Of a DNA stretch of 64,000 nucleotides, positions 1-64,000 are shown piece after piece (position 1 is the stretch's first letter; every line of letters begins with the position of its first letter). The position numbers and the translations under genes were made by a program. Where the stretch lies: assembly GCF_013391105.1 (NCBI RefSeq), contig NZ_CP058335.1, positions 3,038,001 to 3,102,000 on the forward strand, read 5' to 3'. Source of the stretch: Natronomonas salina. Lineage in GTDB: Archaea > Halobacteriota > Halobacteria > Halobacteriales > Haloarculaceae. Below the pieces are notes generated by a model. It was not told the origin of the DNA, did no database searches, and saw only the letters and a program-made list of their open reading frames with translations.

Positions 1-116
1 ACGATGCCGACGTACTCGCCCGGTTCGACGGCGAAGGAGACCCCCTCGACGACCGGCGCGGCGGCGTACCCGAACGTGGCGTCCTCGACGGCGACGAGCG
101 GCGAGTCCCCCGTCAT
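1..116 (-). CDS. ABC transporter ATP-binding protein, N-terminus only (metal uptake)
   Basis: Only the first 38 codons lie in the window; the gene runs off the left edge. The reading frame begins with ATG at 116 and shows the usual start of an ABC ATPase: a short acidic leader, then an A-loop style Phe-Gly-Tyr and a strand leading into Gly-Glu-Tyr-Val-Gly-Ile-Val just before the expected Walker A. The start overlaps the stop of the upstream metal-binding lipoprotein gene (ATGA), so the two are translationally coupled. From context this is the ZnuC-like motor of a zinc or manganese importer; Walker and signature motifs are outside the window. Confidence 0.8.
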   Translation of the reverse strand, partial: MTGDSPLVAVEDATFGYAAAPVVEGVSFAVEPGEYVGI

Positions 117-1144
117 TCGAAGTTCCGCCACTCCTCGCCCAGCGTCGTCTCCCCGGGCGCGGCGGCCCCGAGCACGACCCGGAACGTCTCCATGTTGATG
201 TTCCGTGCGATCTCGGCGTAGCCCCAGCCACGCTCGACCCAGGCCTCGGTCGTGCCGGCGTACGGCGTGACCGGGTAGTAGGCCTCGACGTCGGTGTCCG
301 CGAGCAGCTGGCGAGCCGGTCGTCGCGGCTCGAACACCGCGGCGCCGATGTACCGGATGTCGTTGGCCTCGATGGTCTCGCGGGCGCGGCGGACGTCGGC
401 CGGCCGGACGTCGTTGGAGGCCGCGAGGTTCGTCACCAGCGGTTCGACGGTCGCGCCGTAGCGGTCGCCGACGTACTGGAAGGCGTTGTGCGCGGCCAGG
501 AAGGCGACGTCCCGCTCGGCGGCGTCGAACAGGTCGCGCCACTCGTCGTCGATGGCGTCGAGTTCGGCCCGCAGGTCGGCGCCGTTCTCGGCGAGCGCGT
601 CGGCGTGGTCGGGGGCGACCGCCTCGAGGCCCGCCACGAGGTTGTCGACGGACTGCTTGGCGCGCCGGGGGTCGAGCCAGAAGTGGGGGTCGCGGCCGGC
701 GTCGACGGCCTCCTCGTCCTCGTCGAGGCTGTCGGCCAGCGGCAGGAGGTCGACGCCCTCCCGGACGTTGACCAGGTCGGTCTCGGCCCGGTCGTCCTTG
801 ACGGTCTCGATGGCCCGGTCGGCCCACGGCTGGAAGTCCGGCCCGACGTGGATGAACGCGTCGGCGTCGATGATCGCCCGGGTGATGGAGGGGTCGGGCT
901 CCCAGCCGTGGCCGTGCAGCCCGGTGGGCACGAGGTTCCGCACGGTGATCGGCGTGTCCTCGGCGATGCGCCGCGCGAAGTCGTAGAAGGTGAAGAAGGA
1001 GGCGACCGCTACCGGGCCGCTCGCCTCGGCGCCGGCCGACCCGCCGTCGAGGCAGCCGGCGAGGCCGGCGGTACCGGCGCCGCCGACGGCGGTCAGGAGG
1101 TCGCGCCGGGTGAGGCCCGGTCGCGACGCGGGAGGTTCGCTCAT
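113..1144 (-). CDS. Metal ABC transporter substrate-binding lipoprotein (ZnuA/TroA family)
   Basis: A 343-residue cluster A-I metal-binding protein, predicted to capture Zn2+ or Mn2+ outside the cell for the ABC importer encoded immediately downstream (4-nt overlap). The N-terminus carries a twin-arginine signal (RR at residues 13-14) and a lipobox ending at Cys31, so it should be exported folded and lipid-anchored. Likely metal ligands are the histidines of GLHGHGWEPD (77/79), His154 in DPHFWLDP, His219 in AAHNAF and an acidic residue near 272. The His-rich acidic loop seen in many ZnuA proteins is short here, so zinc versus manganese cannot be decided. A TATA-like box at about 1167-1176 lies ~25-30 nt upstream of the ATG, suggesting a leaderless transcript. 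Confidence 0.9.
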   Translation of the reverse strand: MSEPPASRPGLTRRDLLTAVGGAGTAGLAGCLDGGSAGAEASGPVAVASFFTFYDFARRIAEDTPITVRNLVPTGLHGHGWEPDPSITRAIIDADAFIHVGPDFQPWADRAIETVKDDRAETDLVNVREGVDLLPLADSLDEDEEAVDAGRDPHFWLDPRRAKQSVDNLVAGLEAVAPDHADALAENGADLRAELDAIDDEWRDLFDAAERDVAFLAAHNAFQYVGDRYGATVEPLVTNLAASNDVRPADVRRARETIEANDIRYIGAAVFEPRRPARQLLADTDVEAYYPVTPYAGTTEAWVERGWGYAEIARNINMETFRVVLGAAAPGETTLGEEWRNFE

Positions 1145-1181
1145 TACCGGACATACTAGCGTCGAACCTTATAGTGATTCG

Positions 1182-1212
1182 CATCTAAGCAAAAGATTAG
1201 ATGGGACTAATC
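1182..1212. promoter_or_regulatory. Candidate metalloregulator operator (overlapping inverted repeats)
   Basis: Directly upstream of the TATA-like box of the metal-transporter genes lie two overlapping perfect inverted repeats: CATCTAA (1182-1188) with TTAGATG (1197-1203), and GATTAG (1195-1200) with CTAATC (1207-1212). The TTAG/CTAA half-sites resemble operators of DtxR-family metal repressors. The element also sits between the divergent metal-transporter and CBS-domain genes. Assignment to a regulator is inference. Confidence 0.55.
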
Positions 1213-1256
1213 CTTCGACCCGAACGAATACCTCCCCGGCGCGAGAAGCCGCCGGC

Positions 1257-1751
1257 ATGGTCACCGCACGCGACATCATGACCCGCGACGTCGAGACCGT
1301 CTCGCCGGACGACGACGTGAGCGAGGTGCTCTCCCGACTGGCCGGCGTCGACTTCGAGGGGTTCCCGGTCACCGAGGACGGCATCGTCGTCGGCATCGTC
1401 ACCCAGGGGGACCTCGTCGACCTCTTCCAGGCCGAGGACCGGACGCTGTGGATCCCGGTCGGCTTCCCGCCGTTCCTGGAGTCGCTCACCTACGCCATCG
1501 ACGTCTCCTGGGACGAACTGGACCTGGGGCTGGACTTCGCCCGGAACGCCGGCCGCCCGATCAGCGAGGTGATGACCGACGACGTCGTCACCGTCGGGCC
1601 GAAGGCCTCCATCGACGAACTCCTCGCGCTGCTCGCCGACGAGGAGCGCGACATCAACCGTCTCCCGGTCGTCGACGAGGCCAACGCGCTCATGGGCATC
1701 GTCGCCCGCCAGGACCTGCTGGCGGCCCTGGAGGCCGAGCGGAACGCCTGA
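1257..1751 (+). CDS. CBS-domain pair protein
   Basis: A 164-residue protein with two CBS motifs (about residues 5-60 and 103-160) separated by a ~40-residue linker rich in Trp and Phe. CBS pairs usually bind adenosyl ligands and report energy or metabolite state; no catalytic domain is attached. The ATG at 1257 is chosen because the CBS fold begins directly there; the frame is open for a further 89 codons upstream but that part runs through the transporter promoter and into the opposite gene. The gene is divergent from the metal transporter. The partner protein is unknown. Confidence 0.85.
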   Translation: MVTARDIMTRDVETVSPDDDVSEVLSRLAGVDFEGFPVTEDGIVVGIVTQGDLVDLFQAEDRTLWIPVGFPPFLESLTYAIDVSWDELDLGLDFARNAGRPISEVMTDDVVTVGPKASIDELLALLADEERDINRLPVVDEANALMGIVARQDLLAALEAERNA

Positions 1752-1752
1752 G

Positions 1753-1956
1753 ATGGCCTCCGGAAAGGGCGACCGATCGAGGTGGCAGACCACCGTCACG
1801 AGCGGGCTGACGTTCCTCGGCCTCGCGGTCGCGGTCCTCGGCCCGTTCGCCATGCTCGTCGTCGGCGTCGAGAGCGACGAACCGCTCCTGGCCGCGCTGG
1901 GGCTCCTCCTCGGCGCGGTCGTCGTGGCGCTGGTCGTCCGCCGTCGGCCGACCTGA
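1753..1956 (+). CDS. Small two-helix membrane protein
   Basis: A 67-residue protein with a basic N-terminus (KGDRSRW), two hydrophobic helices (about 15-38 and 44-62) and a terminal RRR. It starts one base after the stop of the CBS-pair gene, which implies co-transcription and possibly coupling. I recognise no family; it could be a membrane partner of the CBS protein, but that is only inferred from adjacency. Confidence 0.7.
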   Translation: MASGKGDRSRWQTTVTSGLTFLGLAVAVLGPFAMLVVGVESDEPLLAALGLLLGAVVVALVVRRRPT

Positions 1957-1995
1957 CGACGACCACCCGAAGTTCGAAAGGTTCAGGCGGCCCCG

Positions 1996-2928
1996 GTGCG
2001 CGGTGTCGCCGTGCGCTACCGGAACCTCGTGTTGTTCTGCGCTCTCGCCGCGGCGTGGGGATCGGCTTTCATGGCCATCAAGGCCGGACTGGGCACCCCC
2101 GAGTCGCCCGCGTACTTCTACGACGCGCCGGTGCTGTTCGCCGCCGTCAGGTACGACGTCGCGGGGGTGTTGATGCTCGGCTACGCGGCCTGGGTCACCG
2201 ACCGCTGGCGACCGCGCGGCCGCGAGGAGTGGGCGCTCGTCGCCGTCGGCGCCGTCTTCCTCATCGCCGGCTACCACGCGCTGCTGTTCGTCGGCGAGCG
2301 CGGCACCACCAGCGCGGCCGCCGCGGTCATCGTCTCGCTGTCGCCGGTGCTGACGACCGCCTTCGCCAGGGCGTTCCTCCCCGAGGAGCGACTCTCCGTC
2401 CTCGGCATCGTCGGGATGGTCCTCGGCCTCGTCGGCGTGGCCGTCCTCTCTCGGCCGGACCCCTCGAACCTCGTCGGCTCCCGGTTCGAGGCGCTCGTCT
2501 TCGGCGCCGCGCTCTGCTTCGCCTTCGGGAGCGTCCTCGCCCGGCGCCTGGAGACCGACCTCCCCATCGAGACGATGGAGGCGTGGTCGATGGTCGGCGG
2601 CGCCGCCCTCATGCACGCGCTCAGCGTCGGCCTGGAGGAGTCCGTCAGCGGTCTGCCGCCGCTGGAGGCGACGCTCGCGCTCGTCTACCTCGCCGTCGTC
2701 GCCAGCGCCGCCGGGTTCCTCGTGTACTTCGACCTGCTGGACCGGCTCGGTCCGATCGAGATCAACCTCGTCTCCTACGTCGCGCCGGTGTTCGCGGCCC
2801 TGGCGGGCTTCCTCTTCCTCGACGAGGTCATCGACGCGCCGACGGTCGCCGGCTTCCTCGTCATCCTGGCGGGGTTCGCACTCGTCAAGCGACGGGCTAT
2901 CCGCGAGGAACTGGCTGCCCGGCGATAA
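1996..2928 (+). CDS. EamA/DMT-superfamily membrane exporter
   Basis: About 305-310 residues with ten predicted hydrophobic helices in two homologous halves, as in the drug/metabolite transporter superfamily. The first half begins with LAAAWGSAFMAIKAGL, typical of EamA repeats, and the second half contains the ALCFAFGSVLARR and LGPIEINLVSYVAPVFA segments. The protein ends in KRRAIREELAARR. It probably exports a small metabolite or amino acid; the substrate cannot be read from sequence. Two in-frame GTG codons (1996 and 2011) are possible starts; the second gives MRYRNLVLF and is equally plausible. Confidence 0.88.
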   Translation: MRGVAVRYRNLVLFCALAAAWGSAFMAIKAGLGTPESPAYFYDAPVLFAAVRYDVAGVLMLGYAAWVTDRWRPRGREEWALVAVGAVFLIAGYHALLFVGERGTTSAAAAVIVSLSPVLTTAFARAFLPEERLSVLGIVGMVLGLVGVAVLSRPDPSNLVGSRFEALVFGAALCFAFGSVLARRLETDLPIETMEAWSMVGGAALMHALSVGLEESVSGLPPLEATLALVYLAVVASAAGFLVYFDLLDRLGPIEINLVSYVAPVFAALAGFLFLDEVIDAPTVAGFLVILAGFALVKRRAIREELAARR

Positions 2929-3019
2929 CGAATCGGAGCGGGAAAGGCGGAGAGACGAGAAGAGGGTAGCGAAGGGGTGAGAGGGCGGGGGACGATCGAC
3001 CCGTGGTGGGCGGGAGTCG

Positions 3020-3247
3020 CTACTGTCCGTAGTCGTGACCGACGACGAGGGCGACGACGTTCCCGACCAGCAACGACGCGAGCGTGACGTAGTCGACGCC
3101 CGTGTCCAGCCCGTTGTACAGCAGCGCGAGCGAGCAGAACGGGAGGATCACGGCGGCCCAGAAGGCTCCCGCCTTCAGGGGCTCCGGCACCGTCGAGCGC
3201 TCGGTCGTGACGACGCCGTGGTCGTTGGTCGACGTGGAGGGACTCAT
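3020..3247 (-). CDS. Small two-helix membrane protein
   Basis: A 75-residue protein with a polar N-terminal third, then two hydrophobic segments (about 27-43 and 51-68) and a short HDYGQ tail. Codon use matches the neighbours, with an ATG start at 3247 and an AT-richer upstream stretch containing taataacc. It converges on the EamA gene. No family recognised; likely a haloarchaeal conserved small membrane protein. Confidence 0.65.
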   Translation of the reverse strand: MSPSTSTNDHGVVTTERSTVPEPLKAGAFWAAVILPFCSLALLYNGLDTGVDYVTLASLLVGNVVALVVGHDYGQ

Positions 3248-3427
3248 TACGATTACCCCAACAACTGGTAACCACTAATAACCGGTCGAGCATTCGGGTC
3301 GTTTCGGCACGTTTTACGACGCCATATCGAGCCAGATGGACCTTTCACGAAGCGACGAGAGGCGGTTAGAACTTTCATTACCACTTCTGATTGGTTTCCT
3401 TGCGACTGGTCGGAGATCGGCTGTCGG

Positions 3428-3853
3428 TCACCCCAGCGTCGTCACCGCGACCTCGATCGGCCCCGCCGGCGTCTCGACGGTCGCCGCCTCGACGATGGCG
3501 CCGGCGACCGCGGTCCGCCAGGCCTCCACGGCCCGCTCGTGCCGCTGTCGGTGGCGCTCCGGCGAGTACGTCAGCGACGGGTCCGAGCGGAGCGCGTCCT
3601 CGGTGTCGTCGGGCGTCGGCAGCGGCGGTGCGGACTCGACCAGTCGCTCCGGCGGGACGTGCAGCGGCTCCGGGGAGTCGTAGTCGCTCTCGGCGCCCGC
3701 GAGGTGCAGTCGCGCGCGCATCCGGCCGCCGAACGGCGGCGTCACCCGGAGGACCGCGCCCGCCTCGCGGCGCTCGTTGGCCTCGAGGGCGGTCACCACG
3801 TCGTCGGTCGTCACCGCGAGGGTGTGGACGACCGTCGGGTCGTCTGACGGCAC
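3428..3853 (-). CDS. Conserved haloarchaeal protein of unknown function
   Basis: About 141 residues starting from a GTG at 3853 that yields MPSDDPTVVHTLAVTTDDVV; the open frame extends much further upstream but there it overlaps the thioesterase gene and loses protein-like composition. The N-terminal ~60 residues look like an alpha/beta domain with VTALEANERREAGAVLRVTPPF; the C-terminal half is helical with many Arg and Glu and finishes in a beta-rich IEVAVTTLG. No catalytic motif is evident. It lies 49 nt downstream of the thioesterase on the same strand and is probably in its operon. Confidence 0.72.
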   Translation of the reverse strand: MPSDDPTVVHTLAVTTDDVVTALEANERREAGAVLRVTPPFGGRMRARLHLAGAESDYDSPEPLHVPPERLVESAPPLPTPDDTEDALRSDPSLTYSPERHRQRHERAVEAWRTAVAGAIVEAATVETPAGPIEVAVTTLG

Positions 3854-3902
3854 GGTCGGAGACGGGGCTTCGGACCGCAAGAGCGTGTCGGCACCGACGC
3901 CG

Positions 3903-4310
3903 CTAGAGCGTCGGCTCGAACGCCCGTATCTGTTCGCGCCACTCCTCGGGGAGCGGACACGACCCCTCCCCGCCCCAGGCCACCTGCACCGACTCGCCCG
4001 TCGCGGCCGGTTCCGACGACTCGCCGGCGTCCACCCGGTAGGCCATCTCGATGCTCGAGGTCCCGAGGTCGGTGACGCCGCAGGCGACGCGGACGGACCC
4101 GTCCTCGAGGGTGATCGGCCGCCGGAAGTCCAGGTCGACGTGGGCCAGCACCATCTCGCGGGCCTCGAACGGCAGGTCGAGGGCGCGGTCGAAGTAGCGG
4201 ACCCGCGCCTGCTCGAGGTAGGTCCCGTAGACGGCATTGTTGACGTGGCCGAGCGTGTCGAGGTCGCGGTACCGCACCGGCAATTCGACGTCGAATCGGA
4301 ACGACTCCAT
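3903..4310 (-). CDS. Acyl-CoA thioesterase, 4HBT/YbgC type
   Basis: A 135-residue single hot-dog domain. The hallmark YRDLDTLGHVNNAVY (residues ~13-27) matches the 4-hydroxybenzoyl-CoA thioesterase signature D-x-D-x-x-G-H-V-N-N, with the catalytic Asp at 15 or 17. The length is normal for the family. It should hydrolyse acyl- or aryl-CoA thioesters in the cytoplasm; the physiological substrate is unknown. The start at 4310 gives MESFRFDVELPVRYRD. It is upstream of the uncharacterised 3428-3853 gene on the same strand. Confidence 0.88.
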   Translation of the reverse strand: MESFRFDVELPVRYRDLDTLGHVNNAVYGTYLEQARVRYFDRALDLPFEAREMVLAHVDLDFRRPITLEDGSVRVACGVTDLGTSSIEMAYRVDAGESSEPAATGESVQVAWGGEGSCPLPEEWREQIRAFEPTL

Positions 4311-4389
4311 ACCGGGACGCCGGCCGGGACGGCGAAGGGCGTTACGTCTCCACCCGAACGCTCATGGGGGGTGCCCCCAATCGGCTCCC

Positions 4390-4605
4390 ATGGGCCGGCT
4401 GCTCCAGGAGTCGCTGTACGGGCTGATCTTCGTCGTCTGCGTGGTGGCGACCCTCCTGGCGACGGTGGCGTTCCTGGCGCCGACCGTCCTCCCGGAACCC
4501 TTCGCGACCGCGGCCGCCGAGAGCCACATCTGGATCGTCGCGACCGCCTCGCTGACGATCCTGGGGATGCTGTTCGCGCTGCTCGTGCTCCGGCGGTTCG
4601 TCTGA
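4390..4605 (+). CDS. Small two-helix membrane protein
   Basis: A 71-residue protein with hydrophobic helices at about 9-32 and 47-66 and a terminal RRFV. The ATG at 4390 is preferred over an upstream in-frame ATG at 4237 because the longer form overlaps the divergent thioesterase and adds an arginine-rich non-haloarchaeal-looking leader. No family recognised. Confidence 0.65.
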   Translation: MGRLLQESLYGLIFVVCVVATLLATVAFLAPTVLPEPFATAAAESHIWIVATASLTILGMLFALLVLRRFV

Positions 4606-4654
4606 GCGGTGGTCGGCGTGGCGACTCTCGATGGGGCGACGCTCGAAAATGTAG

Positions 4655-4787
4655 TGCCCGGGGAGGGCTCCGAACCCTCGATCTCCGCATGTCCCAGGAA
4701 CGAGGCGCAGGCAACGCCTCGGGACATCGCGGTTGCCGCCTCGTAACCCTATGAGTGCGGCGCTATGTCCAGCTAAGCCACCCGGGC
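4655..4787 (-). tRNA. Elongator tRNA-Met (CAT) with 59-nt intron
   Basis: The gene folds with acceptor stem GCCCGGG (4787-4781) pairing with CCCGGGC (4662-4656) and discriminator A at 4655. Anticodon stem CCGCA pairs with TGCGG, the anticodon CAT is at 4753-4751, and the T arm is GAGGG/CCCTC. The 74-nt mature tRNA is interrupted after A37 by an intron at 4691-4749. The exon-intron junctions form a canonical bulge-helix-bulge: exon CTCA pairs with intron TGGG, flanked by three-base bulges TAG and ACA, each cut after the second base. An intron at this position is known for haloarchaeal elongator tRNA-Met. Confidence 0.95.
4691..4749 (-). other. tRNA-Met intron (BHB, 59 nt)
   Basis: The intron starts GGGTTACGAGGC and ends GTTCCTGGGAC on the minus strand. 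Its ends pair with each other (CGAGGC with GCCTCG, GG with CC) to complete the bulge-helix-bulge recognised by the archaeal splicing endonuclease. I see no box C/D guide motifs inside it. Confidence 0.85.
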
Positions 4788-4909
4788 TCGTTTTCCGCTT
4801 GCCCGCTCGCACCCTTCAACCTTCCTATCCGCGTCGGGCGGTTCCGTGGCGCCGACACAGAAGCTTACACGGGCGGCGGTTTTAAGCCGGCCTGCGGGTA
4901 CACCAACCC

Positions 4910-6055
4910 ATGGACGAACTCCCGGAACTGCTCGTCGAGACCGTCGGGGGCGAGACGGTCGCCGCGACGGTCGACCTCGGCGGGGGCGACGTCGTCGCGG
5001 TCACGCCCACCCGGACGCACCTCTACCGCTCGGAGGGGCTGCTCTCCGACGAGTCCGTCGAGACCTACGCCCACGACGTCGAGCGGTTCGCGATCGACCA
5101 CGGCCGCCGGAAGACCACGCTGCGGTTGCAGAACCTCGACGACGAGACCTCCCTCACCCTCCCCGCCTCCGTCGTCGACGAGGTCGTCGCGGCGATGCTC
5201 GAGGGCATCCTCCGGACGGCCGGCGTCGTCGACGACGAGGAGACCGTCGAGGCGCAGTTCCGCTTCAGCGAACTCACGCTCGTCGTCACCGACCGACAGC
5301 TCCTCAAGCACATCGGCAGCGCGGTCTGGGACGACGAGTTCGAGGCCTACCACTACGCGGACCTCGACGGCCTCGACTTCGAGGAGGGCAGCGTCGCGAC
5401 CCAGGTCGTCGTCGAGATGGACGGCCGACAGCAGCGCGTGAAGGTACCGAACGACCACGCCGGCCGCGTCCGCCAGGAGGTCCAGAGCGCCGTCTTCGAG
5501 TTCCACGGCGTCTCCTCGCTCGGCGGCCTCCGCGCCGCCGTCGCCGAAGAGGACGTCGACGAGGACGCCGAGAACGACGACGGGACCGACGAACCGACGG
5601 ACGCCGAAGGCGAGACCGAGAGCGACCCGGAACCGGGGGTCGACGACGGCGGAACGGAGGTCGACGCGGACGACGACGCAACCGGGAGCGACGACGCGGA
5701 AGACGGGCTCGTCTCCGCCGACTGGTCGCCGCCGGCCGACCAGGACATGAACAGGGACGACGCGCGGATGGGCGACGCCGGGTCCGCGACCGCCGAAACG
5801 GAGAGCCCGACCGGCGACGCGGTCGCGGACGCCGCCACCGCCGACGGGGAACCGGCGGCGGCCGGCGGCACCGCCTCGGTGCCCGACGTCTCGAGCGTCG
5901 GTACCGACGCCGACGGCGCCGCCGGGACCGACGTCGAGGCGCTCGCCGAACGCGTCGACGCCCTCGCCGAACGCGTCGACCACCAGACCGAACTCATCGA
6001 GGCCCAGCAGGAGACCATCGAGCAGCTCGTCGAGGAACTCCGCCGCGGCCGATAG
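4910..6055 (+). CDS. Conserved haloarchaeal protein: beta-rich N-domain, acidic linker, C-terminal coiled coil
   Basis: 381 residues in three zones. Residues 1-205 form a mixed beta domain that appears to repeat internally (two PH-like halves around 15-110 and 110-205). Residues ~206-340 are a low-complexity Asp/Glu/Ala/Thr linker. Residues ~343-378 contain heptad repeats (ALAERVDALAERVDHQTEL...) typical of a short coiled coil, so the protein probably oligomerises. A TTTTAAG TATA box at 4880-4886 sits 28 nt upstream of the ATG, consistent with a leaderless mRNA. No enzymatic motif; function unknown. Confidence 0.82.
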   Translation: MDELPELLVETVGGETVAATVDLGGGDVVAVTPTRTHLYRSEGLLSDESVETYAHDVERFAIDHGRRKTTLRLQNLDDETSLTLPASVVDEVVAAMLEGILRTAGVVDDEETVEAQFRFSELTLVVTDRQLLKHIGSAVWDDEFEAYHYADLDGLDFEEGSVATQVVVEMDGRQQRVKVPNDHAGRVRQEVQSAVFEFHGVSSLGGLRAAVAEEDVDEDAENDDGTDEPTDAEGETESDPEPGVDDGGTEVDADDDATGSDDAEDGLVSADWSPPADQDMNRDDARMGDAGSATAETESPTGDAVADAATADGEPAAAGGTASVPDVSSVGTDADGAAGTDVEALAERVDALAERVDHQTELIEAQQETIEQLVEELRRGR

Positions 6056-6079
6056 CTCCGCTCCCCCGCCCTTCTCGTC

Positions 6080-6451
6080 CTACTCGCGGCCCGTGACCTT
6101 CCGGATGCACGACGAACCGAACGGTCCGTGCTCGCCGGCCTCCAGCTTCATGAAGTAGCCCGTCGAGATGGAGGCGCCGCAGCGCCGGCAGTCGAACTCC
6201 CCCTCCCGGGAGACGACCTCGCTCTCGAAGCTGAGGAACTGCCCGCCGTTCGGCTTCACCGTGTCCCCCTCGCGGGTGATGTGGCCCCGCTTCTCCGCCT
6301 CCTCGAGGATGGCCCGCGTCGTTTCCGGGTGGGCGGTCACCGTCTCGATCCGGTCGATCACCTCCGGCAGCGGCAGCTCCGCGTGCTCGAGTCGGGCCAG
6401 CAGCTGCACGCCGAGTTCGACTGCGTCGTCGCCGGGGTCGGCCTCGTCCAC
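6080..6451 (-). CDS. Winged-helix plus zinc-finger protein (DUF5830-like)
   Basis: 123 residues. The N-terminal ~75 residues look like a MarR-type winged helix (helix-turn-helix in PEVIDRIETVTAHPETTRAILEEAEKRGHI, wing GDTVKPNG). The C-terminal part has CRRCG followed by a distant Cys (GSSCIRK), suggesting a small metal site. I recall this architecture as a haloarchaeal family (DUF5830), from memory only. Start codon GTG at 6451 gives MDEADPGDD. It is divergent from the TVP38-type gene and may be a transcription regulator; targets unknown. Confidence 0.75.
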   Translation of the reverse strand: MDEADPGDDAVELGVQLLARLEHAELPLPEVIDRIETVTAHPETTRAILEEAEKRGHITREGDTVKPNGGQFLSFESEVVSREGEFDCRRCGASISTGYFMKLEAGEHGPFGSSCIRKVTGRE

Positions 6452-6535
6452 ACCGGCGTCAGGGCGCCGGTCAGCTAAAAGTCACCGGGTAACCGCACCA
6501 CAAGAGGTTTGCCGGACGGCGGACTCGCCGTAGAC

Positions 6536-7195
6536 GTGAACCGCGCGACCGCCCGCCAGCTCGCCGGCATCGGCGCCGTCGCCGCCGTCGCCGGCGCCGC
6601 CGCCCTCGCCACCTCGCCGTCGGCGCTGTTCGAGCACGCCGAGACGCTGGCCCGGCGGCCCGCGCTCCTGGCGGTCGCGCTCCTCCTCGTCTACCTCGTC
6701 CGCCCACTGCTCGCCTGGCCCATCAGCGCGCTCTCCATCCTGCTGGGCTACGTCTACGGTCCCGTCGCCGTCCCCGTCGCGCTGGCCGGCGCGGTGGTGA
6801 CGACGCTGCCGGCCTACGCGACCGCCCGCTACTTCGGCCACGACGCCGGCCTGCTGGCCCGCGTCGGCGACGCCGGCGCGCTGGTCCGGAAGACCACCGG
6901 CGACCTCCGCGGGGTGATCGCCGTTCGCCTCGCCCCGCTCCCGACCGACCCCGTCTCCTACGCCGCCGGGCTCGCGGGCGTCCCGCTGCGCCCCTACGTC
7001 GTCGGCACTGCCATGGGAGAGGGCCCCTGGGTCGTCGCGACCGTCCTGCTGGGCGCCTCGATGGGGCAGTTGACCACCGTCGGGCTCACCGGCGACCCGC
7101 TGTTGCTCGTCACGACCGTCGCGCTCGCGGTGCTGCTCGCGCTGTCGGGGCCGGCCTACCGGCGGCTGGCCGAGACGCGCGCCGGCGCGCAGTAA
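6536..7195 (+). CDS. TVP38/TMEM64 (VTT domain) family membrane protein
   Basis: About 219 residues with six hydrophobic segments. The central part, with RPLLAWPISALSILLGYVYGP and RLAPLPTDPVSYAAGL, carries the VTT/DedA-like hallmarks: a Gly-rich re-entrant segment and the conserved R-x-x-P-x-x-P motif. Members are implicated in membrane or lipid homeostasis; in archaea their role is unclear. GTG at 6536 gives MNRATARQLAG; an earlier TTG at 6509 is possible but less likely. The divergent partner is the winged-helix gene, with an 84-nt shared promoter region. Confidence 0.85.
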   Translation: MNRATARQLAGIGAVAAVAGAAALATSPSALFEHAETLARRPALLAVALLLVYLVRPLLAWPISALSILLGYVYGPVAVPVALAGAVVTTLPAYATARYFGHDAGLLARVGDAGALVRKTTGDLRGVIAVRLAPLPTDPVSYAAGLAGVPLRPYVVGTAMGEGPWVVATVLLGASMGQLTTVGLTGDPLLLVTTVALAVLLALSGPAYRRLAETRAGAQ

Positions 7196-7198
7196 TTG

Positions 7199-7324
7199 TC
7201 AGAAAAGGAAGGGGTCGCTGCAATCGACCACGACTCCGTGCTGCGGACAGACGTACTTGCAGTGGCGCTTGAACAGCTGGGCGCCGCACATCGGGCAGGG
7301 TCGACCGCCCTGCTCGTCGGTCAT
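7199..7324 (-). CDS. 41-residue zinc-finger microprotein
   Basis: A short ORF read directly from the sequence: ATG at 7324, stop at 7199. The product has CPMC at residues 10-13, then H21/C22, C26 and H29 and C35, so it has enough Cys/His ligands for one compact zinc site, and ends in CSDPFLF. It resembles the very small haloarchaeal zinc-finger proteins known from Haloferax (I believe close to the HVO_2523-type family, not verified). It lies 60 nt downstream of nrdJ on the same strand and may be cotranscribed with it. The stop lies just beyond the end of the convergent TVP38-type gene. Confidence 0.78.
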   Translation of the reverse strand: MTDEQGGRPCPMCGAQLFKRHCKYVCPQHGVVVDCSDPFLF

Positions 7325-7384
7325 AGTGGAGACGCGTGCGACCGCGTGAAAAAGGCTCCGTCGCGAGGAACTCGCCGCGCTAGC

Positions 7385-10300
7385 TCAGCACTCCGACCAG
7401 CCGCAGGACTCGCAGGTCTTGCAGCCCTCGGAGTAGTACAGCGTCATGCTGGAGCACTCCGGGCACTCGGGGGACTCCCCGGACTCGATGAGCGACTGCG
7501 TGGCGTCGTCGGCGCCGGCCGCGTCGTCGTTCGGCGAGGCAGCCGACGAGCCTGAAGCGGACACCGCGCCGCCGTCTGTCTCAGGAGCGGAGGCGTCGCG
7601 CCGCGTCGCCTCGTCGTCGTCGGTGCCCTCCTCCTCGGCGATCTCGGTGAGGTTCTGCTGCTGGGGGTAGGCCTTGTCGACGTCGCCGTCGAGGTACCGC
7701 CGCATCGCGGTGCCGACGGCGTCCGGGATGGAGTTGATCTGCTCGCCCTTGTCCCAGGCGACCTTCGGCGACCGGATGCCCTGCAGCTCCTCGGCGATCT
7801 CCTCGGGGTCGACGCCCGAGCGCAGCGCCGTCGAGATGGTCTTCGCCAGCGCCTCGGTGAAGCTGGCGGTGAAGCCGCCGGAGTTGCCGATGTTGGCGAA
7901 CAGCTCGAACGGCCGACCCGTCTCGGGGTCCTCGTTGATGTTGACGTAGAGCTTCCCGTAGCCGGTGTCGATGCGCTGGGTCACGCCGTGCAGCACGTCG
8001 GGGCGGGGCCGCTTCTTCCCGAGGTCGACCTCGACGTCGAGGAGCCCCTCGAGGTCCTCCCCGAGGGCGGCCTCGACCTCCTCGCTGTCGAGGAAGCCCT
8101 CGATGCCGCCGAAGATCTCCTCGATCTGGGCGACGATGGCCTCGGCGGCCTCGTCCTCGTCGGCGAACTCGGCGTTCTTCGCGCGCGTGGTGAGCACCTG
8201 CTTCGAGCGGGTGCCGTCGCGGTAGTAGGTGACGCCCTTGCCGCCGTGCTCGTAGATGTACTCGAAGACCTCCTTGGCGTCCTCGACGGTGGAGTCGTTC
8301 GGCGCGTTGACCGTCTTCGAGATGGCGGAGTCGACGCCCGCCTGGCAGGCGACCTGGACGCCGGCGTGCTCCTTCGCGGAGAGGGCGCCCGTCGTCACGA
8401 ACAGCTCGCCGACCGCGTCCGGGACCGTCGTCAGCCCGGTGACGCCGTCGAACTCGTTGTTCGCCATCTGCTCTTGGGCCTCCTCCTTGACGGCGTCGAC
8501 GTCGATGTCGTTCTCCTCCAGGACGCGGAGGAAGTAGTCGTCGAACTCGACGAGCATCTCGTCGCCCTGGACGTCGTCGGAGACGTTCTTGTAGTAAGCT
8601 ACGTTGTAGATGGGCTCGCAGCCGCCGGTGGTGTTCCCGACCATCGAGGTGGTGCCGGTCGGCGCGATGGTCGTCGTGTTGTGGTTGCGGATCGGGAAGC
8701 CGTCGGCCCACTCGTCGGCGTCGAGGCCGGTCTGGTGCTCGAACCACTCGCGGTACTCGGTGGGGTCGGCGTACTTGCTGTTGTCCCACTCCTCGAAGGC
8801 GCCGCGCTCCTCGGCGAGCTCGTGGGAGGCCCACTTCGAGCCGTGGTTGATGTGCTTCATCAGCTGGCGGGCGACCTCGTTGGAGGAGTCGCTGCCGTAC
8901 TCCATGCCGAGCTGGATGTACAGCTGAGCCAGCCCCATCACGCCGAGGCCGATCTTCCGCATCTCCCGGACCTTCTGTTCGATCTTCGGGACCGGGAAGT
9001 CCGACATCGTCACGACGTTCTCTAGGAAGCGCGTGCCGAGTTCGATGCGGCGGTCGAACTCCGCCCAGTCGATACCCTCCTCGAGGAAGGCCTCGATGGC
9101 CGCCTCCGTCGAGTCGTACTCGTCGGCGTGGCGGTCCTGCCAGACGCGCCAGTCGGGGGCGTCCTCGGCGACCAGCGTCGAGAGGTTGATGTGCCCGAGG
9201 TTGCAGGCCTCGTACTCCTCGAGGGGCTGCTCGCCGCAGGGGTTCGTCGCGAGGATGCGGTGGTCGGGGTGCTCCTCGACGTCGAAGGAGTGCTCCTTGT
9301 TGACGCGCTCGAGGTAGATGACGCCGGGTTCGCCGTTCTCGTGGGCGCCCTCGACGATGTGGTCCCAGAGCTTCTCGGCGGGGACGGAGAGCTCCTCGCC
9401 GACCTCGACGTGCTCGCCGAGGCCGAACATGTCGTACAGTTCCTTCGTCTCGGGCGTCGCGACGTGGGCCTCGCCCGTGCGCGGGTTGGTGAAGGTGAAC
9501 TCCTCGCCGTTCTTCACGGCGTCCATGAAGTCGTCGGTGATGCCGACGGAGATGTTGAAGTTAGAGAGGTGCCCCTCGACGGCGTTCCGGAGGTGCTCGG
9601 GGACGCGGCCCTCGTCGTCGATGAGGCCGCGGGCCTCCTCGAGGGCGTCCGCGAAGGAGTTGTGCGTGAAGTCGTCGGGGTCGTTCAGCCGGAGGGTCTC
9701 CGCCAGCGAGACGTCCTTGTTCTTCGCGTGGAGGAACTGGATGACGTCGGGGTGGGAGACGCGCATGACGCCCATCTGGGCGCCGCGGCGGGCGCCGCCC
9801 TGCGCGATGGTCTCGCACATCTGGTCGTAGGTCCGCATGAAGGTGATCGGGCCGCTGGCGATGCCGCCGGTAGAGCCGACGGCGTCGCCGTAGGGCCGGA
9901 GCCGCCAGAAGGCGTAGCCCATCCCGCCGCCGCTCTGGAACACCTGGGCGGCCTCCTTGGCGGTCTGGTGGATGTCGTCGATGTCGTCCTCGGGGGAGTC
10001 GACGAAGCAGGCGGAGAGCTGCTGGAGTTCGTCGCCGGCGTTCATCAGCGTCGGCGAGTTCGGCATGAAGGAGAGCCGCTCCATCAGCTCCTGGAACTCG
10101 TCGGCGGTCGACTCGACGTGCTCGCGGATCTCGTCGGGGAGCTCGTCGACGAGCGTGTCGTAGGCGAACTTGTTGACGTTGTAGACCGAGAGGGTCGTCT
10201 CGGCGTCGGCGTCGGCCGTCACGCCCTTCCCGAAGACCTCCTCGGCGAGTTCGTCGCGGCGCGGGTGGTCGGGCTTGAGAAGGTCGGGGGTGACAGTCAC

Positions 10301-10540
10301 CTCGACGTCGCGCTTCTCGGCCTCGAAGACGGCCTCGGCGAGGGCGATGTTCTTCGCGACGCGGTCGAAGAGGTCCTCCTGCTCCTCGATGAGTTCGCCG
10401 TCGGCGTCCTTGCGGAGGTACCGGGCCGGCAGGATGTTGTGGTAGGCGTTGCCGGTGAGGCGGTCCTCCAGGGTCTCCCCCTCGGTCCGTTTGATCGGGA
10501 GCGTGATCTCGTCCGCGGAGGGGTCCGCGCCCGACATCAC
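7385..10540 (-). CDS. nrdJ: Adenosylcobalamin-dependent ribonucleoside-diphosphate reductase (class II)
   Basis: A 1051-residue class II ribonucleotide reductase that makes deoxyribonucleotides using B12. Conserved catalytic residues are visible: Cys178 in LSACFVDSPEDD and the radical-site motif N433-x-C435-x-E437 in NPCGEQ. The glycine-rich SGGGMGYAFWRLRP and TIAPTGTTSMV blocks are family hallmarks. An acidic low-complexity linker (~970-1020) leads to a C-terminal cysteine cluster (CPEC, then C-x-x-C-x-x-C and a final Cys) that re-reduces the active site or binds zinc. No intein is present although archaeal nrdJ genes often carry one. MSGAD one codon later is an alternative start. A TTATAG-like box lies at 10612-10618. 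Confidence 0.96.
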   Translation of the reverse strand: MMSGADPSADEITLPIKRTEGETLEDRLTGNAYHNILPARYLRKDADGELIEEQEDLFDRVAKNIALAEAVFEAEKRDVEVTVTPDLLKPDHPRRDELAEEVFGKGVTADADAETTLSVYNVNKFAYDTLVDELPDEIREHVESTADEFQELMERLSFMPNSPTLMNAGDELQQLSACFVDSPEDDIDDIHQTAKEAAQVFQSGGGMGYAFWRLRPYGDAVGSTGGIASGPITFMRTYDQMCETIAQGGARRGAQMGVMRVSHPDVIQFLHAKNKDVSLAETLRLNDPDDFTHNSFADALEEARGLIDDEGRVPEHLRNAVEGHLSNFNISVGITDDFMDAVKNGEEFTFTNPRTGEAHVATPETKELYDMFGLGEHVEVGEELSVPAEKLWDHIVEGAHENGEPGVIYLERVNKEHSFDVEEHPDHRILATNPCGEQPLEEYEACNLGHINLSTLVAEDAPDWRVWQDRHADEYDSTEAAIEAFLEEGIDWAEFDRRIELGTRFLENVVTMSDFPVPKIEQKVREMRKIGLGVMGLAQLYIQLGMEYGSDSSNEVARQLMKHINHGSKWASHELAEERGAFEEWDNSKYADPTEYREWFEHQTGLDADEWADGFPIRNHNTTTIAPTGTTSMVGNTTGGCEPIYNVAYYKNVSDDVQGDEMLVEFDDYFLRVLEENDIDVDAVKEEAQEQMANNEFDGVTGLTTVPDAVGELFVTTGALSAKEHAGVQVACQAGVDSAISKTVNAPNDSTVEDAKEVFEYIYEHGGKGVTYYRDGTRSKQVLTTRAKNAEFADEDEAAEAIVAQIEEIFGGIEGFLDSEEVEAALGEDLEGLLDVEVDLGKKRPRPDVLHGVTQRIDTGYGKLYVNINEDPETGRPFELFANIGNSGGFTASFTEALAKTISTALRSGVDPEEIAEELQGIRSPKVAWDKGEQINSIPDAVGTAMRRYLDGDVDKAYPQQQNLTEIAEEEGTDDDEATRRDASAPETDGGAVSASGSSAASPNDDAAGADDATQSLIESGESPECPECSSMTLYYSEGCKTCESCGWSEC

Positions 10541-11092
10541 TCGGCCCTCCGCGCGTGTACGTCTGTTCTCTGGGCGATACCTCGGCTAGCGAGATGGGTG
10601 GCGTGGGTCATCTATAACGACGAGTTCCTGTTGTGCAATCCTCTTAACCCTTCGGCATTCGTGGGGTCGTTTTGTCGACTTTCCGATACAGTCCAGGGGC
10701 ACTGGTTGGTTCTCCCCTCCGGCGTGATGCGTGTGCCCGTACGCGTACGACCAGAGTGATTCGCCGGGATTCCTATAATGCTGTCCAGACCGAGGTGAAA
10801 GTGGAATTAGCTTCCGGATAATCGCACGACGTGAGCGGCGTTTCCATCGGAAACAATCGGGGGCTGTGAGGCCCGCTGACACGCCCGCTAGGACCGTCTT
10901 GCCGGAGGGTCGCGACCGTCGGCCGGCTCCGGACGACGCGAATCGCCCGAGGGAGCGCCGGATCCGACGCGCGTAATTATACGTATTATGACACACGTAA
11001 CCGACCCCCTGTGAAGTCCCTCTCGACGACGTATCAGCATCCGAGGTGCCGCGATAGGGAACGGGCGTCTGACAGGTGACCGGGACTAGACA
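10541..11092. other. 552-nt intergenic region between nrdJ and trpG, regulatory-looking
   Basis: No convincing gene. It lies upstream of nrdJ and downstream of trpG (both on the minus strand), so it must hold the nrdJ promoter. Visible structure: a TATA-like TTATAG (10612-10618, minus), a perfect 12-bp palindrome CGTACGCGTACG (10738-10749), a 6-bp hairpin GTTTCC/GGAAAC around 10840-10854, and an AT-rich stretch near 10976-10992 containing ATACGTAT. A 136-codon minus-strand frame here is arginine-rich and judged spurious. I see no B12-box sequence. Confidence 0.6.
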
Positions 11093-11680
11093 CTACCGGA
11101 CCGTCGACAGGAAGTTCGCGATCAGGTCGTGGCCCGCGGCAGTCAGGACCGACTCGGGGTGGAACTGGACGCACTCGATGGGGTGGTCGCGGTGGCGGAC
11201 CCCCATCACCAGCTCCTCGCCCTCGTGGTCGGTGGTCGCCGAGACCTCGAAGCACGCCGGGACGTCGAGTGCGACGAGCGAGTGGTACCGCCCGCCCTGG
11301 AACCCCTGTTCGAGCCCCGCGAAGACGCCGTCGCCGTCGTGGTCGACCGGGAACGCCTTCCCGTGGATGGGTTCCGGCGCCCGGTCGACGGTGCCGCCGT
11401 ACTCGTAGACAGCCGCCTCGAGGCCGAGACAGACCCCGAGCGTCGGCACCGCGGGGCTCACCTCCCGGAAGACGTCCAGCGTCACGCCGACGTCGCGGTC
11501 GTTCTTCGGGTGGCCGGGGCCCGGCGAGACGACGATCCCGTCGGGGTCGACCTCCCGGATCTCCTCCAGGGTCGCCGTGTTCCGGACGACCTCGGTGTCG
11601 ACGCCGTCGTGCTGGCTGACGTACTCGACGAGGTTGTAGGTGAACGAGTCGAAGTTGTCGACGAACAGCACCCGTGTCAT
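11093..11680 (-). CDS. trpG: Anthranilate synthase component II (glutamine amidotransferase)
   Basis: A 195-residue class I glutamine amidotransferase that supplies ammonia to TrpE for anthranilate formation. The catalytic triad is visible: Cys84 in GVCLGLE, His174 and Glu176 in FHPES. The GPGHP oxyanion loop (54-58) is also present. It is the last gene of the trpDFEG cluster; its ATG overlaps the trpE stop (ATGA at 11677-11680). Position beside trpE argues for TrpG rather than PabA. Confidence 0.94.
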   Translation of the reverse strand: MTRVLFVDNFDSFTYNLVEYVSQHDGVDTEVVRNTATLEEIREVDPDGIVVSPGPGHPKNDRDVGVTLDVFREVSPAVPTLGVCLGLEAAVYEYGGTVDRAPEPIHGKAFPVDHDGDGVFAGLEQGFQGGRYHSLVALDVPACFEVSATTDHEGEELVMGVRHRDHPIECVQFHPESVLTAAGHDLIANFLSTVR

Positions 11681-13296
11681 CGGGGCACCTCGCCCGTCGC
11701 TTCTCTGGCCGCGTCCCCGGCGGACGCCTCTCCCGATCCCTCGATGCGCTCCAGGGCGACGAGGACGCCGTCCATCTTCTTCTCGGTCTCCTCGTACTCG
11801 CTCTCGGGGTCGGAGTCGGCGACGATGCCCGCGCCGGCCTGGACGGTCACCCGGTCGGTGCCGTCGACGCCGCGGCCGCGCTCGACCGTCGCCGTCCGGA
11901 TGACGATGGCGAAGTCGGCGTCGCCGGTCCAGGAGTAGTAGCCGACGCCGCCGCCGTAGAGCCCCCGCGGCTCGCGTTCCAGCTCGTCGATGATCTCCAT
12001 CGCCCGGATCTTCGGCGCGCCGGAGAGGGTGCCGGCGGGGAAGGCCGCCCGCGTCGCGTCGAAGGCGTCGTGTGACTCGTCGAGCCGTCCCGTCACCGTC
12101 GACTCGATGTGCTGGACGTGGCTGTACTTCAGGACGTTCATGAACTCCTCGACCCGGACGCTGCCGGCCTCGCCGACCCGCCGGACGTCGTTGCGCGCGA
12201 GGTCGACCAGCATCGTGTGCTCGGCGCGTTCCTTCCCGTCGGCGAGCATCTCGCCGGCCAGCCGGCGGTCCTCGACGGGGCTGGTCCCGCGGTCGCAGGT
12301 CCCCGCGATGGGGTTGCTCATCACCTCGCGCCCGCGCACGGAGACGAGCGTCTCCGGGGACGCCCCGACCACCGCGAGGTCGTCGTAGTCGAGGACGTAC
12401 ATGTACGGCGAGGGGTTGACCTCGCGCAGCGCCTCGTACAGCCCCAGCGGGTCGACCTCGCCGTCGAGTTCCCGCTTCCGCGAGACGACGCCCTGGTAGA
12501 TGTCGCCGTCGAGGACGTGCTCCTTGGCCCGCCGGACCGCGTCCTCGTAGTCGTCCTTCGGGCCGGCCCGCTCTTCGACCGGCCGGAAGCCGCCCGTCCG
12601 CAGCTCACCGGCGTCGGCGAGCAGCGACTCGACGCGGTCGACCTCCGCCGTCAGCTCGTCGTATATCTCGCCGGGGTCGTCGGACTCGTGGACGAGCGGC
12701 GTGAACACCAGCGAGACGGTACCCGCGGCGTCGTCGAAGACCAGCGTCTTCGTGTTGAGGACGAACTGCGCGTCCGGGAACCGCGAGTCCGGACGCTCCA
12801 GGCCGACCTCCTCGAGCCACAGGTCGTAGACGGCGTCGTAGGCGAGGAAGCCGACGAGGCCGCCCTGCAGCTGCTGGCGCTCCGTCTCGGGGAAGTTCCG
12901 CAGCGGGACGTCGGGCAGCGACTCGCGGAGCTTCGCGACCGCGTCGCCGCCGTTGGGGTCCAGCGCCCCCTCGTACCGGGCGTCGAGGACGTCGACCGCG
13001 GCGCCGTCGTCGCCGTCGACCGTCACGACCGCCGCCGGGTCGTAGCCGACGAACGAGTAGCGGGCGTGGCGGTCGGCGCCGTGGCCGGCCGTGAACGCGC
13101 CGTCGGGGTCGCTGGAGGCGACCTTCTCGGCGCTCTCCAGCAGGAAGGCGTACTCGCCGGCGTCGGCGTCGGTCGTCCGGCCGGTCAGGGCGGCGTAGGC
13201 CGCCAGCGGCTCCGGGTCGGCCTCGAGGTCGGCGACGGCGCGGACCACCGCCGGGCCGTCGCCGGCGAGGTCGACGAACGCCTCGCGTCCGATCAC
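11677..13296 (-). CDS. trpE: Anthranilate synthase component I
   Basis: A 539-residue chorismate-utilising enzyme that converts chorismate and ammonia to anthranilate. The C-terminal chorismate-binding domain shows IAGTCDRGTSP, LVDLARNDVRRVG, HIESTVTG, AFPAGTLSGAPKIRAMEII and GLYGGGVGYYS. The N-terminal domain holds the likely tryptophan feedback site (LLESAEK near residue 50). The start is a GTG at 13296 that overlaps the trpF stop (GTGA). The C-terminus ends with a short non-conserved acidic tail. Part of a four-gene overlapping operon. Confidence 0.94.
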   Translation of the reverse strand: MIGREAFVDLAGDGPAVVRAVADLEADPEPLAAYAALTGRTTDADAGEYAFLLESAEKVASSDPDGAFTAGHGADRHARYSFVGYDPAAVVTVDGDDGAAVDVLDARYEGALDPNGGDAVAKLRESLPDVPLRNFPETERQQLQGGLVGFLAYDAVYDLWLEEVGLERPDSRFPDAQFVLNTKTLVFDDAAGTVSLVFTPLVHESDDPGEIYDELTAEVDRVESLLADAGELRTGGFRPVEERAGPKDDYEDAVRRAKEHVLDGDIYQGVVSRKRELDGEVDPLGLYEALREVNPSPYMYVLDYDDLAVVGASPETLVSVRGREVMSNPIAGTCDRGTSPVEDRRLAGEMLADGKERAEHTMLVDLARNDVRRVGEAGSVRVEEFMNVLKYSHVQHIESTVTGRLDESHDAFDATRAAFPAGTLSGAPKIRAMEIIDELEREPRGLYGGGVGYYSWTGDADFAIVIRTATVERGRGVDGTDRVTVQAGAGIVADSDPESEYEETEKKMDGVLVALERIEGSGEASAGDAAREATGEVPR

Positions 13297-13919
13297 GGTC
13301 TCCCTCCCGCGGCCTCGACGAACGCCGCGACCGCCTCCGAATCCTTCCGGCCGGGCTCGGACTCGACGCCGCTGGCGACGTCGACCGCGAAGGGGCGGAC
13401 AACCTCGACCGCCTCGGCGACGTTCTCTGGGGTGAGCCCGCCGGCCAGCACGACCGGCGACGACAGCGAGTCGACCAGCTCCCGGGTCCGCTCCCAGTCG
13501 TGGGTCTCGCCGGTGCCGCCGGCGCCCGCCTCGTCCAGGGAGTCGACGAGCAGCGCGTCCGCGACGGTGTCGTAGTCGGGCGCCTCCTCCGGCGAGGCGG
13601 CCTTCACGACGTCGCCGTGGACCTTCGCCGAGAGGTAGGCGAGGTCGCCCGGAGTCAGGTCGCCGTGGACCTGCACGACGTCCGGCTGGACGCGCGAGGC
13701 CAGGTCGACGGTCGCCTCCGGGCGATCCGGCATCGTCACGAGGACGGTCGTCACGAACGGCGGCGTCGCCCGGGCCAGTTCGACGGCCCGCTGGTCGGCG
13801 ATCTCCCGGGGCGTGTCCACCGAGACGTCGACGATGAAGCCGACCGCGTCGGCGCCCGCCTCGATCGCCGTCTCGAGGTCCTCGCGGGTGGTGACCCCGC
13901 AGACCTTCACCCTCGTCAT
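13293..13919 (-). CDS. trpF: Phosphoribosylanthranilate isomerase
   Basis: A 208-residue TIM-barrel enzyme for the third step of tryptophan synthesis. The N-terminus MTRVKVCGVTTREDLE carries the catalytic Cys, and VQVHGD, VLAGGLTPENV and VDVASGVESEPGRKD form the substrate phosphate and general acid regions. ATG at 13919 is set by the family N-terminus and overlaps the trpD stop (ATGA); the downstream end overlaps trpE. The frame remains open upstream inside trpD but that part is a shadow. Confidence 0.94.
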   Translation of the reverse strand: MTRVKVCGVTTREDLETAIEAGADAVGFIVDVSVDTPREIADQRAVELARATPPFVTTVLVTMPDRPEATVDLASRVQPDVVQVHGDLTPGDLAYLSAKVHGDVVKAASPEEAPDYDTVADALLVDSLDEAGAGGTGETHDWERTRELVDSLSSPVVLAGGLTPENVAEAVEVVRPFAVDVASGVESEPGRKDSEAVAAFVEAAGGRP

Positions 13920-14917
13920 GGCTCGAACTCGCGGAGCGACGCCAGCTGCGCCGCGGCCGCCCCGGAGTCGATGGCCTCGCGGGCGGCGTCGACGCCGGCG
14001 GCCAGGCTGTCGGCCTCGCCGGAGACGTAGATTGCGGCGCCGGCGTTCGCGAGGATGATGTCGCGCTTCGCGCCGCGGATCTCGCCTTCGAGGATGCCGC
14101 GCATGTCGCGGGCGTTCTCGGCGGGCGAGCCGCCAGCGACGTCCCCGAGGTCGTGGACGTCGATACCGAGGTCCGCCGGGGTGACGGTGTACTCGGTGAC
14201 GTCCTCGCCGTCGACCTCCGCGACGGTCGACTCGCCGTGGACGCCGATCTCGTCGAGCCCGGCGCCGTGGACCACCAGCGCCCGGTCGATGGCCATCCGC
14301 GAGAGGGCGTCCGCGAGGACGGGGACGAGCGCCTCGTCGTAGACGCCGACGACCTGCGCGTCGGCGCCCGCGGGGTTCGTCAGCGGCCCGAGGACGTTGA
14401 AGACGGTCCGCATGCCGAGTTCCTTCCGCGGGCCGATGACGGCCTTCATCGCCGGGTGGAAGACGGGCGCGAGCATGAACCCCATGCCGGTGTCCTCGAT
14501 GCAGTCCTCGACGGCCGGCGGTTCGGCGTCGATGGTGACGTCCAGCTCCTCGAGGACGTCCGCGCTCCCCGACGACGAGGACACCGAGTAGTTGCCGTGC
14601 TTGGCCACCGGGACGCCCACGCCGGCGACGACGAACGAGCTCGTCGTCGAGACGTTGATCGTGTCGTGGCCGTCGCCGCCGGTCCCGCAGGTGTCGACCA
14701 GCGGCGACCGGTCGGGGTCGATGGTGCGGGCCGCCGCTCGCATCCCCTCGGCGAAGCCGGCGATCTCCGACTCCGTCTCGCCCTTGGCGCGCAGCGCCGC
14801 CAGCAGCGCGCCGATCTGTGCCTCCGTCGCTCCCTCGAAGACGGCGGTGGCCGCCTCTCGCGCCTCCGCCTGCGAGAGGTCGCCACCCTCCGTCACCCGT
14901 TCGATGTAATCCTTCAT
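13916..14917 (-). CDS. trpD: Anthranilate phosphoribosyltransferase
   Basis: 333 residues, catalysing transfer of phosphoribose from PRPP to anthranilate. Typical glycosyltransferase family 3 motifs are present: DTCGTGGDG (PRPP binding), KHGNYSVSS, and NVLGPLTNPA. The start MKDYIERVTEGGDLS at 14917 matches the family N-terminus; the frame is open to 15013 but that part crosses the promoter. It is the first gene of trpDFEG; the order D-F-E-G with 4-nt overlaps throughout implies one tightly coupled transcript that provides most steps from chorismate to CdRP. trpA, trpB and trpC are not in the window. Confidence 0.94.
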   Translation of the reverse strand: MKDYIERVTEGGDLSQAEAREAATAVFEGATEAQIGALLAALRAKGETESEIAGFAEGMRAAARTIDPDRSPLVDTCGTGGDGHDTINVSTTSSFVVAGVGVPVAKHGNYSVSSSSGSADVLEELDVTIDAEPPAVEDCIEDTGMGFMLAPVFHPAMKAVIGPRKELGMRTVFNVLGPLTNPAGADAQVVGVYDEALVPVLADALSRMAIDRALVVHGAGLDEIGVHGESTVAEVDGEDVTEYTVTPADLGIDVHDLGDVAGGSPAENARDMRGILEGEIRGAKRDIILANAGAAIYVSGEADSLAAGVDAAREAIDSGAAAAQLASLREFEP

Positions 14918-14949
14918 AGTGAACACCAATGACCAATACTGCGTTACGA

Positions 14950-14977
14950 TGTACAAATAAGTACACCAGCTTAAGCC
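14950..14977 (-). promoter_or_regulatory. trpDFEG promoter with TGTAC inverted repeat
   Basis: Upstream of trpD is a TATA-like GGCTTAAGC (14969-14977, minus strand) followed after a few bases by a perfect inverted repeat TGTAC-(6)-GTACA at 14950-14965. The repeat covers the space between the TATA box and the predicted transcription start, an ideal site for repression. Its half-sites resemble the TGTACA boxes bound by the archaeal repressor TrpY in Methanothermobacter. Regulator identity here is inference. Confidence 0.55.
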
Positions 14978-15040
14978 TGTCGCTACGGCGACCGCTGGCG
15001 GGCGGACAGACACGGAAGAAGCGTCACCGGCGAGCCGTCG

Positions 15041-16582
15041 TCACTCCCCGGTCGGCGCGGGGAACGCGGGGGCGTCGACGAACTGCGGGAGGCCCCGGGT
15101 GCCCGGCTGGCACTCCTCGCCGTCGCAGTCGACGACGACGCCCAATCGCTTGTTCAGCAGCCGCACGTCGTTCTCGGCGAAGGCGGTCGTCCCGTTGTCC
15201 TGGTAGCGGACGCGCGGGTCGACCGCGTACTCCTTCTCGCCGTCGTGGAGCGCGAGCTCCTGGTCGACGTCGCCGAACTGCGAGGTCCCGAGCACGCCGG
15301 TCATCCCGGAGACGCCGGGACCGTGTTCGTTCGAGTCGTTCAGCGTCGCCTCGTAGTAGATCAGCACGACGCCGCCGCCCTCGTACTGGCCGCTGCGAGC
15401 GACGCTCACGTCGCCGGCCGGCTCGACGCCGTCATCGGCGGGGTTGTACGACGGATCGTTCGGGTCCTGGACATCGCACTGGTTCGGGGCGGCGCCCTCG
15501 ACGATGCCGGCAGCGGCGCCCGGCGTCACGACGCTGGTCGGCAGCCCCGGCGGCTGGGCTTCCTGTGGCAGGTCGCTGACCCACGGCACCTGCTCGTAGG
15601 GCACGTTCTCGTTGACCTGCTCGGGGACGTCGGTGCAGACCTCCTGCGGGAACGGTCCCTCGGTCTCCTCGCTGCTCTCGTCCTCCGCGGTCGGCGCTGG
15701 GATCGCGGGGTAGTCGGCGAACTGCGGGAGGCCCCGGGTGCCCAGCTGGCACTCCTCACCGTCGCAGTCGACGACGACGCCCAGGCGCTTGTTCAGCAGC
15801 CGGACGTCGTTCTCGGCGAAGGCGGTCGTGGCGTTCTCCTGGTAGCGGACGCGCGGGTCGACCGCGTACTCCTTCTCGCCGTCGTGGATGGCCAGTTCGG
15901 TGTCGGCGTCACCGAACTGCGAGGTCGCGAGACCGCCGACCATCCCGGAGACGCCGGGGCCGTGCTCGTCGGACTCGTTCAGCGTCGCGTCGAAGTAGAC
16001 CAGCGCGACGCCGCCGTCCTGGTACTGACCGGAGCGGGCGACGTCGTAGTCGACCGCGGGATTCACCTCTTCCTCGGTCGGGTCGTAGGAGGGGTCGTTC
16101 GGGTCCTGGACGTCACACTGGTTGGGGGCGGCGCCCTCGACGATGCCGGCAACGGCGCCGGGCGTCACGACGCTGGTGGGAACGCCCGGCGGTTGGGCTT
16201 CCTGTGGCAGGTCGCTGACCCACGGCACCTGCTCGTAGGGCACGTTCTCGTTGACCTGCTCGGGGACGTCGGTGCAGACCTCCTCCGGGACCGGTTCGTC
16301 GTCGCTGCTCTCCTCGGGGTTCAGTTCTGGGGTATCGTCCGCCTCCGGCGCTTCGACGCCGGGGTCGGTCGTCTCGTTCGCGTCCACGTCTCCCTCGACA
16401 TCGAGGCCGTCCTCGCCGGCAGACACGGAGACGTCGTCGCCGACGTCGACATCGACGCCGTCGCCGTCGAAGGAGACGCCAGTGCCATCGGCCGCCGCGA
16501 CCGGGGCCGCGGTGAACCCGATCACGAGCACCGTCGCGATCAGACACGACACCGTCGCGTTCGCTATACTATTGGTACCCAT
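15041..16582 (-). CDS. Secreted protein with two near-identical tandem domains
   Basis: 513 residues. A Sec-type signal peptide (hydrophobic core ~12-27, AAPVAAA) precedes an acidic linker rich in Asp, Val and Gly (32-100). Two ~200-residue units follow (about 101-300 and 314-513), nearly identical over long blocks such as EVCTDVPEQVNENVPYEQ and YAVDPRVRY, each with four Cys (CTD, NQCD, DCDGEECQ). The C-terminus is short and polar with no anchor, so the protein is probably released or cell-wall associated. Domain function unknown. The repeats are offset by exactly 639 nt (213 codons) in the DNA. A TATATAAA box lies at 16641-16648. Confidence 0.8.
   Translation of the reverse strand: MGTNSIANATVSCLIATVLVIGFTAAPVAAADGTGVSFDGDGVDVDVGDDVSVSAGEDGLDVEGDVDANETTDPGVEAPEADDTPELNPEESSDDEPVPEEVCTDVPEQVNENVPYEQVPWVSDLPQEAQPPGVPTSVVTPGAVAGIVEGAAPNQCDVQDPNDPSYDPTEEEVNPAVDYDVARSGQYQDGGVALVYFDATLNESDEHGPGVSGMVGGLATSQFGDADTELAIHDGEKEYAVDPRVRYQENATTAFAENDVRLLNKRLGVVVDCDGEECQLGTRGLPQFADYPAIPAPTAEDESSEETEGPFPQEVCTDVPEQVNENVPYEQVPWVSDLPQEAQPPGLPTSVVTPGAAAGIVEGAAPNQCDVQDPNDPSYNPADDGVEPAGDVSVARSGQYEGGGVVLIYYEATLNDSNEHGPGVSGMTGVLGTSQFGDVDQELALHDGEKEYAVDPRVRYQDNGTTAFAENDVRLLNKRLGVVVDCDGEECQPGTRGLPQFVDAPAFPAPTGE
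15051..16284. repeat. Intragenic tandem duplication, 639-nt period
   Basis: Copies lie at about 15051-15645 and 15690-16284; landmarks such as cggtgcagacctcct (15631 and 16270) and gtcggcg (15051 and 15690) recur at a 639-nt offset. Long stretches are identical even at third positions, indicating a recent duplication or ongoing gene conversion. Confidence 0.85.
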
Positions 16583-16656
16583 CTCTAGACAAACGATATC
16601 TACTTGGATGCATCACAGTTGTGGCCGGTATGTCGGGGCATTTATATAGGGTCGTG

Positions 16657-16707
16657 TCCCGAAACCGGGGAATCGACTCCGAGCGTGCTCGGAGGACGGT
16701 TTCGGGA
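16657..16707. repeat. Nested perfect inverted repeats (cruciform or structured RNA)
   Basis: An outer 11-bp repeat TCCCGAAACCG (16657-16667) pairs with CGGTTTCGGGA (16697-16707). Inside it an 8-bp repeat CTCCGAGC (16677-16684) pairs with GCTCGGAG (16687-16694) across a 2-nt loop. It lies ~75 nt upstream of the divergent secreted-protein gene and ~130 nt upstream of tRNA-Val, next to a TTTATATA box at 16641-16648. Confidence 0.75.
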
Positions 16708-16837
16708 ATCCTGGGCCGGCAGGTGGCCGTCTGTATCGGGGGAGTCGTCGCCGTGGAACACGGTGCCGTGCGGGTGGTATTCCGAAAGCTTCAATTACGT
16801 CACCGGGTTACGGTGGAGTGCGGACGAACGCCAGCAC

Positions 16838-16912
16838 GGGTTCGTGGTCTAGGCTGGTTATGACACCTCCTTGACATGGAGGAGGCCGGCAGTTCAAATC
16901 TGCCCGAACCCA
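16838..16912 (+). tRNA. tRNA-Val (GAC)
   Basis: A 75-nt cloverleaf: acceptor GGGTTCG (16838-16844) with CGAACCC (16905-16911), discriminator A; anticodon stem CCTCC/GGAGG around loop TTGACAT with anticodon GAC at 16873-16875; T arm GGCAG/CTGCC. No intron and no encoded CCA. It borders an AT-richer stretch with tiny genes. Confidence 0.95.
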
Positions 16913-17014
16913 CTCCCTTATTGCGGTTCCACCTCGGATACGGCGGATAGACCACTTTCACTCCGCTTATCTCGGATTTACGGTCCGTCGTGTCTTGCAC
17001 GAAGGTATCCGACC

Positions 17015-17185
17015 ATGGACTGCCCAGAATGCGATACGTCTGCCGACAGGGAGAAGAGATGGCTGAATAGCCAGGAGTACACCGAGGTCCTGTCGTGCTC
17101 AGACTGCGGGTGGAAGATCGAGACGATGAGCACCCTCGTCAGCAGGGACAGGGAGAAACGGTGGATCGGCGAGGAAGTGCTCTGA
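17015..17185 (+). CDS. 56-residue zinc-ribbon microprotein
   Basis: Short protein with CPEC (residues 3-6) and CSDC (28-31) separated by a basic stretch, a classical four-cysteine zinc ribbon. It contains the word REKRW twice (residues ~13-17 and ~47-51), suggesting two similar strands or an internal repeat. ATG at 17015 is chosen because the first CPEC pair follows immediately. Codon use is less GC-biased than that of neighbours. Function unknown. Confidence 0.6.
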   Translation: MDCPECDTSADREKRWLNSQEYTEVLSCSDCGWKIETMSTLVSRDREKRWIGEEVL

Positions 17186-17201
17186 CGTCTCGACCGGTTC
17201 G

Positions 17202-17312
17202 TTACTCGTCGGGTTCCGGGACCAGGTCGTCATCGCCCCGCTGGTACGCTGGCTTCGCAAGGTATTCTCGAATCTGTTCCAGGTCCTCGTCGGTGATCCC
17301 GACCTGTGTCAT
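17202..17312 (-). CDS. 36-residue acidic orphan ORF
   Basis: A tiny frame from ATG 17312 encoding a helix-forming, acidic peptide that begins MTQVGITDEDLEQIREYL and ends DDLVPEPDE. The composition is strongly haloarchaeal and the GITDEDLEQIREYL portion looks like a real amphipathic helix, but the length is too short for certainty. It converges on the zinc-ribbon gene, 14 nt apart. No function can be given. The ~150 nt between it and the SDR gene hold no gene. Confidence 0.45.
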   Translation of the reverse strand: MTQVGITDEDLEQIREYLAKPAYQRGDDDLVPEPDE

Positions 17313-17464
17313 CGCGTCGACGTAGGTCGGTGAACCGGATGAGCGCCAACCCTGAGATGTCTGGGGTCCGCTATTTCGAACGCGAGCTACTCGAGGGAGA
17401 CGATTTCTGGATGCGTGTGCGATGCCTACCGAACGTCTGCAGAAGACCCGGAGACGCGACGTCC

Positions 17465-18391
17465 TTACGCCTCGACGTCGACGTCGGCCAGCGGCTTCCC
17501 GATGTCGAGCAGTTCGGCGCTCCGCTCCCAGAGCTCCCGCTGGGCCTCGACGTCCATCGCGTCCGAGGCGGGACGGCGCTCCCGGCACCGCGAGAAGTAC
17601 TTCCCGGTGACGCCGGAGACCTCCTCGGAGGCGGCGAGGTAGACGACGGTCGCGGCGCCGTCCTCGACGGAGTCGGTCATCGGGAACTCCCCGGCGAGTC
17701 GGCCGACGAACGGCGCCGGCTCCGGGAGCGCCCGCGAGAACTCGCTGCCGGGGATGATGCCGGGGTGCAGCGAGTTCGAGGTGACGTTCCGGCCACTGGC
17801 GACGAGCCGCCGGGCCAGTTCGTTCGAGAAGCGGAGGTTCGCGAGCTTCGAGCGGCAGTAGGCGGCCCAGTCGGAGAGCCCCGACACCGCGGCGAGGTCG
17901 TCCAGGTCCAGCGTCGCGATCCGGTGGCCGATGGAGGACGTCGTGACGACCCTGGCGCCGGACCCGAGTGCGGGCAGCAGCTCCGCGGTCAGCTGGTACG
18001 GCGAGAGGTGGTTGATGTGGAACGTCTTCTCGACGCCGAGGTCGGTCGTCTCGCCCGGGTCGAACAGCCCGCCAGCGTTGTTGCAGAGGACGTCCAGTTC
18101 GTCGACGGACTCCGTGACCGTCTCGGCGAGGTGGGAGACCTCGTCGACGTCCGCGAAGTCGGCGGAGACGAACTGCGCGTCCGCGCCGATCGACTCCAGT
18201 TCCTCGACGGTCGCCTCGCCCTTGTCGTGCTTCCGGCCGTGGACGATGACGTCCGCGCCGAGCCGGCCCAGCGCCAGCGCCGCCGACCGCCCGACGCCGC
18301 TGGTCGAGCCGGTCACCAGCACCGTCTTGCCGGTCATGTCGACGTCCTCGACGTCGGCCTTCTCCTCCGGGTCGCGTTCGATGCCGAGCAT
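17465..18391 (-). CDS. SDR-family NAD(P)-dependent oxidoreductase
   Basis: 308 residues with a Rossmann fold. Cofactor motif TGSTSGVG (27-34), NNAG (104-107), catalytic Ser near 152, Tyr178 and Lys182 (YCRSK) are all present, so it is expected to be active. The FHINHLSPYQLT block resembles retinol-dehydrogenase/protochlorophyllide-reductase-like SDRs. HGRK after the second strand has a basic residue, favouring NADP(H). The substrate cannot be inferred. A shorter start MTGKT at residue 19 is possible. Confidence 0.9.
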   Translation of the reverse strand: MLGIERDPEEKADVEDVDMTGKTVLVTGSTSGVGRSAALALGRLGADVIVHGRKHDKGEATVEELESIGADAQFVSADFADVDEVSHLAETVTESVDELDVLCNNAGGLFDPGETTDLGVEKTFHINHLSPYQLTAELLPALGSGARVVTTSSIGHRIATLDLDDLAAVSGLSDWAAYCRSKLANLRFSNELARRLVASGRNVTSNSLHPGIIPGSEFSRALPEPAPFVGRLAGEFPMTDSVEDGAATVVYLAASEEVSGVTGKYFSRCRERRPASDAMDVEAQRELWERSAELLDIGKPLADVDVEA

Positions 18392-18510
18392 GTTTATTTC
18401 GGGTTCGAATGGACGTCGTATTGATAGTTGCGCATCGCTGCGCGAGAAACGGCGGTCTCCGGGCGGACCTCGCCGAGAAAAGTATCGCCGTTCGTCAGGG
18501 ACCGTCCCAG

Positions 18511-19092
18511 CTACAGCGCCTGCAGTTCGCCGATCGGGAGCCCCTCGACGGGATCGACCGGGAGGTCGCCGTCGGGGAGATCGTCACCCGGCAGGTCTTC
18601 GCTCGGCAGTTCGTTGCCTGGGAGTTCGGGAACCTCTTCACCCGGCACCCCGTCGCCCGGCAGGTCATCGCCCGGGTTGTCGGGAATCGGGTTCGCTCCA
18701 CCACCCGGTGCGACGTAGTCACAGGCCTCCTGAGGGTTCTGCGCCGATTCGGGGCTGACATCGCAGGAGACGCTCCCGTTGATCGTCTCCCCGGCGACCC
18801 CGCCCGCACCCGCAGCGGAGACGTTCAGGGTCTGCTCCGCCGCGTCGCCGCTGACGGCGCCGCTCCCCTCTGCGCTGCCCGGTCCGCCGTCGACGGCGAC
18901 GGCACCGCTACCACTGCCGCCGCTGTCGCTGGTTTCGCTATCGAGCTCTACGTCCACCACCGCGTCGCTATCCTCCTCGGCTACTCCGACCGGACCGAGG
19001 CCGACCGCGGCGGCCGATCCGGCGAACATCGCGACGACGCCGAGCGCCGCCGCCAGCGTCACGACCGTCCGCACCGTGATTCGTGCTGTCAT
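18511..19092 (-). CDS. Secreted low-complexity protein with LPGD-type repeats
   Basis: 193 residues. An N-terminal signal peptide (hydrophobic ~9-28, AGSAAA) is followed by a Ser/Gly/Ala-rich acidic segment (40-100), a short part with two Cys (SCDV, EACDY), and a C-terminal run (~138-185) of degenerate five- to six-residue repeats such as DDLPGD, EEVPELPG, NELPSED and GDLPVD. No membrane anchor at the end. It is probably an extracellular or wall-associated protein. A perfect AACTAA/TTAGTT repeat at 19098-19116 lies directly upstream of the ATG. It shares cell-surface character with the 15041-16582 protein but not sequence. Confidence 0.7.
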   Translation of the reverse strand: MTARITVRTVVTLAAALGVVAMFAGSAAAVGLGPVGVAEEDSDAVVDVELDSETSDSGGSGSGAVAVDGGPGSAEGSGAVSGDAAEQTLNVSAAGAGGVAGETINGSVSCDVSPESAQNPQEACDYVAPGGGANPIPDNPGDDLPGDGVPGEEVPELPGNELPSEDLPGDDLPDGDLPVDPVEGLPIGELQAL

Positions 19093-19097
19093 GCTAC

Positions 19098-19116
19098 AAC
19101 TAACTCACAATTAGTT
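19098..19116. promoter_or_regulatory. Inverted repeat AACTAA-(7)-TTAGTT upstream of a secreted-protein gene
   Basis: A perfect 6-bp inverted repeat with a 7-nt spacer, ending 6 nt before the ATG at 19092 and followed upstream by TTAAAT-like AT-rich sequence. It may be an operator overlapping the transcription start. Confidence 0.4.
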
Positions 19117-19204
19117 AAATGCAAAGCGGTTACTCGGAGTATAGACGGCTCTTTAAAAGAGTAGCTGGTGGCCGCGAGATGTATTCGTACTAAGCGAAGA
19201 AGGG

Positions 19205-19510
19205 CTATTCCCGGAACTCCTCGAGCGCCTCGGCGGTGCCGACCACCATCGACGGCACGACGAACATGAAGACGTGCTCCTCCAGGGGGATTCCGGCGAT
19301 CTCGATCCCGGTCCGCAGCGGGATGTCGAAGACGCCCACCGCGAGGGTGTACCGGTCCCACGCGTACGCGAAGGGGTACAGGACGAGGCTGACGCGGAGG
19401 GCCTTCCGCACGGAGTTCGTCCGCCGGAGCAGCGCCAGCGCGACGCCGCCCCAGAGCAGTTCGGTGACCAGGTAGGTGTATCGCCCGAAGACGCTGATGT
19501 CAGGCCGCAT
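19205..19510 (-). CDS. Lycopene-cyclase-domain membrane protein (single half-domain)
   Basis: 101 residues with three hydrophobic helices. The segment DRYTLAVGVFDIP followed by GIEIAGIPLEEHVFMF carries the PLEE signature of heterodimeric carotenoid cyclases (CrtYc/CrtYd, and the bacterioruberin-pathway CrtY repeats). Only one such unit is present, about half a full cyclase, so it may pair with itself or another subunit, or have another role. A TTTATG box near 19533-19538 is ~25 nt upstream of the ATG at 19510, which supports this start over a longer in-frame one. Confidence 0.75.
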   Translation of the reverse strand: MRPDISVFGRYTYLVTELLWGGVALALLRRTNSVRKALRVSLVLYPFAYAWDRYTLAVGVFDIPLRTGIEIAGIPLEEHVFMFVVPSMVVGTAEALEEFRE

Positions 19511-19592
19511 ATCGGAGCGTCGGCCGCGACACATAAAGTTTGGGCGGGGAGTACTTTGAAGAGTCCGCGCGGCGAACTTCCCGGGGTGAGAG

Positions 19593-20738
19593 ATGAATAT
19601 CGCTGATATCGCCACCCCGGAGTACATCCAGGTGGACGTCGACGAGCGGCTCGGCAAGGTCCGATCACACTTCGATCAGGAGAACCCGAAGGGTATCATC
19701 GTCACCGACGACGGCGAGTACGAGGGCATCATCACGGAGCGACAGCTCCTCCAGTCGCAGATCGACGACGACGCCAAGGTCCAGGTGATCGTCCGAAACA
19801 ACGTCCCCCGAGTCGGCCGGACCGACGACGTCCGGGACGTCGCCCGGATGCTCGTCGAGGGCAACACCAAGGTCGCCCCCGTCTTCGAGAACGGCGAGCT
19901 CTGGGGCATCGTCACGGAGGACGCCATTCTCGAGGCCGTCTTCGAGAACCTCGACGTCCTGACCGTCGAGCAGATCTACACGGAGGAGGTCGTCACCCTC
20001 AACGAGGACGACCACCTCGGGAAGGCCATCAACTTCCTCCGCGAGCACGGCATCTCGCGGCTGCCGGTCCTCGACGACGCCGGCAACCTGACCGGGATGG
20101 TGACGACCCACGACATCGCCGACTTCGCCATCCGTTCGATGGAGCGCCAGCACAAGGGCGACCGCTCCGGCGACCTCGACCGGATGCTCGACCTGCCGGT
20201 GTACGACCTGATGAACAGTCCGGTCGAGACCGTCCCGAGCAACGCCAGCGTCCTCGACGCCGTCGAGACGATGTTCGAACACGACTACGCCGGGCTCGTC
20301 GTCACGCCGCCGGCCGAGGAGGACGTCATCGCCGGCATCCTCACGAAGACGGACATCCTCCGGGCGCTCACCTACACCGAGGAGGAGAGCATGGACGTCC
20401 AGATCACGAACGTCAACCTGCTGGACACCATCTCCCGGGAGGACATCCGCGCGGCCATCACCGAGGTCTCCGACAAGTACCGGGACATGCAGGTCCAGCA
20501 CGCCCACGTCCGCTTCCACGAGCACAAGGAGAAGCTCCGCGGCACCCCGCTCGTGCAGTGCCAGATCCGGATGCGGACCAACCGCGGCCAGGTCGCCGGC
20601 ACCGGCGAGGGCTACGGCGCCGAGACCGCCTTCCACGTCGCCGTCGACAAGCTCGAGCGCAACGTCCTCGAGCTGAAGGGCACCCGCGCCGACGAGGAGT
20701 ACGAGGGCCAGGTCCTCAGGAAGCTCGGCGAGCTCTGA
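19593..20738 (+). CDS. Four-CBS protein fused to an HPF/S30AE-like ribosome-binding domain
   Basis: 381 residues. Two CBS pairs occupy about residues 1-125 and 126-265 (MNIADIATPEYIQV, IYTEEVVTLNEDDHLG, LMNSPVETVPSNASVLDAV). The C-terminal ~110 residues (VQITNVNLLDTISREDIRAAI ... TAFHVAVDKLERNVLELK) look like the hibernation-promoting factor fold: a beta-alpha-beta start, HVRFHEHKEK strand and a terminal AVDKLERNV helix. This suggests a ribosome-associated factor gated by adenosyl nucleotides. A GGTGAG-like Shine-Dalgarno lies just before the ATG. The fusion assignment rests on motif reading, not on a search. Confidence 0.8.
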   Translation: MNIADIATPEYIQVDVDERLGKVRSHFDQENPKGIIVTDDGEYEGIITERQLLQSQIDDDAKVQVIVRNNVPRVGRTDDVRDVARMLVEGNTKVAPVFENGELWGIVTEDAILEAVFENLDVLTVEQIYTEEVVTLNEDDHLGKAINFLREHGISRLPVLDDAGNLTGMVTTHDIADFAIRSMERQHKGDRSGDLDRMLDLPVYDLMNSPVETVPSNASVLDAVETMFEHDYAGLVVTPPAEEDVIAGILTKTDILRALTYTEEESMDVQITNVNLLDTISREDIRAAITEVSDKYRDMQVQHAHVRFHEHKEKLRGTPLVQCQIRMRTNRGQVAGTGEGYGAETAFHVAVDKLERNVLELKGTRADEEYEGQVLRKLGEL

Positions 20739-20811
20739 GGAGGCCCACGTTCTCGCGTCCCGTTCTCGCACCGATCGATTCGATACGTCCCGTCCATTTC
20801 CGGACACGGAG

Positions 20812-21468
20812 TCACCGGTTCATGAGTCCCAGGTCCTGTATCGACGGGAGGTGCCAGTCGTACGTGACCGCGACCAGCCGCGTTCCGACGGTGACGCCGG
20901 CACAGATCCCGGCCGCAGTTCCCCCGGCCGCGCCGAGTACCCCCGCGACGAGGTACGCGACCGCACCCAGGACGGCGCAGCTCGCGTAGAAGTCCTCGAA
21001 GAGGATGAACGGGGCGCGATCGAGCAGGATGTCCGCCAGCGCGCCGCCGCCCACGGCGTTGATCGTCGCGATGGCGACGACGCCGAACGCCGAGACGTCC
21101 GCTCCGGAGGCGACGATCGCACCGGTCGCCGTGAAGGCCGCGAGCCCGATGGCGTCCGCGACGAGCGAGATCGGATGCGTGTCGGGTTGCGGCAGGACGA
21201 CGCTCAAGGAGATGGCCAGGCCGACCCCGAGGAGCCCCAGACTGATCTCGATCGGCGACTGCAGCGCCAGCGGGGTCCGCGTCACGAGGAGGTCCCGCGT
21301 CGCACCGCCCGCAAACGCCATCGCGAGCCCGACGATGGTGATCCCGAGCAGGTCGAACTCCTCGCGGATCGCCTTCGACGACCCGACGAGCGCGAACGCG
21401 ACCAGCCCGATCGTGTTCATCACGGCGAACGGGTCGCCGAAGAGGACCGCGAAGAGATCCTGGCTCAC
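20812..21468 (-). CDS. TRIC/UPF0126 family cation-channel-like membrane protein
   Basis: 218 residues, seven hydrophobic helices, two internal repeats each with a glycine-rich motif: VGSSKAIRE ... FAGGATRDLL in the first half and AVGGGALADILLDR in the second. This is the hallmark of the UPF0126 proteins, prokaryotic relatives of trimeric intracellular cation channels. It probably conducts K+ or amino acids across the cytoplasmic membrane. The start is GTG at 21468. It is convergent with the CBS-HPF gene, ~73 nt apart. Confidence 0.88.
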   Translation of the reverse strand: MSQDLFAVLFGDPFAVMNTIGLVAFALVGSSKAIREEFDLLGITIVGLAMAFAGGATRDLLVTRTPLALQSPIEISLGLLGVGLAISLSVVLPQPDTHPISLVADAIGLAAFTATGAIVASGADVSAFGVVAIATINAVGGGALADILLDRAPFILFEDFYASCAVLGAVAYLVAGVLGAAGGTAAGICAGVTVGTRLVAVTYDWHLPSIQDLGLMNR

Positions 21469-21636
21469 TGCCCGTGCCTATGAGACCCGGTCTAATGAGT
21501 GCTACGCGTCGAGAAAAGAAGCCCTCCGAGCCCGCGTCGTCTCCGTCCAGCACTGGCTCCCCACGGTGACTCCTCCCTGACGAACCGGACGTGCGACCGA
21601 TTTGTACGTCTCGCGACCGAGTGGACAGGATCGACC

Positions 21637-22341
21637 CTAGACGCTCCCCTCTTCGACTTCCTCCAGCCCCTCGTCGGTGATGCGGAACCGGGCCGTCTCG
21701 CCGGCCGCCTTCGCGCGGTGCTTCTCCAGGGTCGCCCGGCGGTTGCCCGCGCGGAACCGCTCGAGCCGGACGACGGCGCCCGACCAGTGGGTGAGGGTGT
21801 GCCCGCCGAGCGGCCTGGGCCGCGAGGAGTCGGACTCGGGGTCGGAGTACACCTGGTTCGTGATGACGACGGCGAGGTCGTGCCGGCGGGCCAGCGACAG
21901 CAGGTGGGTCACCTGCTTGGCGACCTTCCGGAGCGTCTCGCCCTCGTCGGCGTCGTGCCGTTCGAGGCGGTAGAACCCCGTCGCGCTGTCGAGGACGATC
22001 AGGTCGACGCCCTCGGCGAGGTCCGCCGCGTCGCGGACGGCCTCCTCCTGTTCGCCGAAGTCCAGGGCATCCGTGATGATGACGCGGGAGGCGAGGTCCT
22101 CGACGTCGTCCTCGCCCACCTTCGCGCGGGCGAGTTGCTCGAAGCGGTCGATGGAGAGGCCCTCGGTGTCGATGTAGAGGACGCTGCCGCCCCCGGCCGC
22201 CACCTCGATGGCCGCCGACAGCGCCAGGTTCGTCTTCCCGGCCGCCGGCGGGCCGTACAGCTGGGTGACCGACGCCCGCTCGAAACCCCCGCCCAGCAGC
22301 TCGTCGACCGTCTCACACCCCGTCGAAATCGGCTCGCTCAC
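21637..22341 (-). CDS. radB: DNA repair and recombination protein RadB
   Basis: 234 residues, a RecA-fold recombinase paralogue lacking the N-terminal helix-hairpin-helix of RadA. Walker A GPPAAGKT (30-37), Walker B LIVLDSA, and the terminal basic VRLERFRAGNRRATLEKHR segment are visible; N-terminal ISTGCETVDELLGGGFE is typical of RadB. It assists RadA in homologous recombination. No intein. Upstream in the same direction are a small membrane protein and aIF5B. Confidence 0.93.
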   Translation of the reverse strand: MSEPISTGCETVDELLGGGFERASVTQLYGPPAAGKTNLALSAAIEVAAGGGSVLYIDTEGLSIDRFEQLARAKVGEDDVEDLASRVIITDALDFGEQEEAVRDAADLAEGVDLIVLDSATGFYRLERHDADEGETLRKVAKQVTHLLSLARRHDLAVVITNQVYSDPESDSSRPRPLGGHTLTHWSGAVVRLERFRAGNRRATLEKHRAKAAGETARFRITDEGLEEVEEGSV

Positions 22342-22390
22342 GGCTCTTCCTTCGCCCCGTTCCGTAAAAAACCCCGGCAGTCGCCCGCGC

Positions 22391-22573
22391 TCACTGCGGC
22401 GGGACCACGAACAGCGAGACGAGGACGAACAGCGCGGCCAGCACGCTGCCCAGGCCGACGCCGACCGCCAGCGGGATGGCCAGCAGCCACCCCGCCACCG
22501 CGCCGCCCGCGACCGACGCCGGCATCGCTGCGAGCAGTCCGTCGTATCGGGTCGGCGTCGTGTTCGTCGTCAC
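22391..22573 (-). CDS. Small two-helix membrane protein
   Basis: 60 residues with a short Thr-rich N-terminus and two Gly/Ala/Val-rich hydrophobic helices separated by a brief turn, ending FVVPPQ. It lies 49 nt upstream of radB on the same strand. Conserved small haloarchaeal proteins of this type occur beside radB, but I cannot name a family. Confidence 0.7.
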   Translation of the reverse strand: MTTNTTPTRYDGLLAAMPASVAGGAVAGWLLAIPLAVGVGLGSVLAALFVLVSLFVVPPQ

Positions 22574-22703
22574 GACTGGCCCTTCGAACTGGAGCTAATT
22601 AAATCTCATTACTGTCGCGGCGCCGTCGATGGTGGGGTCAGTCTCGGGTCGTCGCGAGGACTGTGGATCGGTCTGTGGCGTCGTTCGGACTCCGAAAAAC
22701 GCC

Positions 22704-24512
22704 TTACTTCCCCCAGAAGGGGTCGCGCTTGCGGTGCTTCTCGAGGTACATCCGCAGCGCCTCGAGTTCGTCGGCGGGGACGTCGTCGGCCAGCTCCTGT
22801 TCGAGGATCTTGGCGTGCTTCTCGGGGATCTCCGTCCAGAGCTCGTCGCCCTCCTCGATCTGGCGGCCGACCGTCGGGCCGTCGATGGAGGCGGCGACCT
22901 GCTCGCCGGCGCGGGCCTCGTCGACGTCCTCACCGGCGTCCTGCAGCGACTTGAGGTCGCCGACGCGGGTCGGCTCGTTGCCCTCCCACTTCACGACCTT
23001 CGAGTTGCGCTTCAGCGTCCCCGACAGCACCTCGACGCCGACGACCGCGGGGTCGGACTGCCGGAAGGTGTGGTCCTTGAGGATCTGGAACCGGCAGGGC
23101 CGCTGGATCTTGTCGAGGACCTGCTCCTGCTGGGCGCGCTCGACGGCCGCGACGTGCTCGGAGTACTCCTCGACGAGCTGGTAGATGACGTCGTCGACGT
23201 ACAGCTCGACGTCCTGCTCCTCGGCCTCGCGCTCGGCGTCCTCCAGGACGTCGACGTTGAACCCGAGGATGGCCTCGTGTTTCGGTTCGTCGGCGGTGGA
23301 GGCGACGGCGACGTCCCGCGGCGCGACGTCCCCGACCTCTGCGCGGACGATGGGCACCTCGGCTTCGGCGAGCGCGGCGCCGATGGCCTCCAGCGAGCCG
23401 AGGGTGTCGGCCTTGACGACGACGCCCTCCTCCTCGGTGGTGACCTCGATGTCCGCCAGCTCGGCCTCGACCTCCCCGATGACCGCCTCGACCGGGCGGT
23501 CCCGGACGACCCGGACCGGCGCGCCGGCCATCGCGTCGTCCAGGTCCGGCGCCGCGATCTTGACCCCCGCCGCGGCCCGGACCTGGTCGACCTGCTCGAA
23601 CTGCTTCTCCGTCCGTATCTCCGCGAGCGGTTGCGGCTGCAGCAGCGCCCGGACCTCCGTGACGATGGGGTCGTTCTGGCCGCCGACCACGATGGTGTCG
23701 TTGGCCTTGATGGTGCCGTCGTACAGCACGATGTCGACGGTGGCGCCGAAGCCGCGCTCCTCCTTGACCTCGAGGACCGTCCCGACGCCCGGTCCGCCGA
23801 CGTCGATGGACATCTCCTCCTTCAGGTAGCGCTGGGAGAGGCCCATCAGGACCGTCAGCAGGTCGGGGACGCCCTCGCCGGTCTCGGCGGAGACCGGGAC
23901 GACGCCGATGTTCTCCCGGAAGTTCTGGACGCGCCAGTACATGTCCGCGGAGAACCCCTCGTCGGAGAGCTGGCCGATGAGCTCGTAGAGGCTCTCGTTG
24001 AGCCGGTCCTCGGCGCGGTCGCTCTGCAGTTCCATCGTCTGCTGGACCGGCATGTCCTCGTTGGGGTTCCAGCCCGGGACGGTGTCGATCTTGTTGGCGG
24101 CGACGATGAAGGGCGTCTGGGTCCGCTTGAGGATGTCGATGGCCTCGTGGGTCTGCGGCTGGAAGCCGTCGTTGACGTCGACGACGAGCACCGCGATGTC
24201 GGCGAGGGCGCCGCCGCGGGAGCGCAGCGTCGAGAACGAGTGGTGGCCGGGCGTGTCGATGAACAGCAGCCCGGGCAGGTCGAAGTCGTCCGGGTCGACG
24301 AGCGCGCCCGCGATCTCCGAGATGGTCTCCAGCGGGACGGCCGTCGCGCCGATGTGCTGGGTGATGGCGCCGGCCTCCCCCGCCGTCACGGCGGAGCCGC
24401 GGACCTCGTCGAGCAGGCTCGTCTTCCCGTGGTCGACGTGGCCCAGCACGGCCACGATCGGCGTCCGTAACTCGGCTCCGGCCCCGGCGTCGGTGGTGTC
24501 GGCGTCAGACAT
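22704..24512 (-). CDS. infB: Translation initiation factor aIF5B/IF-2
   Basis: 602 residues. The GTPase begins at once: P-loop GHVDHGKT (24-31), switch-type DTPGHHSF and NKID motifs follow; then the EF-Tu-like barrel, the alpha/beta/alpha domain III and the C-terminal barrel ([17 protein letters not shown]) typical of archaeal/eukaryotic IF5B. It helps join ribosomal subunits during initiation. Length is normal for an intein-free archaeal protein. A TATAAC box at 24552-24559 (minus) lies ~40 nt upstream of the ATG. Confidence 0.95.
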
Positions 24513-24734
24513 TGAGAAGAGCCCCGTTACGTACCAGTGGCCTCCGGCGGCATATAACGGTTTCAGTATCCGACGACCCCCGACGGCGGGTGGAGGCGGC
24601 CTCGGCCGGGTCGACGCCGACGTCGACCTCTCCGGCCACGCCCGGTGACCGGGGCCGGCGTATCGCCCGACCGGACGGCCGAGGCCGGCTTCGAGACCCG
24701 AACGTTGATAGCGACCCGCTCGTTACGCGGGTGT

Positions 24735-24974
24735 ATGTCAGAGCTACTCGCGGAGAACCTCTCCGATAAGGAGGTCATGGGTTCCGACGGTGCCAGCCTC
24801 GGCACGCTGTACAACGTGACGATGGACCTGAAGACGGGGTCGCTGAAGGACCTCGTCGTCGACCCCGGCGAGCGGTCGGTCGACGCGGGCTTCGAGAGCG
24901 ACGAACACGGCAACGTCCTCGTGCCGGTCAGTCACGTGCAGGCGGTGAAGGACACCATCGTCGTCGACCGCTGA
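24735..24974 (+). CDS. PRC-barrel protein, candidate CdpB-type cell-division factor
   Basis: A 79-residue stand-alone PRC-barrel beta domain (SDKEVMGSDGASLGTLYNVTMDLKTG, then LVDPG, FES and VPVSHVQAVKDTIVV). Small haloarchaeal PRC-barrel proteins called CdpB take part in the FtsZ/SepF division machinery of Haloferax, and I recall one of them beside infB and nob1 as here. The gene is divergent from infB and separated from nob1 by 5 nt, so it is cotranscribed with nob1. ATG 24735 is set by family length; upstream in-frame codons are not protein-like. Confidence 0.82.
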   Translation: MSELLAENLSDKEVMGSDGASLGTLYNVTMDLKTGSLKDLVVDPGERSVDAGFESDEHGNVLVPVSHVQAVKDTIVVDR

Positions 24975-24979
24975 TCTCG

Positions 24980-25435
24980 ATGCAGGTCCTCGACTCGTCG
25001 GCGTTCATCGACGACCACACGACCGAAGACCAGATCGCGACCATCCCGATGGTCCGGGAGGAACTGGAGGACGAGGCCGGCTACCGCTTCGACGCCCTCG
25101 AGGGGTCCGGCATGCGCATCCACATCCCCGACCCGGGGACCGTCGAGCGCGTCGAGCGGGCGGCCCGCGAGACCGGCGACGCCGACGCCCTCTCGCGGAC
25201 CGACGTCCGGCTGCTCGCGGCGGCCTTCGAACTCGACGCGACGCTCGTCACCGACGACTACGCGATGCAGAACGTCGCCGAGAAGCTCGACGTCTACGTC
25301 GACGTCATCGCCCAGGAGGGCATCGACGAGCAACTCGACTGGCAGTTCCAGTGTCAGGGCTGCGGGCGCACCTTCGACGACCGCCGCGACCGCTGTGAGA
25401 TCTGCGGCAGCGACCTCGAGCGCAAACGCCCGTAG
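24980..25435 (+). CDS. nob1: rRNA maturation endonuclease NOB1
   Basis: 151 residues, PIN domain plus zinc ribbon. Acidic active-site residues Asp5, Glu28, Asp75 and Asp92 are in the expected places (VLDSSAF, REELED, RTDVRLL, VTDDYAM). The C-terminal ribbon has C125-x-x-C128 and C139-x-x-C142. NOB1 cleaves the 3' end of pre-16S rRNA. Length is typical for archaea. Located 5 nt after the PRC-barrel gene. Confidence 0.93.
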   Translation: MQVLDSSAFIDDHTTEDQIATIPMVREELEDEAGYRFDALEGSGMRIHIPDPGTVERVERAARETGDADALSRTDVRLLAAAFELDATLVTDDYAMQNVAEKLDVYVDVIAQEGIDEQLDWQFQCQGCGRTFDDRRDRCEICGSDLERKRP

Positions 25436-25604
25436 TCGGCTCTTCGACGCCTATCCCGACGGACTTCTCGATGATATCCGCTCGTCGAGCCCATATTGTA
25501 CTGCTAGTTCACCACGCTCTCAACGGGACGAGTGACCGTTCCGGAGACGAACCAAGCACGCCAGACTGACAAGGTTAATCGGGTCGGCGACGGTACAACA
25601 GACA

Positions 25605-26348
25605 ATGAGCGTCTCGAATGAGCGGGAATCGCCCATCAAGGCTGTCGGTGGTGCGACGTTCCTCGGCCTGACGGGGCTCTTCGTCGGCGTGTTGCTCAGC
25701 ATCATTGCACTGGGCCTCCTGAACCCCTTCGTCACGATTCGGCAAGGCTCCGGGCTGTCGAACGCCGTCACGCTCGTCGCACAGGGCGCAGGACTCGTCG
25801 GCGTCGGCGTCGTCTATCTCTCGATGCGTGAACTCTCGGCGTCGTACCTCCGTCTATCGTGGCCCTCGGCTCGGGACGTGGTGTGGAGCGTGGCTGCGAC
25901 GATCGGGTTGTTCGCAGTGCTGGCCGGCCTGAACTTTGTCATCCAGCAGTTCGGACTGTCGTCGGCCGGGCACTCCGTCGCCGAACAGGGCCAGGAGAAC
26001 CCCGCGCTGCTTCTCCCCCTGATCCCGCTATCGGTCCTCGTCACCGGGCCCGCCGAGGAGTTCCTCTACCGGGGCGTCATTCAGACCCGGCTGAAGGAAG
26101 CCTTCGACGCCCAGGCAGCAGTATTTCTCGCTGCAGTCGTCTTCTCGCTCGTCCACGTTCCCGCCTACGGGATGGGCGGTCTCGACTCGTCGCTGGCAAC
26201 CACGCTCGCCATCCTCTTCGTCCTCGGCGCGGTGCTCGGTGCGGCCTACGAGTACACCGGCAACCTCGTCGTCCCCGCCATCGCCCACGGCATCTACAAC
26301 GCCGTCGTCTTCGGCTCGATATACGTCGAGGCCACGGGGATCTTCTAG
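25605..26348 (+). CDS. CPBP-family intramembrane metalloprotease
   Basis: 247 residues with about eight hydrophobic segments. The Abi/CPBP catalytic motifs are present: Glu151-Glu152-x-x-x-Arg156 (EEFLYRG), His184 in SLVHVPAYG, and IAHGIYN near 229. It is expected to cleave membrane peptides or prenyl-type substrates; targets unknown. A TTAATC-like box ~30 nt upstream suits a short or absent leader. Its TAG stop overlaps the convergent pgi stop in a single CTAG. Confidence 0.9.
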   Translation: MSVSNERESPIKAVGGATFLGLTGLFVGVLLSIIALGLLNPFVTIRQGSGLSNAVTLVAQGAGLVGVGVVYLSMRELSASYLRLSWPSARDVVWSVAATIGLFAVLAGLNFVIQQFGLSSAGHSVAEQGQENPALLLPLIPLSVLVTGPAEEFLYRGVIQTRLKEAFDAQAAVFLAAVVFSLVHVPAYGMGGLDSSLATTLAILFVLGAVLGAAYEYTGNLVVPAIAHGIYNAVVFGSIYVEATGIF

Positions 26349-27631
26349 TCGATCCGCCGGACCGTCTTGTCGGCGACGGCGTCGGCCTCCTCGAAGTCGC
26401 TGGCGCCGAGCAGGCCGCGGGCCGCGCGCTTCCCCCACTCGACGGCCGGCTGGGTGAACGTGGAGACGCCCGCCAGCTCCCCGTACAGCACCGTCGCCAC
26501 CTCCATCCCGTAGAGGAGCTCCCCGACGCCCTCGGCGTCCAGGCGGTCGACCTCCACCCTGACGTTCGGCTGGCCGGCGGCGGCCAGGGACGCCTCGGTC
26601 GCCTCGAACTCGGCGTCCAGTAGCTCGCCGAGCGTGCTTCCGCCGAGGTACGACAGCTCGTCGACGCCCGGCTCCGGGATGGCGACGTCCTCGCGCTCGC
26701 GCGGCCGGACGAGCGTGACGAGCTTGTCCTTGCGGCCGGCGCGGTACAGCTGGAGCTGCGAGTGCTGGTCGGTCGCGCCGAGGGCCCGCGCGGGGGTCTG
26801 CCCGAGGCCGTCCTTCCCGAGGCTCTCGGCCCACAGCTGGGCGAACCACTCGGCGTACGGCTCCAGGGCCTCCGCGTAGGGGACGAACGCGTTGACGGTC
26901 GCGCCGCGCTGCTCCAGGGCGTACGCGACGGCGCCGTAGGCGTACGCCGGGCAGTCGAACAGCGACGGCGCCAGCGACGCCCGACCGGTCGCGCCGCCCT
27001 CGAGGACGCCCTCGACGTCGCCGCCGAGCGCCGCCGCGGGGAGCAGGCCCACCGCCGATAGCGCCGAGAACCGCCCCGGGACGCCCTCCGGCACCCGGCA
27101 GGTCGGCAGGTCCTCCTCGTCGGCGAGTTCGCGGAGCGGCCCCGACTCGCCGGTCGTGACCACCGTCCGGTCGGCCCAGTCGACGCCCGCCTCGGTCATC
27201 GCCTCGCGGACGACGAGGAAGTTCGCCAGCGTCTCCGCGGTGGTGCCGGACCGCGAGACGACGTTGACCAGCGTCTCCTCCAGCGGCAGGTCCTCGAGCA
27301 GCCGCCGGGTGTGGGCCGGATCGACGTTGTCGAGGGTGTAGTGGTCGTCGAGCCCCAGGGCGGCGGTGATCGTGTCCGCGCCCAGCGCGGAGCCGCCGAT
27401 ACCGACCGTCAGGACCGCTTCGGGGTCGAACCCCTCGACGGCCGCACGGATCTCCCCCGGGTCGGTGTCCTCGGGGAGCGCGAGGCTGGCGTAGCCGAAC
27501 TCGCGGCCCTCGACGCCCGCCTCGATCTCCTCGTGGAGGGCGGCGACGCGCTCGTCGAGGCGTTCGAGCGACGCCTCGGAGACCCCCGGTGACGCCTCGG
27601 CCGCGAGCGCGTTGCCGATGTCGACGTTCAT
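26345..27631 (-). CDS. pgi: Glucose-6-phosphate isomerase
   Basis: 428 residues of the classical PGI superfamily with two SIS-like sub-domains. Markers include VGIGGSALGADT (sugar-phosphate loop), NVVSRSGTTAET, GRFSALSAVGLLPAA, LGATDQHSQLQLY (catalytic His/Gln) and the terminal Lys region (EWGKRAAR). It interconverts glucose-6-P and fructose-6-P in the cytoplasm. ATG 27631 gives MNVDIGNALA; the upstream extension is a shadow frame. Convergent with the CPBP gene. Confidence 0.94.
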   Translation of the reverse strand: MNVDIGNALAAEASPGVSEASLERLDERVAALHEEIEAGVEGREFGYASLALPEDTDPGEIRAAVEGFDPEAVLTVGIGGSALGADTITAALGLDDHYTLDNVDPAHTRRLLEDLPLEETLVNVVSRSGTTAETLANFLVVREAMTEAGVDWADRTVVTTGESGPLRELADEEDLPTCRVPEGVPGRFSALSAVGLLPAAALGGDVEGVLEGGATGRASLAPSLFDCPAYAYGAVAYALEQRGATVNAFVPYAEALEPYAEWFAQLWAESLGKDGLGQTPARALGATDQHSQLQLYRAGRKDKLVTLVRPREREDVAIPEPGVDELSYLGGSTLGELLDAEFEATEASLAAAGQPNVRVEVDRLDAEGVGELLYGMEVATVLYGELAGVSTFTQPAVEWGKRAARGLLGASDFEEADAVADKTVRRID

Positions 27632-27722
27632 ACGCGTTGGGCGGGGGCCGGCCACAAAGGCCTTGGCGAAACGTCGGGTCCCGACCGGGCCGTTTATTCG
27701 CCCGTCGCGCCTACCGCCGGCC

Positions 27723-28229
27723 ATGAGCGACGAGTACTCGGGGCTGATCGGGGCGTTCCCCTACGCCTTCCGGCGCAGCGACTCGCTGCTGTTCCGGGCG
27801 TACGCGCTCGTCGGCGGCCTGCTGGCGGCCGTTCTGGCTGTCTTCTTCCTTCTAGCACTGATTAGAGCCATCGCCTCGACGGCCACGCTCCAGGGCGGGA
27901 CCATCACCTTCGTCCGGTCGATCTTCGTCGTGTTCGGGTTCCTCGTCGTGGCGCCCATCGTGGCTCCGATCCTCTTCGTCGCCCGTCGGCACCGTCGGGA
28001 AGGGAGCGACACTAACTACGACGCTGCTCTGGCCGTCGCCGGTGTCTTCTACGTCTTCACGGTGTTCCTCGGCGGGGTCGCCTCGACACCGCCGGAGTTC
28101 CGGAGCGACGTGACCGGACCCTCGAGGCCGGTCGTCGAGGCGCTCTACGCGATGCCGGAGGCCCTCTCGTGGACCATCCCGCTGGCCGGCGCCGTCCTCG
28201 TCTACCTCGTCCACCGCCGGTTCCGGTGA
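27723..28229 (+). CDS. Conserved membrane protein of unknown function
   Basis: 168 residues with four hydrophobic helices (about 24-48, 60-84, 105-122, 145-163). The N-terminus MSDEYSGLIGAFPYAFRRSDSLLFRAY is conserved-looking and may lie at the membrane surface. No catalytic residues recognised. ATG at 27723; it is divergent from pgi and convergent with the next small gene, 4 nt apart. Confidence 0.75.
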   Translation: MSDEYSGLIGAFPYAFRRSDSLLFRAYALVGGLLAAVLAVFFLLALIRAIASTATLQGGTITFVRSIFVVFGFLVVAPIVAPILFVARRHRREGSDTNYDAALAVAGVFYVFTVFLGGVASTPPEFRSDVTGPSRPVVEALYAMPEALSWTIPLAGAVLVYLVHRRFR

Positions 28230-28233
28230 CCGG

Positions 28234-28494
28234 TCAGGCGTCGGCGTCGCCCGACGGCGACTGGACCTTCCGCTTCAGGTAGAGCGCACCTACGCTGGCC
28301 GCGGCGAGGCCGGCCGGTACGAGCAGCAACTCGGTCGGACCGGACAGCGCATACTGGAGGCTGGCCCCCGCCATCACGGCGAAGACGATCGAGAGCAGGC
28401 CGGCGATGGGGGCGACGAACTGAGTGGTGGACGGTCCCTCGTCGGCGTCCCCGTTCCCGTCCCCGGTCGCCGCGTCCTCCGTCGGCTCGGTCAT
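28234..28494 (-). CDS. Small two-helix membrane protein
   Basis: 86 residues: a 25-residue acidic, Gly/Asp-rich N-terminus, two hydrophobic helices (about 28-45 and 53-70), then LKRKVQSPSGDADA. ATG 28494 is used because the upstream open frame overlaps the divergent DUF5812-like gene. Function unknown; likely a conserved haloarchaeal small membrane protein. Confidence 0.65.
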   Translation of the reverse strand: MTEPTEDAATGDGNGDADEGPSTTQFVAPIAGLLSIVFAVMAGASLQYALSGPTELLLVPAGLAAASVGALYLKRKVQSPSGDADA

Positions 28495-28590
28495 ACGCGA
28501 CCCTGGCGCGCCCGCGACTAATACCCCCGTGACTCGCCGACCGCTCCCGACTGCGAAACGCGGAAGGGCGCCAAGCGCCATCACTCGACC

Positions 28591-29055
28591 ATGACCGGAC
28601 AGGAGGGTCGCTTCCTCGTGACCCACGTCGACGACGACTCGGCGGTGCTGAAGGACGTCGACAGCGGACAGGTGCACACGCTCGCGGAGAACCCCGGCGT
28701 CGAGGTCCACGACCTCGTCGAGGGGACCGTGGAGCCGGAGCCGCCGATGGAGGTGACCTACCGGCTGGTCAACGTCGCGGACCGCCGGAGCCTCAGCGTC
28801 GAGGAGAGCCCCGAGCCGCCGACCGCACAGGAGCGGGAGATCGCCGCCGACCAGCCGGCCGGCGAACTGACGACCCGGGAGCGGGCCGGCACCGGCGAAC
28901 TGCACGTGCTGACGGTCCCGGAGGACCAGACCGAGGCGGCCGTCGCGGACGTCCTCGAGGACGAGGCGACGCTGGTGCGGGCGGCCCAGATGGGCGTGGA
29001 GCGCGTCGAGGTCCGGAGCGCCGACGGCGTCGTCAGCGTCCGGTACCTGCCCTAG
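28591..29055 (+). CDS. Haloarchaeal conserved protein (DUF5812-like)
   Basis: 154 residues, soluble, acidic. The N-terminal half is a small beta domain (GRFLVTHVDDDSAVLKDVDSG, TYRLVNVADRRSLSVE), the C-terminal half is alpha/beta with ERAGTGELHVLTVPEDQTE and a terminal VEVRSADGVVSVRYLP. I recognise the whole-length pattern as a Halobacteria-only family that I recall as DUF5812. No function is known. Its stop shares a CTAG with the convergent lipoyl-domain gene. Confidence 0.78.
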   Translation: MTGQEGRFLVTHVDDDSAVLKDVDSGQVHTLAENPGVEVHDLVEGTVEPEPPMEVTYRLVNVADRRSLSVEESPEPPTAQEREIAADQPAGELTTRERAGTGELHVLTVPEDQTEAAVADVLEDEATLVRAAQMGVERVEVRSADGVVSVRYLP

Positions 29056-29309
29056 GTCGGCCGGATGTAGGCCAGGGTCTCGCCACGGCGGAACTCCGCG
29101 TCCTCCCCGAGGACCACCTCGACGAGTTCACCGTCGACCGGGGCGAGCACGTCGACGCTCACCTTCTCGACCTGGATCTCACAGAGGACGTCGCCGGCCT
29201 CGACGGTCGCGCCCTCCCGGACGAACCAGTTGGCGACGAAGCCCTCCTCCTCGTCGGCGTCCTCGGGCCAGGGGTCATCGGTCCCGACCGCGACCCGGTC
29301 GCCGCTCAT
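29052..29309 (-). CDS. Stand-alone lipoyl/biotinyl-attachment domain protein
   Basis: 85 residues forming one lipoyl domain: VREGATVEAGDVLCEIQVEK with the modifiable Lys49 in VEKVSV, then APVDGELVEVV and the FRRGETLAYI strand. It starts within the last codon of the E1-beta gene (4-nt overlap), so it belongs to the 2-oxoacid dehydrogenase operon. Unlike a true E2 it has no peripheral-subunit-binding or catalytic acyltransferase domain. It probably carries the acyl group from the adjacent E1 to a partner encoded elsewhere. Confidence 0.88.
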   Translation of the reverse strand: MSGDRVAVGTDDPWPEDADEEEGFVANWFVREGATVEAGDVLCEIQVEKVSVDVLAPVDGELVEVVLGEDAEFRRGETLAYIRPT

Positions 29310-30334
29310 TCGACGGCGTTCCGGATCGCCGTCTCGACATCCCCGGCGTCGGGGAGGACCTCGTTCTCGAGCGGGCGCGCGTAGGGGATGGGGACGTCCG
29401 GCAGGGCGACCCGTTCGACGGCCTCCAGGGCCCCGAGGTCGGTCTCCGCGACGCGCGCGACGATCTCGCCGGTGACCCCGTACGAGCGGTAGTCCTCGTC
29501 GACGACGACGAGGCGGCCGGTCTTCCGCACGGACTCGAGGACCGTCTCGGCGTCGAGCGGGACGAGCGTCCGGAGGTCGACGACCTCGGCGTCGACGCCG
29601 TCGTCGGCCAGCGACTCCGCGGCCGCCATCGCCCGGTGGACGTGGAGCCCGAGCGTGACGACGGTGACGTCGGAGCCCTCACGCTTCACGTCGGCCTCGC
29701 CGAAGGGGACGGTGTAGTCGTCGTCGGGGACGCCGGTCTTCGGGCCGTCCGGGGCCGGCATCCAGCCGATGCCCATCAGCCGCTTGTGGAACATGTAGAC
29801 GACGGGGTCGTCGTCGCGGATGGCGGTGTGCATGAGCCCCTTGGCGTCGCGGGCCGTGCTCGGTACGACGACCTTCATCCCGGGCAGGTGGGCGAAGGTC
29901 CCGTACAGCGTCTGAGAGTGCTGGGCGGCGTCGTTGTACCCGCCGCCGACGGCCGTCATGAGGACCATCGGGACGTTCACCGACCCGCCCGACATGTAGG
30001 TGTTCTTCGCCATCTGGTTGTATATCTGGTCCATGCAGACCCCGAAGAAATCCGCGAACATCAGCTCGACAATCGGGCGCATCCCGGCCTGGGCTGCCCC
30101 GACCCCGGCGCCGACGAAGGACGTCTCGCTTATCGGGACGTCCATGACGCGCTCGCGGCCGAACTCGTCGAGAAGCCCCTCCGTGGAGTCGAAGATGCCG
30201 CCGTAGTCGGCGACGTCCTCGCCCATCACGAAGACGTCCTCGTCGTCGCGCATCTCCGCGGCGATGGCCTCGACCATCGCGCGGCTCATCGTCAGTTCGC
30301 GCTGCGTGCCCTCGGGCTCGGTCGCTTTCGCCAT
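29306..30334 (-). CDS. 2-oxoacid (pyruvate/acetoin-type) dehydrogenase E1 beta subunit
   Basis: 342 residues with the transketolase pyrimidine and C-terminal domains. Markers: MGEDVADYGGIFD, PISETSFVGAGVGAA, AVGGGYNDAAQHSQ (active-site His), and VVDLRTLVPLDAETV. With the alpha subunit it binds thiamine diphosphate and decarboxylates a 2-oxoacid or cleaves acetoin. Its start overlaps the E1-alpha stop by one base (TGATG). The AQHSQ pattern is close to acetoin dehydrogenase and PDH beta subunits; substrate not resolved. Confidence 0.92.
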   Translation of the reverse strand: MAKATEPEGTQRELTMSRAMVEAIAAEMRDDEDVFVMGEDVADYGGIFDSTEGLLDEFGRERVMDVPISETSFVGAGVGAAQAGMRPIVELMFADFFGVCMDQIYNQMAKNTYMSGGSVNVPMVLMTAVGGGYNDAAQHSQTLYGTFAHLPGMKVVVPSTARDAKGLMHTAIRDDDPVVYMFHKRLMGIGWMPAPDGPKTGVPDDDYTVPFGEADVKREGSDVTVVTLGLHVHRAMAAAESLADDGVDAEVVDLRTLVPLDAETVLESVRKTGRLVVVDEDYRSYGVTGEIVARVAETDLGALEAVERVALPDVPIPYARPLENEVLPDAGDVETAIRNAVE

Positions 30335-31359
30335 CAGTCGTCACCTCCGGCCTCCGCGGCGGTCGTACTCGCAGGCGGGTCGACGAACACATCGTCGTAG
30401 GCCTCCGCCGGGTCCGGCTGCGGCTGCTCCTTGGCCCACTCGATCGCGTCCTCGACGCGTCGCGTGGCCGCCTCTCGGAGCTCCTCGATCCGCTCGTCCG
30501 ACAGCCCCTCCCTGCCGAGTCGGGCCTCCAGTTTCGGGATGGGGTCGAGCCGGTCCAGTTTCTCGACCTCCTCGTCGGAGCGGTACTCCTGGGCGTCGCC
30601 CATGAAGTGGCCCATCCGACGGTGGACCTGCACCTCGATCAGCGTCGGGCCGTTGCCGGCGCGGGCGCGACCGACCGCCCGTTCCGCCGCCTCGTAGACG
30701 GCGATCGGGTCGTTGTGGTCTACACGCTCGCCCGGCAGGTCGAACCCCTGTGCCCGCTTCGACCCGTCGGCGACGTCCGTCACCCGCTCTTTCGGCATGC
30801 TGATGGCCCAGTCGTTGTCCTCGACGACGAAGACGACGGGCAGGTCCCGGACCGACGCGAGGTTGAGCGACTCGAGGAACCCGCCCTGGCTGATCGCCCC
30901 CTCGCCGACGTAGCTGACGGCGACCGCGTCCGAGTTGCGCTTCTTCGCGGCCATCGCCGCGCCGACGGCGGGCGGACAGCCCTGCGCGATGATGCCGCTG
31001 CAGGCGAAGTTCACGTCGGGGTCGAACAGGTGCATGTGGCCACCTTTCCCCTTCGAGAGCCCGGTCCGCCGACCGAATATCTCGGCGGTCATCCGCTTCA
31101 GGTCGACGCCCTTCGCGATGGCGACGTGGTGCGGCCGGTGGGGCGCCGTCACGGTGTCGTCGTCGGTCAGGTGCTGGCAGACCCCGACGGCGGCCGGTTC
31201 GTGGCCCGCCGCGAGGTGCAACTCGCCCGGGATCGGCCCGGCCGAGATGTCGAACTTCGGCTGTTTCCCCTCCAGGTACTCCTCCTGTAACCGCTCCTCG
31301 TAGTGCCGGGCGGTCACCACGTCGCGGTACATCTCCTCCAGTTCCGATCTGTGTGGCAT
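30334..31359 (-). CDS. 2-oxoacid (pyruvate/acetoin-type) dehydrogenase E1 alpha subunit
   Basis: 341 residues, thiamine-diphosphate binding subunit. Seen: HRPHHVAIAKGVD (cofactor-site His pair), GRRTGLSKGKGGHMHLFD, the ThDP motif beginning GEGAISQGGF and closing with DNDWAISM, and HRRMGHFMGD. First gene of the E1alpha-E1beta-lipoyl operon. The Gly-rich LSKGKGGHMH form is typical of acetoin:DCPIP oxidoreductase-like and some PDH alpha chains. An AATAAAC box (GTTTATT on the minus strand) at about 31394-31400 supports a promoter ~35 nt upstream of ATG 31359. Confidence 0.92.
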   Translation of the reverse strand: MPHRSELEEMYRDVVTARHYEERLQEEYLEGKQPKFDISAGPIPGELHLAAGHEPAAVGVCQHLTDDDTVTAPHRPHHVAIAKGVDLKRMTAEIFGRRTGLSKGKGGHMHLFDPDVNFACSGIIAQGCPPAVGAAMAAKKRNSDAVAVSYVGEGAISQGGFLESLNLASVRDLPVVFVVEDNDWAISMPKERVTDVADGSKRAQGFDLPGERVDHNDPIAVYEAAERAVGRARAGNGPTLIEVQVHRRMGHFMGDAQEYRSDEEVEKLDRLDPIPKLEARLGREGLSDERIEELREAATRRVEDAIEWAKEQPQPDPAEAYDDVFVDPPASTTAAEAGGDD

Positions 31360-31469
31360 GGTAGCTCCCCACAACCAGTGCGTCCTTATTTCCAATAAAC
31401 GTTCGTGATATAGTTGTTAGTCGGCGGACAGAATGGGGGAGAGGTCGGAGCCAGAAGTGAGAACGGCCC

Positions 31470-32273
31470 TCAGGCTGGGTAGGGTCGTTCGCCCAGTATC
31501 TCCAGTTCGTCGCCGACTCGGAGTTCCGCTCCGACCGTCGCCTCGGGGACGAACGTGTTGACCATCAGCCGGAAGTAGTGGTCGAACCAGTCCTCGGACG
31601 CCCACTCCGGGAGCGTCTCCTCGCGCTTCCGGACGAACGTCTCCCGGAAGCCGGGCGTCTCCGCGCCGGTGTCGGGGTCTCTCGTCGGGACGACGCAGCG
31701 CTGGCAGGGGTTCGACCCCAGGAACTCGGCGTCGCCGACCCGGAACGCGACGGCCGTCTCCTCGTCCTCGTAGAGGCGGTCCTCCCAGAACGCCTCGACG
31801 CCGGAGACGACGAGGTTCGGGCGGAGCCGCCGCTCCATCTCCGCGGCGTCGATCCCGTCGAACCAGCCGGCGACCGCCTCCAGGGTGGCCTCCGAGATGA
31901 CCGTCGGCCCCGAGGCGAGCGTGTCGTCCGGGAAGCCGCCCGTCTCGTCGTACCGGAGCGTCACGGGTTCGTCGAAGTGGTCGGCGAGCCACGCCTCGAT
32001 GGCCTCGCGGTCCTCGACGTCGAACGCGGCCGGCTCGCCGTCGGCCGGTCGGAACGTGAGCCGCCCGGCCTTCGGGTCGAACCACGACCGCAGCCGGTGG
32101 ACCCGGCGGTCGTTCTTCCCGTTGACGTAGTCGCCGTCGGCGTCGACCATCGCGAACGTGCGGTCGTAGGTGAGCCCCCCGTCGGGGCGCACCTCGACGC
32201 GTTCGAGGGTGTCGTGGGGGTCCAGGGACTTGACCGGGTAGACGACGATGCGCTCGAGCGTCGGCGTCGACAT
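31470..32273 (-). CDS. MOSC domain protein
   Basis: 267 residues with an N-terminal MOSC_N barrel (VYPVKSLDPHDTLERVEV, TYDRTFAMVD) and a C-terminal MOSC domain with the conserved cysteine in NPCQRCVVPTRDPDTG. MOSC proteins such as mARC and YcbX handle sulfur or reduce N-hydroxylated compounds with molybdenum cofactor. Either role is possible. ATG 32273 gives MSTPTLERIV; the longer upstream frame crosses the promoter. Confidence 0.9.
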   Translation of the reverse strand: MSTPTLERIVVYPVKSLDPHDTLERVEVRPDGGLTYDRTFAMVDADGDYVNGKNDRRVHRLRSWFDPKAGRLTFRPADGEPAAFDVEDREAIEAWLADHFDEPVTLRYDETGGFPDDTLASGPTVISEATLEAVAGWFDGIDAAEMERRLRPNLVVSGVEAFWEDRLYEDEETAVAFRVGDAEFLGSNPCQRCVVPTRDPDTGAETPGFRETFVRKREETLPEWASEDWFDHYFRLMVNTFVPEATVGAELRVGDELEILGERPYPA

Positions 32274-32434
32274 AGCCGGGTCGTGGGAGCCGCCGGATGA
32301 TAGTCGTGTCTCTTGACACACGTCCGGTCGAGGCCCGGAGCGTTCGACCCCTCCCGTCGTCGCGGCGCCGCCGAGTGGCCCTTTTCGACGGCCGAACGAC
32401 AACCCTTATTCGCGGGGGCCGCACACCGCCTGTC

Positions 32435-33304
32435 ATGGAACTGTCGGTACCGGAGGTCGACTACTCCGACTACACCAACCGCGAGCTGGTGGCGATCCCG
32501 CTGGGGCTGCTCACGCTGGCGCTGGGCATCCTCGCCGTCGCGACGGTGCTGACCGGCTCGCCGGTCGACCTCGGGATGGAGTTCACGGGCGGTGCGGAGC
32601 TACAGATACAGACGTCCGACTCGCCGGAGGAGATCAGATCCGAGTTCGACGCCCCGGTCGCGTCGGTCACGCAGGTCGGCTCGCCGACCAGCGACACCTA
32701 CCTCGTCGAGTTCAGGGCGGAGGACTACGACGACCTGAACTCGCTGGTCTCGCAGGCCGAGGACGCGGGCTACGAGATCCAGCAGGAGGGCGAACGGAGC
32801 CCGAGCTTCGCCGGCGACACGCAGACGCAGGCGCTGTTCGGACTGCTCATCGCCTTCGCCGGGATGGCGATCCTCGTGTTCCTCATGTTCCGGACGTTCA
32901 TCCCCTCGATCGCCGTCGTGGCGTCGGCGTTCTCCGACATCGTCATCCCGCTGGCGCTGATGCGGCTGTTCAACATCGAGCTGACGCTCGGGACCGTCGC
33001 GGCGCTGCTGATGCTCATCGGGTACTCGGTGGACTCCGACCTGCTGTTGAACAACCACGTCCTCCGGCGGCACGGCGACTTCTACACCTCGACGACCCGC
33101 GCGATGCGCACCGGGGTGACGATGACGATCACGTCTATCGCCGCGATGGTCGTGATGACCGTCGTCGCCCGGGCCCTCGGCATCCCGCTGCTGCCGGCCG
33201 TGGGCATCGTGCTCGTCTTCGGCCTGCTGGCCGACCTGATGAACACCTACCTGCTCAACGTGAGCCTGCTCCGCTACTACAAGTACGAGGCGATCGCACA
33301 ATGA
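32435..33304 (+). CDS. secF: Protein translocase subunit SecF
   Basis: 289 residues, six hydrophobic helices with a large extracellular domain after the first. The MEFTGGAELQIQ motif after TM1 and the LMLIGYSVDSDLLLNNHVLR segment in TM4-5 are SecF hallmarks. It uses the proton gradient to assist late steps of Sec export. Start ATG 32435; a CCTTATTCG element lies ~30 nt upstream. Its stop overlaps the secD start (ATGA). Confidence 0.95.
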   Translation: MELSVPEVDYSDYTNRELVAIPLGLLTLALGILAVATVLTGSPVDLGMEFTGGAELQIQTSDSPEEIRSEFDAPVASVTQVGSPTSDTYLVEFRAEDYDDLNSLVSQAEDAGYEIQQEGERSPSFAGDTQTQALFGLLIAFAGMAILVFLMFRTFIPSIAVVASAFSDIVIPLALMRLFNIELTLGTVAALLMLIGYSVDSDLLLNNHVLRRHGDFYTSTTRAMRTGVTMTITSIAAMVVMTVVARALGIPLLPAVGIVLVFGLLADLMNTYLLNVSLLRYYKYEAIAQ

Positions 33305-34941
33305 AACTCCAGCTGAAGAAGCACTGGCGCATCTGGCTGCTCGTTCTCTTCGTCGTCCTCAGCTCCGTCGCCGTCTTCGCCCCCACGGGCGGCGCCGGCG
33401 GGGGCGACCTGAACGAGACGAACGGGACCGACTCCCCGCAGGGGACCTCCTCGCAGTACACGAACCTCCGGTTCGGCCTCGACCTCTCCGGCGGGACCCA
33501 GGTCAGAGCGCCGCTGATCGGCATGACCGTCACCGGACTCGAGATAGACGACCCCGGGGCGACCGAACAGACGCTCCAGAGCGAACTCGACCTGGGCGCC
33601 GCGGACGTGGACGCCGACGCCGAGGAGGGCGCCGTCGAGATCTACACCGACCACTACGTCAACGACGACTGGCAGAGCCAGGACGAGGCGTTCCAGGCGT
33701 TCGCGGCGGCGCTCCAGGAGGCCGGCTACTCCGTCAGCACCGACGACGTCCGGATGGGCGTCACCAGCCAGACGCGGGACACCGCCGAGGAGCGGCTCAC
33801 CAGGAAGATCAGCGAGGGCGGCCTCCCCGGCGGCGAGGTGAGCCAGGTCGCCCAGCCCGGCTCCCAGCACCTGATGGTCGTCGAGGTGCCCGGCGCCAAC
33901 CGGACGGCGGTCAGAGAGCGGATCACCGACCGCGGGCAGGTCGAGACGGTGGCGCTGTTCCCCGACCCCGAGACCGGCGAGTACCGCACCGAGTCGCTCA
34001 TCGACCAGGGCGACTTCGCGAACATCGGCGGCGCGACCCAGGACAGCGGCCAGACGTTCGTCCCGGTCACGCTCACCCAGGAGGCCGGCCCCCGGTTCGG
34101 CCAGGCGATGCGCGACTACGGCTTCGACCAGCAGGGCGGGACGAACTGTAACTACAACTACCAGGACCAGTCGCTGCAGGAGAACATCCAGCGGATGAAC
34201 GAGTCCGGCCAGGAGAACCGCTGTCTGCTGACCGTCGTCGACGGGGAGGTCGTCTACGGATCGGGCATCGCTCCGAGCCTCTCCTCGTCGTTCCGCGACG
34301 GCAGCTTCGACGAGAACCCCCGCTACCAGACGAACACGCCAGACCTCGAGACCGCCCGGCAGCTCGAACTCGACATGCGGACCGGCGCGCTCCCGACGAC
34401 GCTGGACATCGAGAACCGCGGGACGGAGTTCTACCTCCAGCCGAGCCTCGCCGAGCGGTTCAAGCCGCTCTCGCTGGCGACCGGGGCCGTCGCCGTCCTC
34501 GCGGTCGCGATGATGGTCTTCCTCCGCTACCGCCGACCGGAGGTCGCCCTGCCGATGACGCTCACCGCCGGCGCGGAGGTGTTCATCCTGCTCGGGTTCG
34601 CCGCCGCCGTCAGCCTGCCGCTGGACCTCTCGCACATCGCGGGCTTCATCGCCGTCATCGGTACCGGGGTCGACGACCTCGTGATAATCGCCGACGAGAT
34701 CATGCAGCAGGGCGAGGTGAAGACCTCCCGGGTGTTCGAGTCGCGGTTCCGGAAGGCGTTCTGGGTGATCGGCGCCGCCGCCGCGACGACGATCATCGCC
34801 ATGTCGCCGCTGGCGGTGCTGTCGCTGGGCGAACTCCGCGGGTTCGCCATCGTCACCATCGTCGGCGTCCTCATCGGCGTCCTCATCACCCGGCCCGCCT
34901 ACGGGGACATCCTCCGCATCCTCGTCCTCGAGGACGAGTAG
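33301..34941 (+). CDS. secD: Protein translocase subunit SecD
   Basis: 546 residues. After TM1 come FGLDLSGGTQVRAPL, the long P1 extracellular region and the conserved DMRTGALPTTLDI strand, then five more helices with HIAGFIAVIGTGVDDLVIIADE (the D-D pair important for proton coupling). It works with SecF in Sec translocation. Gene order secF-secD is common in haloarchaea. It is convergent with the next, PGF-CTERM gene, 21 nt apart. Confidence 0.95.
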   Translation: MKLQLKKHWRIWLLVLFVVLSSVAVFAPTGGAGGGDLNETNGTDSPQGTSSQYTNLRFGLDLSGGTQVRAPLIGMTVTGLEIDDPGATEQTLQSELDLGAADVDADAEEGAVEIYTDHYVNDDWQSQDEAFQAFAAALQEAGYSVSTDDVRMGVTSQTRDTAEERLTRKISEGGLPGGEVSQVAQPGSQHLMVVEVPGANRTAVRERITDRGQVETVALFPDPETGEYRTESLIDQGDFANIGGATQDSGQTFVPVTLTQEAGPRFGQAMRDYGFDQQGGTNCNYNYQDQSLQENIQRMNESGQENRCLLTVVDGEVVYGSGIAPSLSSSFRDGSFDENPRYQTNTPDLETARQLELDMRTGALPTTLDIENRGTEFYLQPSLAERFKPLSLATGAVAVLAVAMMVFLRYRRPEVALPMTLTAGAEVFILLGFAAAVSLPLDLSHIAGFIAVIGTGVDDLVIIADEIMQQGEVKTSRVFESRFRKAFWVIGAAAATTIIAMSPLAVLSLGELRGFAIVTIVGVLIGVLITRPAYGDILRILVLEDE

Positions 34942-34962
34942 AGCCCCACCGACCCCGCTTCC

Positions 34963-36045
34963 TCAGCCGAGTCGACGACGCGCCAGTAACGAACTCCCGA
35001 GCAGCGTCGCGACCGCGACGCCGGCCCCGAAGCCCGGACCCTCCGCTGGTGTCGGCGACGGCGGGTCCACCGCCCGCCCGTCCTCGGCGCCGGCCCCGTT
35101 CTCGTTCAGCGACACGTCCGCGGAGACGCCGTCCTCGCCGACGGAGGCGTTCGCCGTGACGCCGGTGTTGCCGACGGTCTCGTTCAGCGTCGCGGTCAAG
35201 ATCGGCTCCCCGCCCGGCGTGGGCGTCTTCGGCTGCTCGGTCCCCGTCTGGGTCGACGTCGGCGTGGCCGTCGCAGTGGCGGTCTCCGACGGCGTCTCCG
35301 TCTGGGTGCCCGGCGCCGGCGGCGGTCCGATCCGCTCTCTGGCCTCCTCCTCGTCCTCGCACTCGCAGACGTAGGTGTACTCGCTCTCGACGGTGAAGCC
35401 GTAGGTCTCGTCGTCCCGGTCGGCCTCGCGGGGCCCCGTCCCGTTGAGGAACGCGTTCGCGTTGTAGAATCCGATCTCCCCGGTCGTGTCGGCGCAGCCG
35501 CCGCCCGACGACTCGTCGCTCAACTCGAGGACGATCCGGTCGTCCGCCGCCACGACGGGCGGGTCTCCTCCGAGGTCCTCGTAGTCGTAGAACTCGAAGG
35601 CGACGCCGGCCTCCGTGAAGGTCGCGGAGCCGGTGTGCTTCAGCAGGTCCACGTCGTAGCCGCCGCTGGACCCGTCGTCGCCGCGGTCGACGCCGAACGC
35701 CGCGATGTTGTGCGCCGCGCAGTCGCTGTGGTCGACCGCGTCTGTCTCGACGACGAACCGGTCGACGGCGATGCCGTCCGAGGCGCCGACGTCGTCGAAG
35801 GCCTCGCCGCCCTTCAGCGTGTACCGGACGCTGACGTTCTCCGCGCCCGGGGAGTGGTCCTCCTGTTCGAGGAACTCGAAGGTCGCGTTCCCCGTCTCGT
35901 CGTGTTCGTAGTGCGGTGCTTCTGCCCGGGTGTGGTCGTCCGCCAGCACGGCCCCGGCGAAGGCGACGGCGGCGAGCAGCAGGCCGAGTACCACCGCAGC
36001 GCTCGCGGCCCGTATCCGTGGGTCCCGGCGTCGACTGGAGGGCAT
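34963..36045 (-). CDS. PGF-CTERM surface glycoprotein-like protein
   Basis: 360 residues. Signal peptide at 12-34, then an extracellular domain (~40-245) with several Cys (SDCAAH, GGGCAD, YVCECE) and Asn-x-Ser/Thr sequons. A Thr/Pro/Ser-rich stalk (~250-285) follows, then a repetitive segment, and the tripartite C-terminal sorting signal: PGFGAG, a hydrophobic helix and RRRLG. This is the signature of archaeosortase (ArtA) substrates that are cut and lipid-anchored. Ligand or role unknown. Convergent with secD. Confidence 0.85.
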   Translation of the reverse strand: MPSSRRRDPRIRAASAAVVLGLLLAAVAFAGAVLADDHTRAEAPHYEHDETGNATFEFLEQEDHSPGAENVSVRYTLKGGEAFDDVGASDGIAVDRFVVETDAVDHSDCAAHNIAAFGVDRGDDGSSGGYDVDLLKHTGSATFTEAGVAFEFYDYEDLGGDPPVVAADDRIVLELSDESSGGGCADTTGEIGFYNANAFLNGTGPREADRDDETYGFTVESEYTYVCECEDEEEARERIGPPPAPGTQTETPSETATATATPTSTQTGTEQPKTPTPGGEPILTATLNETVGNTGVTANASVGEDGVSADVSLNENGAGAEDGRAVDPPSPTPAEGPGFGAGVAVATLLGSSLLARRRLG

Positions 36046-36170
36046 ACGCTCACCTCGCGGTTTCGTTCCTTAGTCCGTTCGCCGTACATTTCTGTGACTT
36101 TATCGTCGGCGGCCGAGGCGGCCGGCGCCCACTTCGAAGCGCTTTCCCTCGTCCCGCGGGAAGCGACGGT

Positions 36171-37787
36171 ATGACCTTCCGAGACGGGACGCTGGTGGAC
36201 TGGCGGGAGTGGGGCCAGGAGGCCTTCGACGTCGCCGACCGGACCGGCAAGCCCGTGCTCTGCTCGCTGACGGCGCCGTGGTGTGAGTGGTGCGAGACGA
36301 TGGACGAGGAGTCGTACTCCGACCCGAAACTCGCCGCCCACGTCGGCGAGAGCTTCGTCCCCGTCCGCGTCGACGTCGACCGCCACCCCCGCGTCCGCGA
36401 GCGGTACAACATGGGCGGCTTCCCGACGACGGTGTTCCTGACGCCGGGCGGCGAGGTGCTCTCGGGGGCGACCTACCTCGGGCCGGACGGCCTCCGGCAG
36501 GTCCTCGACGGCGTCCGGCGCTCCTGGGACGCGAAGGGCGCCTCGGCCGGGCGGGTGCCGCGGGCCCTCGACGAGGGCGACCTGCCGAGCGGCGAGGTCG
36601 ACGCCGCCATCGAGGCCCACATGGTCGAGCAGGTCGCCGCCGCCTTCGACGACGAGTTCGGCGGCTGGGGCACCGGAGCGAAGTTCCCGATGGCCCGGAC
36701 CGTCGAGTTCGCGCTCAAGCGCGACCGCGACCGCGCGACCCGGACCCTCGAGGCGATCCAGACGCACCTCTACGACACCTACGACGGCGGCTTCTACCGC
36801 TTCGCCGAGAACCGCAGCTGGGGGGAGCCCCACCGCGAGAAGCTGACCGACGAGAACGCCGCGCTCGTCAGGACGTTCTCGAACGGCTACCTCTACACCG
36901 GCAACGACGCCTACCGGAACACCGCCGAGGGGACCGTCGACTACCTGACGACCACCGTCTGGACGGGCGAGGCCTTCGGCGCGAGCCAGGCGGCCAGCGA
37001 CTACTTCCTCCTGGAGCCGACCGAGCGCGAGGATGCCGACCCGCCGAGCGTCGACGGGACCGTCTTCGCCGACAAGAACGGGCTGGCCGCCGAGGCGCTG
37101 TTCCGCTACGCCGCCGTCACCGACGCCGACGGCGCCGAGCGGTACGCCGAGCGGGCCCTCGAGTACGTCCTGGAGACGCTCGTCGACGACGGCCGCGTCG
37201 TCCACTACGACGAGCCGGACAGCGAGACCGGCCTGCTCGTCGACCACGCCCGGCTCCTCTCGGGGCTCACCGCCGCCGCGCAGGTCACCGGCCCCGACGG
37301 CTGGATAGCGCCCGCCCGCGAGGTCGCCGACGACGCGGTCGACCGGCTGCTCGCGGCCGACGGCGCGTTCCTGGACGGCGAACCGACGGGCGCCGGGCTC
37401 CTCGACCGGCCGCTCCGGCCGCTCGACACCAACGCCGAGATGGCCGACGCGCTGCTGGACCTCTGGGCGCTCACCGGCGAGGCGCGCTACCGCGAGACGG
37501 CGACCGACGCGCTGGCCGCGTTCGCGGGCGCCCACGAGCGGATGGGCGTCGAGGTCGCCGGCTACGCGGCGGCCTGCGCCCGCGCCCACTACGACCCGCT
37601 CGTCGTCCGGACGCCGGCTGCCGGAACGGACCTCCACCGGGCGGCCCTCCGGATCGCCGACCACGAGAAGGTCGTCGTCCCCGAGGACCGCGAGGACGCC
37701 GTCGTCGTCCGCGCCGGCTCGACGTCCGACCCCGCGTCGACGCCCGACGAACTGCTCGAGCGTGCAGCCGACGGGCCCGCGCCCTGA
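36171..37787 (+). CDS. Thioredoxin-fold DUF255 / glycoside-hydrolase-like protein (YyaL type)
   Basis: 538 residues. The N-terminal thioredoxin-like domain has TAPWCEWC (Cys38, Cys41) and MGGFPTTVFL with the cis-Pro. It is followed by an alpha/alpha-barrel region (~130-500) with FPMARTVEFAL, YDGGFYRFAENR, LTDENAALV and LLVDHARLLSGL. This combination is the SSP411/YyaL family, whose enzymatic role is unsettled. Bacterial members are longer (~650-700), so this is a compact form. ATG 36171 is fixed by WREWGQEAF. Confidence 0.88.
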   Translation: MTFRDGTLVDWREWGQEAFDVADRTGKPVLCSLTAPWCEWCETMDEESYSDPKLAAHVGESFVPVRVDVDRHPRVRERYNMGGFPTTVFLTPGGEVLSGATYLGPDGLRQVLDGVRRSWDAKGASAGRVPRALDEGDLPSGEVDAAIEAHMVEQVAAAFDDEFGGWGTGAKFPMARTVEFALKRDRDRATRTLEAIQTHLYDTYDGGFYRFAENRSWGEPHREKLTDENAALVRTFSNGYLYTGNDAYRNTAEGTVDYLTTTVWTGEAFGASQAASDYFLLEPTEREDADPPSVDGTVFADKNGLAAEALFRYAAVTDADGAERYAERALEYVLETLVDDGRVVHYDEPDSETGLLVDHARLLSGLTAAAQVTGPDGWIAPAREVADDAVDRLLAADGAFLDGEPTGAGLLDRPLRPLDTNAEMADALLDLWALTGEARYRETATDALAAFAGAHERMGVEVAGYAAACARAHYDPLVVRTPAAGTDLHRAALRIADHEKVVVPEDREDAVVVRAGSTSDPASTPDELLERAADGPAP

Positions 37788-37880
37788 CCCGGTTCGACCC
37801 CCGGGACTGCCGTAGCGTCGGCCACTCCTGGCGAACGGCGCGGCGTCAACAACTCTAACATTGCCTAAACTTGCGGTGTG

Positions 37881-37887
37881 TTTATAA
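37881..37887 (+). promoter_or_regulatory. TATA box of the TrmB-type regulator gene
   Basis: TTTATAA lies 28 nt (centre to ATG) upstream of the start at 37912, the spacing expected for a leaderless haloarchaeal transcript. The upstream catTGCCTAAACT may be the BRE or an autoregulatory site. Confidence 0.6.
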
Positions 37888-37911
37888 CCCCCCGGAGCGG
37901 AACCTCTACCA

Positions 37912-38718
37912 ATGGCGAGTCTCAGAGACCTCGGCCTCTCCGAGTACGAGGCCCGAGCGTACCGAGCCCTCCTGAAGACGGGACCCACAACGGCCAAGGA
38001 GTTGTCCCGGGTCAGCGACGTGCCGATGGGCCGGATCTACGACGTGCTCAACAGCATCGAGCAGTACAACCTCGTTCGCTCGCAGTCGGCCTCGCGGCCG
38101 AAGAAGTACGTCGCGGTCGAACCCACGACCGCCCTCGACCGGCTCCTCGACGACAAGAAGCGGGAGCTCGAGGAGAAGGCCAACCAGTACGAGGAGATCG
38201 TCGACGACCTCACCGGCGAACTGGAGACCGCCGAACCCGTCGAGGAGACCTTCTGGACGGCGTCGGTCGGCCCCGACGAGACCGTCGACCTGCTCGTCGA
38301 GCGGCTCTCCGCCGCCGACTCCCGGGTCGTCATGGTGCTGTCGACCTACACCGAGCAGTTCTTCGACATCGACACGGTCGGGACCATCATCCTCGACGAA
38401 CTCAGCGAGGCCCTCGAACGCGGCGTCGAGGTCCAGCTCCTCATGCGGCCCGACCTCGTCCCCATCCTCCCGGAGTCGATCGGCGACCGCTACCGCGGCT
38501 CGCTGATGGAGCACGACCAGTTCTCGGTCCGGACCAGCGAGAACGTCTCCGGGACGTTCACGCTCATCGACGAGAACGAGGTCGTCATCGAGGTCCCCCA
38601 CCCGCTGAAGAGCCAGGAGGTCTTCGCGATGATCGACCTCAAGGACCGCGAGTTCGCCCAGAGCGTCCGCACCGAGTTCGACCCGCGCTGGGAGAAGGCC
38701 GAGGAGCTCACCTTCTGA
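37912..38718 (+). CDS. TrmB-family transcriptional regulator
   Basis: 268 residues. N-terminal winged helix (LSEYEARAYRALLKTGPTTAKELSRVS, then MGRIYDVLNSIEQ) is typical of TrmB; a coiled linker (~80-110, DDKKRELEEKANQYEEIV) leads to a C-terminal phospholipase-D-like fold domain (VVMVLSTYTEQFF) seen in TrmB proteins that lack the full sugar-binding domain. It is likely a regulator of metabolic genes. The following histidine kinase gene is in the same direction but ~90 nt away. Confidence 0.9.
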   Translation: MASLRDLGLSEYEARAYRALLKTGPTTAKELSRVSDVPMGRIYDVLNSIEQYNLVRSQSASRPKKYVAVEPTTALDRLLDDKKRELEEKANQYEEIVDDLTGELETAEPVEETFWTASVGPDETVDLLVERLSAADSRVVMVLSTYTEQFFDIDTVGTIILDELSEALERGVEVQLLMRPDLVPILPESIGDRYRGSLMEHDQFSVRTSENVSGTFTLIDENEVVIEVPHPLKSQEVFAMIDLKDREFAQSVRTEFDPRWEKAEELTF

Positions 38719-38809
38719 CCGCCGGCTCGACGACGGCGCGGTTTCGGCGTTCGTGTCAGTCGTAACACCGATGGGGGTCGGTACCGTAGGCCACGGAACG
38801 TCGGTCCCC

Positions 38810-40201
38810 ATGGACGACCCAGCAAAGCTGCGCGCGCTGCTCGACCACGCCCAGGACAAGCTCGTGGTCGTCGACGAGACGGGGACCTACCGGTACGCCA
38901 ACGACGCCGTCGAGCGGCTCCTCGGCTACGCGCCCGCGGAGATCGTCGGCCAGAACACCTTCGAGTTCATGCACCCGGCGGACCGCGACCGGGTCCGGGG
39001 GGCCTTCCAGGGGCTCGTCGACTGCGAGGAGCCGTCGAGCGAGACCGCCGAGTACCGCCACCGGACGGCCGGCGGCGACTGGGTCTGGCTGGAGAGTCTG
39101 ATGTCCAACAACGTCGCCACGGACCTCGGCGGCTACGTGGTCAGCTCCCGCGACGTCACCGACCGGAAGCGCGCCGAGGAGCGCGAACGCAGGACCGAGG
39201 CCCGCCTCCAGCAGCTCGCCGCCAACGCGGCGGACGTCCTCTGGATGTTCACCGGCGACTGGTCGGAGCTGGTCTTCGTCAACGAGGCCTACGAGCGGAT
39301 CTACGGCCAGTCCATCGACGAGGTCAGAGCCGAGCCGACGAGCTTCGTCGAGGCGATCCACCCCGACGACCGACAGCGGGTCCGCGAGTACATGGAACGG
39401 AACGCCGCCGGGGAGGCCACGGACATCGAGTACCGGGTCAACCCGCACCGCGACTACCGCCGGTGGGTGTGGGTGAAGGCCCAGCCGATCGTCGAGGCCG
39501 GCGAGGTCACCCACATCGTTGGGTTCTCGCGGGACATCACCGACCGGCGCCGCCGCGAGCGGCAGCTCCGGGTGATGGACAACCTCCTCCGGCACAACCT
39601 CCGCAACGACATGAACGTCATCCTGGGCCACGCCGAGATCGCCAAGGAGCAGGCCGGCGCCGGGGTCGCCGACAGCATGAACGTCATCCTGGAGACCGGC
39701 GAGAAGCTCCTCGAGACCGCCGCCAAGGAGCGGGAGATCATCGACGTCCTGGTCGGGATCGACGACCGCGAGCGGGTCGACCTCGTCGCGCTGCTCGGGG
39801 GGGTCCTGGAGGCCTTCCGGTCGGCGTACCCGGCCGCGTCGGTGACCGTCACCGGGCCGGACGCCGTCGACGCCGTCGCGCTGCCGGAGTTCCGCCGGGC
39901 CCTCGACGAGCTCCTGGAGAACGCCGCCGAGCACGCCGACGCCGACCCGGAGATCGGAATCGAGGTCCGGCCGTTCGCGGACCACGTCGAGATCGAGATC
40001 CGCGACAACGCGCCCCCCATCCCCGGCAACGAGTTCGAGCCGCTGGTCGGGAAGAACGAGTCCGACGAGATCTACCACGGCACCGGGCTGGGACTGTGGC
40101 TCGTCTACTGGGTCGTCGACCTCTCGGACGGCGACATCGACTTCGACTGCGACGGCGACGGCAACGTCGTCACCATCTCGCTGCCCCGGGCTCACGAGTG
40201 A
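38810..40201 (+). CDS. PAS-PAS sensor histidine kinase
   Basis: About 463 residues. Two PAS domains (~5-120, with HPADRDRVRGAF; and ~130-255, with HPDDRQRVREYM and a PAC motif GFSRDITDR). A kinase core with phospho-acceptor His262 in LLRHNLRNDMN follows, then an HATPase with LLENAAEHAD and GTGLGLWLVYW. No membrane segment, so a cytoplasmic sensor. Haloarchaeal kinases of this type typically lack a neighbouring response regulator, as here. Earlier in-frame starts exist at 38753 (GTG) and 38771 (ATG). Confidence 0.88.
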   Translation: MDDPAKLRALLDHAQDKLVVVDETGTYRYANDAVERLLGYAPAEIVGQNTFEFMHPADRDRVRGAFQGLVDCEEPSSETAEYRHRTAGGDWVWLESLMSNNVATDLGGYVVSSRDVTDRKRAEERERRTEARLQQLAANAADVLWMFTGDWSELVFVNEAYERIYGQSIDEVRAEPTSFVEAIHPDDRQRVREYMERNAAGEATDIEYRVNPHRDYRRWVWVKAQPIVEAGEVTHIVGFSRDITDRRRRERQLRVMDNLLRHNLRNDMNVILGHAEIAKEQAGAGVADSMNVILETGEKLLETAAKEREIIDVLVGIDDRERVDLVALLGGVLEAFRSAYPAASVTVTGPDAVDAVALPEFRRALDELLENAAEHADADPEIGIEVRPFADHVEIEIRDNAPPIPGNEFEPLVGKNESDEIYHGTGLGLWLVYWVVDLSDGDIDFDCDGDGNVVTISLPRAHE

Positions 40202-40444
40202 GGGTTGCGAGGGGGAGCGGCGCCGATACACCTACTTCACGAGAAGCTCCGGTCCGCTCGTTCGAGGTCGCCTTCGCTCGCGTCGTTGCATTCGCCGCTC
40301 GCGTTTCGCGGTTCTCGCTCCCTCGGGTCGCTCACGGCTCGCGTTACTCGCCGTTTGCCTCGAGGTTTCTCGCTCCGCTCGAAACCTCGCTACTCACGGG
40401 CAGCTACGCTACCCGTTCGTTCGAGGTCGCCTTCGGCGACCTCG
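40202..40444. repeat. Hairpin-rich intergenic island I
   Basis: No gene. Visible structures: a 10-bp stem CGAGGTCGCC/GGCGACCTCG with TTC loop (40422-40444) abutting the mptA stop codon; a 9-bp stem CGAGGTTTC/GAAACCTCG with an 11-nt loop (40361-40389); a weaker stem at 40397-40415; and an 18-bp direct repeat CGTTCGAGGTCGCCTTCG at 40259-40276 and 40418-40435. The two flanking genes converge here, so the stems may mark transcript ends on both strands. Confidence 0.7.
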
Positions 40445-41377
40445 CTACTCTCCCTCGACCTCTCCCTTCAGCTGTCCGAACTCGGCGACCCGCTCGGCGT
40501 GGGCGTTGTGCTGGTGGATTGACTCGTCGTTGGACTGCTCCATGTAGACGACGGCGTCGTCGGGGAGCTCCGGGTAGCGGTCCACGAGCCCCTCGGCCAT
40601 CGCGCGGACGCAGTCCTCGACGAACTTCGCGTCGCTGTGGCTCTCGAAGGTCATGTGGTCCTCGTCCGGCCGCTTCGCGAGGTTGTAGATGCGCGCGCTC
40701 ATCGAGTCGCGCGCGACGTCGATGAGTTCGTTGAGGTCGACCGGCGGCTCGCCCTCCGTCTCGACGGTCAGAGTGGCGTGGCCCCGCTGTGAGTGGCCCG
40801 GCTGGGGCACCTCTTCGAGGAACTGGTCGACGGTCTCGCGGTCGACGTCCAGGCCCTCCAGGACGTCGCGGGCCCGGGACTCGCTCATCCCCTGCGAGCA
40901 GGGGCAGACCGTCATCCCGACGACGTGGCAGCCGATCTCCTCGCGGGTGCCCTCCTCCTCGTGGGCGGTCGCGGAGGCGACGATGTCCGCCGTCGCCTGC
41001 GTCGGCCGATTCGTCGCCGGCGTCTCCTCGCGGATCATGTACTCGGCCTCCATCTGCACCTCCGCCTGCGTCGTGTACTCGTGTTTCTCCAGCAGCCGCT
41101 CGGCGACGTCGCCGCAGACCTCCTCGACGCTGAGGGCCGGCTCCGAGACCGCCTCCTCCAGCATCTCGTCGACGACCTCCATGTTCCGGCTCATGTCCGC
41201 ACCCTTCCGCCAGGACGGGAGGTCGACGAAGACGTCGAACTCCGCCATCAGCACGATGGGGCGGTCGTCCTCGCGGTGCAGTTTGACGAGCTTCTCGACG
41301 CCGGTCACGCCCACCCGGTTGAGCCCCACGCTCACGTCCGGACTGGACGCCTGGACGTCCGGCAGCTGCTTGGTCAT
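40445..41377 (-). CDS. mptA: GTP cyclohydrolase MptA (FolE2 type)
   Basis: 310 residues. The type IB/IV GTP cyclohydrolase catalyses the first step of tetrahydromethanopterin-type or folate pterin synthesis in archaea. Conserved segments include [16 protein letters not shown], the metal ligands in [16 protein letters not shown] and [10 protein letters not shown], and the C-terminal [12 protein letters not shown]. Expected to be Fe(II)/Zn dependent and cytoplasmic. The stop is directly followed by a strong hairpin. Confidence 0.94.
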
Positions 41378-41440
41378 TGGTGGCGCAGAGGGTGTCGGCG
41401 CCGTTAGGACTTTCGAAAGGAGCAGTTCCGGGCGGCCCCG

Positions 41441-42253
41441 CTACTCCAGCTTCCCGAGCGCCGCGAAGAACTCCAGTTTCGGCCCCGCGATGCGGACCTG
41501 GTCGTCCGCAAGCCGGACGGTGACGTGGGTCGGCGGGTCGACCCGCTCGCGCGTCCGGCCGTCGGCGACGACGAACGCGTGGTCGGCTTCGTCGATCCGG
41601 ACCGTTATCTCCGCGTCGGTCGGCACCGCCAGCGACGGCATCGGACCCTCCGCGCACATCTCCGTGACGAGGAACGCCGAGACGTCCGGGTGGACGAGCG
41701 GCCCGCCCTCGCTGAGGTTGTAGGCGGTCGACCCGGTCGGCGTCGACACCAGCACCCCGTCGGCGTGGCTGCCGGAGTAGAGCTCGCCGTCGACGCGGAC
41801 CTCGATGCCGACGCCGTTGTTCCGCCCGCGCTGCGGACCGAGGATGGCGACCTCGTTGACCGCCGCGGGCAGCGACCAGCCGTCGCCCTCGGCCTGCACC
41901 TGCGGGAGTTCCTGGCACTCCGCCTCGCCGTCCCGGAAGCGCTCGACCACCTCGGAGACCGTCTCGACGGCCTCCTCGGGGGAGACGGCGTTCAGGAACC
42001 CCACCTCCCCGAGGTTGACGCCCATGATTGGCGTCGGCGTCACCTCGCGGGCCGCGAAGAGGAAGGTACCGTCGCCGCCGATGGAGACCACGAGGTCGCA
42101 GTCGCCGAGGTCGCCGACCGGGTGGCCGCCGCGACCGAGGCTGTCGGCGGTCGAGGCGTCGAGGGCGACCGTCGCGTCGATGCGCCGGCGGATCCGATCG
42201 GCGAGTTCGGCGGCGCGGGGGTTGTCCTGCTGGGCGACGATGCCGAGGTCCAT
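41441..42253 (-). CDS. nadK: NAD kinase
   Basis: 270 residues. The GGDGT motif (VVSIGGDGTFL, with the catalytic Asp), NLGEVGFLN, and SHADGVLVSTPTGSTAYNLSEGGPLV define the diacylglycerol/NAD-kinase fold. It phosphorylates NAD to NADP. ATG 42253 gives MDLGIVAQQDNP; a TTTTTA box at 42279-42284 sits 27 nt upstream, within the longer open frame, and supports this start as leaderless. It is divergent from the KaiC-like gene and upstream of mptA in the same direction. Confidence 0.93.
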   Translation of the reverse strand: MDLGIVAQQDNPRAAELADRIRRRIDATVALDASTADSLGRGGHPVGDLGDCDLVVSIGGDGTFLFAAREVTPTPIMGVNLGEVGFLNAVSPEEAVETVSEVVERFRDGEAECQELPQVQAEGDGWSLPAAVNEVAILGPQRGRNNGVGIEVRVDGELYSGSHADGVLVSTPTGSTAYNLSEGGPLVHPDVSAFLVTEMCAEGPMPSLAVPTDAEITVRIDEADHAFVVADGRTRERVDPPTHVTVRLADDQVRIAGPKLEFFAALGKLE

Positions 42254-42380
42254 CTGGCGGGGATTCGCCGCCGGGCGGTAAAAAGCCACCCGGACGGACT
42301 CGGCGGCTGAATTCGTCGGGTAACATTAACGTCGGGCCGCGTAAACACGGCTGTATGCGCGCTTCGAACGGGGGTCGGAC

Positions 42381-43208
42381 ATGAGCGGCGGGGACGACTG
42401 GTTCGAGAGCGGCGACGACGACCCGTTCGATGGCGACGAGGCGTTCGACGACGACTTCGAGAGCGCCTTCCAGGGCGGCGGCAGCGAGGGGTTCGAGGAG
42501 GAGTTCGACTCCGACATCCCCCGCATCGACCTCGGCATCGAGGGCCTCGACGAGATGATCCAGGGCGGCGTCCCCGAGCGGGCGCTGCTGGTCGTCATGG
42601 GCGCCGCCGGGACCGGGAAGACCACCTTCGGACTGCAGTTCCTCCACCGCGGCATCCAGGCCGACGAGAAGGCCGTCTACATCACCCTCGAGGAGAGCCA
42701 GGAGGCGGTCGTCCAGGCCGCCACCGAGAAGGGCTGGCCCTTCGACGAGTACATGGAGAACGACGAACTCGCCGTCGTCGACCTCGACCCCATCGAGATG
42801 GCCAACAGCCTCACCTCCATCCGCGGGGACCTCCCGCGGCTCGTCGACGCCTTCGACGCCGACCGGCTCGTCCTCGACTCCGTCTCGCTGCTCGAGATGA
42901 TGTACGACGCCCAGGCCGAGCGCCGCACCGAGATCTTCGACTTCACGCGTGCGCTCAAGGAGGCTGGCGTCACCACGATGCTCACCAGCGAGGCCAGCGA
43001 GGGCAACCCCTACGCCTCCAGACACGGCATCATCGAGTACCTCACCGACGGCGTCTTCGTCCTCCAGTACGTCCGCTCGGAGTTCCGCGAGACGCGGCTG
43101 GCCGTCGAGATCCAGAAGATCCGGAACGCCAACCATTCCCGGGAGACCAAACCCTACGAGATCACCGGCGACGGCATCTCCGTCTACCAGCAGGCGAATA
43201 TCTTCTAG
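42381..43208 (+). CDS. KaiC-like RecA-superfamily ATPase, single domain
   Basis: 275 residues. An extremely acidic N-terminal tail (~1-46, alternating Asp/Glu/Phe) precedes a KaiC domain: Walker A GAAGTGKT (74-81), YITLEES with catalytic Glu, LVLDSVS Walker B. The C-terminal basic strand VEIQKIRNANHS is also typical. Archaeal single-KaiC proteins are linked to signal-transduction complexes (for example archaellum regulation) but function here is unassigned. Tandem T-rich tracts after the stop look like a terminator. Confidence 0.88.
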   Translation: MSGGDDWFESGDDDPFDGDEAFDDDFESAFQGGGSEGFEEEFDSDIPRIDLGIEGLDEMIQGGVPERALLVVMGAAGTGKTTFGLQFLHRGIQADEKAVYITLEESQEAVVQAATEKGWPFDEYMENDELAVVDLDPIEMANSLTSIRGDLPRLVDAFDADRLVLDSVSLLEMMYDAQAERRTEIFDFTRALKEAGVTTMLTSEASEGNPYASRHGIIEYLTDGVFVLQYVRSEFRETRLAVEIQKIRNANHSRETKPYEITGDGISVYQQANIF

Positions 43209-43210
43209 AA

Positions 43211-43237
43211 CACCCACTTTTCAGCACCCACTTTTTG
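43211..43237 (+). terminator. T-tract terminator after the KaiC-like gene
   Basis: Directly after the stop at 43208 the near-repeat CACCCACTTTT and CACCCACTTTTT places two oligo-T runs within 25 nt, matching the oligo-T termination used by archaeal RNA polymerase in a GC-rich genome. Confidence 0.6.
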
Positions 43238-43433
43238 CACCTCCCTCGCGGCGCTTCGCGCCGCTCGGTCGGGCAAAAACACGGGTGTAAATAGGCGCGA
43301 CTCGCTCCAGCCGCCTCGCTACGCTCGGCGTTAGTCGTCGGGCGCTACCGGCGGCTCACTTCGTTCGCCGCCGGCGAACCGCGAGCGCGAAGCGCTCGCG
43401 GATGCTCTGGTGCTGTTTCTCCCCCGCTCTCCG
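43238..43433. repeat. Hairpin-rich intergenic island II
   Basis: No gene. Contains a 7-bp stem GCGGCGC/GCGCCGC with TTC loop (43248-43264), an 8-bp stem CCGGCGGC/GCCGCCGG with 11-nt loop (43348-43374) and a 10-bp stem CCGCGAGCGC/GCGCTCGCGG with GAA loop (43379-43401). Loop types match those of island I, although the stem sequences differ. It separates the convergent KaiC-like and UspA genes. Confidence 0.7.
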
Positions 43434-43856
43434 CTACCGCACGACCGTCACCGGCACCGGCGACCGTCGGACGACCTTCTCCGAGACGCTGCCGAGGAGG
43501 ATGCGGGAGATGCCGTCGCGGCCGTGGCTGCCGACCACGACGTGGTCTACGTCCTGTTCCTCGGCGAACTCCTCGATGGTCCGCGCCGGGCGGCCGACCT
43601 CTGTGTGAGTCTCGACGTCAACGCCGGCCTGGGCGGCCTGCTCGCGGACGTCGTCGAACATCTCCTCGGCGGCCTCGTTCTGGGACGCCAGCCACTCGTC
43701 GGCCGCCGCGGCCGCGCCGCTGCCGACGCCGTAGCCCGACTGCACCGGGTCGACGACGCGGAGACAGACCAGGGTCCCGTCGCCGAACATCTCGACCGCG
43801 TGGTCGAAGGCCGTCCAGGACTGCTTCGAACCGTCCATCGGCACGAGAACTCGCAT
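43434..43856 (-). CDS. Universal stress protein (UspA family)
   Basis: 140 residues, alpha/beta nucleotide-binding fold. The N-terminus MRVLVPMDGSKQS and the ATP-binding G-x-x-G-x9-GS-type motif in GSHGRDGISRILLGSVSEKV indicate an ATP-binding UspA. Cytoplasmic, role in stress adaptation inferred from family. A TTTTTCA box lies ~30 nt upstream of the ATG, which suggests a short leader. Downstream of HerA on the same strand but with its own promoter. Confidence 0.92.
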   Translation of the reverse strand: MRVLVPMDGSKQSWTAFDHAVEMFGDGTLVCLRVVDPVQSGYGVGSGAAAAADEWLASQNEAAEEMFDDVREQAAQAGVDVETHTEVGRPARTIEEFAEEQDVDHVVVGSHGRDGISRILLGSVSEKVVRRSPVPVTVVR

Positions 43857-43918
43857 GCGAGAGGCTGGGGCCGCGTCGCTGAAAAAGGTCGGTCACCGGC
43901 CCCGCCGACGGAGCCCCC

Positions 43919-45739
43919 TCAGTCCCGACCGTGACGGGTCAGGCACTTCGAGAGGCCGACCAGCTCGACCGGTTCGGAGTTGTCCGGCGAGTAGACCACC
44001 ATCTGGCCCTTCTCCATGTACGGCACCTTCCCCTCGAGGTTCGACGGGATGTTGACCGCCTTGATGGCGTCCTCGTCGCCGAGGTTGAGCACGACCGTCG
44101 TGTTGATCTGCTTGAAGATGGGGTCGGCGATGTCCTGTGGGTCCTGCGTGATGAGGAACAGGCCGAGCCGCTCCTTGCGGCCCTGCTTGGCGGCCTCGGC
44201 GAACTTGCCGATGACCTTCCGCGCCTGGACGTTGTCGGCGTCGGTGAGGAAGTTGTGCGCCTCGTCCATCCCGAGCAGGAGCGGCGTTTCCTTGATGCGC
44301 TCGTAGGTCGGGTCGTTGGAGAGCTTCTCGTCGACCAGCAGCGACGCGACCGCGAGGACGACGGTCGTCGTCGCCCGGGAGTCGTTGACGTGGTAGGTCG
44401 GCACCGTGGTCATCCCGCCGGGGCGGACGAACTCCGAGACCAGGTCGGTGATGGGCCGGGCGTCCTGGTCGAAGACGTTCCCGAAGCCGAAGGCCCGACG
44501 CCGGACGGCGTCGAAGGTCGCCTCGTGGACGCGGCCGGACTCGTCGAGTTCCTCCTTCAGCGCCGGGTCGTCGAGGAACGACATGAACTGGTCGTAGGTG
44601 CCGCCGTCACCGTACTGGTCGAAGAACCGGTTCAGCAGGTAGATGAGCGCGCCGTACTGGTTGTCGTTGAGCTTCGAGCCCGCGATGAGCCACGGGTTCT
44701 CGTCGACCATCGAGAACGGGATGGTGAACTCCACCTGCTCGGCGCGGTGGTGGGAGGCGGCGTAGCTGGCGTCGCCGACCTTCGGGACGAACGCCTTCGT
44801 ATCCTCGACGCCGCCGTGGGCGACGTCCTCACGCTCGAGCCGGCGCCGGAAGTCGCCGTCCATCCCCGGGTTGTCGTCGTGCATCTGGGCGTACTCGTCC
44901 TGGGGGTCGAACTGGACGACCGCCGGCGCGACCTCGCGGCCGTCGTCGACGGGGTAGCGACGGTCGTCGGCGAGGTACTGCCGGAGGACGTTCTTCGCGC
45001 AGTGGGTCTTCCCGGAGCCCGTTCCGCCGGCCACCAGCGAGTGCCGGAAGACGAGCGGGTCGCCGGACTCGTAGTCGTCCTTCAGCCGGTAGTCGATGGT
45101 CGGCGGCTCGGCGGCGGTCCGGACCTTCTCGCCGCCGACCGAGAGGTGCCCGAGGAAGACGCCGTCGCCGGGGATCTTCAGGCCGGTCTTGATCTCCTCG
45201 CTGTCCTCGGCCTGCCGGACGACCGTCTCGGGTTTCGGCACCCGGTCGGTCATCCGCCGCTTCAGTTCGCCGCCCTCCTCGTAGAGCACGGCGACGGGCT
45301 CCAATGTCGCCATGAACTTGTAGTCCTGTTCGTCGACGGAGTCCCGACGCATCGCGCGCCGGGAGTGGATCTCCGTGGCGTCGTCGGAGCGGAACTCCTG
45401 GGCGTACTCCAGGGCGACGATGCGGCAGAACAGGCGCTCGCCGTCGGGGTAGGAGGCGATCAGGTAGCTGCCGATGCGGACCGACGCGCGGTTCTGGACC
45501 GTGACGTACGCGCGCAGGCAGGTGTCCTCCTCGCGCTCGCTGATGACGAGCCCCTCGGAGGCCGACAGCGTCCCGATGCCGCGGTCGCTCCCCACCGGCG
45601 TGACCGAGACGGCCTCGAAGTCGTCGTCCGCGTCGGCACCCGCGTCGACCTCGACGCCCCCGTCGCCGTCGAGGTCCCCCGTCTCCGACGACGAGTCGTC
45701 GTCGGGGTCGTAGTTCGAGAAATCACCCAGGTCGGACAT
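43919..45739 (-). CDS. herA: HerA-like hexameric DNA translocase/ATPase
   Basis: 606 residues. An acidic N-terminal tail (1-45) is followed by a HAS-barrel-like domain (~55-190, VTVQNRASVRIGSYLIAS). The HerA/FtsK-type ATPase core follows: Walker A GGTGSGKTH, FDPQDEYA and Walker B MDEAHNFL, then ITQDPQDI and the QINTTVVLNL segment. HerA works with NurA in DNA end resection; no nurA gene is in the window. ATG 45739 is preferred because a GATAAAA box (45763-45769) is ~27 nt upstream, so the start at 45760 would precede the predicted transcript. Confidence 0.87.
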   Translation of the reverse strand: MSDLGDFSNYDPDDDSSSETGDLDGDGGVEVDAGADADDDFEAVSVTPVGSDRGIGTLSASEGLVISEREEDTCLRAYVTVQNRASVRIGSYLIASYPDGERLFCRIVALEYAQEFRSDDATEIHSRRAMRRDSVDEQDYKFMATLEPVAVLYEEGGELKRRMTDRVPKPETVVRQAEDSEEIKTGLKIPGDGVFLGHLSVGGEKVRTAAEPPTIDYRLKDDYESGDPLVFRHSLVAGGTGSGKTHCAKNVLRQYLADDRRYPVDDGREVAPAVVQFDPQDEYAQMHDDNPGMDGDFRRRLEREDVAHGGVEDTKAFVPKVGDASYAASHHRAEQVEFTIPFSMVDENPWLIAGSKLNDNQYGALIYLLNRFFDQYGDGGTYDQFMSFLDDPALKEELDESGRVHEATFDAVRRRAFGFGNVFDQDARPITDLVSEFVRPGGMTTVPTYHVNDSRATTTVVLAVASLLVDEKLSNDPTYERIKETPLLLGMDEAHNFLTDADNVQARKVIGKFAEAAKQGRKERLGLFLITQDPQDIADPIFKQINTTVVLNLGDEDAIKAVNIPSNLEGKVPYMEKGQMVVYSPDNSEPVELVGLSKCLTRHGRD

Positions 45740-45921
45740 GTCCCAACCTGTGTTCGCCATCCGATAAAAGGCTGCCCGTGGAGGACCGGAAGTGAAACCG
45801 CCGGAAGGCACCCGAGGAAGGCACCGCCGACGCGCTTCCAGGACCCGGTATCGGTCGCCCCCGTCGGCCCGGGGCTTCGAGCCTCCGGAACCGCTTTGCC
45901 CCGCTCGCCTGAACAGCGAGT

Positions 45922-46812
45922 ATGTCCACCTTCGAGGTCACCGACGGCGTCCACGGTATCGACGTCGAACTGTTCGACGAGGGCTTCCTCTCCGGCTACC
46001 TCTTCGACGACGACGAGCCGACGCTCGTCGACCCCGGCGCGGCCACCAGCGCCGAGACGGTCCTGGAAGCCGTCGAGTCCCTCGGCGTCGACCCGGCGGC
46101 CCTCGAGAACGTCGTGCTCTCGCACGTCCACCTCGACCACGCCGGCGCCGCGGGCGACCTCGTCGAGGCGGTCCCCGACCTCGACGTCTACGTCCACGAG
46201 GCGACGGCCCAGCACCTGGTCGACCCGGCCGCCCTCGTCGAGAGCACCCGGGCCGCGATGGGCGAGCACTTCGCGGCGATGGGCGAGCCGACGCCGGTCC
46301 CGGACGAGAACATCGTCCCGGTTCCGGAATCAGGCGAGACCGTCGACATCGGCGCGAACACCCTCGAACTGATCCACGCGCCGGGACACTCCCCGGACCA
46401 CTTCGCCGTGTGGAACCCCGAGCGCGACCTGCTGTTCGCCGCCGAGAGTATCGGCGGCTACCTCCCGCGGGCCGACCGGTGGGCCCCGCCGGCGACGCTT
46501 CCGAACTTCGACGTCGGGACGCTCAGCGACTCCATCGAGCAGCTCCGGAAACTCGACCCCGAACACGTCGTCTTCCCGCACTTCGGCGCCTACCCCGACC
46601 CGGCGTCGGCTTTCGGGATGGCGTCGCGGGAGCTCCACCGCTTCGACGAGCGGATCGTCGCCCTCTACGAGGAGACCGGATCGGTCGAGGCGACCCGCAG
46701 CCGGGTCGCCGACGAGCTGCTCGACCTCTCGCCGCCCTACGACGAGGTCGTCGAGACGTTCTACGCTCGCCTCGTCACCGACGGCTACCTGAAGTACCAC
46801 GACCTGCTCTGA
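45922..46812 (+). CDS. MBL-fold metallo-hydrolase
   Basis: 296 residues. The metallo-beta-lactamase signature SHVHLDHAG supplies His68, His70, Asp72 and His73; further ligands are in APGHSPDH and the PHFGAY segment. The FDVGTLSDSIEQLRKLDPEHV helix and C-terminal winged-helix-like part (SVEATRSRVADELL ... VTDGYLKYHDLL) resemble hydrolases of the beta-lactamase-like glyoxalase II group. The reaction is unknown; a thioester or lactone substrate is plausible. Confidence 0.9.
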   Translation: MSTFEVTDGVHGIDVELFDEGFLSGYLFDDDEPTLVDPGAATSAETVLEAVESLGVDPAALENVVLSHVHLDHAGAAGDLVEAVPDLDVYVHEATAQHLVDPAALVESTRAAMGEHFAAMGEPTPVPDENIVPVPESGETVDIGANTLELIHAPGHSPDHFAVWNPERDLLFAAESIGGYLPRADRWAPPATLPNFDVGTLSDSIEQLRKLDPEHVVFPHFGAYPDPASAFGMASRELHRFDERIVALYEETGSVEATRSRVADELLDLSPPYDEVVETFYARLVTDGYLKYHDLL

Positions 46813-46857
46813 GGGGACGGGGGAGCGAGGGCTGCCGGGTTTAGAACGCAGCTATCC

Positions 46858-47379
46858 TCAGAGCGGCATGGGTCCGCGGCCGCTCTCGTCGCCGCTGGAC
46901 TGCCGGGCCCGCGAGAGGAGGTCCGAGACCGGCTGGGTGTACTCGTAGCCCGGGACGACGCCCTCGACGTAGGTGCCCTCGACGAACTCGGCCATCGCCT
47001 TCGCGATGTCGGGCGCCCGGTCGGCGTTCCCCCACTCGAACTCGAAGACGGCGACGGCGTCGCCGGCCTCCTCGAACACCCGCTGGTCGGCGAGGTCGAC
47101 GTCCTCGCGGACGGCCATCGGGGCGTCCTCCAGGCGGAGTTCGTACGTCTCGAACCAGCCCTCCTCGACGGCGTCGCCGACGTCGTCCTCGGTCGCCGAC
47201 GACAGCATGGGCGCCCGGACCTCCAGGGTGTACGTGAGCGCCCAGTCGTCGGTCTCCTCGGCGGTCACCCGGCCGTCGAAGCGCGTCGTCGTCACCGCGA
47301 ACCACGCCGGGTCGGACCGCTCGTAGGCGTCGTGGGTCTCGAACGCGCGGACTGCCCGGTCGGGTAGCTCCTCGGTCAT
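46858..47379 (-). CDS. Haloarchaeal conserved protein (DUF5813-like)
   Basis: 173 residues, soluble and acidic. A TEELPDRAVRAFETHDAY start, a beta-rich centre (WFAVTTTRFDGRVTAEE, YTLEVRAPMLSS) and a C-terminal EFEWGNADRAPDIAKAMAEFVEGTYVEGVVPGYEY are strongly conserved-looking; I recall this as a Halobacteria-only family (DUF5813). The fold may be SRPBCC-like or related to type III secretion chaperones, but this is a guess. It converges on the MBL gene and diverges from moxR. Confidence 0.75.
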   Translation of the reverse strand: MTEELPDRAVRAFETHDAYERSDPAWFAVTTTRFDGRVTAEETDDWALTYTLEVRAPMLSSATEDDVGDAVEEGWFETYELRLEDAPMAVREDVDLADQRVFEEAGDAVAVFEFEWGNADRAPDIAKAMAEFVEGTYVEGVVPGYEYTQPVSDLLSRARQSSGDESGRGPMPL

Positions 47380-47514
47380 GGACCGGAGGTACGGCGTAGG
47401 CGTTCAAAAGGGCGTCGTGAAGTCGCCGTCGCGACCGCGGAGAGCGGGCTGGAACACGGCGCCGTCCCGGGGAAAGCGGGGGATAACAAAGCCGGTGAGG
47501 CGTCCGGTCCCGCT

Positions 47515-48483
47515 ATGGAACCGGATGCAGTACGCGACCGGTCGGAGACGATACTGAACGAGGTCGAGCGGGCGGTCATCGTCGACCGCTCCGTGTTGCG
47601 CTCCATCATGGTCGGCCTGATGGCCGACGGCCACGTCCTCCTGGAGGACGTCCCCGGGACGGGGAAGACGCTCACCGCGCGCTCGATGGCCGACGCGCTC
47701 GGCCTCACCTTCTCGCGCATCCAGTTCACGCCCGACCTGCTGCCGTCGGACGTCACCGGCTCGAACGTGCTCAACGAGAAGACCCGAGAGTTCGAGTTCC
47801 AGCACGGCCCCATCTTCGCGAACGTGGTGCTGGCCGACGAGATCAACCGGTCGCCGCCGAAGACCCAGGCCGCCCTGCTCGAGGCCATGGAGGAGGGCCA
47901 GGTCACCGTCGACGGCGAGACCCACGCGCTCCCGGACCCGTTCATCGTGCTGGCGACGCAGAACCCCGTCGAGATGGACGGCACCTTCGAACTCCCGGTC
48001 GCCCAGAAGGACCGGTTCATGCTCAAGACGAGTCTCGGCTACCCGGACTACGAGGGCGAACTCGAGCTGATCGACCGGCGGGCCGACCGGGACACCCAGT
48101 CGCCGACGGTCCGGCGCGTCTCGGACCCGGAGATCATCGACCGGCTCCGACAGGCCCCCGAGACGGTCCGCGTCGAGCCCGCCGTCCGGGAGTACCTCGT
48201 CACCGTCGCCCGCGAGACCCGCGCCGACGAGCGCGTCAGCGCCGGCGTTTCCCCGCGCGGCGTCCAGCGGTTCTTCGAGGCGGTCCGGGCGAACGCCATC
48301 CTCGAGGGCCGCTCGTACGCGACGCCGGACGACGTCAAGGTCGTCGCCCAGCAGGCGCTCTCCCACCGGCTCGTGCTGACGCCGGACGCCCGCGTCGAGC
48401 AGGTCGACGCCGCCGACGTCGTCCGGACCATCCTGTCGCGCGTCGAGGTCCCGCAACTCAACGCGCGGTCGAACGGTCGGTAG
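47515..48483 (+). CDS. moxR: MoxR-type AAA+ ATPase
   Basis: 322 residues. Walker A in LLEDVPGTGKT (46-52), Walker B VVLADEINR, sensor 1 ATQNPVEMDGTF and the MoxR-specific LPEAQKDRF-like LPVAQKDRFM stretch. MoxR proteins act as chaperones that activate DUF58/VWA-domain partners. Those partners lie just downstream on the opposite strand, converging. A GGATAACAAAG element ~30 nt upstream may be the promoter. Confidence 0.93.
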   Translation: MEPDAVRDRSETILNEVERAVIVDRSVLRSIMVGLMADGHVLLEDVPGTGKTLTARSMADALGLTFSRIQFTPDLLPSDVTGSNVLNEKTREFEFQHGPIFANVVLADEINRSPPKTQAALLEAMEEGQVTVDGETHALPDPFIVLATQNPVEMDGTFELPVAQKDRFMLKTSLGYPDYEGELELIDRRADRDTQSPTVRRVSDPEIIDRLRQAPETVRVEPAVREYLVTVARETRADERVSAGVSPRGVQRFFEAVRANAILEGRSYATPDDVKVVAQQALSHRLVLTPDARVEQVDAADVVRTILSRVEVPQLNARSNGR

Positions 48484-48653
48484 CGAGGAGGACCGGTAGC
48501 GGCGAAGAACGGCCGCAGCGAACGGACGAACCGACCGTCTGGGCACTCGACGCGACGTCACTGTTTTCGACGCTCTCCACCCCCGGACCGACAGGTACCG
48601 GTCACTCGTCCAGTTCGACGGACGGTCTCCGAGCACCGAGAAGGGAGACGCGG

Positions 48654-49352
48654 TCAGCTGTAGTGGGCGACCGCCAGCACGACACCGGCGACGAGCAGGG
48701 CCGCCAGTGCGGCGAACGGGAGGCCGTCGACCTCGAGGCTCTGGACGGCGTAGACCAGCAGGATTGCGCCGCCGGCGACGAGCCCAGTCGCCGCGCCGTG
48801 GCCGAGCTCTGCCCGGAGCGTCCGGGCGTCCTCGCCGACCTGGTTGCCGAGCGACACCGCGTTCTCGGTGAGGTCCCAGGCGACGATGGTCGCGGCACCG
48901 GCGACGAGCAGCGGCCACAGTTCGACCGTCTGGACGACGCCGCTGGTCACGACGGCGACGAAGATGAGCCCCGTCCCGGTCGCGATCAGCCGCCGCTCCC
49001 AGCCGCGGCGAACGGGCGCGACGCCCGCCGCCATCGCCCAGATGCCCAGCAGCCCCGGGACCAGCTCGAACCGGTGGACGGTCAGCATCGGCCGGGTGAA
49101 CGCGAGGACGAGTGAGACGAGCAGGAGGACGGTCCCGCCCGCGACGGCGAGTTCGCCGACCGCCGACTCGCCCCGTCGCGACGACTCGACGCCGGCGGCG
49201 AAGGCGACCGCGCCGACGACGCCGACCGCGAGGACCCGCCGCTGGGTGCTGACGTCGGCGACGAGCGTGACCGCCAGGACGCCGAGCGCGACGCCGAGCG
49301 CGCTCGACCGCACCGCCGGTCGGGTGACGAAGGCGGAGTCCGTCGCCGTCAC
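48654..49352 (-). CDS. Polytopic membrane protein of the MoxR-DUF58 cluster
   Basis: 232 residues, about eight hydrophobic segments, few charged residues. The start overlaps the DUF58 gene stop by 4 nt (ATGA). It resembles the membrane protein usually found last in haloarchaeal DUF4129-DUF58 operons (I recall the label DUF7519). No catalytic motif; it may scaffold the complex. Confidence 0.82.
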   Translation of the reverse strand: MTATDSAFVTRPAVRSSALGVALGVLAVTLVADVSTQRRVLAVGVVGAVAFAAGVESSRRGESAVGELAVAGGTVLLLVSLVLAFTRPMLTVHRFELVPGLLGIWAMAAGVAPVRRGWERRLIATGTGLIFVAVVTSGVVQTVELWPLLVAGAATIVAWDLTENAVSLGNQVGEDARTLRAELGHGAATGLVAGGAILLVYAVQSLEVDGLPFAALAALLVAGVVLAVAHYS

Positions 49353-50770
49353 GCGCGGTTCACCCCCGCCGCCGCGACGGCCGTCCCGAGCCGCTCGTCG
49401 GGGTTCCAGTCGACCACGGGGACGCCCGAGTTCCGGAGCGCGTGGATGCGGTTCTCCCGCTCGACCGTCGCGAGCCGCCCGCCGACGCTCTCGTCGTTCG
49501 TGATGTCCGGCGTGATGACCGTGACGGCGGCCCCCGAGCTCTCCAGCAACTGGGCGATCCGCGAGGACTCGTCGTCGCTCAGCGGCGTCAGGAGGACGAC
49601 CTGCGTGGTCGCGCCGAGTTCAGGCCGGATCGTCGCCAGCTGGCTCTCCAGGGACGACCCGACGTCGACGTCGTCGCCGCCGAATCCGGGGAGGGCATCG
49701 AGCAGCGACGAGCCGTCGTCCCCGGAGCGGTCCTCGGCGGCCGGTCGGTCGACCACCGCCGGCGGGACGACGTCGAACGCGGAGTCGGCGGCGAGGTACC
49801 GGTAGTACCGGTCCTCGTGGTCGTTGCCCGCGCCCGGCGGGAGCCAGCAGAGGTCCCGGCCGAAGGCGGCGAGGCCGACCTGGTGGTTCGCCGCGAACAG
49901 GGCCTCGCCGATGCGGCCAGCCGAGCCGATGGCGTAGGCGACCGCGTGGGGGTCGTCCGGCGAGGCCGCACGGTAGGCCTCGGCCCTGGCGTCGACGCAG
50001 ACGACGACCTCGGCGAGACGCTCCTCCCGGAAGTCGATGGAGGAGAGTTCACCCGTGCGAGCGTACTGCCGCCAGTCGATCCGGTTGACCGGGTCGCCCG
50101 GCTCGTAGTCGCGGGTCCGGTGGAACTCGATACCGCTGCCCCCCTGGTCGGTGATCAGCCGGCCGGAACGCCGTCGGCTCTGCGCCCGGAGCGGCACGTC
50201 CGGGACGTGGCCGACGCCCTCGATGGTGGTCTCCTCGGAGATGGTCGTCTCCATCTCCGACGCGCCGCTCGGGTCGCGGGCGACCACGGTCATCGGGCGG
50301 AAGCGGTGGGTCGTCCGGTCGACCTCGATGCTGTACTCGACGGTGGCCGCCTCGCCGGCCCGCAGCGCCGTCGCCAGCCGCGGCGACCCGTCCTCGACGG
50401 TCGCCATCGGCGGGACGCCGTCGACCAGCCGGAGGTCGAAGATCGGATCGTCCCCCTCGTTGCGGACGGTCGTCGTCACCTCGACGACGTCGCCCGCGTC
50501 GGGGTGCTCCGGCGTGATCTGCCGCGAGATGGAGAGGTCCGCGTCCGGCGGGCCGGTCAGTCGGGGATACGCAGCGAAGGCGACGCCGACGGCGCCCACC
50601 AGCAGCACCGAGGGCCGCTTCGCGAGGACGCCGACGGCGACCGCCAGGAGGACGACCGCCACGACACCCTGCCAGCGTCGCGTCCGTCTGACCGTCCTGC
50701 CCTCGTCGTCCGCGTCCGTCGAGGTGTCGGTGCCGCCGGAACGGCCGTCCGTGGCGGTCGTGGCCGGCAT
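49349..50770 (-). CDS. DUF58 domain protein (von Willebrand-like), membrane-anchored
   Basis: 473 residues. Two N-terminal hydrophobic helices (~33-65), an extracellular or luminal beta domain (ISRQITPEHPDAGDVVEV, related to DUF11-like repeats), then the DUF58 signature HRTRDYEPGDPVNRIDWRQYARTG followed by a VWA-like segment VVVCVDARAE. DUF58 proteins are the usual clients of MoxR. ATG 50770 lies 1 nt after the upstream gene stop. Confidence 0.9.
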   Translation of the reverse strand: MPATTATDGRSGGTDTSTDADDEGRTVRRTRRWQGVVAVVLLAVAVGVLAKRPSVLLVGAVGVAFAAYPRLTGPPDADLSISRQITPEHPDAGDVVEVTTTVRNEGDDPIFDLRLVDGVPPMATVEDGSPRLATALRAGEAATVEYSIEVDRTTHRFRPMTVVARDPSGASEMETTISEETTIEGVGHVPDVPLRAQSRRRSGRLITDQGGSGIEFHRTRDYEPGDPVNRIDWRQYARTGELSSIDFREERLAEVVVCVDARAEAYRAASPDDPHAVAYAIGSAGRIGEALFAANHQVGLAAFGRDLCWLPPGAGNDHEDRYYRYLAADSAFDVVPPAVVDRPAAEDRSGDDGSSLLDALPGFGGDDVDVGSSLESQLATIRPELGATTQVVLLTPLSDDESSRIAQLLESSGAAVTVITPDITNDESVGGRLATVERENRIHALRNSGVPVVDWNPDERLGTAVAAAGVNRA

Positions 50771-50771
50771 A

Positions 50772-51530
50772 TCACCGACCCCCCGTTCCGGTATAGCTCC
50801 GACGTGGTTCGCCCTGCCGCTGACGCTCCGGACTCGTCTGCCGCCGTCGGGCGTCCGCGTCGCCGCCGGCACCGCGCCGTTCGCGGGCGCGGTCCTCCGT
50901 CTCGTCGAGGCGCTCGCCGTCACCGCTCCGGCTCGCGCCGCCCTGGTTCGCCTCGTCCGCTGCGTCCAGCCGTTCGATCGCCTCGGCGGTCCGGCGGACT
51001 CGCTCCCGGTCGGAGACCGCGGTGCGGAACAGCCCGTCGTCGGTGGCGTCGAGGAAGTCCGACGCGACCTCGTCGTCGGTCCAGGTGCCCTCGGCGACGC
51101 GTCCCTCGGCCGTCGACCGCGAGCAGTGCTCCGTCCGCATCACCGTCCGGACGGCGGCCTCGGTCAGCCGGTCCAGCCGCGAGTCCGGGGTCGACCCGCC
51201 GGACCCGTCGACCGACCGGTCGACCGCCTGGCCGGGGTGCGGCGCCGACTCGACGGACTCGACGGCGGGCAACTGCGCCTCGTCGACGCCGCTGACGGCG
51301 ATCACCAGCAGGACGAGCACGGCGACGGCCACCGCCGCGAGCCCGACGGCCGCGAGGACGAAGTAGTCGCTCCCGAGGGCCGCGATCACCGCCTCCACCG
51401 GCAGGGCGCCGGCCACGCTCGGGACGAACACGGCCAGCGTCCCGACGGCGAACACCGCGAGGCCGGTGAGCAGCAGGACGCCGCGGACGAGCCGCAGCAG
51501 GGCCGCCCGGACGCCGCCCGACCCGGCCAT
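50772..51530 (-). CDS. Membrane protein of the DUF58 cluster (DUF7269-like)
   Basis: 252 residues: two N-terminal membrane helices (~13-38 and 53-80), then an acidic soluble part with RTVMRTEHCSRSTAEGRVAEGTWTDDEVASDFL, and a long, basic low-complexity tail. The TWTDD / SDRERVRRTAEAIE blocks resemble a small family found in the same haloarchaeal operons (I recall DUF7269, unverified). Its start overlaps the DUF4129 gene stop by one base. Confidence 0.78.
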   Translation of the reverse strand: MAGSGGVRAALLRLVRGVLLLTGLAVFAVGTLAVFVPSVAGALPVEAVIAALGSDYFVLAAVGLAAVAVAVLVLLVIAVSGVDEAQLPAVESVESAPHPGQAVDRSVDGSGGSTPDSRLDRLTEAAVRTVMRTEHCSRSTAEGRVAEGTWTDDEVASDFLDATDDGLFRTAVSDRERVRRTAEAIERLDAADEANQGGASRSGDGERLDETEDRARERRGAGGDADARRRQTSPERQRQGEPRRSYTGTGGR

Positions 51531-52294
51531 CAGTCAGCACCCCCGTCGGCGCCGCGGCCGTCGGTCCGCACGGTGCCGCGGCCGCCGTCGAGTTGCCGAA
51601 GGGCGTCCTCGACGCGGTCAGCCTCCTCGGACGGCGGAACGCCGCCGTACTCGACGCGCTCGAAGGCCGTCGTGATGGTCTCGACGGGCGCCGCCTCGAG
51701 GCCCATCTGTCGCGCCTCGGCGGCGCACTCCGAGGGCGTCATGACCTCGGGCCGCTCCGGGTCGATCGCCTCCATCAGGGTTAGCCACGCCCGCTCGACC
51801 GCGTTCGAGGGGCTCCCGTCGGGCCAGGCGCTCCGCTCGTACTGGAGGTCGGCGGGGTCGTCGGTCGGCTGGAGCAGGCCCCAGAAGGCGTCGGCGATCC
51901 GGTCGCGGTACCGGTACCCCAGCGCGCCGAGCGCGAGGAGGACGCCCACCGCCAGCAGGAACCGGAGGATGCCCAGCAGGAAGTCGAGCAGCCGGTCGAG
52001 GAGGCTGGGCGCGGACGCGGACATCCCCGTCGCCCCCTCCCGCCCCGCGGACGACTGCTCCTGGGACTGGCTCGAGGCGTCCTCGCCGTCGCTCCCGTCG
52101 GCGGCGTCCCCGGAGCCCTCCATCTGCTGTTCGATCGCCGCGGCGTCGTCCTGTCCGATCGGCAGTATCTCGTAGGTGTCTATCTCCTCGTCCGGGTCCG
52201 TCGACAGCGAGGAGTCCAGCGTGGTCGCGGAGACGCCGATGGCAGTGATACAGAGTACCGCTACGACCAGCGGGAAGAGTTTCGAGAGGTTCAT
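51530..52294 (-). CDS. DUF4129 domain protein
   Basis: 254 residues with a signal anchor (5-25), an acidic extracellular linker, a second membrane helix (~108-125) and a C-terminal cytoplasmic DUF4129 domain: SNAVERAWLTLMEAIDPERPEVMTPSECA followed by EYGGVPPSEEADRVEDAL. In other genomes DUF4129 proteins neighbour transglutaminase-like and MoxR/DUF58 genes; here they form a four-gene block on the minus strand. First gene of that operon. Confidence 0.88.
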   Translation of the reverse strand: MNLSKLFPLVVAVLCITAIGVSATTLDSSLSTDPDEEIDTYEILPIGQDDAAAIEQQMEGSGDAADGSDGEDASSQSQEQSSAGREGATGMSASAPSLLDRLLDFLLGILRFLLAVGVLLALGALGYRYRDRIADAFWGLLQPTDDPADLQYERSAWPDGSPSNAVERAWLTLMEAIDPERPEVMTPSECAAEARQMGLEAAPVETITTAFERVEYGGVPPSEEADRVEDALRQLDGGRGTVRTDGRGADGGAD

Positions 52295-52795
52295 GTGTAG
52301 GTTCGCGTGACCGACGGCGTTCGTCGCGCCCGCGGGCGGCGTGGCGTCGAAGGTGACATGGAAGCGCGATTCGAAGCGATATCGAAGAGGGCGCTCCCGC
52401 GGCAGCGCGTCGTCCAGGTCGCGGTCACAGGTTCGTCCCGGACCTCTCCGACGACAGCTATTGTAATACGGACCGTAACGCCCTGTTGCGGTCTCGCCCG
52501 TCGACAGAGCGACTACAGAGCCTATCGACGCTGCGGTCGCTCGACCCTCGATGTCCGGTCCAGCGGGCGAGTTATCAGTTCGTTAAGATGGAATTATCCG
52601 AGTGTCGAGCGCTCACGAGAACGTGAAATCGAGTGGTCGACCGGGGGATTGGCCCACAAGCGACGCCCGGTGCTGGTGCTATTTCGGTCCTCCCTCGCCG
52701 GACACGACCGGCAGGTCTGATTTCCACCTCGGCATACCTCGGACTCTCCGTCTTCGATGTTACGGACGGCTCACTGGTCCTGTTCGACCGGATAG
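52295..52795. other. ~500-nt intergenic region upstream of the DUF4129 operon
   Basis: No convincing gene. An open frame at 52307-52720 (+) has arginine/serine-rich, non-haloarchaeal composition. A tattgtaatacgg element near 52460 could be a distant TATA box for the minus-strand operon. The tRNA-Leu 3' end borders the region on the right. No repeats matching the tRNA end were noticed. Confidence 0.5.
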
Positions 52796-52880
52796 TGCGA
52801 GGGGAGGGATTCGAACCCACGGACCCCTACGGGAGCGGATCTTAAGTCCGCCGCCATTGTCCAGACTCGGCCACCCTCGC
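52796..52880 (-). tRNA. tRNA-Leu (TAA)
   Basis: 85-nt class II tRNA: acceptor GCGAGGG (52880-52874) with the 3' strand ending at 52797, discriminator A at 52796; anticodon loop CTTAAGA with anticodon TAA at 52844-52842; long variable arm containing TCCCGTAGGGGTCC; T loop TTCGAATC. No intron. Confidence 0.95.
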
Positions 52881-53081
52881 GTACGGTACCACTGCGTCAG
52901 TTCGCCGCAAATGGGTTTCGGTTGGCACGTCCCGGATCGGCGCCGGTCGGTTCGATGAACGACCAGAACTAGGGGTAGAAGACCGGTATCTGTCGGTAAA
53001 CCGGGACTGGAAGAACGAACGTGTCGGGTCGATGACTCCCAAAATGTTATGGTGATGCGGTTACAGCGTATCGACAGTCCT

Positions 53082-55067
53082 ATGTCGGATTCACAAGAAA
53101 GCGGTAAGCCGACCCGCCGAAAGCTCCTCCAGGGGATGGGGGCTGCGAGCGTCCTCCCTGCTGTCTCCATCTCGGGGTGTTCGTTCCTCGAGGACGGAAA
53201 CGGTGACGACGGAGAGGTGTCCTTCCCCCTCGAGGTCCAGCTGGAGACCAACAGCGACAACCCCGAGCGAGTGGAGATGGTCGAGGTCATCGCCGAGACG
53301 ATGAACCAGTCGGGCTACTTCGACGCGTCCGTCGAGACCTACGAGTTCAACGACTTCGTCCAGCGCGTCCTGAACCCCGACTACGGCACCCGCGGCCACA
53401 TCGGCTGCATCGGCCTCTCGGGGACCTTCAACCCGGAGAGCTTCTGTAACGCCCTGAACCACTCCGACAACGTCGGGCAGTGCTGTAACCTCTCGGGCGT
53501 CAACGACGAGGAACTCGACCAGATGATGGACAACGCCCGGTACGGCGTCGACGTCACCGAGGACCCCGAACTCCGCCGGGAACGGTACGACGAGGTCTGG
53601 CAGTACCTCGCCGAGGAGGCCTACAGCTCGATGGTCTTCTTCGACGTCAACGCCGCGATGACGAACAACAACGTCCACGGCTACGACGTCTTCCCGTTCA
53701 ACGAGTTCATCATCAGCTACGCGCTGCACGCCCCGCAGGACGAGCAGGTCATGTGGATGGACGAGGGCTCCGACCCCCGGAACACGGACCTCTCGGACCT
53801 CCAGGAGGGCGGGACCCTCCGCGCGGCCATCGCCGAGAACCCCGGCTCGTTCGACCCCGCCTACAGCAGCAGTACGACCTCCTCGCTCGTCCAGTACAAC
53901 GTCTTCGAGAGCCTGACCACGACGGACATCGAGGGCAACGTGATGCCGTGGCTCGCCCGGAGCTACGAGGTCACCGACGTCCAGGACGTCCAGCCGGCGG
54001 ACTACGCCGACTACATGGAGTCGGTGGCCACGAACGACGAGGGGGCCATCCAGACCGACGAGCAGATCCTGGTCACCCACCCCGACGACGACCCGGCCTC
54101 CGACGACGAGGTCCGCGTGCTGCTCCCCGACGGCGCCGCCGACGCCGCGGCGGACGACGTCTTCGGCATGCGGATCCGGTACGAACTCCACGAGGGCGTG
54201 GAGTTCCACAACGGCGAGGAACTCAGCGCCGAGCACGTCGTCCGGTCGATGGAGTACCACCACAACTCCGACATCTCCGCGCAGACCTTCGACTCGGTGC
54301 TGCACACCGAGGCCGTCGACGAGTACACCGTCGACATCTACGGCCAGATCGCCGACGCGGAAGGCGAACGCGAACTGCCCGGAATCCTCGTCCTGTCCAT
54401 GGAGAACATGGACGCCGCCGACCCCCAGCCCGGCGCCAGCGGCACCATCATCGACCCGCGCAGCGACATCACGCCGTACGGGACCGGCCCCTACACCCTC
54501 ACGGACTTCCAGGACGAGCAGTACGTCGAGTACGAGAAGTTCGACAACTACTGGCTCGACCAGCAGGGCGTCGACACCCTCGAGTGGTTCGACGGACCCG
54601 AGGAGTTCCCGGACGGCCCGGTCATCGACGCGATCTCCTACGAGATCGTCCCGGACAACGCGACCCGGTCGGCGTCGCTGCAGAACGACGAGGTCGACAT
54701 GACCTACGACCTCTCGAAGGACACGTTCAGCGACTACGAGGAGTCCGACGACTACCTGCTGTACACGATCGAGGCGGGCGGCTACACCTACCTCCAGGCG
54801 CCGCTGCAGGTCGAACCGTTCGACGACAAGCGCATGCGCCAGGCGTTCAACCACCTGATCAACCGCGAGTACGTGGTCCAGAACATCCACGACGGCTACG
54901 GCCGCGAGGCCTGGACGCCGCTCCCGGAGATCGCCTACGAGTCGGGGACCACCGACCCCGAGGCCCTCGAGGAGGAGATCCGCCCGTACAACGAGCACGA
55001 CACCGAGCGGGCGGTCGAACTCATCGAAGAAGTTATCGACGACCGCGGCTACGCCTCAGACGTCTAG
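53082..55067 (+). CDS. Family-5 peptide-binding lipoprotein with circularly permuted domain order
   Basis: 661 residues. Twin-arginine signal (R12-R13) and lipobox ending at Cys33. Then, unusually, residues ~46-235 read like the C-terminal part of family-5 solute-binding proteins: TNSDNPERVEMVEVIAE, QCCNLSGVNDEELDQMM and the closing HGYDVFPFNEFIIS. The canonical N-terminal start QEGGTLRAAIAENPGSFDP appears only at ~241, followed by VFESLTT, GVEFHNGEELSAEHV, ITPYGTGPYTL and the MRQAFNHLINREYV helix. The protein stops after VELIEEVIDDRGYASDV, where the early segment would continue. Every part appears once, so this is a permutation, not a duplication. Predicted to bind oligopeptides or similar for the ABC operon downstream. 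Confidence 0.88.
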   Translation: MSDSQESGKPTRRKLLQGMGAASVLPAVSISGCSFLEDGNGDDGEVSFPLEVQLETNSDNPERVEMVEVIAETMNQSGYFDASVETYEFNDFVQRVLNPDYGTRGHIGCIGLSGTFNPESFCNALNHSDNVGQCCNLSGVNDEELDQMMDNARYGVDVTEDPELRRERYDEVWQYLAEEAYSSMVFFDVNAAMTNNNVHGYDVFPFNEFIISYALHAPQDEQVMWMDEGSDPRNTDLSDLQEGGTLRAAIAENPGSFDPAYSSSTTSSLVQYNVFESLTTTDIEGNVMPWLARSYEVTDVQDVQPADYADYMESVATNDEGAIQTDEQILVTHPDDDPASDDEVRVLLPDGAADAAADDVFGMRIRYELHEGVEFHNGEELSAEHVVRSMEYHHNSDISAQTFDSVLHTEAVDEYTVDIYGQIADAEGERELPGILVLSMENMDAADPQPGASGTIIDPRSDITPYGTGPYTLTDFQDEQYVEYEKFDNYWLDQQGVDTLEWFDGPEEFPDGPVIDAISYEIVPDNATRSASLQNDEVDMTYDLSKDTFSDYEESDDYLLYTIEAGGYTYLQAPLQVEPFDDKRMRQAFNHLINREYVVQNIHDGYGREAWTPLPEIAYESGTTDPEALEEEIRPYNEHDTERAVELIEEVIDDRGYASDV

Positions 55068-55095
55068 AAGGGGTACGGTCCCCCCATCTCTCAGG

Positions 55096-56052
55096 ATGAG
55101 CCTCCAACGATTCATACTCAAGCGACTACTCTCGGTCATCCCGATACTCTTCGGTGTCTCGCTCATCACGTTCGCGCTGGTCCACCTCACGCCGGGCGAC
55201 CCGATCTCGCAGATGGTGGCGATGAACCCCCACGTCGGCGCCGCCGAGGAGGCGGCGTTGCGCGAGCGGTACGGCCTCGACAGGCCGGTTTGGGAGCAGT
55301 ACGGCACCTGGATGATGAACGTCCTGACCGGCGACTTCGGCCAGGTGTACCGCAGCGGCGAGGCCGTCAGCGCGGTCGTCCTCCGGCGGCTGCCGGAGAC
55401 GCTCGCGCTCGCGCTCTTCGGGTGGCTGTTCGCCATCGGCATCGCCGTCCCGACCGGCATCTACGCGGCCGCGAACAAGGACCAGTTCGGCGACACGGTC
55501 AGCCGGTTCCTCGCGCTGTCGGGCATCTCCATCCCGAACTTCTGGCTCGGGCTGATGCTCATCCTCGTGTTCGCGCTGTGGCTCGGCCTCTGGCCGGTGC
55601 TGCCGCCCTCCCGGGAGCCGCTGTACAGCACCGAGATGCTCTGGTACCTCCTGCTGCCCGGCGTCACCATCGGGACGGCGGCCGCGGCGAGCATCATGCG
55701 CGTGATGCGCACCTCGATGGCCGAGGAGCTGAACAAGGAGTACGTCACGGCGGCCCGCGCGAAGGGGCTCCCGGAGCGACAGGTCGTGCTCAAGCACGTC
55801 CTCCGGAACTCGCTGATCTCGGTCGTCACGCTCGCGGCGACCATCACGGCCGGGCTCGTCGCCGGGTCGGTGGTCGTCGAGGTCGTCTTCAACTGGCCGG
55901 GGCTCGGCCGCGAGTTCATCTTCGCGATCAACCGCCGGGAGATCAACCTCATCATGGCCATCACCCTGTTCACGGGGCTGGTCATCATCCTCGCGAATCT
56001 CGTCGCGGATATCCTCTATGCGGTGCTCGACCCGCGGATTCGGTACGACTAG
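55096..56052 (+). CDS. Peptide ABC transporter permease (DppB type)
   Basis: 318 residues, six membrane helices; the start MSLQRFILKRLLSVIPILFGVSLI and LTPGDP motif after TM1 are typical of DppB/OppB. The cytoplasmic EAA loop (EELNKEYVTAARAKGLPERQVVLKHVLRN) contacts the ATPases. 28 nt after the binding-protein gene. Confidence 0.92.
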   Translation: MSLQRFILKRLLSVIPILFGVSLITFALVHLTPGDPISQMVAMNPHVGAAEEAALRERYGLDRPVWEQYGTWMMNVLTGDFGQVYRSGEAVSAVVLRRLPETLALALFGWLFAIGIAVPTGIYAAANKDQFGDTVSRFLALSGISIPNFWLGLMLILVFALWLGLWPVLPPSREPLYSTEMLWYLLLPGVTIGTAAAASIMRVMRTSMAEELNKEYVTAARAKGLPERQVVLKHVLRNSLISVVTLAATITAGLVAGSVVVEVVFNWPGLGREFIFAINRREINLIMAITLFTGLVIILANLVADILYAVLDPRIRYD

Positions 56053-56061
56053 ATACAACTC

Positions 56062-57096
56062 ATGTCCAAGCAACGAGGCAGAATTCGGATATCTGGTTTC
56101 GACTCCGAACGCGTCCGGCGACGAGAGGCGTCCTCGACGGCCGCCGACGCGGACGAACGGGAGACGGAGAGCCGGTGGCGTCGCGGCTACCGGCGCTTCC
56201 GGCGGAACCGGTCGGCGATGCTCGGCGTCTACGTCGTCCTCGGACTCGTCCTGCTGACGGTGTTCGCCCGGCCGATCGAGATATTCGAGGTGACCGTTCA
56301 GCCCTTCTCGATCGCCCCGTACGACCCAAATATCCGCCACGACCTGTTCGGGACCGGCGCCGCGAGCTACGAACCGCCCTCCACGCAGCACTACTTCGGG
56401 ACCGACGGCAGCTCCCGGGACATCTTCTCTCGGGTGCTGTACGGCGGCCGCTACAGCATCTCGATCGGGTTCATCGTCGTCGCACTGACCGCCAGCTTCG
56501 GCCTCGTCTACGGCGGCGTCTCCGGCTACTACGGCGGCTGGGTCGACGAGGTGATGATGCGCATCGTCGACACCATCTTCGCGTTCCCGGGGCTCATCCT
56601 GGCGCTGGTCATCGTCGCCGTCCTCGGCGGGGGCTACTGGCAACTGGTCCTGGCGTTCAGCATCTTCGGGTGGGCCTCCTACGGCCGGCTGGTCCGGGGG
56701 GAGGTATTGACGATCAAGGAGAACGAGTACGTCCTGGCGGCGAAGGCGCTCGGCGCCAGCGACCGCGTCGTCATCACCCGGCACGTCCTGCCGAACGCGA
56801 TGCCGCCGCTGCTGGTCGTCGCGTCGCTCAACATCGGCACCGTCGTCATCGGCGTCGCCGCGCTCGGCTTCCTCGGGCTCGGGCTCGGCCCGACCTCCGC
56901 CGAGTGGGGGACGATGCTCGACGCGACCCGCGAGACGCTCATCCAGGGCCCCGGCGGCCAGATCCCCTGGTGGGCGACCGTCTTCCCGGGGCTCGCCATC
57001 TTCGTCTTCGTGATGTCGATGAACATGATCGGCGACGGCGTCAACGACGCGCTCGACGCCCAGGAGACGGGCGTCGCGCGCGGGGGTGACGAGTAG
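56062..57096 (+). CDS. Peptide ABC transporter permease (DppC type)
   Basis: 344 residues with a basic, Arg/Glu-rich cytoplasmic N-terminus (~1-50), six helices, the periplasmic-side HYFGTDGSSRDIFSRVLYGGRYS block typical of DppC, and an EAA loop (KENEYVLAAKALGASDRVVITRHVLPNA). Pairs with the upstream permease. Its TAG stop shares a base with the GTG of the next gene. Confidence 0.92.
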   Translation: MSKQRGRIRISGFDSERVRRREASSTAADADERETESRWRRGYRRFRRNRSAMLGVYVVLGLVLLTVFARPIEIFEVTVQPFSIAPYDPNIRHDLFGTGAASYEPPSTQHYFGTDGSSRDIFSRVLYGGRYSISIGFIVVALTASFGLVYGGVSGYYGGWVDEVMMRIVDTIFAFPGLILALVIVAVLGGGYWQLVLAFSIFGWASYGRLVRGEVLTIKENEYVLAAKALGASDRVVITRHVLPNAMPPLLVVASLNIGTVVIGVAALGFLGLGLGPTSAEWGTMLDATRETLIQGPGGQIPWWATVFPGLAIFVFVMSMNMIGDGVNDALDAQETGVARGGDE

Positions 57097-58499
57097 TGCC
57101 GCTGCTCGAGGTGAACGACCTCGGCGTCGAGTTCTACACGGAGGACGGCATCGTGCGGGCGGTCGACGACCTCTCGTACCGCATCGAGTCCGGCGAGAAG
57201 TTCGGCGTGGTCGGCGAGAGCGGCGCCGGCAAGAGCGTCACGGCGCTGTCGCTGATGCGGCTCATCGAGGAACCGGGCCGCATCACGGGCGGTTCCATCC
57301 GCTTCGGCGGGAGCGACGCCGTCGAGTCCTTCGAGGCGGAGTTCCCCGACCACGTCGTCGACCTGGAGGCGCTCCGCGCCGACCACGGCCTCTCGGAGGT
57401 CGCTCGACGGCTCGACGAGCGGGGCGTCGCCGCGTCGGCGCTGACCGGCGATTCGAGCCACGACGGGGACCGCCTCGTCGATCTCGCCGAGTCCGACGCC
57501 TTCGACATGGCCGACGTCGTCGGCAAGGGCTACGCGGCCGACCTCGGGCTGGTCGGCGACGACGACTTCATCGTCCACGACGGCGCCGACCGCTACGTCG
57601 AGGTGCTCCGGGCCCCCGAGCGGGCCGTCCGGCAGCTCCGCGGCAACCACGTCGCGATGATCTTCCAGGACGCCCAGACGGCGCTGAACCCCGTCTACAC
57701 GGTCGGCGAGCAGATCGCCGAGACCGTCCGCCACCACCTCGACTACGACGACGAGGCGGCCCGCGAGCGGGCGATCCGGCTCCTCGACGAGGTCGGCATC
57801 CCCGAGCCGGAGTACCGGTACTCCGACTACCCCCACGAGTTCTCCGGCGGGATGCAGCAGCGCGCAGTCATCGCGATGGCGCTGTCCTGCGACCCGGACC
57901 TCCTCATCGCCGACGAGCCGACGACGGCCCTGGACGTGACCATCGAGGCGAAGATCCTCAAGCAGATCGAGGAGCTCGCCGACGAGTTCGACACGGCCGT
58001 CCAGCTCATCACCCACGACCTCGGCGTCATCGCCGAGCTCTGCGACCAGGTGATGGTGATGTACGCCGGCGAGACCGTAGAGAAGGCGCCCGTCGAGGAC
58101 CTCTACTACGACCCGAAGCACCCCTACACGGTCGGGCTGATGAGCTCGATCCCCCGCGTCGGCGACGACCGCGAGCGGCTCCAGACCATCCCGGGGACGA
58201 TGCCCGACCTCATCGACGTGCCGACCGGCTGCAGCTTCCACCCCCGGTGTCCGTACGCCGAGGAGGTCTGCCGGCGGAAGCACCCGCCGCTGGTCGACCC
58301 CGACACCGCCGCCCGGTCCGACGCCGGGACCGAGCGGGCAGCGAGGTGCCTGGAGTACACCGGCGACCTCGAGGAGGGCCTCGACTACGAGGTAGTCGTC
58401 CGCGAGGAGGACAGCGAGGTCCACGAGCGGACCGGCACGGACGTCGATGGCCGTCCCGACGGGACCGACGACGGCAACGGGGGTGCCCGCAGTGAGTGA
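57096..58499 (+). CDS. Peptide ABC transporter ATP-binding protein (DppD type) with a ~100-residue insertion
   Basis: 467 residues. Walker A GESGAGKS (40-47), Q-loop at MIFQDAQTALNP (~191), signature FSGGMQQR, Walker B LLIADEP, H-loop ITHDLG, then the C-terminal oligopeptide-type Cys motif (CSFHPRCPYAEEVC ... RCLEY). Between Walker A and the Q-loop lie ~100 extra acidic residues (about 72-178) not found in ordinary DppD, where the spacing is ~50. Start GTG 57096 overlaps the permease stop. Confidence 0.9.
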   Translation: MPLLEVNDLGVEFYTEDGIVRAVDDLSYRIESGEKFGVVGESGAGKSVTALSLMRLIEEPGRITGGSIRFGGSDAVESFEAEFPDHVVDLEALRADHGLSEVARRLDERGVAASALTGDSSHDGDRLVDLAESDAFDMADVVGKGYAADLGLVGDDDFIVHDGADRYVEVLRAPERAVRQLRGNHVAMIFQDAQTALNPVYTVGEQIAETVRHHLDYDDEAARERAIRLLDEVGIPEPEYRYSDYPHEFSGGMQQRAVIAMALSCDPDLLIADEPTTALDVTIEAKILKQIEELADEFDTAVQLITHDLGVIAELCDQVMVMYAGETVEKAPVEDLYYDPKHPYTVGLMSSIPRVGDDRERLQTIPGTMPDLIDVPTGCSFHPRCPYAEEVCRRKHPPLVDPDTAARSDAGTERAARCLEYTGDLEEGLDYEVVVREEDSEVHERTGTDVDGRPDGTDDGNGGARSE

Positions 58500-59844
58500 C
58501 CGAACCGAGGAGCCGATCGTCCGGGTCGAGGGGCTGACGAAGCACTACGACGCCACCGGCGGCTTCGTCGACCGGCTCCTCGGCCACGAGGAGATCGTCC
58601 GGGCCGTCGACGACGTCGACCTCGAGCTCCGCGAGGGCGAGACCCTCGGCGTGGTCGGCGAGTCCGGCTGCGGGAAGACGTCGCTGGGACGGGCGATGCT
58701 CCAGTTGATCGAGCCCACGTCGGGCTCGGTCTACTACCGCGACGAGGACCTCACGGAGATGTCGAAGGGGCGGCTCAGGGAGGTCCGGAAGGACCTGCAG
58801 TACATCTTCCAGGACCCCTTCTCGAGTCTGAACCCCCGGATGACCGTCGGCGACATCATCGGCGAGCCGCTGGACATCCACGACCTGGCGTCGGGCCAGG
58901 ACCGTACGAACCGTATCCACGACCTCCTGGAGACCGTGGGGCTGAACGCGAGCCACGCCCACCGCTACCCCCACGAGTTCTCCGGCGGGCAGCGCCAGCG
59001 CATCGGCATCGCGCGGGCGCTGGCCGTCGACCCCGAGGTCATCATCTGCGACGAGCCGGTGTCGGCCCTCGACGTCTCCGTGCAGGCGCAGATCCTCAAC
59101 CTGCTGGAGGACCTCCAGGCGGAGTTCGGGCTCTCGTACGTCTTCATCGCCCACGACCTCTCGGTCGTCGAGCACATCTCCGACCGCATCGCCGTGATGT
59201 ACCTCGGCGAGATCGCCGAGATCGGCGAGACGCCGGAGGTCTTCGAGCCGCCGTACCACCCCTACACGGAAGCGCTGCTGTCGGCCATCCCGGAGCCCGA
59301 CCCCCTCTGGGAGGGCGACCAGATCCTGCTGTCGGGGAACGTCCCCTCGCCCATCGACCCGCCGTCGGGCTGCCGGTTCCACACGCGCTGCCCGCAGGTC
59401 ATCCAGCCCGAGGACGTCGACGTCCCCCAGGGCGAGTGGCGCGCGCTGATGGACCTCAAGATACGGCTGGCCGACGCCGACGGCCTCGAGACGGTGACCG
59501 CTCGCGCCGCGGACGCCGACGGAACCGACCCCGCCGAGGCCCCGGAGACCGCCCTCGAGGCGCGCGTCCGCGAGGAGTTCGACCTGCCGGAGCGGCTCTC
59601 CGATCCGTCGCTCCGGGAGGCCTTCGCCGACGCCGTGGCACGCCTCGAGGACGGCGACGTCGACGCCGCCCACGAGGCGCTGCGCGCGGCCGTCCGCTCG
59701 CCCTGCGAGCACGAGGACCCCGCGCTGGTGGACGTCACCGACACCCACCGGGTCGCCTGCCTCCGCTTCGAGGAGGGGTACCCGGACCCCGGCGAGGTGC
59801 CGGACCGGGCGACCGACCCCACGACGGGGACCGGCGACGACTGA
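58492..59844 (+). CDS. Peptide ABC transporter ATP-binding protein (DppF type)
   Basis: About 450 residues. Walker [10 protein letters not shown]-loop [12 protein letters not shown], signature FSGGQRQR, Walker B VIICDEP, H-loop [10 protein letters not shown]. The Cys pair CRFHTRC of the oligopeptide-type C-terminal motif is separated from its later partners (SPCEHED, VACLRF) by ~110 residues ([18 protein letters not shown] ...), an expanded form. GTG 58492 gives [12 protein letters not shown] and overlaps the previous stop by 8 nt; a longer form from 58447 is possible. Confidence 0.91.
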
Positions 59845-59915
59845 CCGGTCCGGGCCGCCCGCAGGCGATCCCACCACCCGCAACGTTTTCGTCCTCCGGT
59901 TCTGTAGGGAGACCG

Positions 59916-60455
59916 ATGCGCCGCATCTACGAGTCGGACGCCGTCAGCCGGGACGACGACGACCCGTTCTCGCCGGGGCGGGAGCGGGACCGCTCCACCC
60001 GGCCGCAGGCGATGCGCTGGATCGACTCGACGGCCTGGAGCCGCCGGCTGATCCCCGCCTGGGTGCGCCACCGCGCCCTCTCCGTCTCCATCTCGACGCC
60101 GCGGACCGAGGTCCCCGTCGGCGACCCGGTCCACTTCACGGTCACGCTCCGGAACGCCCTCCCGGTCCCCCTCACGGTGCGGACGGCGTCGCCGCTGCTC
60201 TGGCAGTGGGACGTCGACGGCTACCCGGAAGCCTCCCACCTCGAGGACACCTGGAACGGTGACGACTCGGAGTGGCGCTTCGACCGCGGCGAGCGCAAGC
60301 GGTTCTCGCGTCGGTGGCAGGGGATGTTCCGGGTCGCCGCCGACGAGTGGCGGCCCGCGGAGGCCGGCGAGTACGCCATCGGCGCCGGCCTCACGGTTGA
60401 GGGCGCCGAGGAGAAGGGCCTCTACGACCGGACGACGGTCCGTCTGGTCGACTGA
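59916..60455 (+). CDS. Conserved haloarchaeal protein with beta-sandwich domain
   Basis: 179 residues. A charged N-terminus, a WIDSTAWSRRLIPAWVRHRALSVS amphipathic segment (36-60), then a beta domain (TEVPVGDPVHFTVTLRNALPVPLTV, EWRFDRGERKRFSRRWQGMF, EAGEYAIGAGLTVEG) resembling BsuPI/immunoglobulin-like folds. No signal peptide. Located between the two peptide transporters; function unknown. Confidence 0.72.
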   Translation: MRRIYESDAVSRDDDDPFSPGRERDRSTRPQAMRWIDSTAWSRRLIPAWVRHRALSVSISTPRTEVPVGDPVHFTVTLRNALPVPLTVRTASPLLWQWDVDGYPEASHLEDTWNGDDSEWRFDRGERKRFSRRWQGMFRVAADEWRPAEAGEYAIGAGLTVEGAEEKGLYDRTTVRLVD

Positions 60456-60482
60456 GGGCCGGCGCGCGCCCGACCGGTCCGT

Positions 60483-60530
60483 GTCAACGACCAGCAGTGT
60501 CCCTTTACGTGCACATATGTACACGTTGAC
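60483..60530. promoter_or_regulatory. Palindromic element upstream of the second peptide transporter
   Basis: A 20-bp near-palindrome ACGTGCACATATGTACACGT (60507-60526, a single mismatched pair) is embedded in an outer perfect 7-bp repeat GTCAACG (60483-60489) / CGTTGAC (60524-60530). It lies ~90-130 nt before the binding-protein ATG, a suitable place for an operator. Confidence 0.5.
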
Positions 60531-60614
60531 CGGTTTCGAGGAGAGTATTGAGCCGAGGCAAGGCGTTAAGTTCAAGGGATAGTCGCCAAAGGTAGGGTTT
60601 AGAGTTGGAAAATT

Positions 60615-62222
60615 ATGACCGACGACGCCAACAACCGATACGACGTCTCCCGTCGGACGCTGATGAAGGGGGCCGGCGCGGCCGGTCTCGGTTCCATGGC
60701 CGGCTGTACCGACCTCGGCCTGGGCGGTGACGAGGGCACCACGACCCTCTACTTCGCACAGGAGAAGGGCCCACTCGAGTTCGACCCGATCGTGCTCAAC
60801 GACGTCCCGTCCGCACAGATCTCCGAGCGGATCTTCCAGGGACTGTTCACCTACTCCGAGGGCACCGAGATCGTCCCGGAGCTGGCGGCCGGCGAGCCCG
60901 AAGTAGAACGCGACGGTACCCGTTACATCGTCGAGATCAAGGAGGACGCCGAGTTCCAGAACGGCGACCCCGTCACCGCCGAGGACGCCGCCTACTCCCT
61001 GACCGCGCCGGTCCAGGAGGAGACCGAGAACGCCGCGGAGGTCGACATGATCGACTCCGCGGAGGCCATCGACGAGAAGACCGTCCAGTTCGACCTGGGA
61101 TTCCCGTACGCGGCCTTCGATACGACGCTACTGTTCAACATCGTCCCGAAGTCCGTCCGCGAGGAGGACAAGACCGCGTTCAACGAGGAGGAACCGGTCG
61201 GCTCCGGTCCCTTCCAGTTCGTCGAGTACACCCAGGAGGAGTCCGCGACCATCGAGGCGTGGGACGACTACTGGGGCGAGGAGTCCCCCGAGGTCGACGA
61301 GGTCGTCTGGACGGGCATCCCGGACGGCACGACCCGGCTGACCTCCCTCCAGAACGGCGAGAACGACATCATCGAGACCGTCCCGCCGGACCTCTACTCC
61401 GAACTCGAGAACAGCGACGAGGCCGAGATCATGTCGTCGCCGTCCATCGGCTACTACTACCTCGCGTTCAACTGCAACGAGGGACCGGCGACCGACCAGC
61501 GCGTCCGCGAGGCGGTCGACTACTGCTTCTCGATGGACGAGGCCGTCTCGAACCACATCGAGCCGGCCGGGGTCCGGCAGTACAGCCCCATCCCGGCGGC
61601 CGTCGCCGAGCAGTGGGAGTTCCCGACCGACGAGTGGGCGAACGTCCCCCACGAGAAGGACATCGACGCCGCGATGAGCCTCTTCGAGGAGGCGGGCGTC
61701 GACTCCGACTACGAGTGGCGGATCATCGTCCCGCCGGACGACCTCCGCGAGCAGCTGGGTGTCTCCGTCAGTAACGGCCTGCAGGAGGCCGGCTACGACG
61801 CGTCGGTCCAGCGGCTCGACTGGGGCGCGTTCAGCGACCAGTACATCTCCGGCAACGAGGACGACTACAACATCTACGCGCTCGGCTGGTCCGGAAGCCC
61901 GGACCCCGAGGCGTTCACCTACTACCTCTTCGACCAGGAGGTCGAGGGGGTCACCAACGGGACGTTCTGGCAGAACGACGAGATCAACGGCGAGAACGGG
62001 CTCATCCGGCAGGCCCGCGAGACGCCGGACCGCGAGCAGCGCCGCGAGATGTACATCGAGGCCATCAACACGACCCTCGAGGAGCGGCCCCACCTGCCGG
62101 GCTACGCACTGGCGAACAGCTACGGCGTGCGGAACTACGTCGAGGGGTTCCAGTCGCACCCCGACTCGGCGACCATCCCCATCGCCCAGGAGTACACCAC
62201 GGTCTCCATCGGCGAGCGGTAA
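60615..62222 (+). CDS. Family-5 peptide-binding lipoprotein (canonical order)
   Basis: 535 residues. Twin-arginine signal with RR at 13-14 and lipobox Cys31 (SMAGC). Mature part in the usual order: TTLYFAQEKGPLEFDPIVLND, then FQGLFTYSEG, DAEFQNGDPVTAEDA, PVGSGPFQFVEY, TDQRVREAVDYCFSM, DASVQRLDWGAFSDQY, YALGWSGSPDPEAF and the C-terminal YALANSYGVRNYVEGF. Extracellular, lipid-anchored; substrate probably peptide or nickel-like chelate, unresolved. First gene of a second, separate transporter operon. Confidence 0.93.
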   Translation: MTDDANNRYDVSRRTLMKGAGAAGLGSMAGCTDLGLGGDEGTTTLYFAQEKGPLEFDPIVLNDVPSAQISERIFQGLFTYSEGTEIVPELAAGEPEVERDGTRYIVEIKEDAEFQNGDPVTAEDAAYSLTAPVQEETENAAEVDMIDSAEAIDEKTVQFDLGFPYAAFDTTLLFNIVPKSVREEDKTAFNEEEPVGSGPFQFVEYTQEESATIEAWDDYWGEESPEVDEVVWTGIPDGTTRLTSLQNGENDIIETVPPDLYSELENSDEAEIMSSPSIGYYYLAFNCNEGPATDQRVREAVDYCFSMDEAVSNHIEPAGVRQYSPIPAAVAEQWEFPTDEWANVPHEKDIDAAMSLFEEAGVDSDYEWRIIVPPDDLREQLGVSVSNGLQEAGYDASVQRLDWGAFSDQYISGNEDDYNIYALGWSGSPDPEAFTYYLFDQEVEGVTNGTFWQNDEINGENGLIRQARETPDREQRREMYIEAINTTLEERPHLPGYALANSYGVRNYVEGFQSHPDSATIPIAQEYTTVSIGER

Positions 62223-62318
62223 CCGCCGCCGACCCCCTTCGAGTGTACGGTTCGCTCGGCGTCGAGCGAGACACCATCCGATCTGCGGTCCTCGAGCACG
62301 CAACTACAGGTGACATCT

Positions 62319-63314
62319 GTGGGACTACTGAGATACACACTCTGGCGCGTCGGCCAGACGATCCCGGTGATCGTCGGCATCGTGACGATAACGTTCCTCC
62401 TGTCGAACGCCATCCCCGGCGATCCCGTCCGGATCATGCTCGGGCCGACGCCGAGCGCCGAACTCGTCGAGCAGATACAGGCCAAGTACGGGCTCGACCA
62501 GCCCCTCCACGTGCGCTACTGGAACTACATCAGCGGCGTCGCCCAGGGTGACCTCGGGTACAGCATCCACTACGACCGCCCGGTCACCGAGGTCATCGCC
62601 CAGCGGCTCCCGGTGACGCTGATACTCATGGTCTCGGCGTTCGCCTTCGCCATCGCGACGGCCGTCCCGCTGGGGATGATCTCGGCGAAGCGCCGGAACA
62701 AGCCGACCGACCACCTCTCGCGGGTCTTCGCGCTCGTCGGCGTCTCGACGCCGTCCTTCTGGATCGGCCTCGTTCTCATCATCCTGCTGTCCTACCAGCT
62801 GAACCTGTTCCCCTCCTCGGGGATGATACTGCCGTGGGCCGACCCGACCGACGTCAGGGGCGCGACCAACCAGCTCGGGGTGGTGTTGCTCTCGGCGTAC
62901 CACCTGGTGCTGCCGACGATCGCCCTCGGGACGCTGCAGATGGCCGCCATCACGCGCATCGAGCGCTCCTCGATGGTCGAGTCGCTGCACGCCGAGTACG
63001 TGAAGCTGGCCCGCGCCTACGGCGTCTCCGAGCGGACGATCCTCCGCAAGCACGCCTTCCGCGTGGCCCAGCTACCCGTCATCACCATCATCGGGCTGCA
63101 GCTGAGCTCGATCCTCGGCGGGGCCGTCCTCATCGAGACGGTCTTCAACATCAACGGCATGGGGCGGCTCATCATCCAGGCGGTACAGGCCAACGACTAC
63201 CAGCTCGTGATGGGGACGACCATCGTCTTCGGGCTGTCGTTCCTGGTGGGCGTCATCATCACGGACATCTCCTACGCGTACATCGACCCGCGCGTCAGCT
63301 ACGGTGAACGATAA
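62319..63314 (+). CDS. Peptide ABC transporter permease (DppB type), second operon
   Basis: 331 residues with six helices. MGLLRYTLWRVGQTIPVIVGIVTI at the start, AIPGDPVRIMLGP, and the EAA loop SLHAEYVKLARAYGVSERTILRKHAFR. GTG 62319 chosen by comparison with family N-termini; GTG 62310 adds three residues. The stop overlaps the next ATG by one base (TAATG). Confidence 0.92.
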   Translation: MGLLRYTLWRVGQTIPVIVGIVTITFLLSNAIPGDPVRIMLGPTPSAELVEQIQAKYGLDQPLHVRYWNYISGVAQGDLGYSIHYDRPVTEVIAQRLPVTLILMVSAFAFAIATAVPLGMISAKRRNKPTDHLSRVFALVGVSTPSFWIGLVLIILLSYQLNLFPSSGMILPWADPTDVRGATNQLGVVLLSAYHLVLPTIALGTLQMAAITRIERSSMVESLHAEYVKLARAYGVSERTILRKHAFRVAQLPVITIIGLQLSSILGGAVLIETVFNINGMGRLIIQAVQANDYQLVMGTTIVFGLSFLVGVIITDISYAYIDPRVSYGER

Positions 63315-64000
63315 TGGCTATCGGCGAATCCCAGACCGACGAGACCGGCACCGGCGGCCCCGCGGAGGTCGAGGCCGACGTCGGCCTCCGATATACGATC
63401 AAGCAGATCAGACGCGACACCTCCGCACGGATCGCACTCTACGTCATCGCCTTCATCTCGGCGGTGGCCGTCTACGCGACGATCGACGCGGTCCTCCTGA
63501 ACTACGCGATCGCCGAGCAGTACCTCTACCACCCCGAGCGCGACCTGTCGAACACCCAGCGACTGCTGCCGCCGCCGGGGATGGAGAACAACTTCGGGCA
63601 GGGGACCTGGGCCCACCCCCTCGGCACCGACGACCGGGGCCGCGATGTGCTGGTGCGGCTCATCTACGGGACCCGCATCGCCATCACCGTCGGCTTCCTG
63701 TCGACCGTCATCGGGCTCGTCGGCGGGACGATCATCGGCGCCGTCTCCGGCTACTACGGCGGCTGGGTCGACGACGCCCTCCAGCGCATCGTCGAGACCA
63801 TCTACGCCATCCCGTTTCTCGTCCTCGTCATCGCGTTCATGGCCGCCTTCGGACGCAGCCTCACGTACGCGATGATCGGCGTCGGCATCACCTCGATCCC
63901 CGTCTTCAACCGCCTCATCCGCTCGCGCGTCGTCTCCGTCCGCGAGGAGGACTACATCGAGGCGGCGAAGGCCGCCGGCGTCAAGGACCGCCACATCATC
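63314..64000 (+). CDS. Peptide ABC transporter permease (DppC type), truncated by window edge
   Basis: The first 229 codons are present. An acidic N-terminus, first helix, then HPLGTDDRGRDVLVRLIYGTRIA and the GYYGGWVDDALQRIVETIY segment typical of DppC; the EAA loop REEDYIEAAKAAGVKDRHII is reached at the edge. Partner of the permease just upstream. Confidence 0.92.
   Translation, partial: MAIGESQTDETGTGGPAEVEADVGLRYTIKQIRRDTSARIALYVIAFISAVAVYATIDAVLLNYAIAEQYLYHPERDLSNTQRLLPPPGMENNFGQGTWAHPLGTDDRGRDVLVRLIYGTRIAITVGFLSTVIGLVGGTIIGAVSGYYGGWVDDALQRIVETIYAIPFLVLVIAFMAAFGRSLTYAMIGVGITSIPVFNRLIRSRVVSVREEDYIEAAKAAGVKDRHII

Follow-up and report, generated by a model that had tools for sequence, protein, structure and literature searches.

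Gene conversion as a probable influence on the two units of a predicted secreted protein from haloarchaea

Within a stretch of 64,000 nucleotides from Natronomonas salina (hereafter the window; positions 3,038,001 to 3,102,000 of contig NZ_CP058335.1), the gene between trpD and tRNA-Val(GAC) encodes a protein composed of two similar units, which within a genome are more alike than the corresponding units of different species, a pattern that fits concerted evolution. Our best overall explanation, to which we assign a probability of about 0.6, combines an evolutionary history with an exported protein that makes contacts outside the cell. The two-unit form would most likely have arisen once, in the ancestor of the window genome (G000), G002 and the group comprising G016, G001 and G010; gene conversion between the in-frame copies would keep their Cys- and Pro-rich ends alike within a genome and would occasionally involve paralogous genes elsewhere on the chromosome, and the central segment would diverge or be replaced as a short tract. 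The evolutionary part, a two-unit gene of single origin homogenised by conversion, appears fairly probable from the sequence comparisons; the role in extracellular contact, our preferred functional reading, is tentative.

Gene, family and chromosomal address

A repeat finder recovered the two-copy repeat with a 639-nt period (213 residues) that the initial annotation had described, placing the copies 639 nt apart with 89% identity over a 300-nt reference copy. That annotation had also mentioned a conserved set of Cys and a shared stretch; each unit holds four Cys and EVCTDVPEQVNENVPYEQ, and two N-glycosylation sequons per unit lie at equivalent positions in A and B (Table 1). Its description of the protein as secreted agrees with a Sec-type N-terminus, in which inspection revealed neither twin arginine (RR) nor a lipobox Cys, and export is thus a prediction from sequence. 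The composition is acidic (D+E 20% versus K+R 3%), and the protein has no C-terminal transmembrane segment. Upstream of the gene, CCTATATAAA resembles the archaeal promoter motif, and we take it to be a putative TATA box.

Table 1. Features of the two-unit gene and its locus, in window coordinates
Feature	Position	Strand	Remarks
Two-unit gene, predicted secreted protein	15041..16582	-	ATG start, 513 aa; two-unit orthologs in G016 and G002
Predicted Sec signal peptide, residues 1-30	16493..16582	-	hydrophobic; cleavage site placed by eye
Acidic Gly/Asp/Glu-rich linker, residues 31-99	16286..16492	-	from sequence
Unit A, residues 100-298	15689..16285	-	Cys 103, 156, 273, 278; sequons N202, N250
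Unit B, residues 313-511	15050..15646	-	Cys 316, 369, 486, 491; sequons N415, N463
Variable middle, unit A (residues 161-230)	15893..16102	-	from alignment; borders set after viewing it
Variable middle, unit B (residues 374-443)	15254..15463	-	from alignment; borders set after viewing it
TATA-box-like CCTATATAAA	16641..16650	-	about 60 nt upstream of the two-unit gene
trpD	13916..14917	-	locus marker; first of trpD-F-E-G downstream of the two-unit gene
tRNA-Val(GAC)	16838..16913	+	other border of the locus

The family had initially not been recognised, and this held in the searches: neither Pfam nor NCBIfam contained a family above cut-off for the window protein or for nine relatives, PDB sequences gave no match to the domain, and none of the paper titles listed in literature searches names this gene family. 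Plasmids, phages and viral contigs likewise lacked a match to the domain, for which reason a mobile-element origin was set aside. Within the genus Natronomonas, 10 of 20 genomes match, and a profile search of the Haloarculaceae found the family in 16 of 146 genomes and 4 of 22 genera; a unit is encoded on a contig of Natronomonas sp. CBA1123. An order-wide search, in which at most the eight best candidates per genome were scored and genomes were drawn evenly from a larger group, detected at least 6 matching genomes among 392, all of them Haloarculaceae, absence outside this family not being firm under that design. Four Cys occur in 29 of 29 domains of a set from which L005 and L029, both partial, and L008, which is close to L007, were omitted, a count that partly reflects the use of these Cys to delimit the domains.

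Three genes of genus g39 (L113, L117, L119) appear by eye to encode half-units, with the C-x4-C part and without the Pro-rich start, which suggests that the C-terminal half may be a module of its own. Two further features were considered and dropped: a CARDB-like N-terminal domain in G017-type relatives, for which Pfam gave no support, and diagnostic residues for A and B (FD versus YE before the TLN/TAN motif), from which G002 and G001 deviate.

A family gene adjoins trpD in all 16 matching genomes, and tRNA-Val(GAC) lies on the opposite side in 15 of them, the exception being G007, where the contig ends first; in G001 the two sides of the locus are on two contigs. Seven Natronomonas genomes have an empty site, with only about 150-200 bp from trpD to tRNA-Val, and hold no family gene anywhere; the other three of the 20 have no trpD match, or a trpD fragment at a contig end. 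The locus switched between occupied and empty at least twice on the trp tree, and a second family gene stands in tandem in G016, G010, G001, G027, G120 and three genomes of genus g39. Missing from every curated library consulted, the family came to light in Haloarculaceae alone in these searches, and its chromosomal address is a fixed one, prone to gain and loss.

Several observations around this address stand on their own. An inverted repeat upstream of trpD (TGTAC-TTATTT-GTACA, 14950-14965, minus strand) is possibly an operator. The gene at 18511-19092 (minus strand) encodes a secreted-looking protein of 193 residues that contains two paired Cys and ends in a tail rich in Pro, Asp and Gly. 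G016 and G001 have relatives of it close to tRNA-Val (L051, L059), and its Cys-pair stretch resembles, by eye, the N-terminal part of L011, the family protein of G033. The ribonucleotide reductase at 7385-10540 is free of an intein in the window genome; that of G015 (L055, 13340-17665) contains one with LAGLIDADG and splicing domains, and split matches suggest insertions in G017, G011 and G007 too.

Likeness of the two units

Over 199 aligned codons, units A and B of the window gene are 88% identical in DNA (74 differences in 597 nucleotides) and 84% in protein. The initial annotation called them near-identical; they are indeed repeated and similar, but the term overstates the case, since 22 of 69 codons in the middle part differ in the encoded amino acid, compared with 10 of 128 elsewhere in the unit (Met and Trp codons that are identical were not counted). 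In a tree of whole units, A and B pair by genome in G000 (100/99) and G002 (100/100). Those of G016 do not pair in the best tree, where they fall into a group of unclear branching order with G010 and G001, and forcing them together was not rejected (p-AU 0.155). Grouping all three A units in one clade was rejected (p-AU 9e-67), as was doing so for the three B units. Between A and B, dS is 0.27 in G000, 0.50 in G016 and 0.32 in G002, the value for G000 being held down by a strong codon bias (GC3 0.93-0.95) that limits silent divergence; corresponding units of the three genomes differ by 0.69-1.2, and trpE-F-D by 0.59-0.79. Copies are clearly closer to each other than to their orthologs in G000 and G002, and G016 is equivocal in this respect.

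The longest exact run shared by A and B was compared with those in 5000 shuffles of the mismatch positions. It measures 91 nt in G000 (reached in one shuffle), 89 nt in G016 (reached in none) and 69 nt in G002 (reached in 326, which is not unusual), so that tract-like identity exceeds chance in G000 and G016 and does not in G002. When only silent codons were considered, the observed run was reached in 379, 43 and 1441 of 5000 shuffles for G000, G016 and G002, respectively, a non-significant result for G000. Conversion is well supported in G016 because of its exact tract, the evidence in G000 is suggestive, and in G002 the argument comes solely from the tree. According to passages in two sources, gene conversion between genome copies is efficient in the polyploid haloarchaeon Haloferax volcanii (PMC11276520, PMC4056108); where these passages deal with haloarchaea, they treat mainly engineered loci. 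By analogy, a machinery like that of Haloferax volcanii may act on the window gene.

The same pairing of units by genome would be expected if each lineage had duplicated its unit independently and recently, A and B being merely young copies for which conversion is unneeded. Unit number is indeed labile: a comparison across genomes (the initial annotation had proposed one among strains) yielded one unit in G010, G017, G011, G013 and G015, two in G000, G016, G002, G033 and G120, and three in G027 (G001, with a contig break inside the repeat, and G007, with a cut copy, were left uncounted), so that it differs between species and implies at least three changes when 10 genomes are placed on the trp tree, and other genera hold separate two- or three-unit genes. 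However, the junction between the units (an acidic stretch, GPFP and xxVCTD) is identical in all three two-unit genes from G000, G016 and G002 and is thus common to three lineages, and in G000 and G016 the A and B copies diverge unevenly over their length. Moreover, over the first 70 codons G002_B is closer to G016_B (pS 0.234) than to G002_A (0.292), though the 5' tree pairs the two G002 units (91/95). Of the two options initially offered, recent duplication or homogenisation, conversion is the better, and recency is a weak proposition because of the A/B dS values and because the codon bias of G000 lowers silent divergence. We regard independent duplications as a real, if rather less probable, possibility, and favour a single-origin gene homogenised by conversion.

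The central segment and exchange with paralogs

Amino-acid differences between A and B concentrate in domain residues 61-130, a segment whose borders were chosen after inspection (p = 3e-5 in G000, p = 2e-6 in G016), and silent differences concentrate there as well (p = 0.005 and p = 0.012); the middle of G002 had no such enrichment (silent p = 0.16, amino-acid p = 1). The dN/dS between the copies of G000, another comparison suggested at the outset, is 0.81 in the middle, with values of 0.11 and 0.32 for the 5' and 3' parts, respectively. The middle is relaxed or diversifying, its dN/dS not exceeding one.

Trees of the individual segments were built from 23 rows (13 short-type and 10 long-type domains, those of G027 and G033 being omitted), and at this segment length many of their branches are open. 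The short and long subfamilies separate in the 5' segment (100/99) and, less firmly, in the 3' segment (94/94). In the middle segment, the long paralog L018 of G002, located 0.68 Mb from the two-unit gene, nests with the two units of its own genome (99/100); a tree that keeps the short type as one group was rejected (p-AU 1e-67). The best-window identity of L018 is 87% to its own genome versus 64% to any other clade (+22.6 points), and over residues 61-115 it matches the G002 units at 75-91%, against at most 69% for six other short units compared. This was the largest excess in a scan of 60 gene-by-clade pairs, followed by L024 with G000 (+13.0), both within their own genome; the third, L014 with G000 (+10.3), was not. 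The middle of L018 in G002 thus clearly has the appearance of an ectopic gene-conversion tract. A related comparison concerns G016 and G001, whose flanking genes differ by a dS of 0.16-0.20 and whose B units differ by 0.59, with the middle no different from the rest of unit B (silent p = 0.15). In another long paralog of this pair, the middle is raised in amino-acid differences (p = 0.004) and not in silent ones (p = 0.41).

One could take these signals for programmed diversification, in which paralogs donate the central segment to an expressed gene in the manner of pilin or vls systems; the ectopic tract in G002, the weaker own-genome signal in G000 and the raised middle divergence of the tandem paralog between G016 and G001 (amino-acid p = 0.0006, silent p = 0.018) would all accord with it. 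Yet no silent cassettes were found among 26 genes, an N-terminal hydrophobic segment being present in 23 of the 23 with their 5' end in the sequence (three more are truncated by the end of a contig), and the tracts look old, as the longest exact match between the short and long subfamilies does not exceed 29 nt. Such a programme is highly unlikely in our estimation. A looser form, an archaeal diversification system in which this dispersed secreted four-Cys family would reassort its central recognition segment by conversion while its ends stay uniform, is unlikely as well; if true, extracellular specificity would shift rapidly at a fixed spot between trpD and tRNA-Val. Under the preferred reading, conversion between the units with occasional exchange, the variable middle points to the part of the protein likely to be under changing selection. 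An assembly artefact, the initial worry, or a collapsed or expanded repeat is barely conceivable: the G001 assembly does break within the repeat (contigs C50 and C74), but G016 and G002, in one or two contigs each, hold a matching two-unit gene at the corresponding locus.

Possible function and comparison with known systems

We infer an exported acidic protein that would present two copies of a four-Cys domain with two disulfides and is probably N-glycosylated, just as we infer conversion over repeated duplication. The two copies would raise valency, and the middle part may set the specificity of an extracellular contact. A second short-type copy (L013, G000:C1:1362477-1363079) has a Gly/Ser/Asp-rich stalk and a C-terminal transmembrane-like helix, a combination that supports an extracellular placement of the domain. 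AlphaFold models based on three-row alignments had no confident fold (pLDDT 30.6 and 32.3), and the gene neighbourhood was uninformative on function, with the trp operon and a tRNA next to the window gene and elongation factors around another copy.

Haloarchaeal secreted and surface proteins of the S-layer glycoprotein type are acidic, exported by Sec and furnished with sequons. The window protein shares the acidic composition, the Sec-type N-terminus and the sequons, and its paralog L013 has an anchor-like C-terminus; unlike this type, the window protein lacks a C-terminal anchor and matches no curated family. In pilE and vlsE, gene conversion generates antigenic variation. The window family resembles them in its conserved ends, variable middle and exchange with dispersed paralogs, but it has no silent cassettes and gives no sign of changes inside a single strain, so that the phase variation raised initially is no more than a possibility. 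A further parallel is concerted evolution by gene conversion, as a passage in PMC11276520 describes for rRNA operons, tuf and nif. As in those systems, copies within a genome are closer than orthologs, tracts are short and identity is uneven; in contrast to them, the window case consists of two in-frame domains of a single, probably secreted archaeal protein with a divergent middle, and the family would thereby represent a naturally occurring haloarchaeal example of conversion between copies that encode protein.

Follow-up and report, generated by a model that had tools for sequence, protein, structure and literature searches.

The window analysed here is a 64,000 nt stretch of the Natronomonas salina genome (contig NZ_CP058335.1, positions 3,038,001 to 3,102,000). 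At positions 53082–55067 of its forward strand it holds a gene of 661 aa for a family-5 (SBP_bac_5) solute-binding lipoprotein whose two main parts stand in circularly permuted order. The start codon, an ATG at 53082, agrees with the N-terminus of an orthologue from the same genus (L101). Positions 53082–53180 (+) encode a Tat-type signal (TRRKLLQGMG) and a lipobox with Cys33 (codon 53178–53180), followed by a short anchor spacer, SFLEDGNGDDGEVS (53181–53222, +), which leads from the lipid-anchored Cys to the first strand of the former C-terminal block. This block (FPLEVQLETN...QVMWM, 179 residues, 53223–53759, +) comes first. A new linker of 16 residues, DEGSDPRNTDLSDLQE (53760–53807, +), then connects the old C-terminus with the old mature N-terminus, and the former N-terminal block (GGTLRAAI...RGYASDV, 419 residues, 53808–55064, +) comes second. 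It stops in a helix–strand loop at which canonical relatives run on into the C block, and no second C-terminal segment is present 3' of the gene. The mature protein has 629 aa, compared with mostly 612–641 in canonical relatives. Coordinates, frame, Tat signal, lipobox, the begin of GGTLRAAI at residue 243, the end at RGYASDV and the normal mature length had all been stated in an original prediction made from the sequence alone, and all of them held.

Downstream and on the same strand follow genes for a DppB-type permease (55096–56052, BPD_transp_1), a DppC-type permease (56062–57096, BPD_transp_1 and OppC_N), a DppD-type ATPase (57096–58499) and a DppF-type ATPase (58447–59844), the latter two each with ABC_tran and oligo_HPY. 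Thus, the association with DppB/C/D/F-type transporter genes, one criterion for the family, is met. The DppD-type ATPase (467 aa) appears, as read from its sequence, to carry an insert of about 90 residues between Walker A and Q-loop, and its ABC_tran match breaks into two stretches at this point. A second operon, of Opp type, begins shortly downstream (60615–63314). Its binding protein at 60615 matches positions 1–363 of the SBP_bac_5 model in ordinary order, as had been predicted.

The whole window protein scores 166 bits against the Pfam model SBP_bac_5 (PF00496; cut-off 32.4), with residues 363–650 as the best stretch, matching model positions 17–275. When the two parts were aligned separately, as the original prediction had proposed, residues 243–661 matched positions 17–275 (151 bits) and residues 33–242 positions 281–341. 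The latter match is weak, 18 bits and under the gathering score, but both halves hit the swapped model parts as expected, and the possibility that the N-terminal block belongs to a different family is refuted, for it is the C-terminal part of the same family that was matched. A canonical sister (L044) covers positions 16–339 in one stretch; a linear N-to-C match of the window protein to this model was not obtained, since its blocks are swapped, and to the linear models in NCBIfam there were only matches below cut-off. Among solved structures, phmmer aligned residues 361–660 to positions 67–349 of the 3m8u chain and residues 51–207 to positions 351–498, and the same swapped two-piece alignment was found for 1xoc. 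The window protein is, therefore, a member of SBP_bac_5 by homology, as a topological variant. What defines a natural circular permutation is fulfilled: each block is present once, their order is swapped, and this order is kept in relatives. Altogether, we consider it very likely (about 0.9) that this family-5 solute-binding protein is genuinely circularly permuted and forms the lipid-anchored subunit of a Dpp/Opp-type importer, with transport, binding and expression being inferred. This topology has been missed in annotation because automatic profiles score only part of a permuted protein.

Structure prediction agrees with this view. AlphaFold2 modelled the window protein from 36 permuted sequences with a pLDDT of 89.7 and a pTM of 0.87, and the canonical sister L044 with 91.7 and 0.88. 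After rotation of the permuted sequence, the secondary structure of both models agrees at 94% of 589 aligned positions. In Foldseek the canonical model matched 1xoc over 622 columns with a TM-score of 0.72. The best PDB matches of the permuted model were all family-5 binding proteins, so that the fold criterion for cluster C is met, by a predicted and not a solved structure; their TM-scores were only about 0.33–0.42. Such low and partial matches are expected for a permutation because Foldseek depends on sequence order. The three-dimensional likeness was judged from secondary structure and TM-scores, without superposed coordinates. We regard the ordinary two-lobed Venus-flytrap fold as very likely for the permuted protein, as far as a model can predict it. 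In the canonical model the cut site lies between the helix 404–412 and the strand 422–429.

Orthologues in canonical order occur, for instance, in the genomes G257, G328, G060, G047, G201 and G075. Their two blocks match the window protein at 53–59% identity and directly abut each other, and the lengths of the blocks are nearly equal in both forms (407–419 residues, approximately, for the N block and 178–180 for the C block among close relatives; the matching blocks of canonical orthologues have ~409 and 179 residues). Both halves of the window protein are equally similar (58–59%) to the canonical sister. The linkers of permuted relatives have 16–22 residues, 16–19 in all but one, and the motif of the window linker is common to most of them. 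The linker starts at the point where canonical proteins end, their last residues being DRE, DE or DRD; towards its own end (TDLSDLQE-GG) it can be aligned with the spacer that precedes GG in canonical mature proteins. The Tat signal and lipobox are of the same type in canonical relatives and, for L068 and L044, homologous at the DNA level. Furthermore, permuted and canonical genes alike as a rule precede high-identity homologues of DppB, DppC, DppD and DppF. Among close permuted genes, pairwise dN/dS was approximately 0.07–0.35 in both halves, showing that both are under purifying selection.

A scan of GTDB contigs, 391 Halobacteria genomes and whole-family searches yielded, after removal of duplicates, 47 distinct permuted genes, all full length and colinear with the window gene. 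They are mostly 50–65% identical to the window protein and fall into three family groups: f1, with two species, both of the window's own genus; f3, with Natronorubrum and Natronococcus among its members; and f4, to which Halorubrum belongs. A sample of 393 genomes of the phylum added no permuted copies outside Halobacteria. The window's genome is a single contig of 3.75 Mb, and several permuted orthologues also sit in single-contig genomes. Because the same order is found at full length in dozens of independent genomes, a misassembly, which had been named as a possible objection, can be excluded. Within the window's genus the permuted gene occurs in only two of the searched genomes and a canonical orthologue in one, a patchy presence suggestive of horizontal acquisition or repeated loss. 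Some 200 bases separate the permuted gene from a tRNA-Leu gene upstream (52795–52880, -). The locus L083 (genome G418, 6225–8141, -) holds a divergent permuted protein with 43% identity and no DppBCDF genes inside the fetched flank. Judged from their sequences, DUF1611-like and enolase-superfamily (dipeptide-epimerase-like) genes lie nearby; as these stand beside no other fetched locus, they were dropped as a clue to the substrate.

On a tree built from rotated sequences of permuted and canonical genes, the permuted genes do not form one clade. The canonical gene of G075 appears as sister to the permuted gene of G054 (support 100/99). The two also pair when only the N block is used (99), when only the C block is used (90, weaker) and in a tree of the four transporter proteins (99). 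The two proteins share 73–74% identity in each half. At the DNA level the two loci align at approximately 75% both in the 5' flank, which includes the signal sequence, and in the 3' flank; between these flanks the two blocks align in swapped positions. A single clade of all permuted genes was rejected by the AU test (p = 0.0012; 0.0001 without long branches). Since G054 and G075 are paired in the trees of both halves and of the transporter proteins, and a single permuted clade is rejected, the block order has changed at least two times in this family.

Which changes these were is less clear. One clade of permuted genes together with G075 was not rejected (p = 0.10; 0.08 without long branches), while two gains with G054 apart fit worse (p = 0.031; 0.017 without long branches). 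The tested groups were picked after the first tree had been seen, so that these values are indicative only, and the permuted clade that takes in the canonical sister (L044) is merely "not rejected" (p 0.08–0.10). The G054 linker has a mean BLOSUM score of 34.0 against the other permuted linkers, compared with 13.3 against canonical spacers; similar ancestral spacers might explain part of this likeness. The hinge loop of G075 is two residues shorter than usual, and the ancestral motif is absent from it. From the AU fits, the G054 linker and the G075 hinge loop we favour, by a small margin and with the tree unresolved, one permutation followed by at least one reversion (G075) over independent permutations. 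In a bolder reading, to which we lean with no more confidence, permutation is reversible: an extracellular protein of about 600 residues was permuted once, spread through the haloarchaea, and was at least once restored to the ancestral order in place. If so, reversion has left G054 and G075 with sister operons in which opposite halves of the binding protein lead. The review text of PMC3320104 makes no mention of permutation reversals. The free maximum-likelihood tree also nests a canonical group, f9, within the permuted genes. Its hinge loop is still of the ancestral type (e.g. GIETP in L047), and the group has probably never been permuted, although the tree does not resolve this.

As to the origin, we infer that a canonical operon was already in place and that the permutation arose within it, through a tandem duplication of the binding protein gene followed by deletion. 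The first copy would have retained signal, lipobox and C block, the second would have given the spacer and the N block, and a stop codon would have arisen in the helix–strand loop, an internal site in normal relatives. In the permuted protein the chain runs from this loop to the old C-terminus, passes through the linker of 16 residues to reach the old mature N-terminus, and returns to the same loop. The route of origin is inferred because the signal is kept in place and because, in many permuted proteins, hinge-loop residues occur at both of the new ends. The signal had originally been described as re-acquired; given its canonical-like type and the DNA homology of L068 and L044, it was more probably kept. 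Near the 77 loci, neither a duplicated intermediate nor a leftover half-gene turned up; the only finds were distant paralogues of the binding protein.

Several other routes have to be weighed against this one. Independent permutations, in which several canonical genes were each cut at the same loop without any reversion, remain possible. In their favour are the ancestral-type hinge of f9 and the nested position of this group among the permuted genes when the tree is unconstrained; moreover, a cut may be tolerated at few sites besides this loop, and linkers derived from similar spacers might look alike. However, all permuted proteins including G054 share the same cut and an alignable linker of nearly fixed length, two gains fit worse than one gain and a reversion of G075 according to the AU values given above, and the short G075 hinge without ancestral motif looks as if remade. 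A canonical gene might also have been split and its halves rejoined in opposite order without tandem duplication. Fission and fusion is a recognised route to permutation (PMC3320104), but we consider it unlikely here: separate half-genes were not seen in any locus, a C half on its own would have had to carry a separate Tat signal and lipobox, and the permuted signal resembles the canonical one and occupies the same operon position.

Nothing was found to support a fusion in which a foreign C-terminal fragment, taken from a different binding protein gene, was joined to an N-terminal one. The permuted genes fall into the same clade whichever half is used, G054 stands beside G075 in each case, and the two halves are equally similar to the canonical sister (58–59%), which makes this explanation very unlikely. 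An assembly artefact or a pseudogene, likewise without any supporting evidence, is all but excluded, since dozens of independent genomes show this order, several of them assembled as one contig, and the reading frames are open with dN/dS well below 1 in both halves.

With the canonical cluster C proteins of PF00496 (DppA, AppA, OppA, NikA) the window protein shares full-length homology after rotation, the same predicted fold and the same Dpp operon type, but its block order is rotated. The original prediction of a permuted family-5 protein held, on the basis of swapped alignments, orthologues and canonical sisters; its remark that it knew of no described example needs a correction. A natural permuted binding protein of another class is already known, Tp0684 of Treponema pallidum (TpMglB-2/MglB-2), termed type Ic/cluster Bc (PMC4990184). 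Like the window protein it is a naturally permuted ABC-type ligand-binding lipoprotein, but it has a glucose-binding fold of type I/cluster B and a different cut. The window protein is not of this TpMglB-2-like type Ic, as its sequence and fold matches in the PDB are family-5 proteins. For family 5, no earlier example was found among titles and abstracts of the open-access literature searched, an absence which is no proof. Permutation by duplication has been described for saposin/swaposin and DNA methyltransferases, and general models have been reviewed (PMC3320104); these cases represent the same class of rearrangement and proposed mechanism in different families. It is rare to find a natural permutation together with close canonical sisters. 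The permuted part of Tp0684 is only 13% identical to its canonical counterpart in E. coli (PMC4990184), whereas here canonical sisters reach 73–74% per half, and both forms exist at 53–74% identity in the same operon context. Such natural pairs make the origin, cost and reversibility of permutation directly testable; here a large protein was rewired in nature while it remained under selection, which is rare.

With regard to function, we infer, without data on transport, binding or expression, that the protein works outside the cell as the binding subunit of an ABC importer of Dpp/Opp type. Capture and delivery of the ligand would otherwise proceed as in normal relatives. In DppA, Asp408 and Arg355 contact the dipeptide termini, which is consistent with the mutant named in 8z1z. 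Neither residue is conserved in canonical or in permuted members: in a pairwise HMM alignment they face a gap and an Asn in the canonical L044, and the permuted protein carries the same motifs as L044. Therefore, DppA-style binding of dipeptides is not assumed, and the mode of ligand binding probably differs. In DppA and OppA the canonical termini both lie on lobe I, and the cut site is inside the C-terminal lobe (domain III). From this it is inferred that the lipid anchor, on lobe I in canonical relatives, likely sits on the C-terminal lobe in the permuted protein.

In three loci (L064, L065 and L066, from genomes G272, G057 and G087) the permuted gene is followed by DppB and DppC only, and a divergent paralogue operon of canonical order with its own ATPases lies about 9–10 kb away on the opposite strand. 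These permuted systems may thus borrow their ATPases. Finally, a vicinal Cys pair followed by Asn (QCCN, residues 133–136, positions 53478–53489) occurs without exception in the permuted and canonical proteins that were aligned and is missing from the aligned DppA sequence; a role in ligand or metal binding or in a disulfide is possible.
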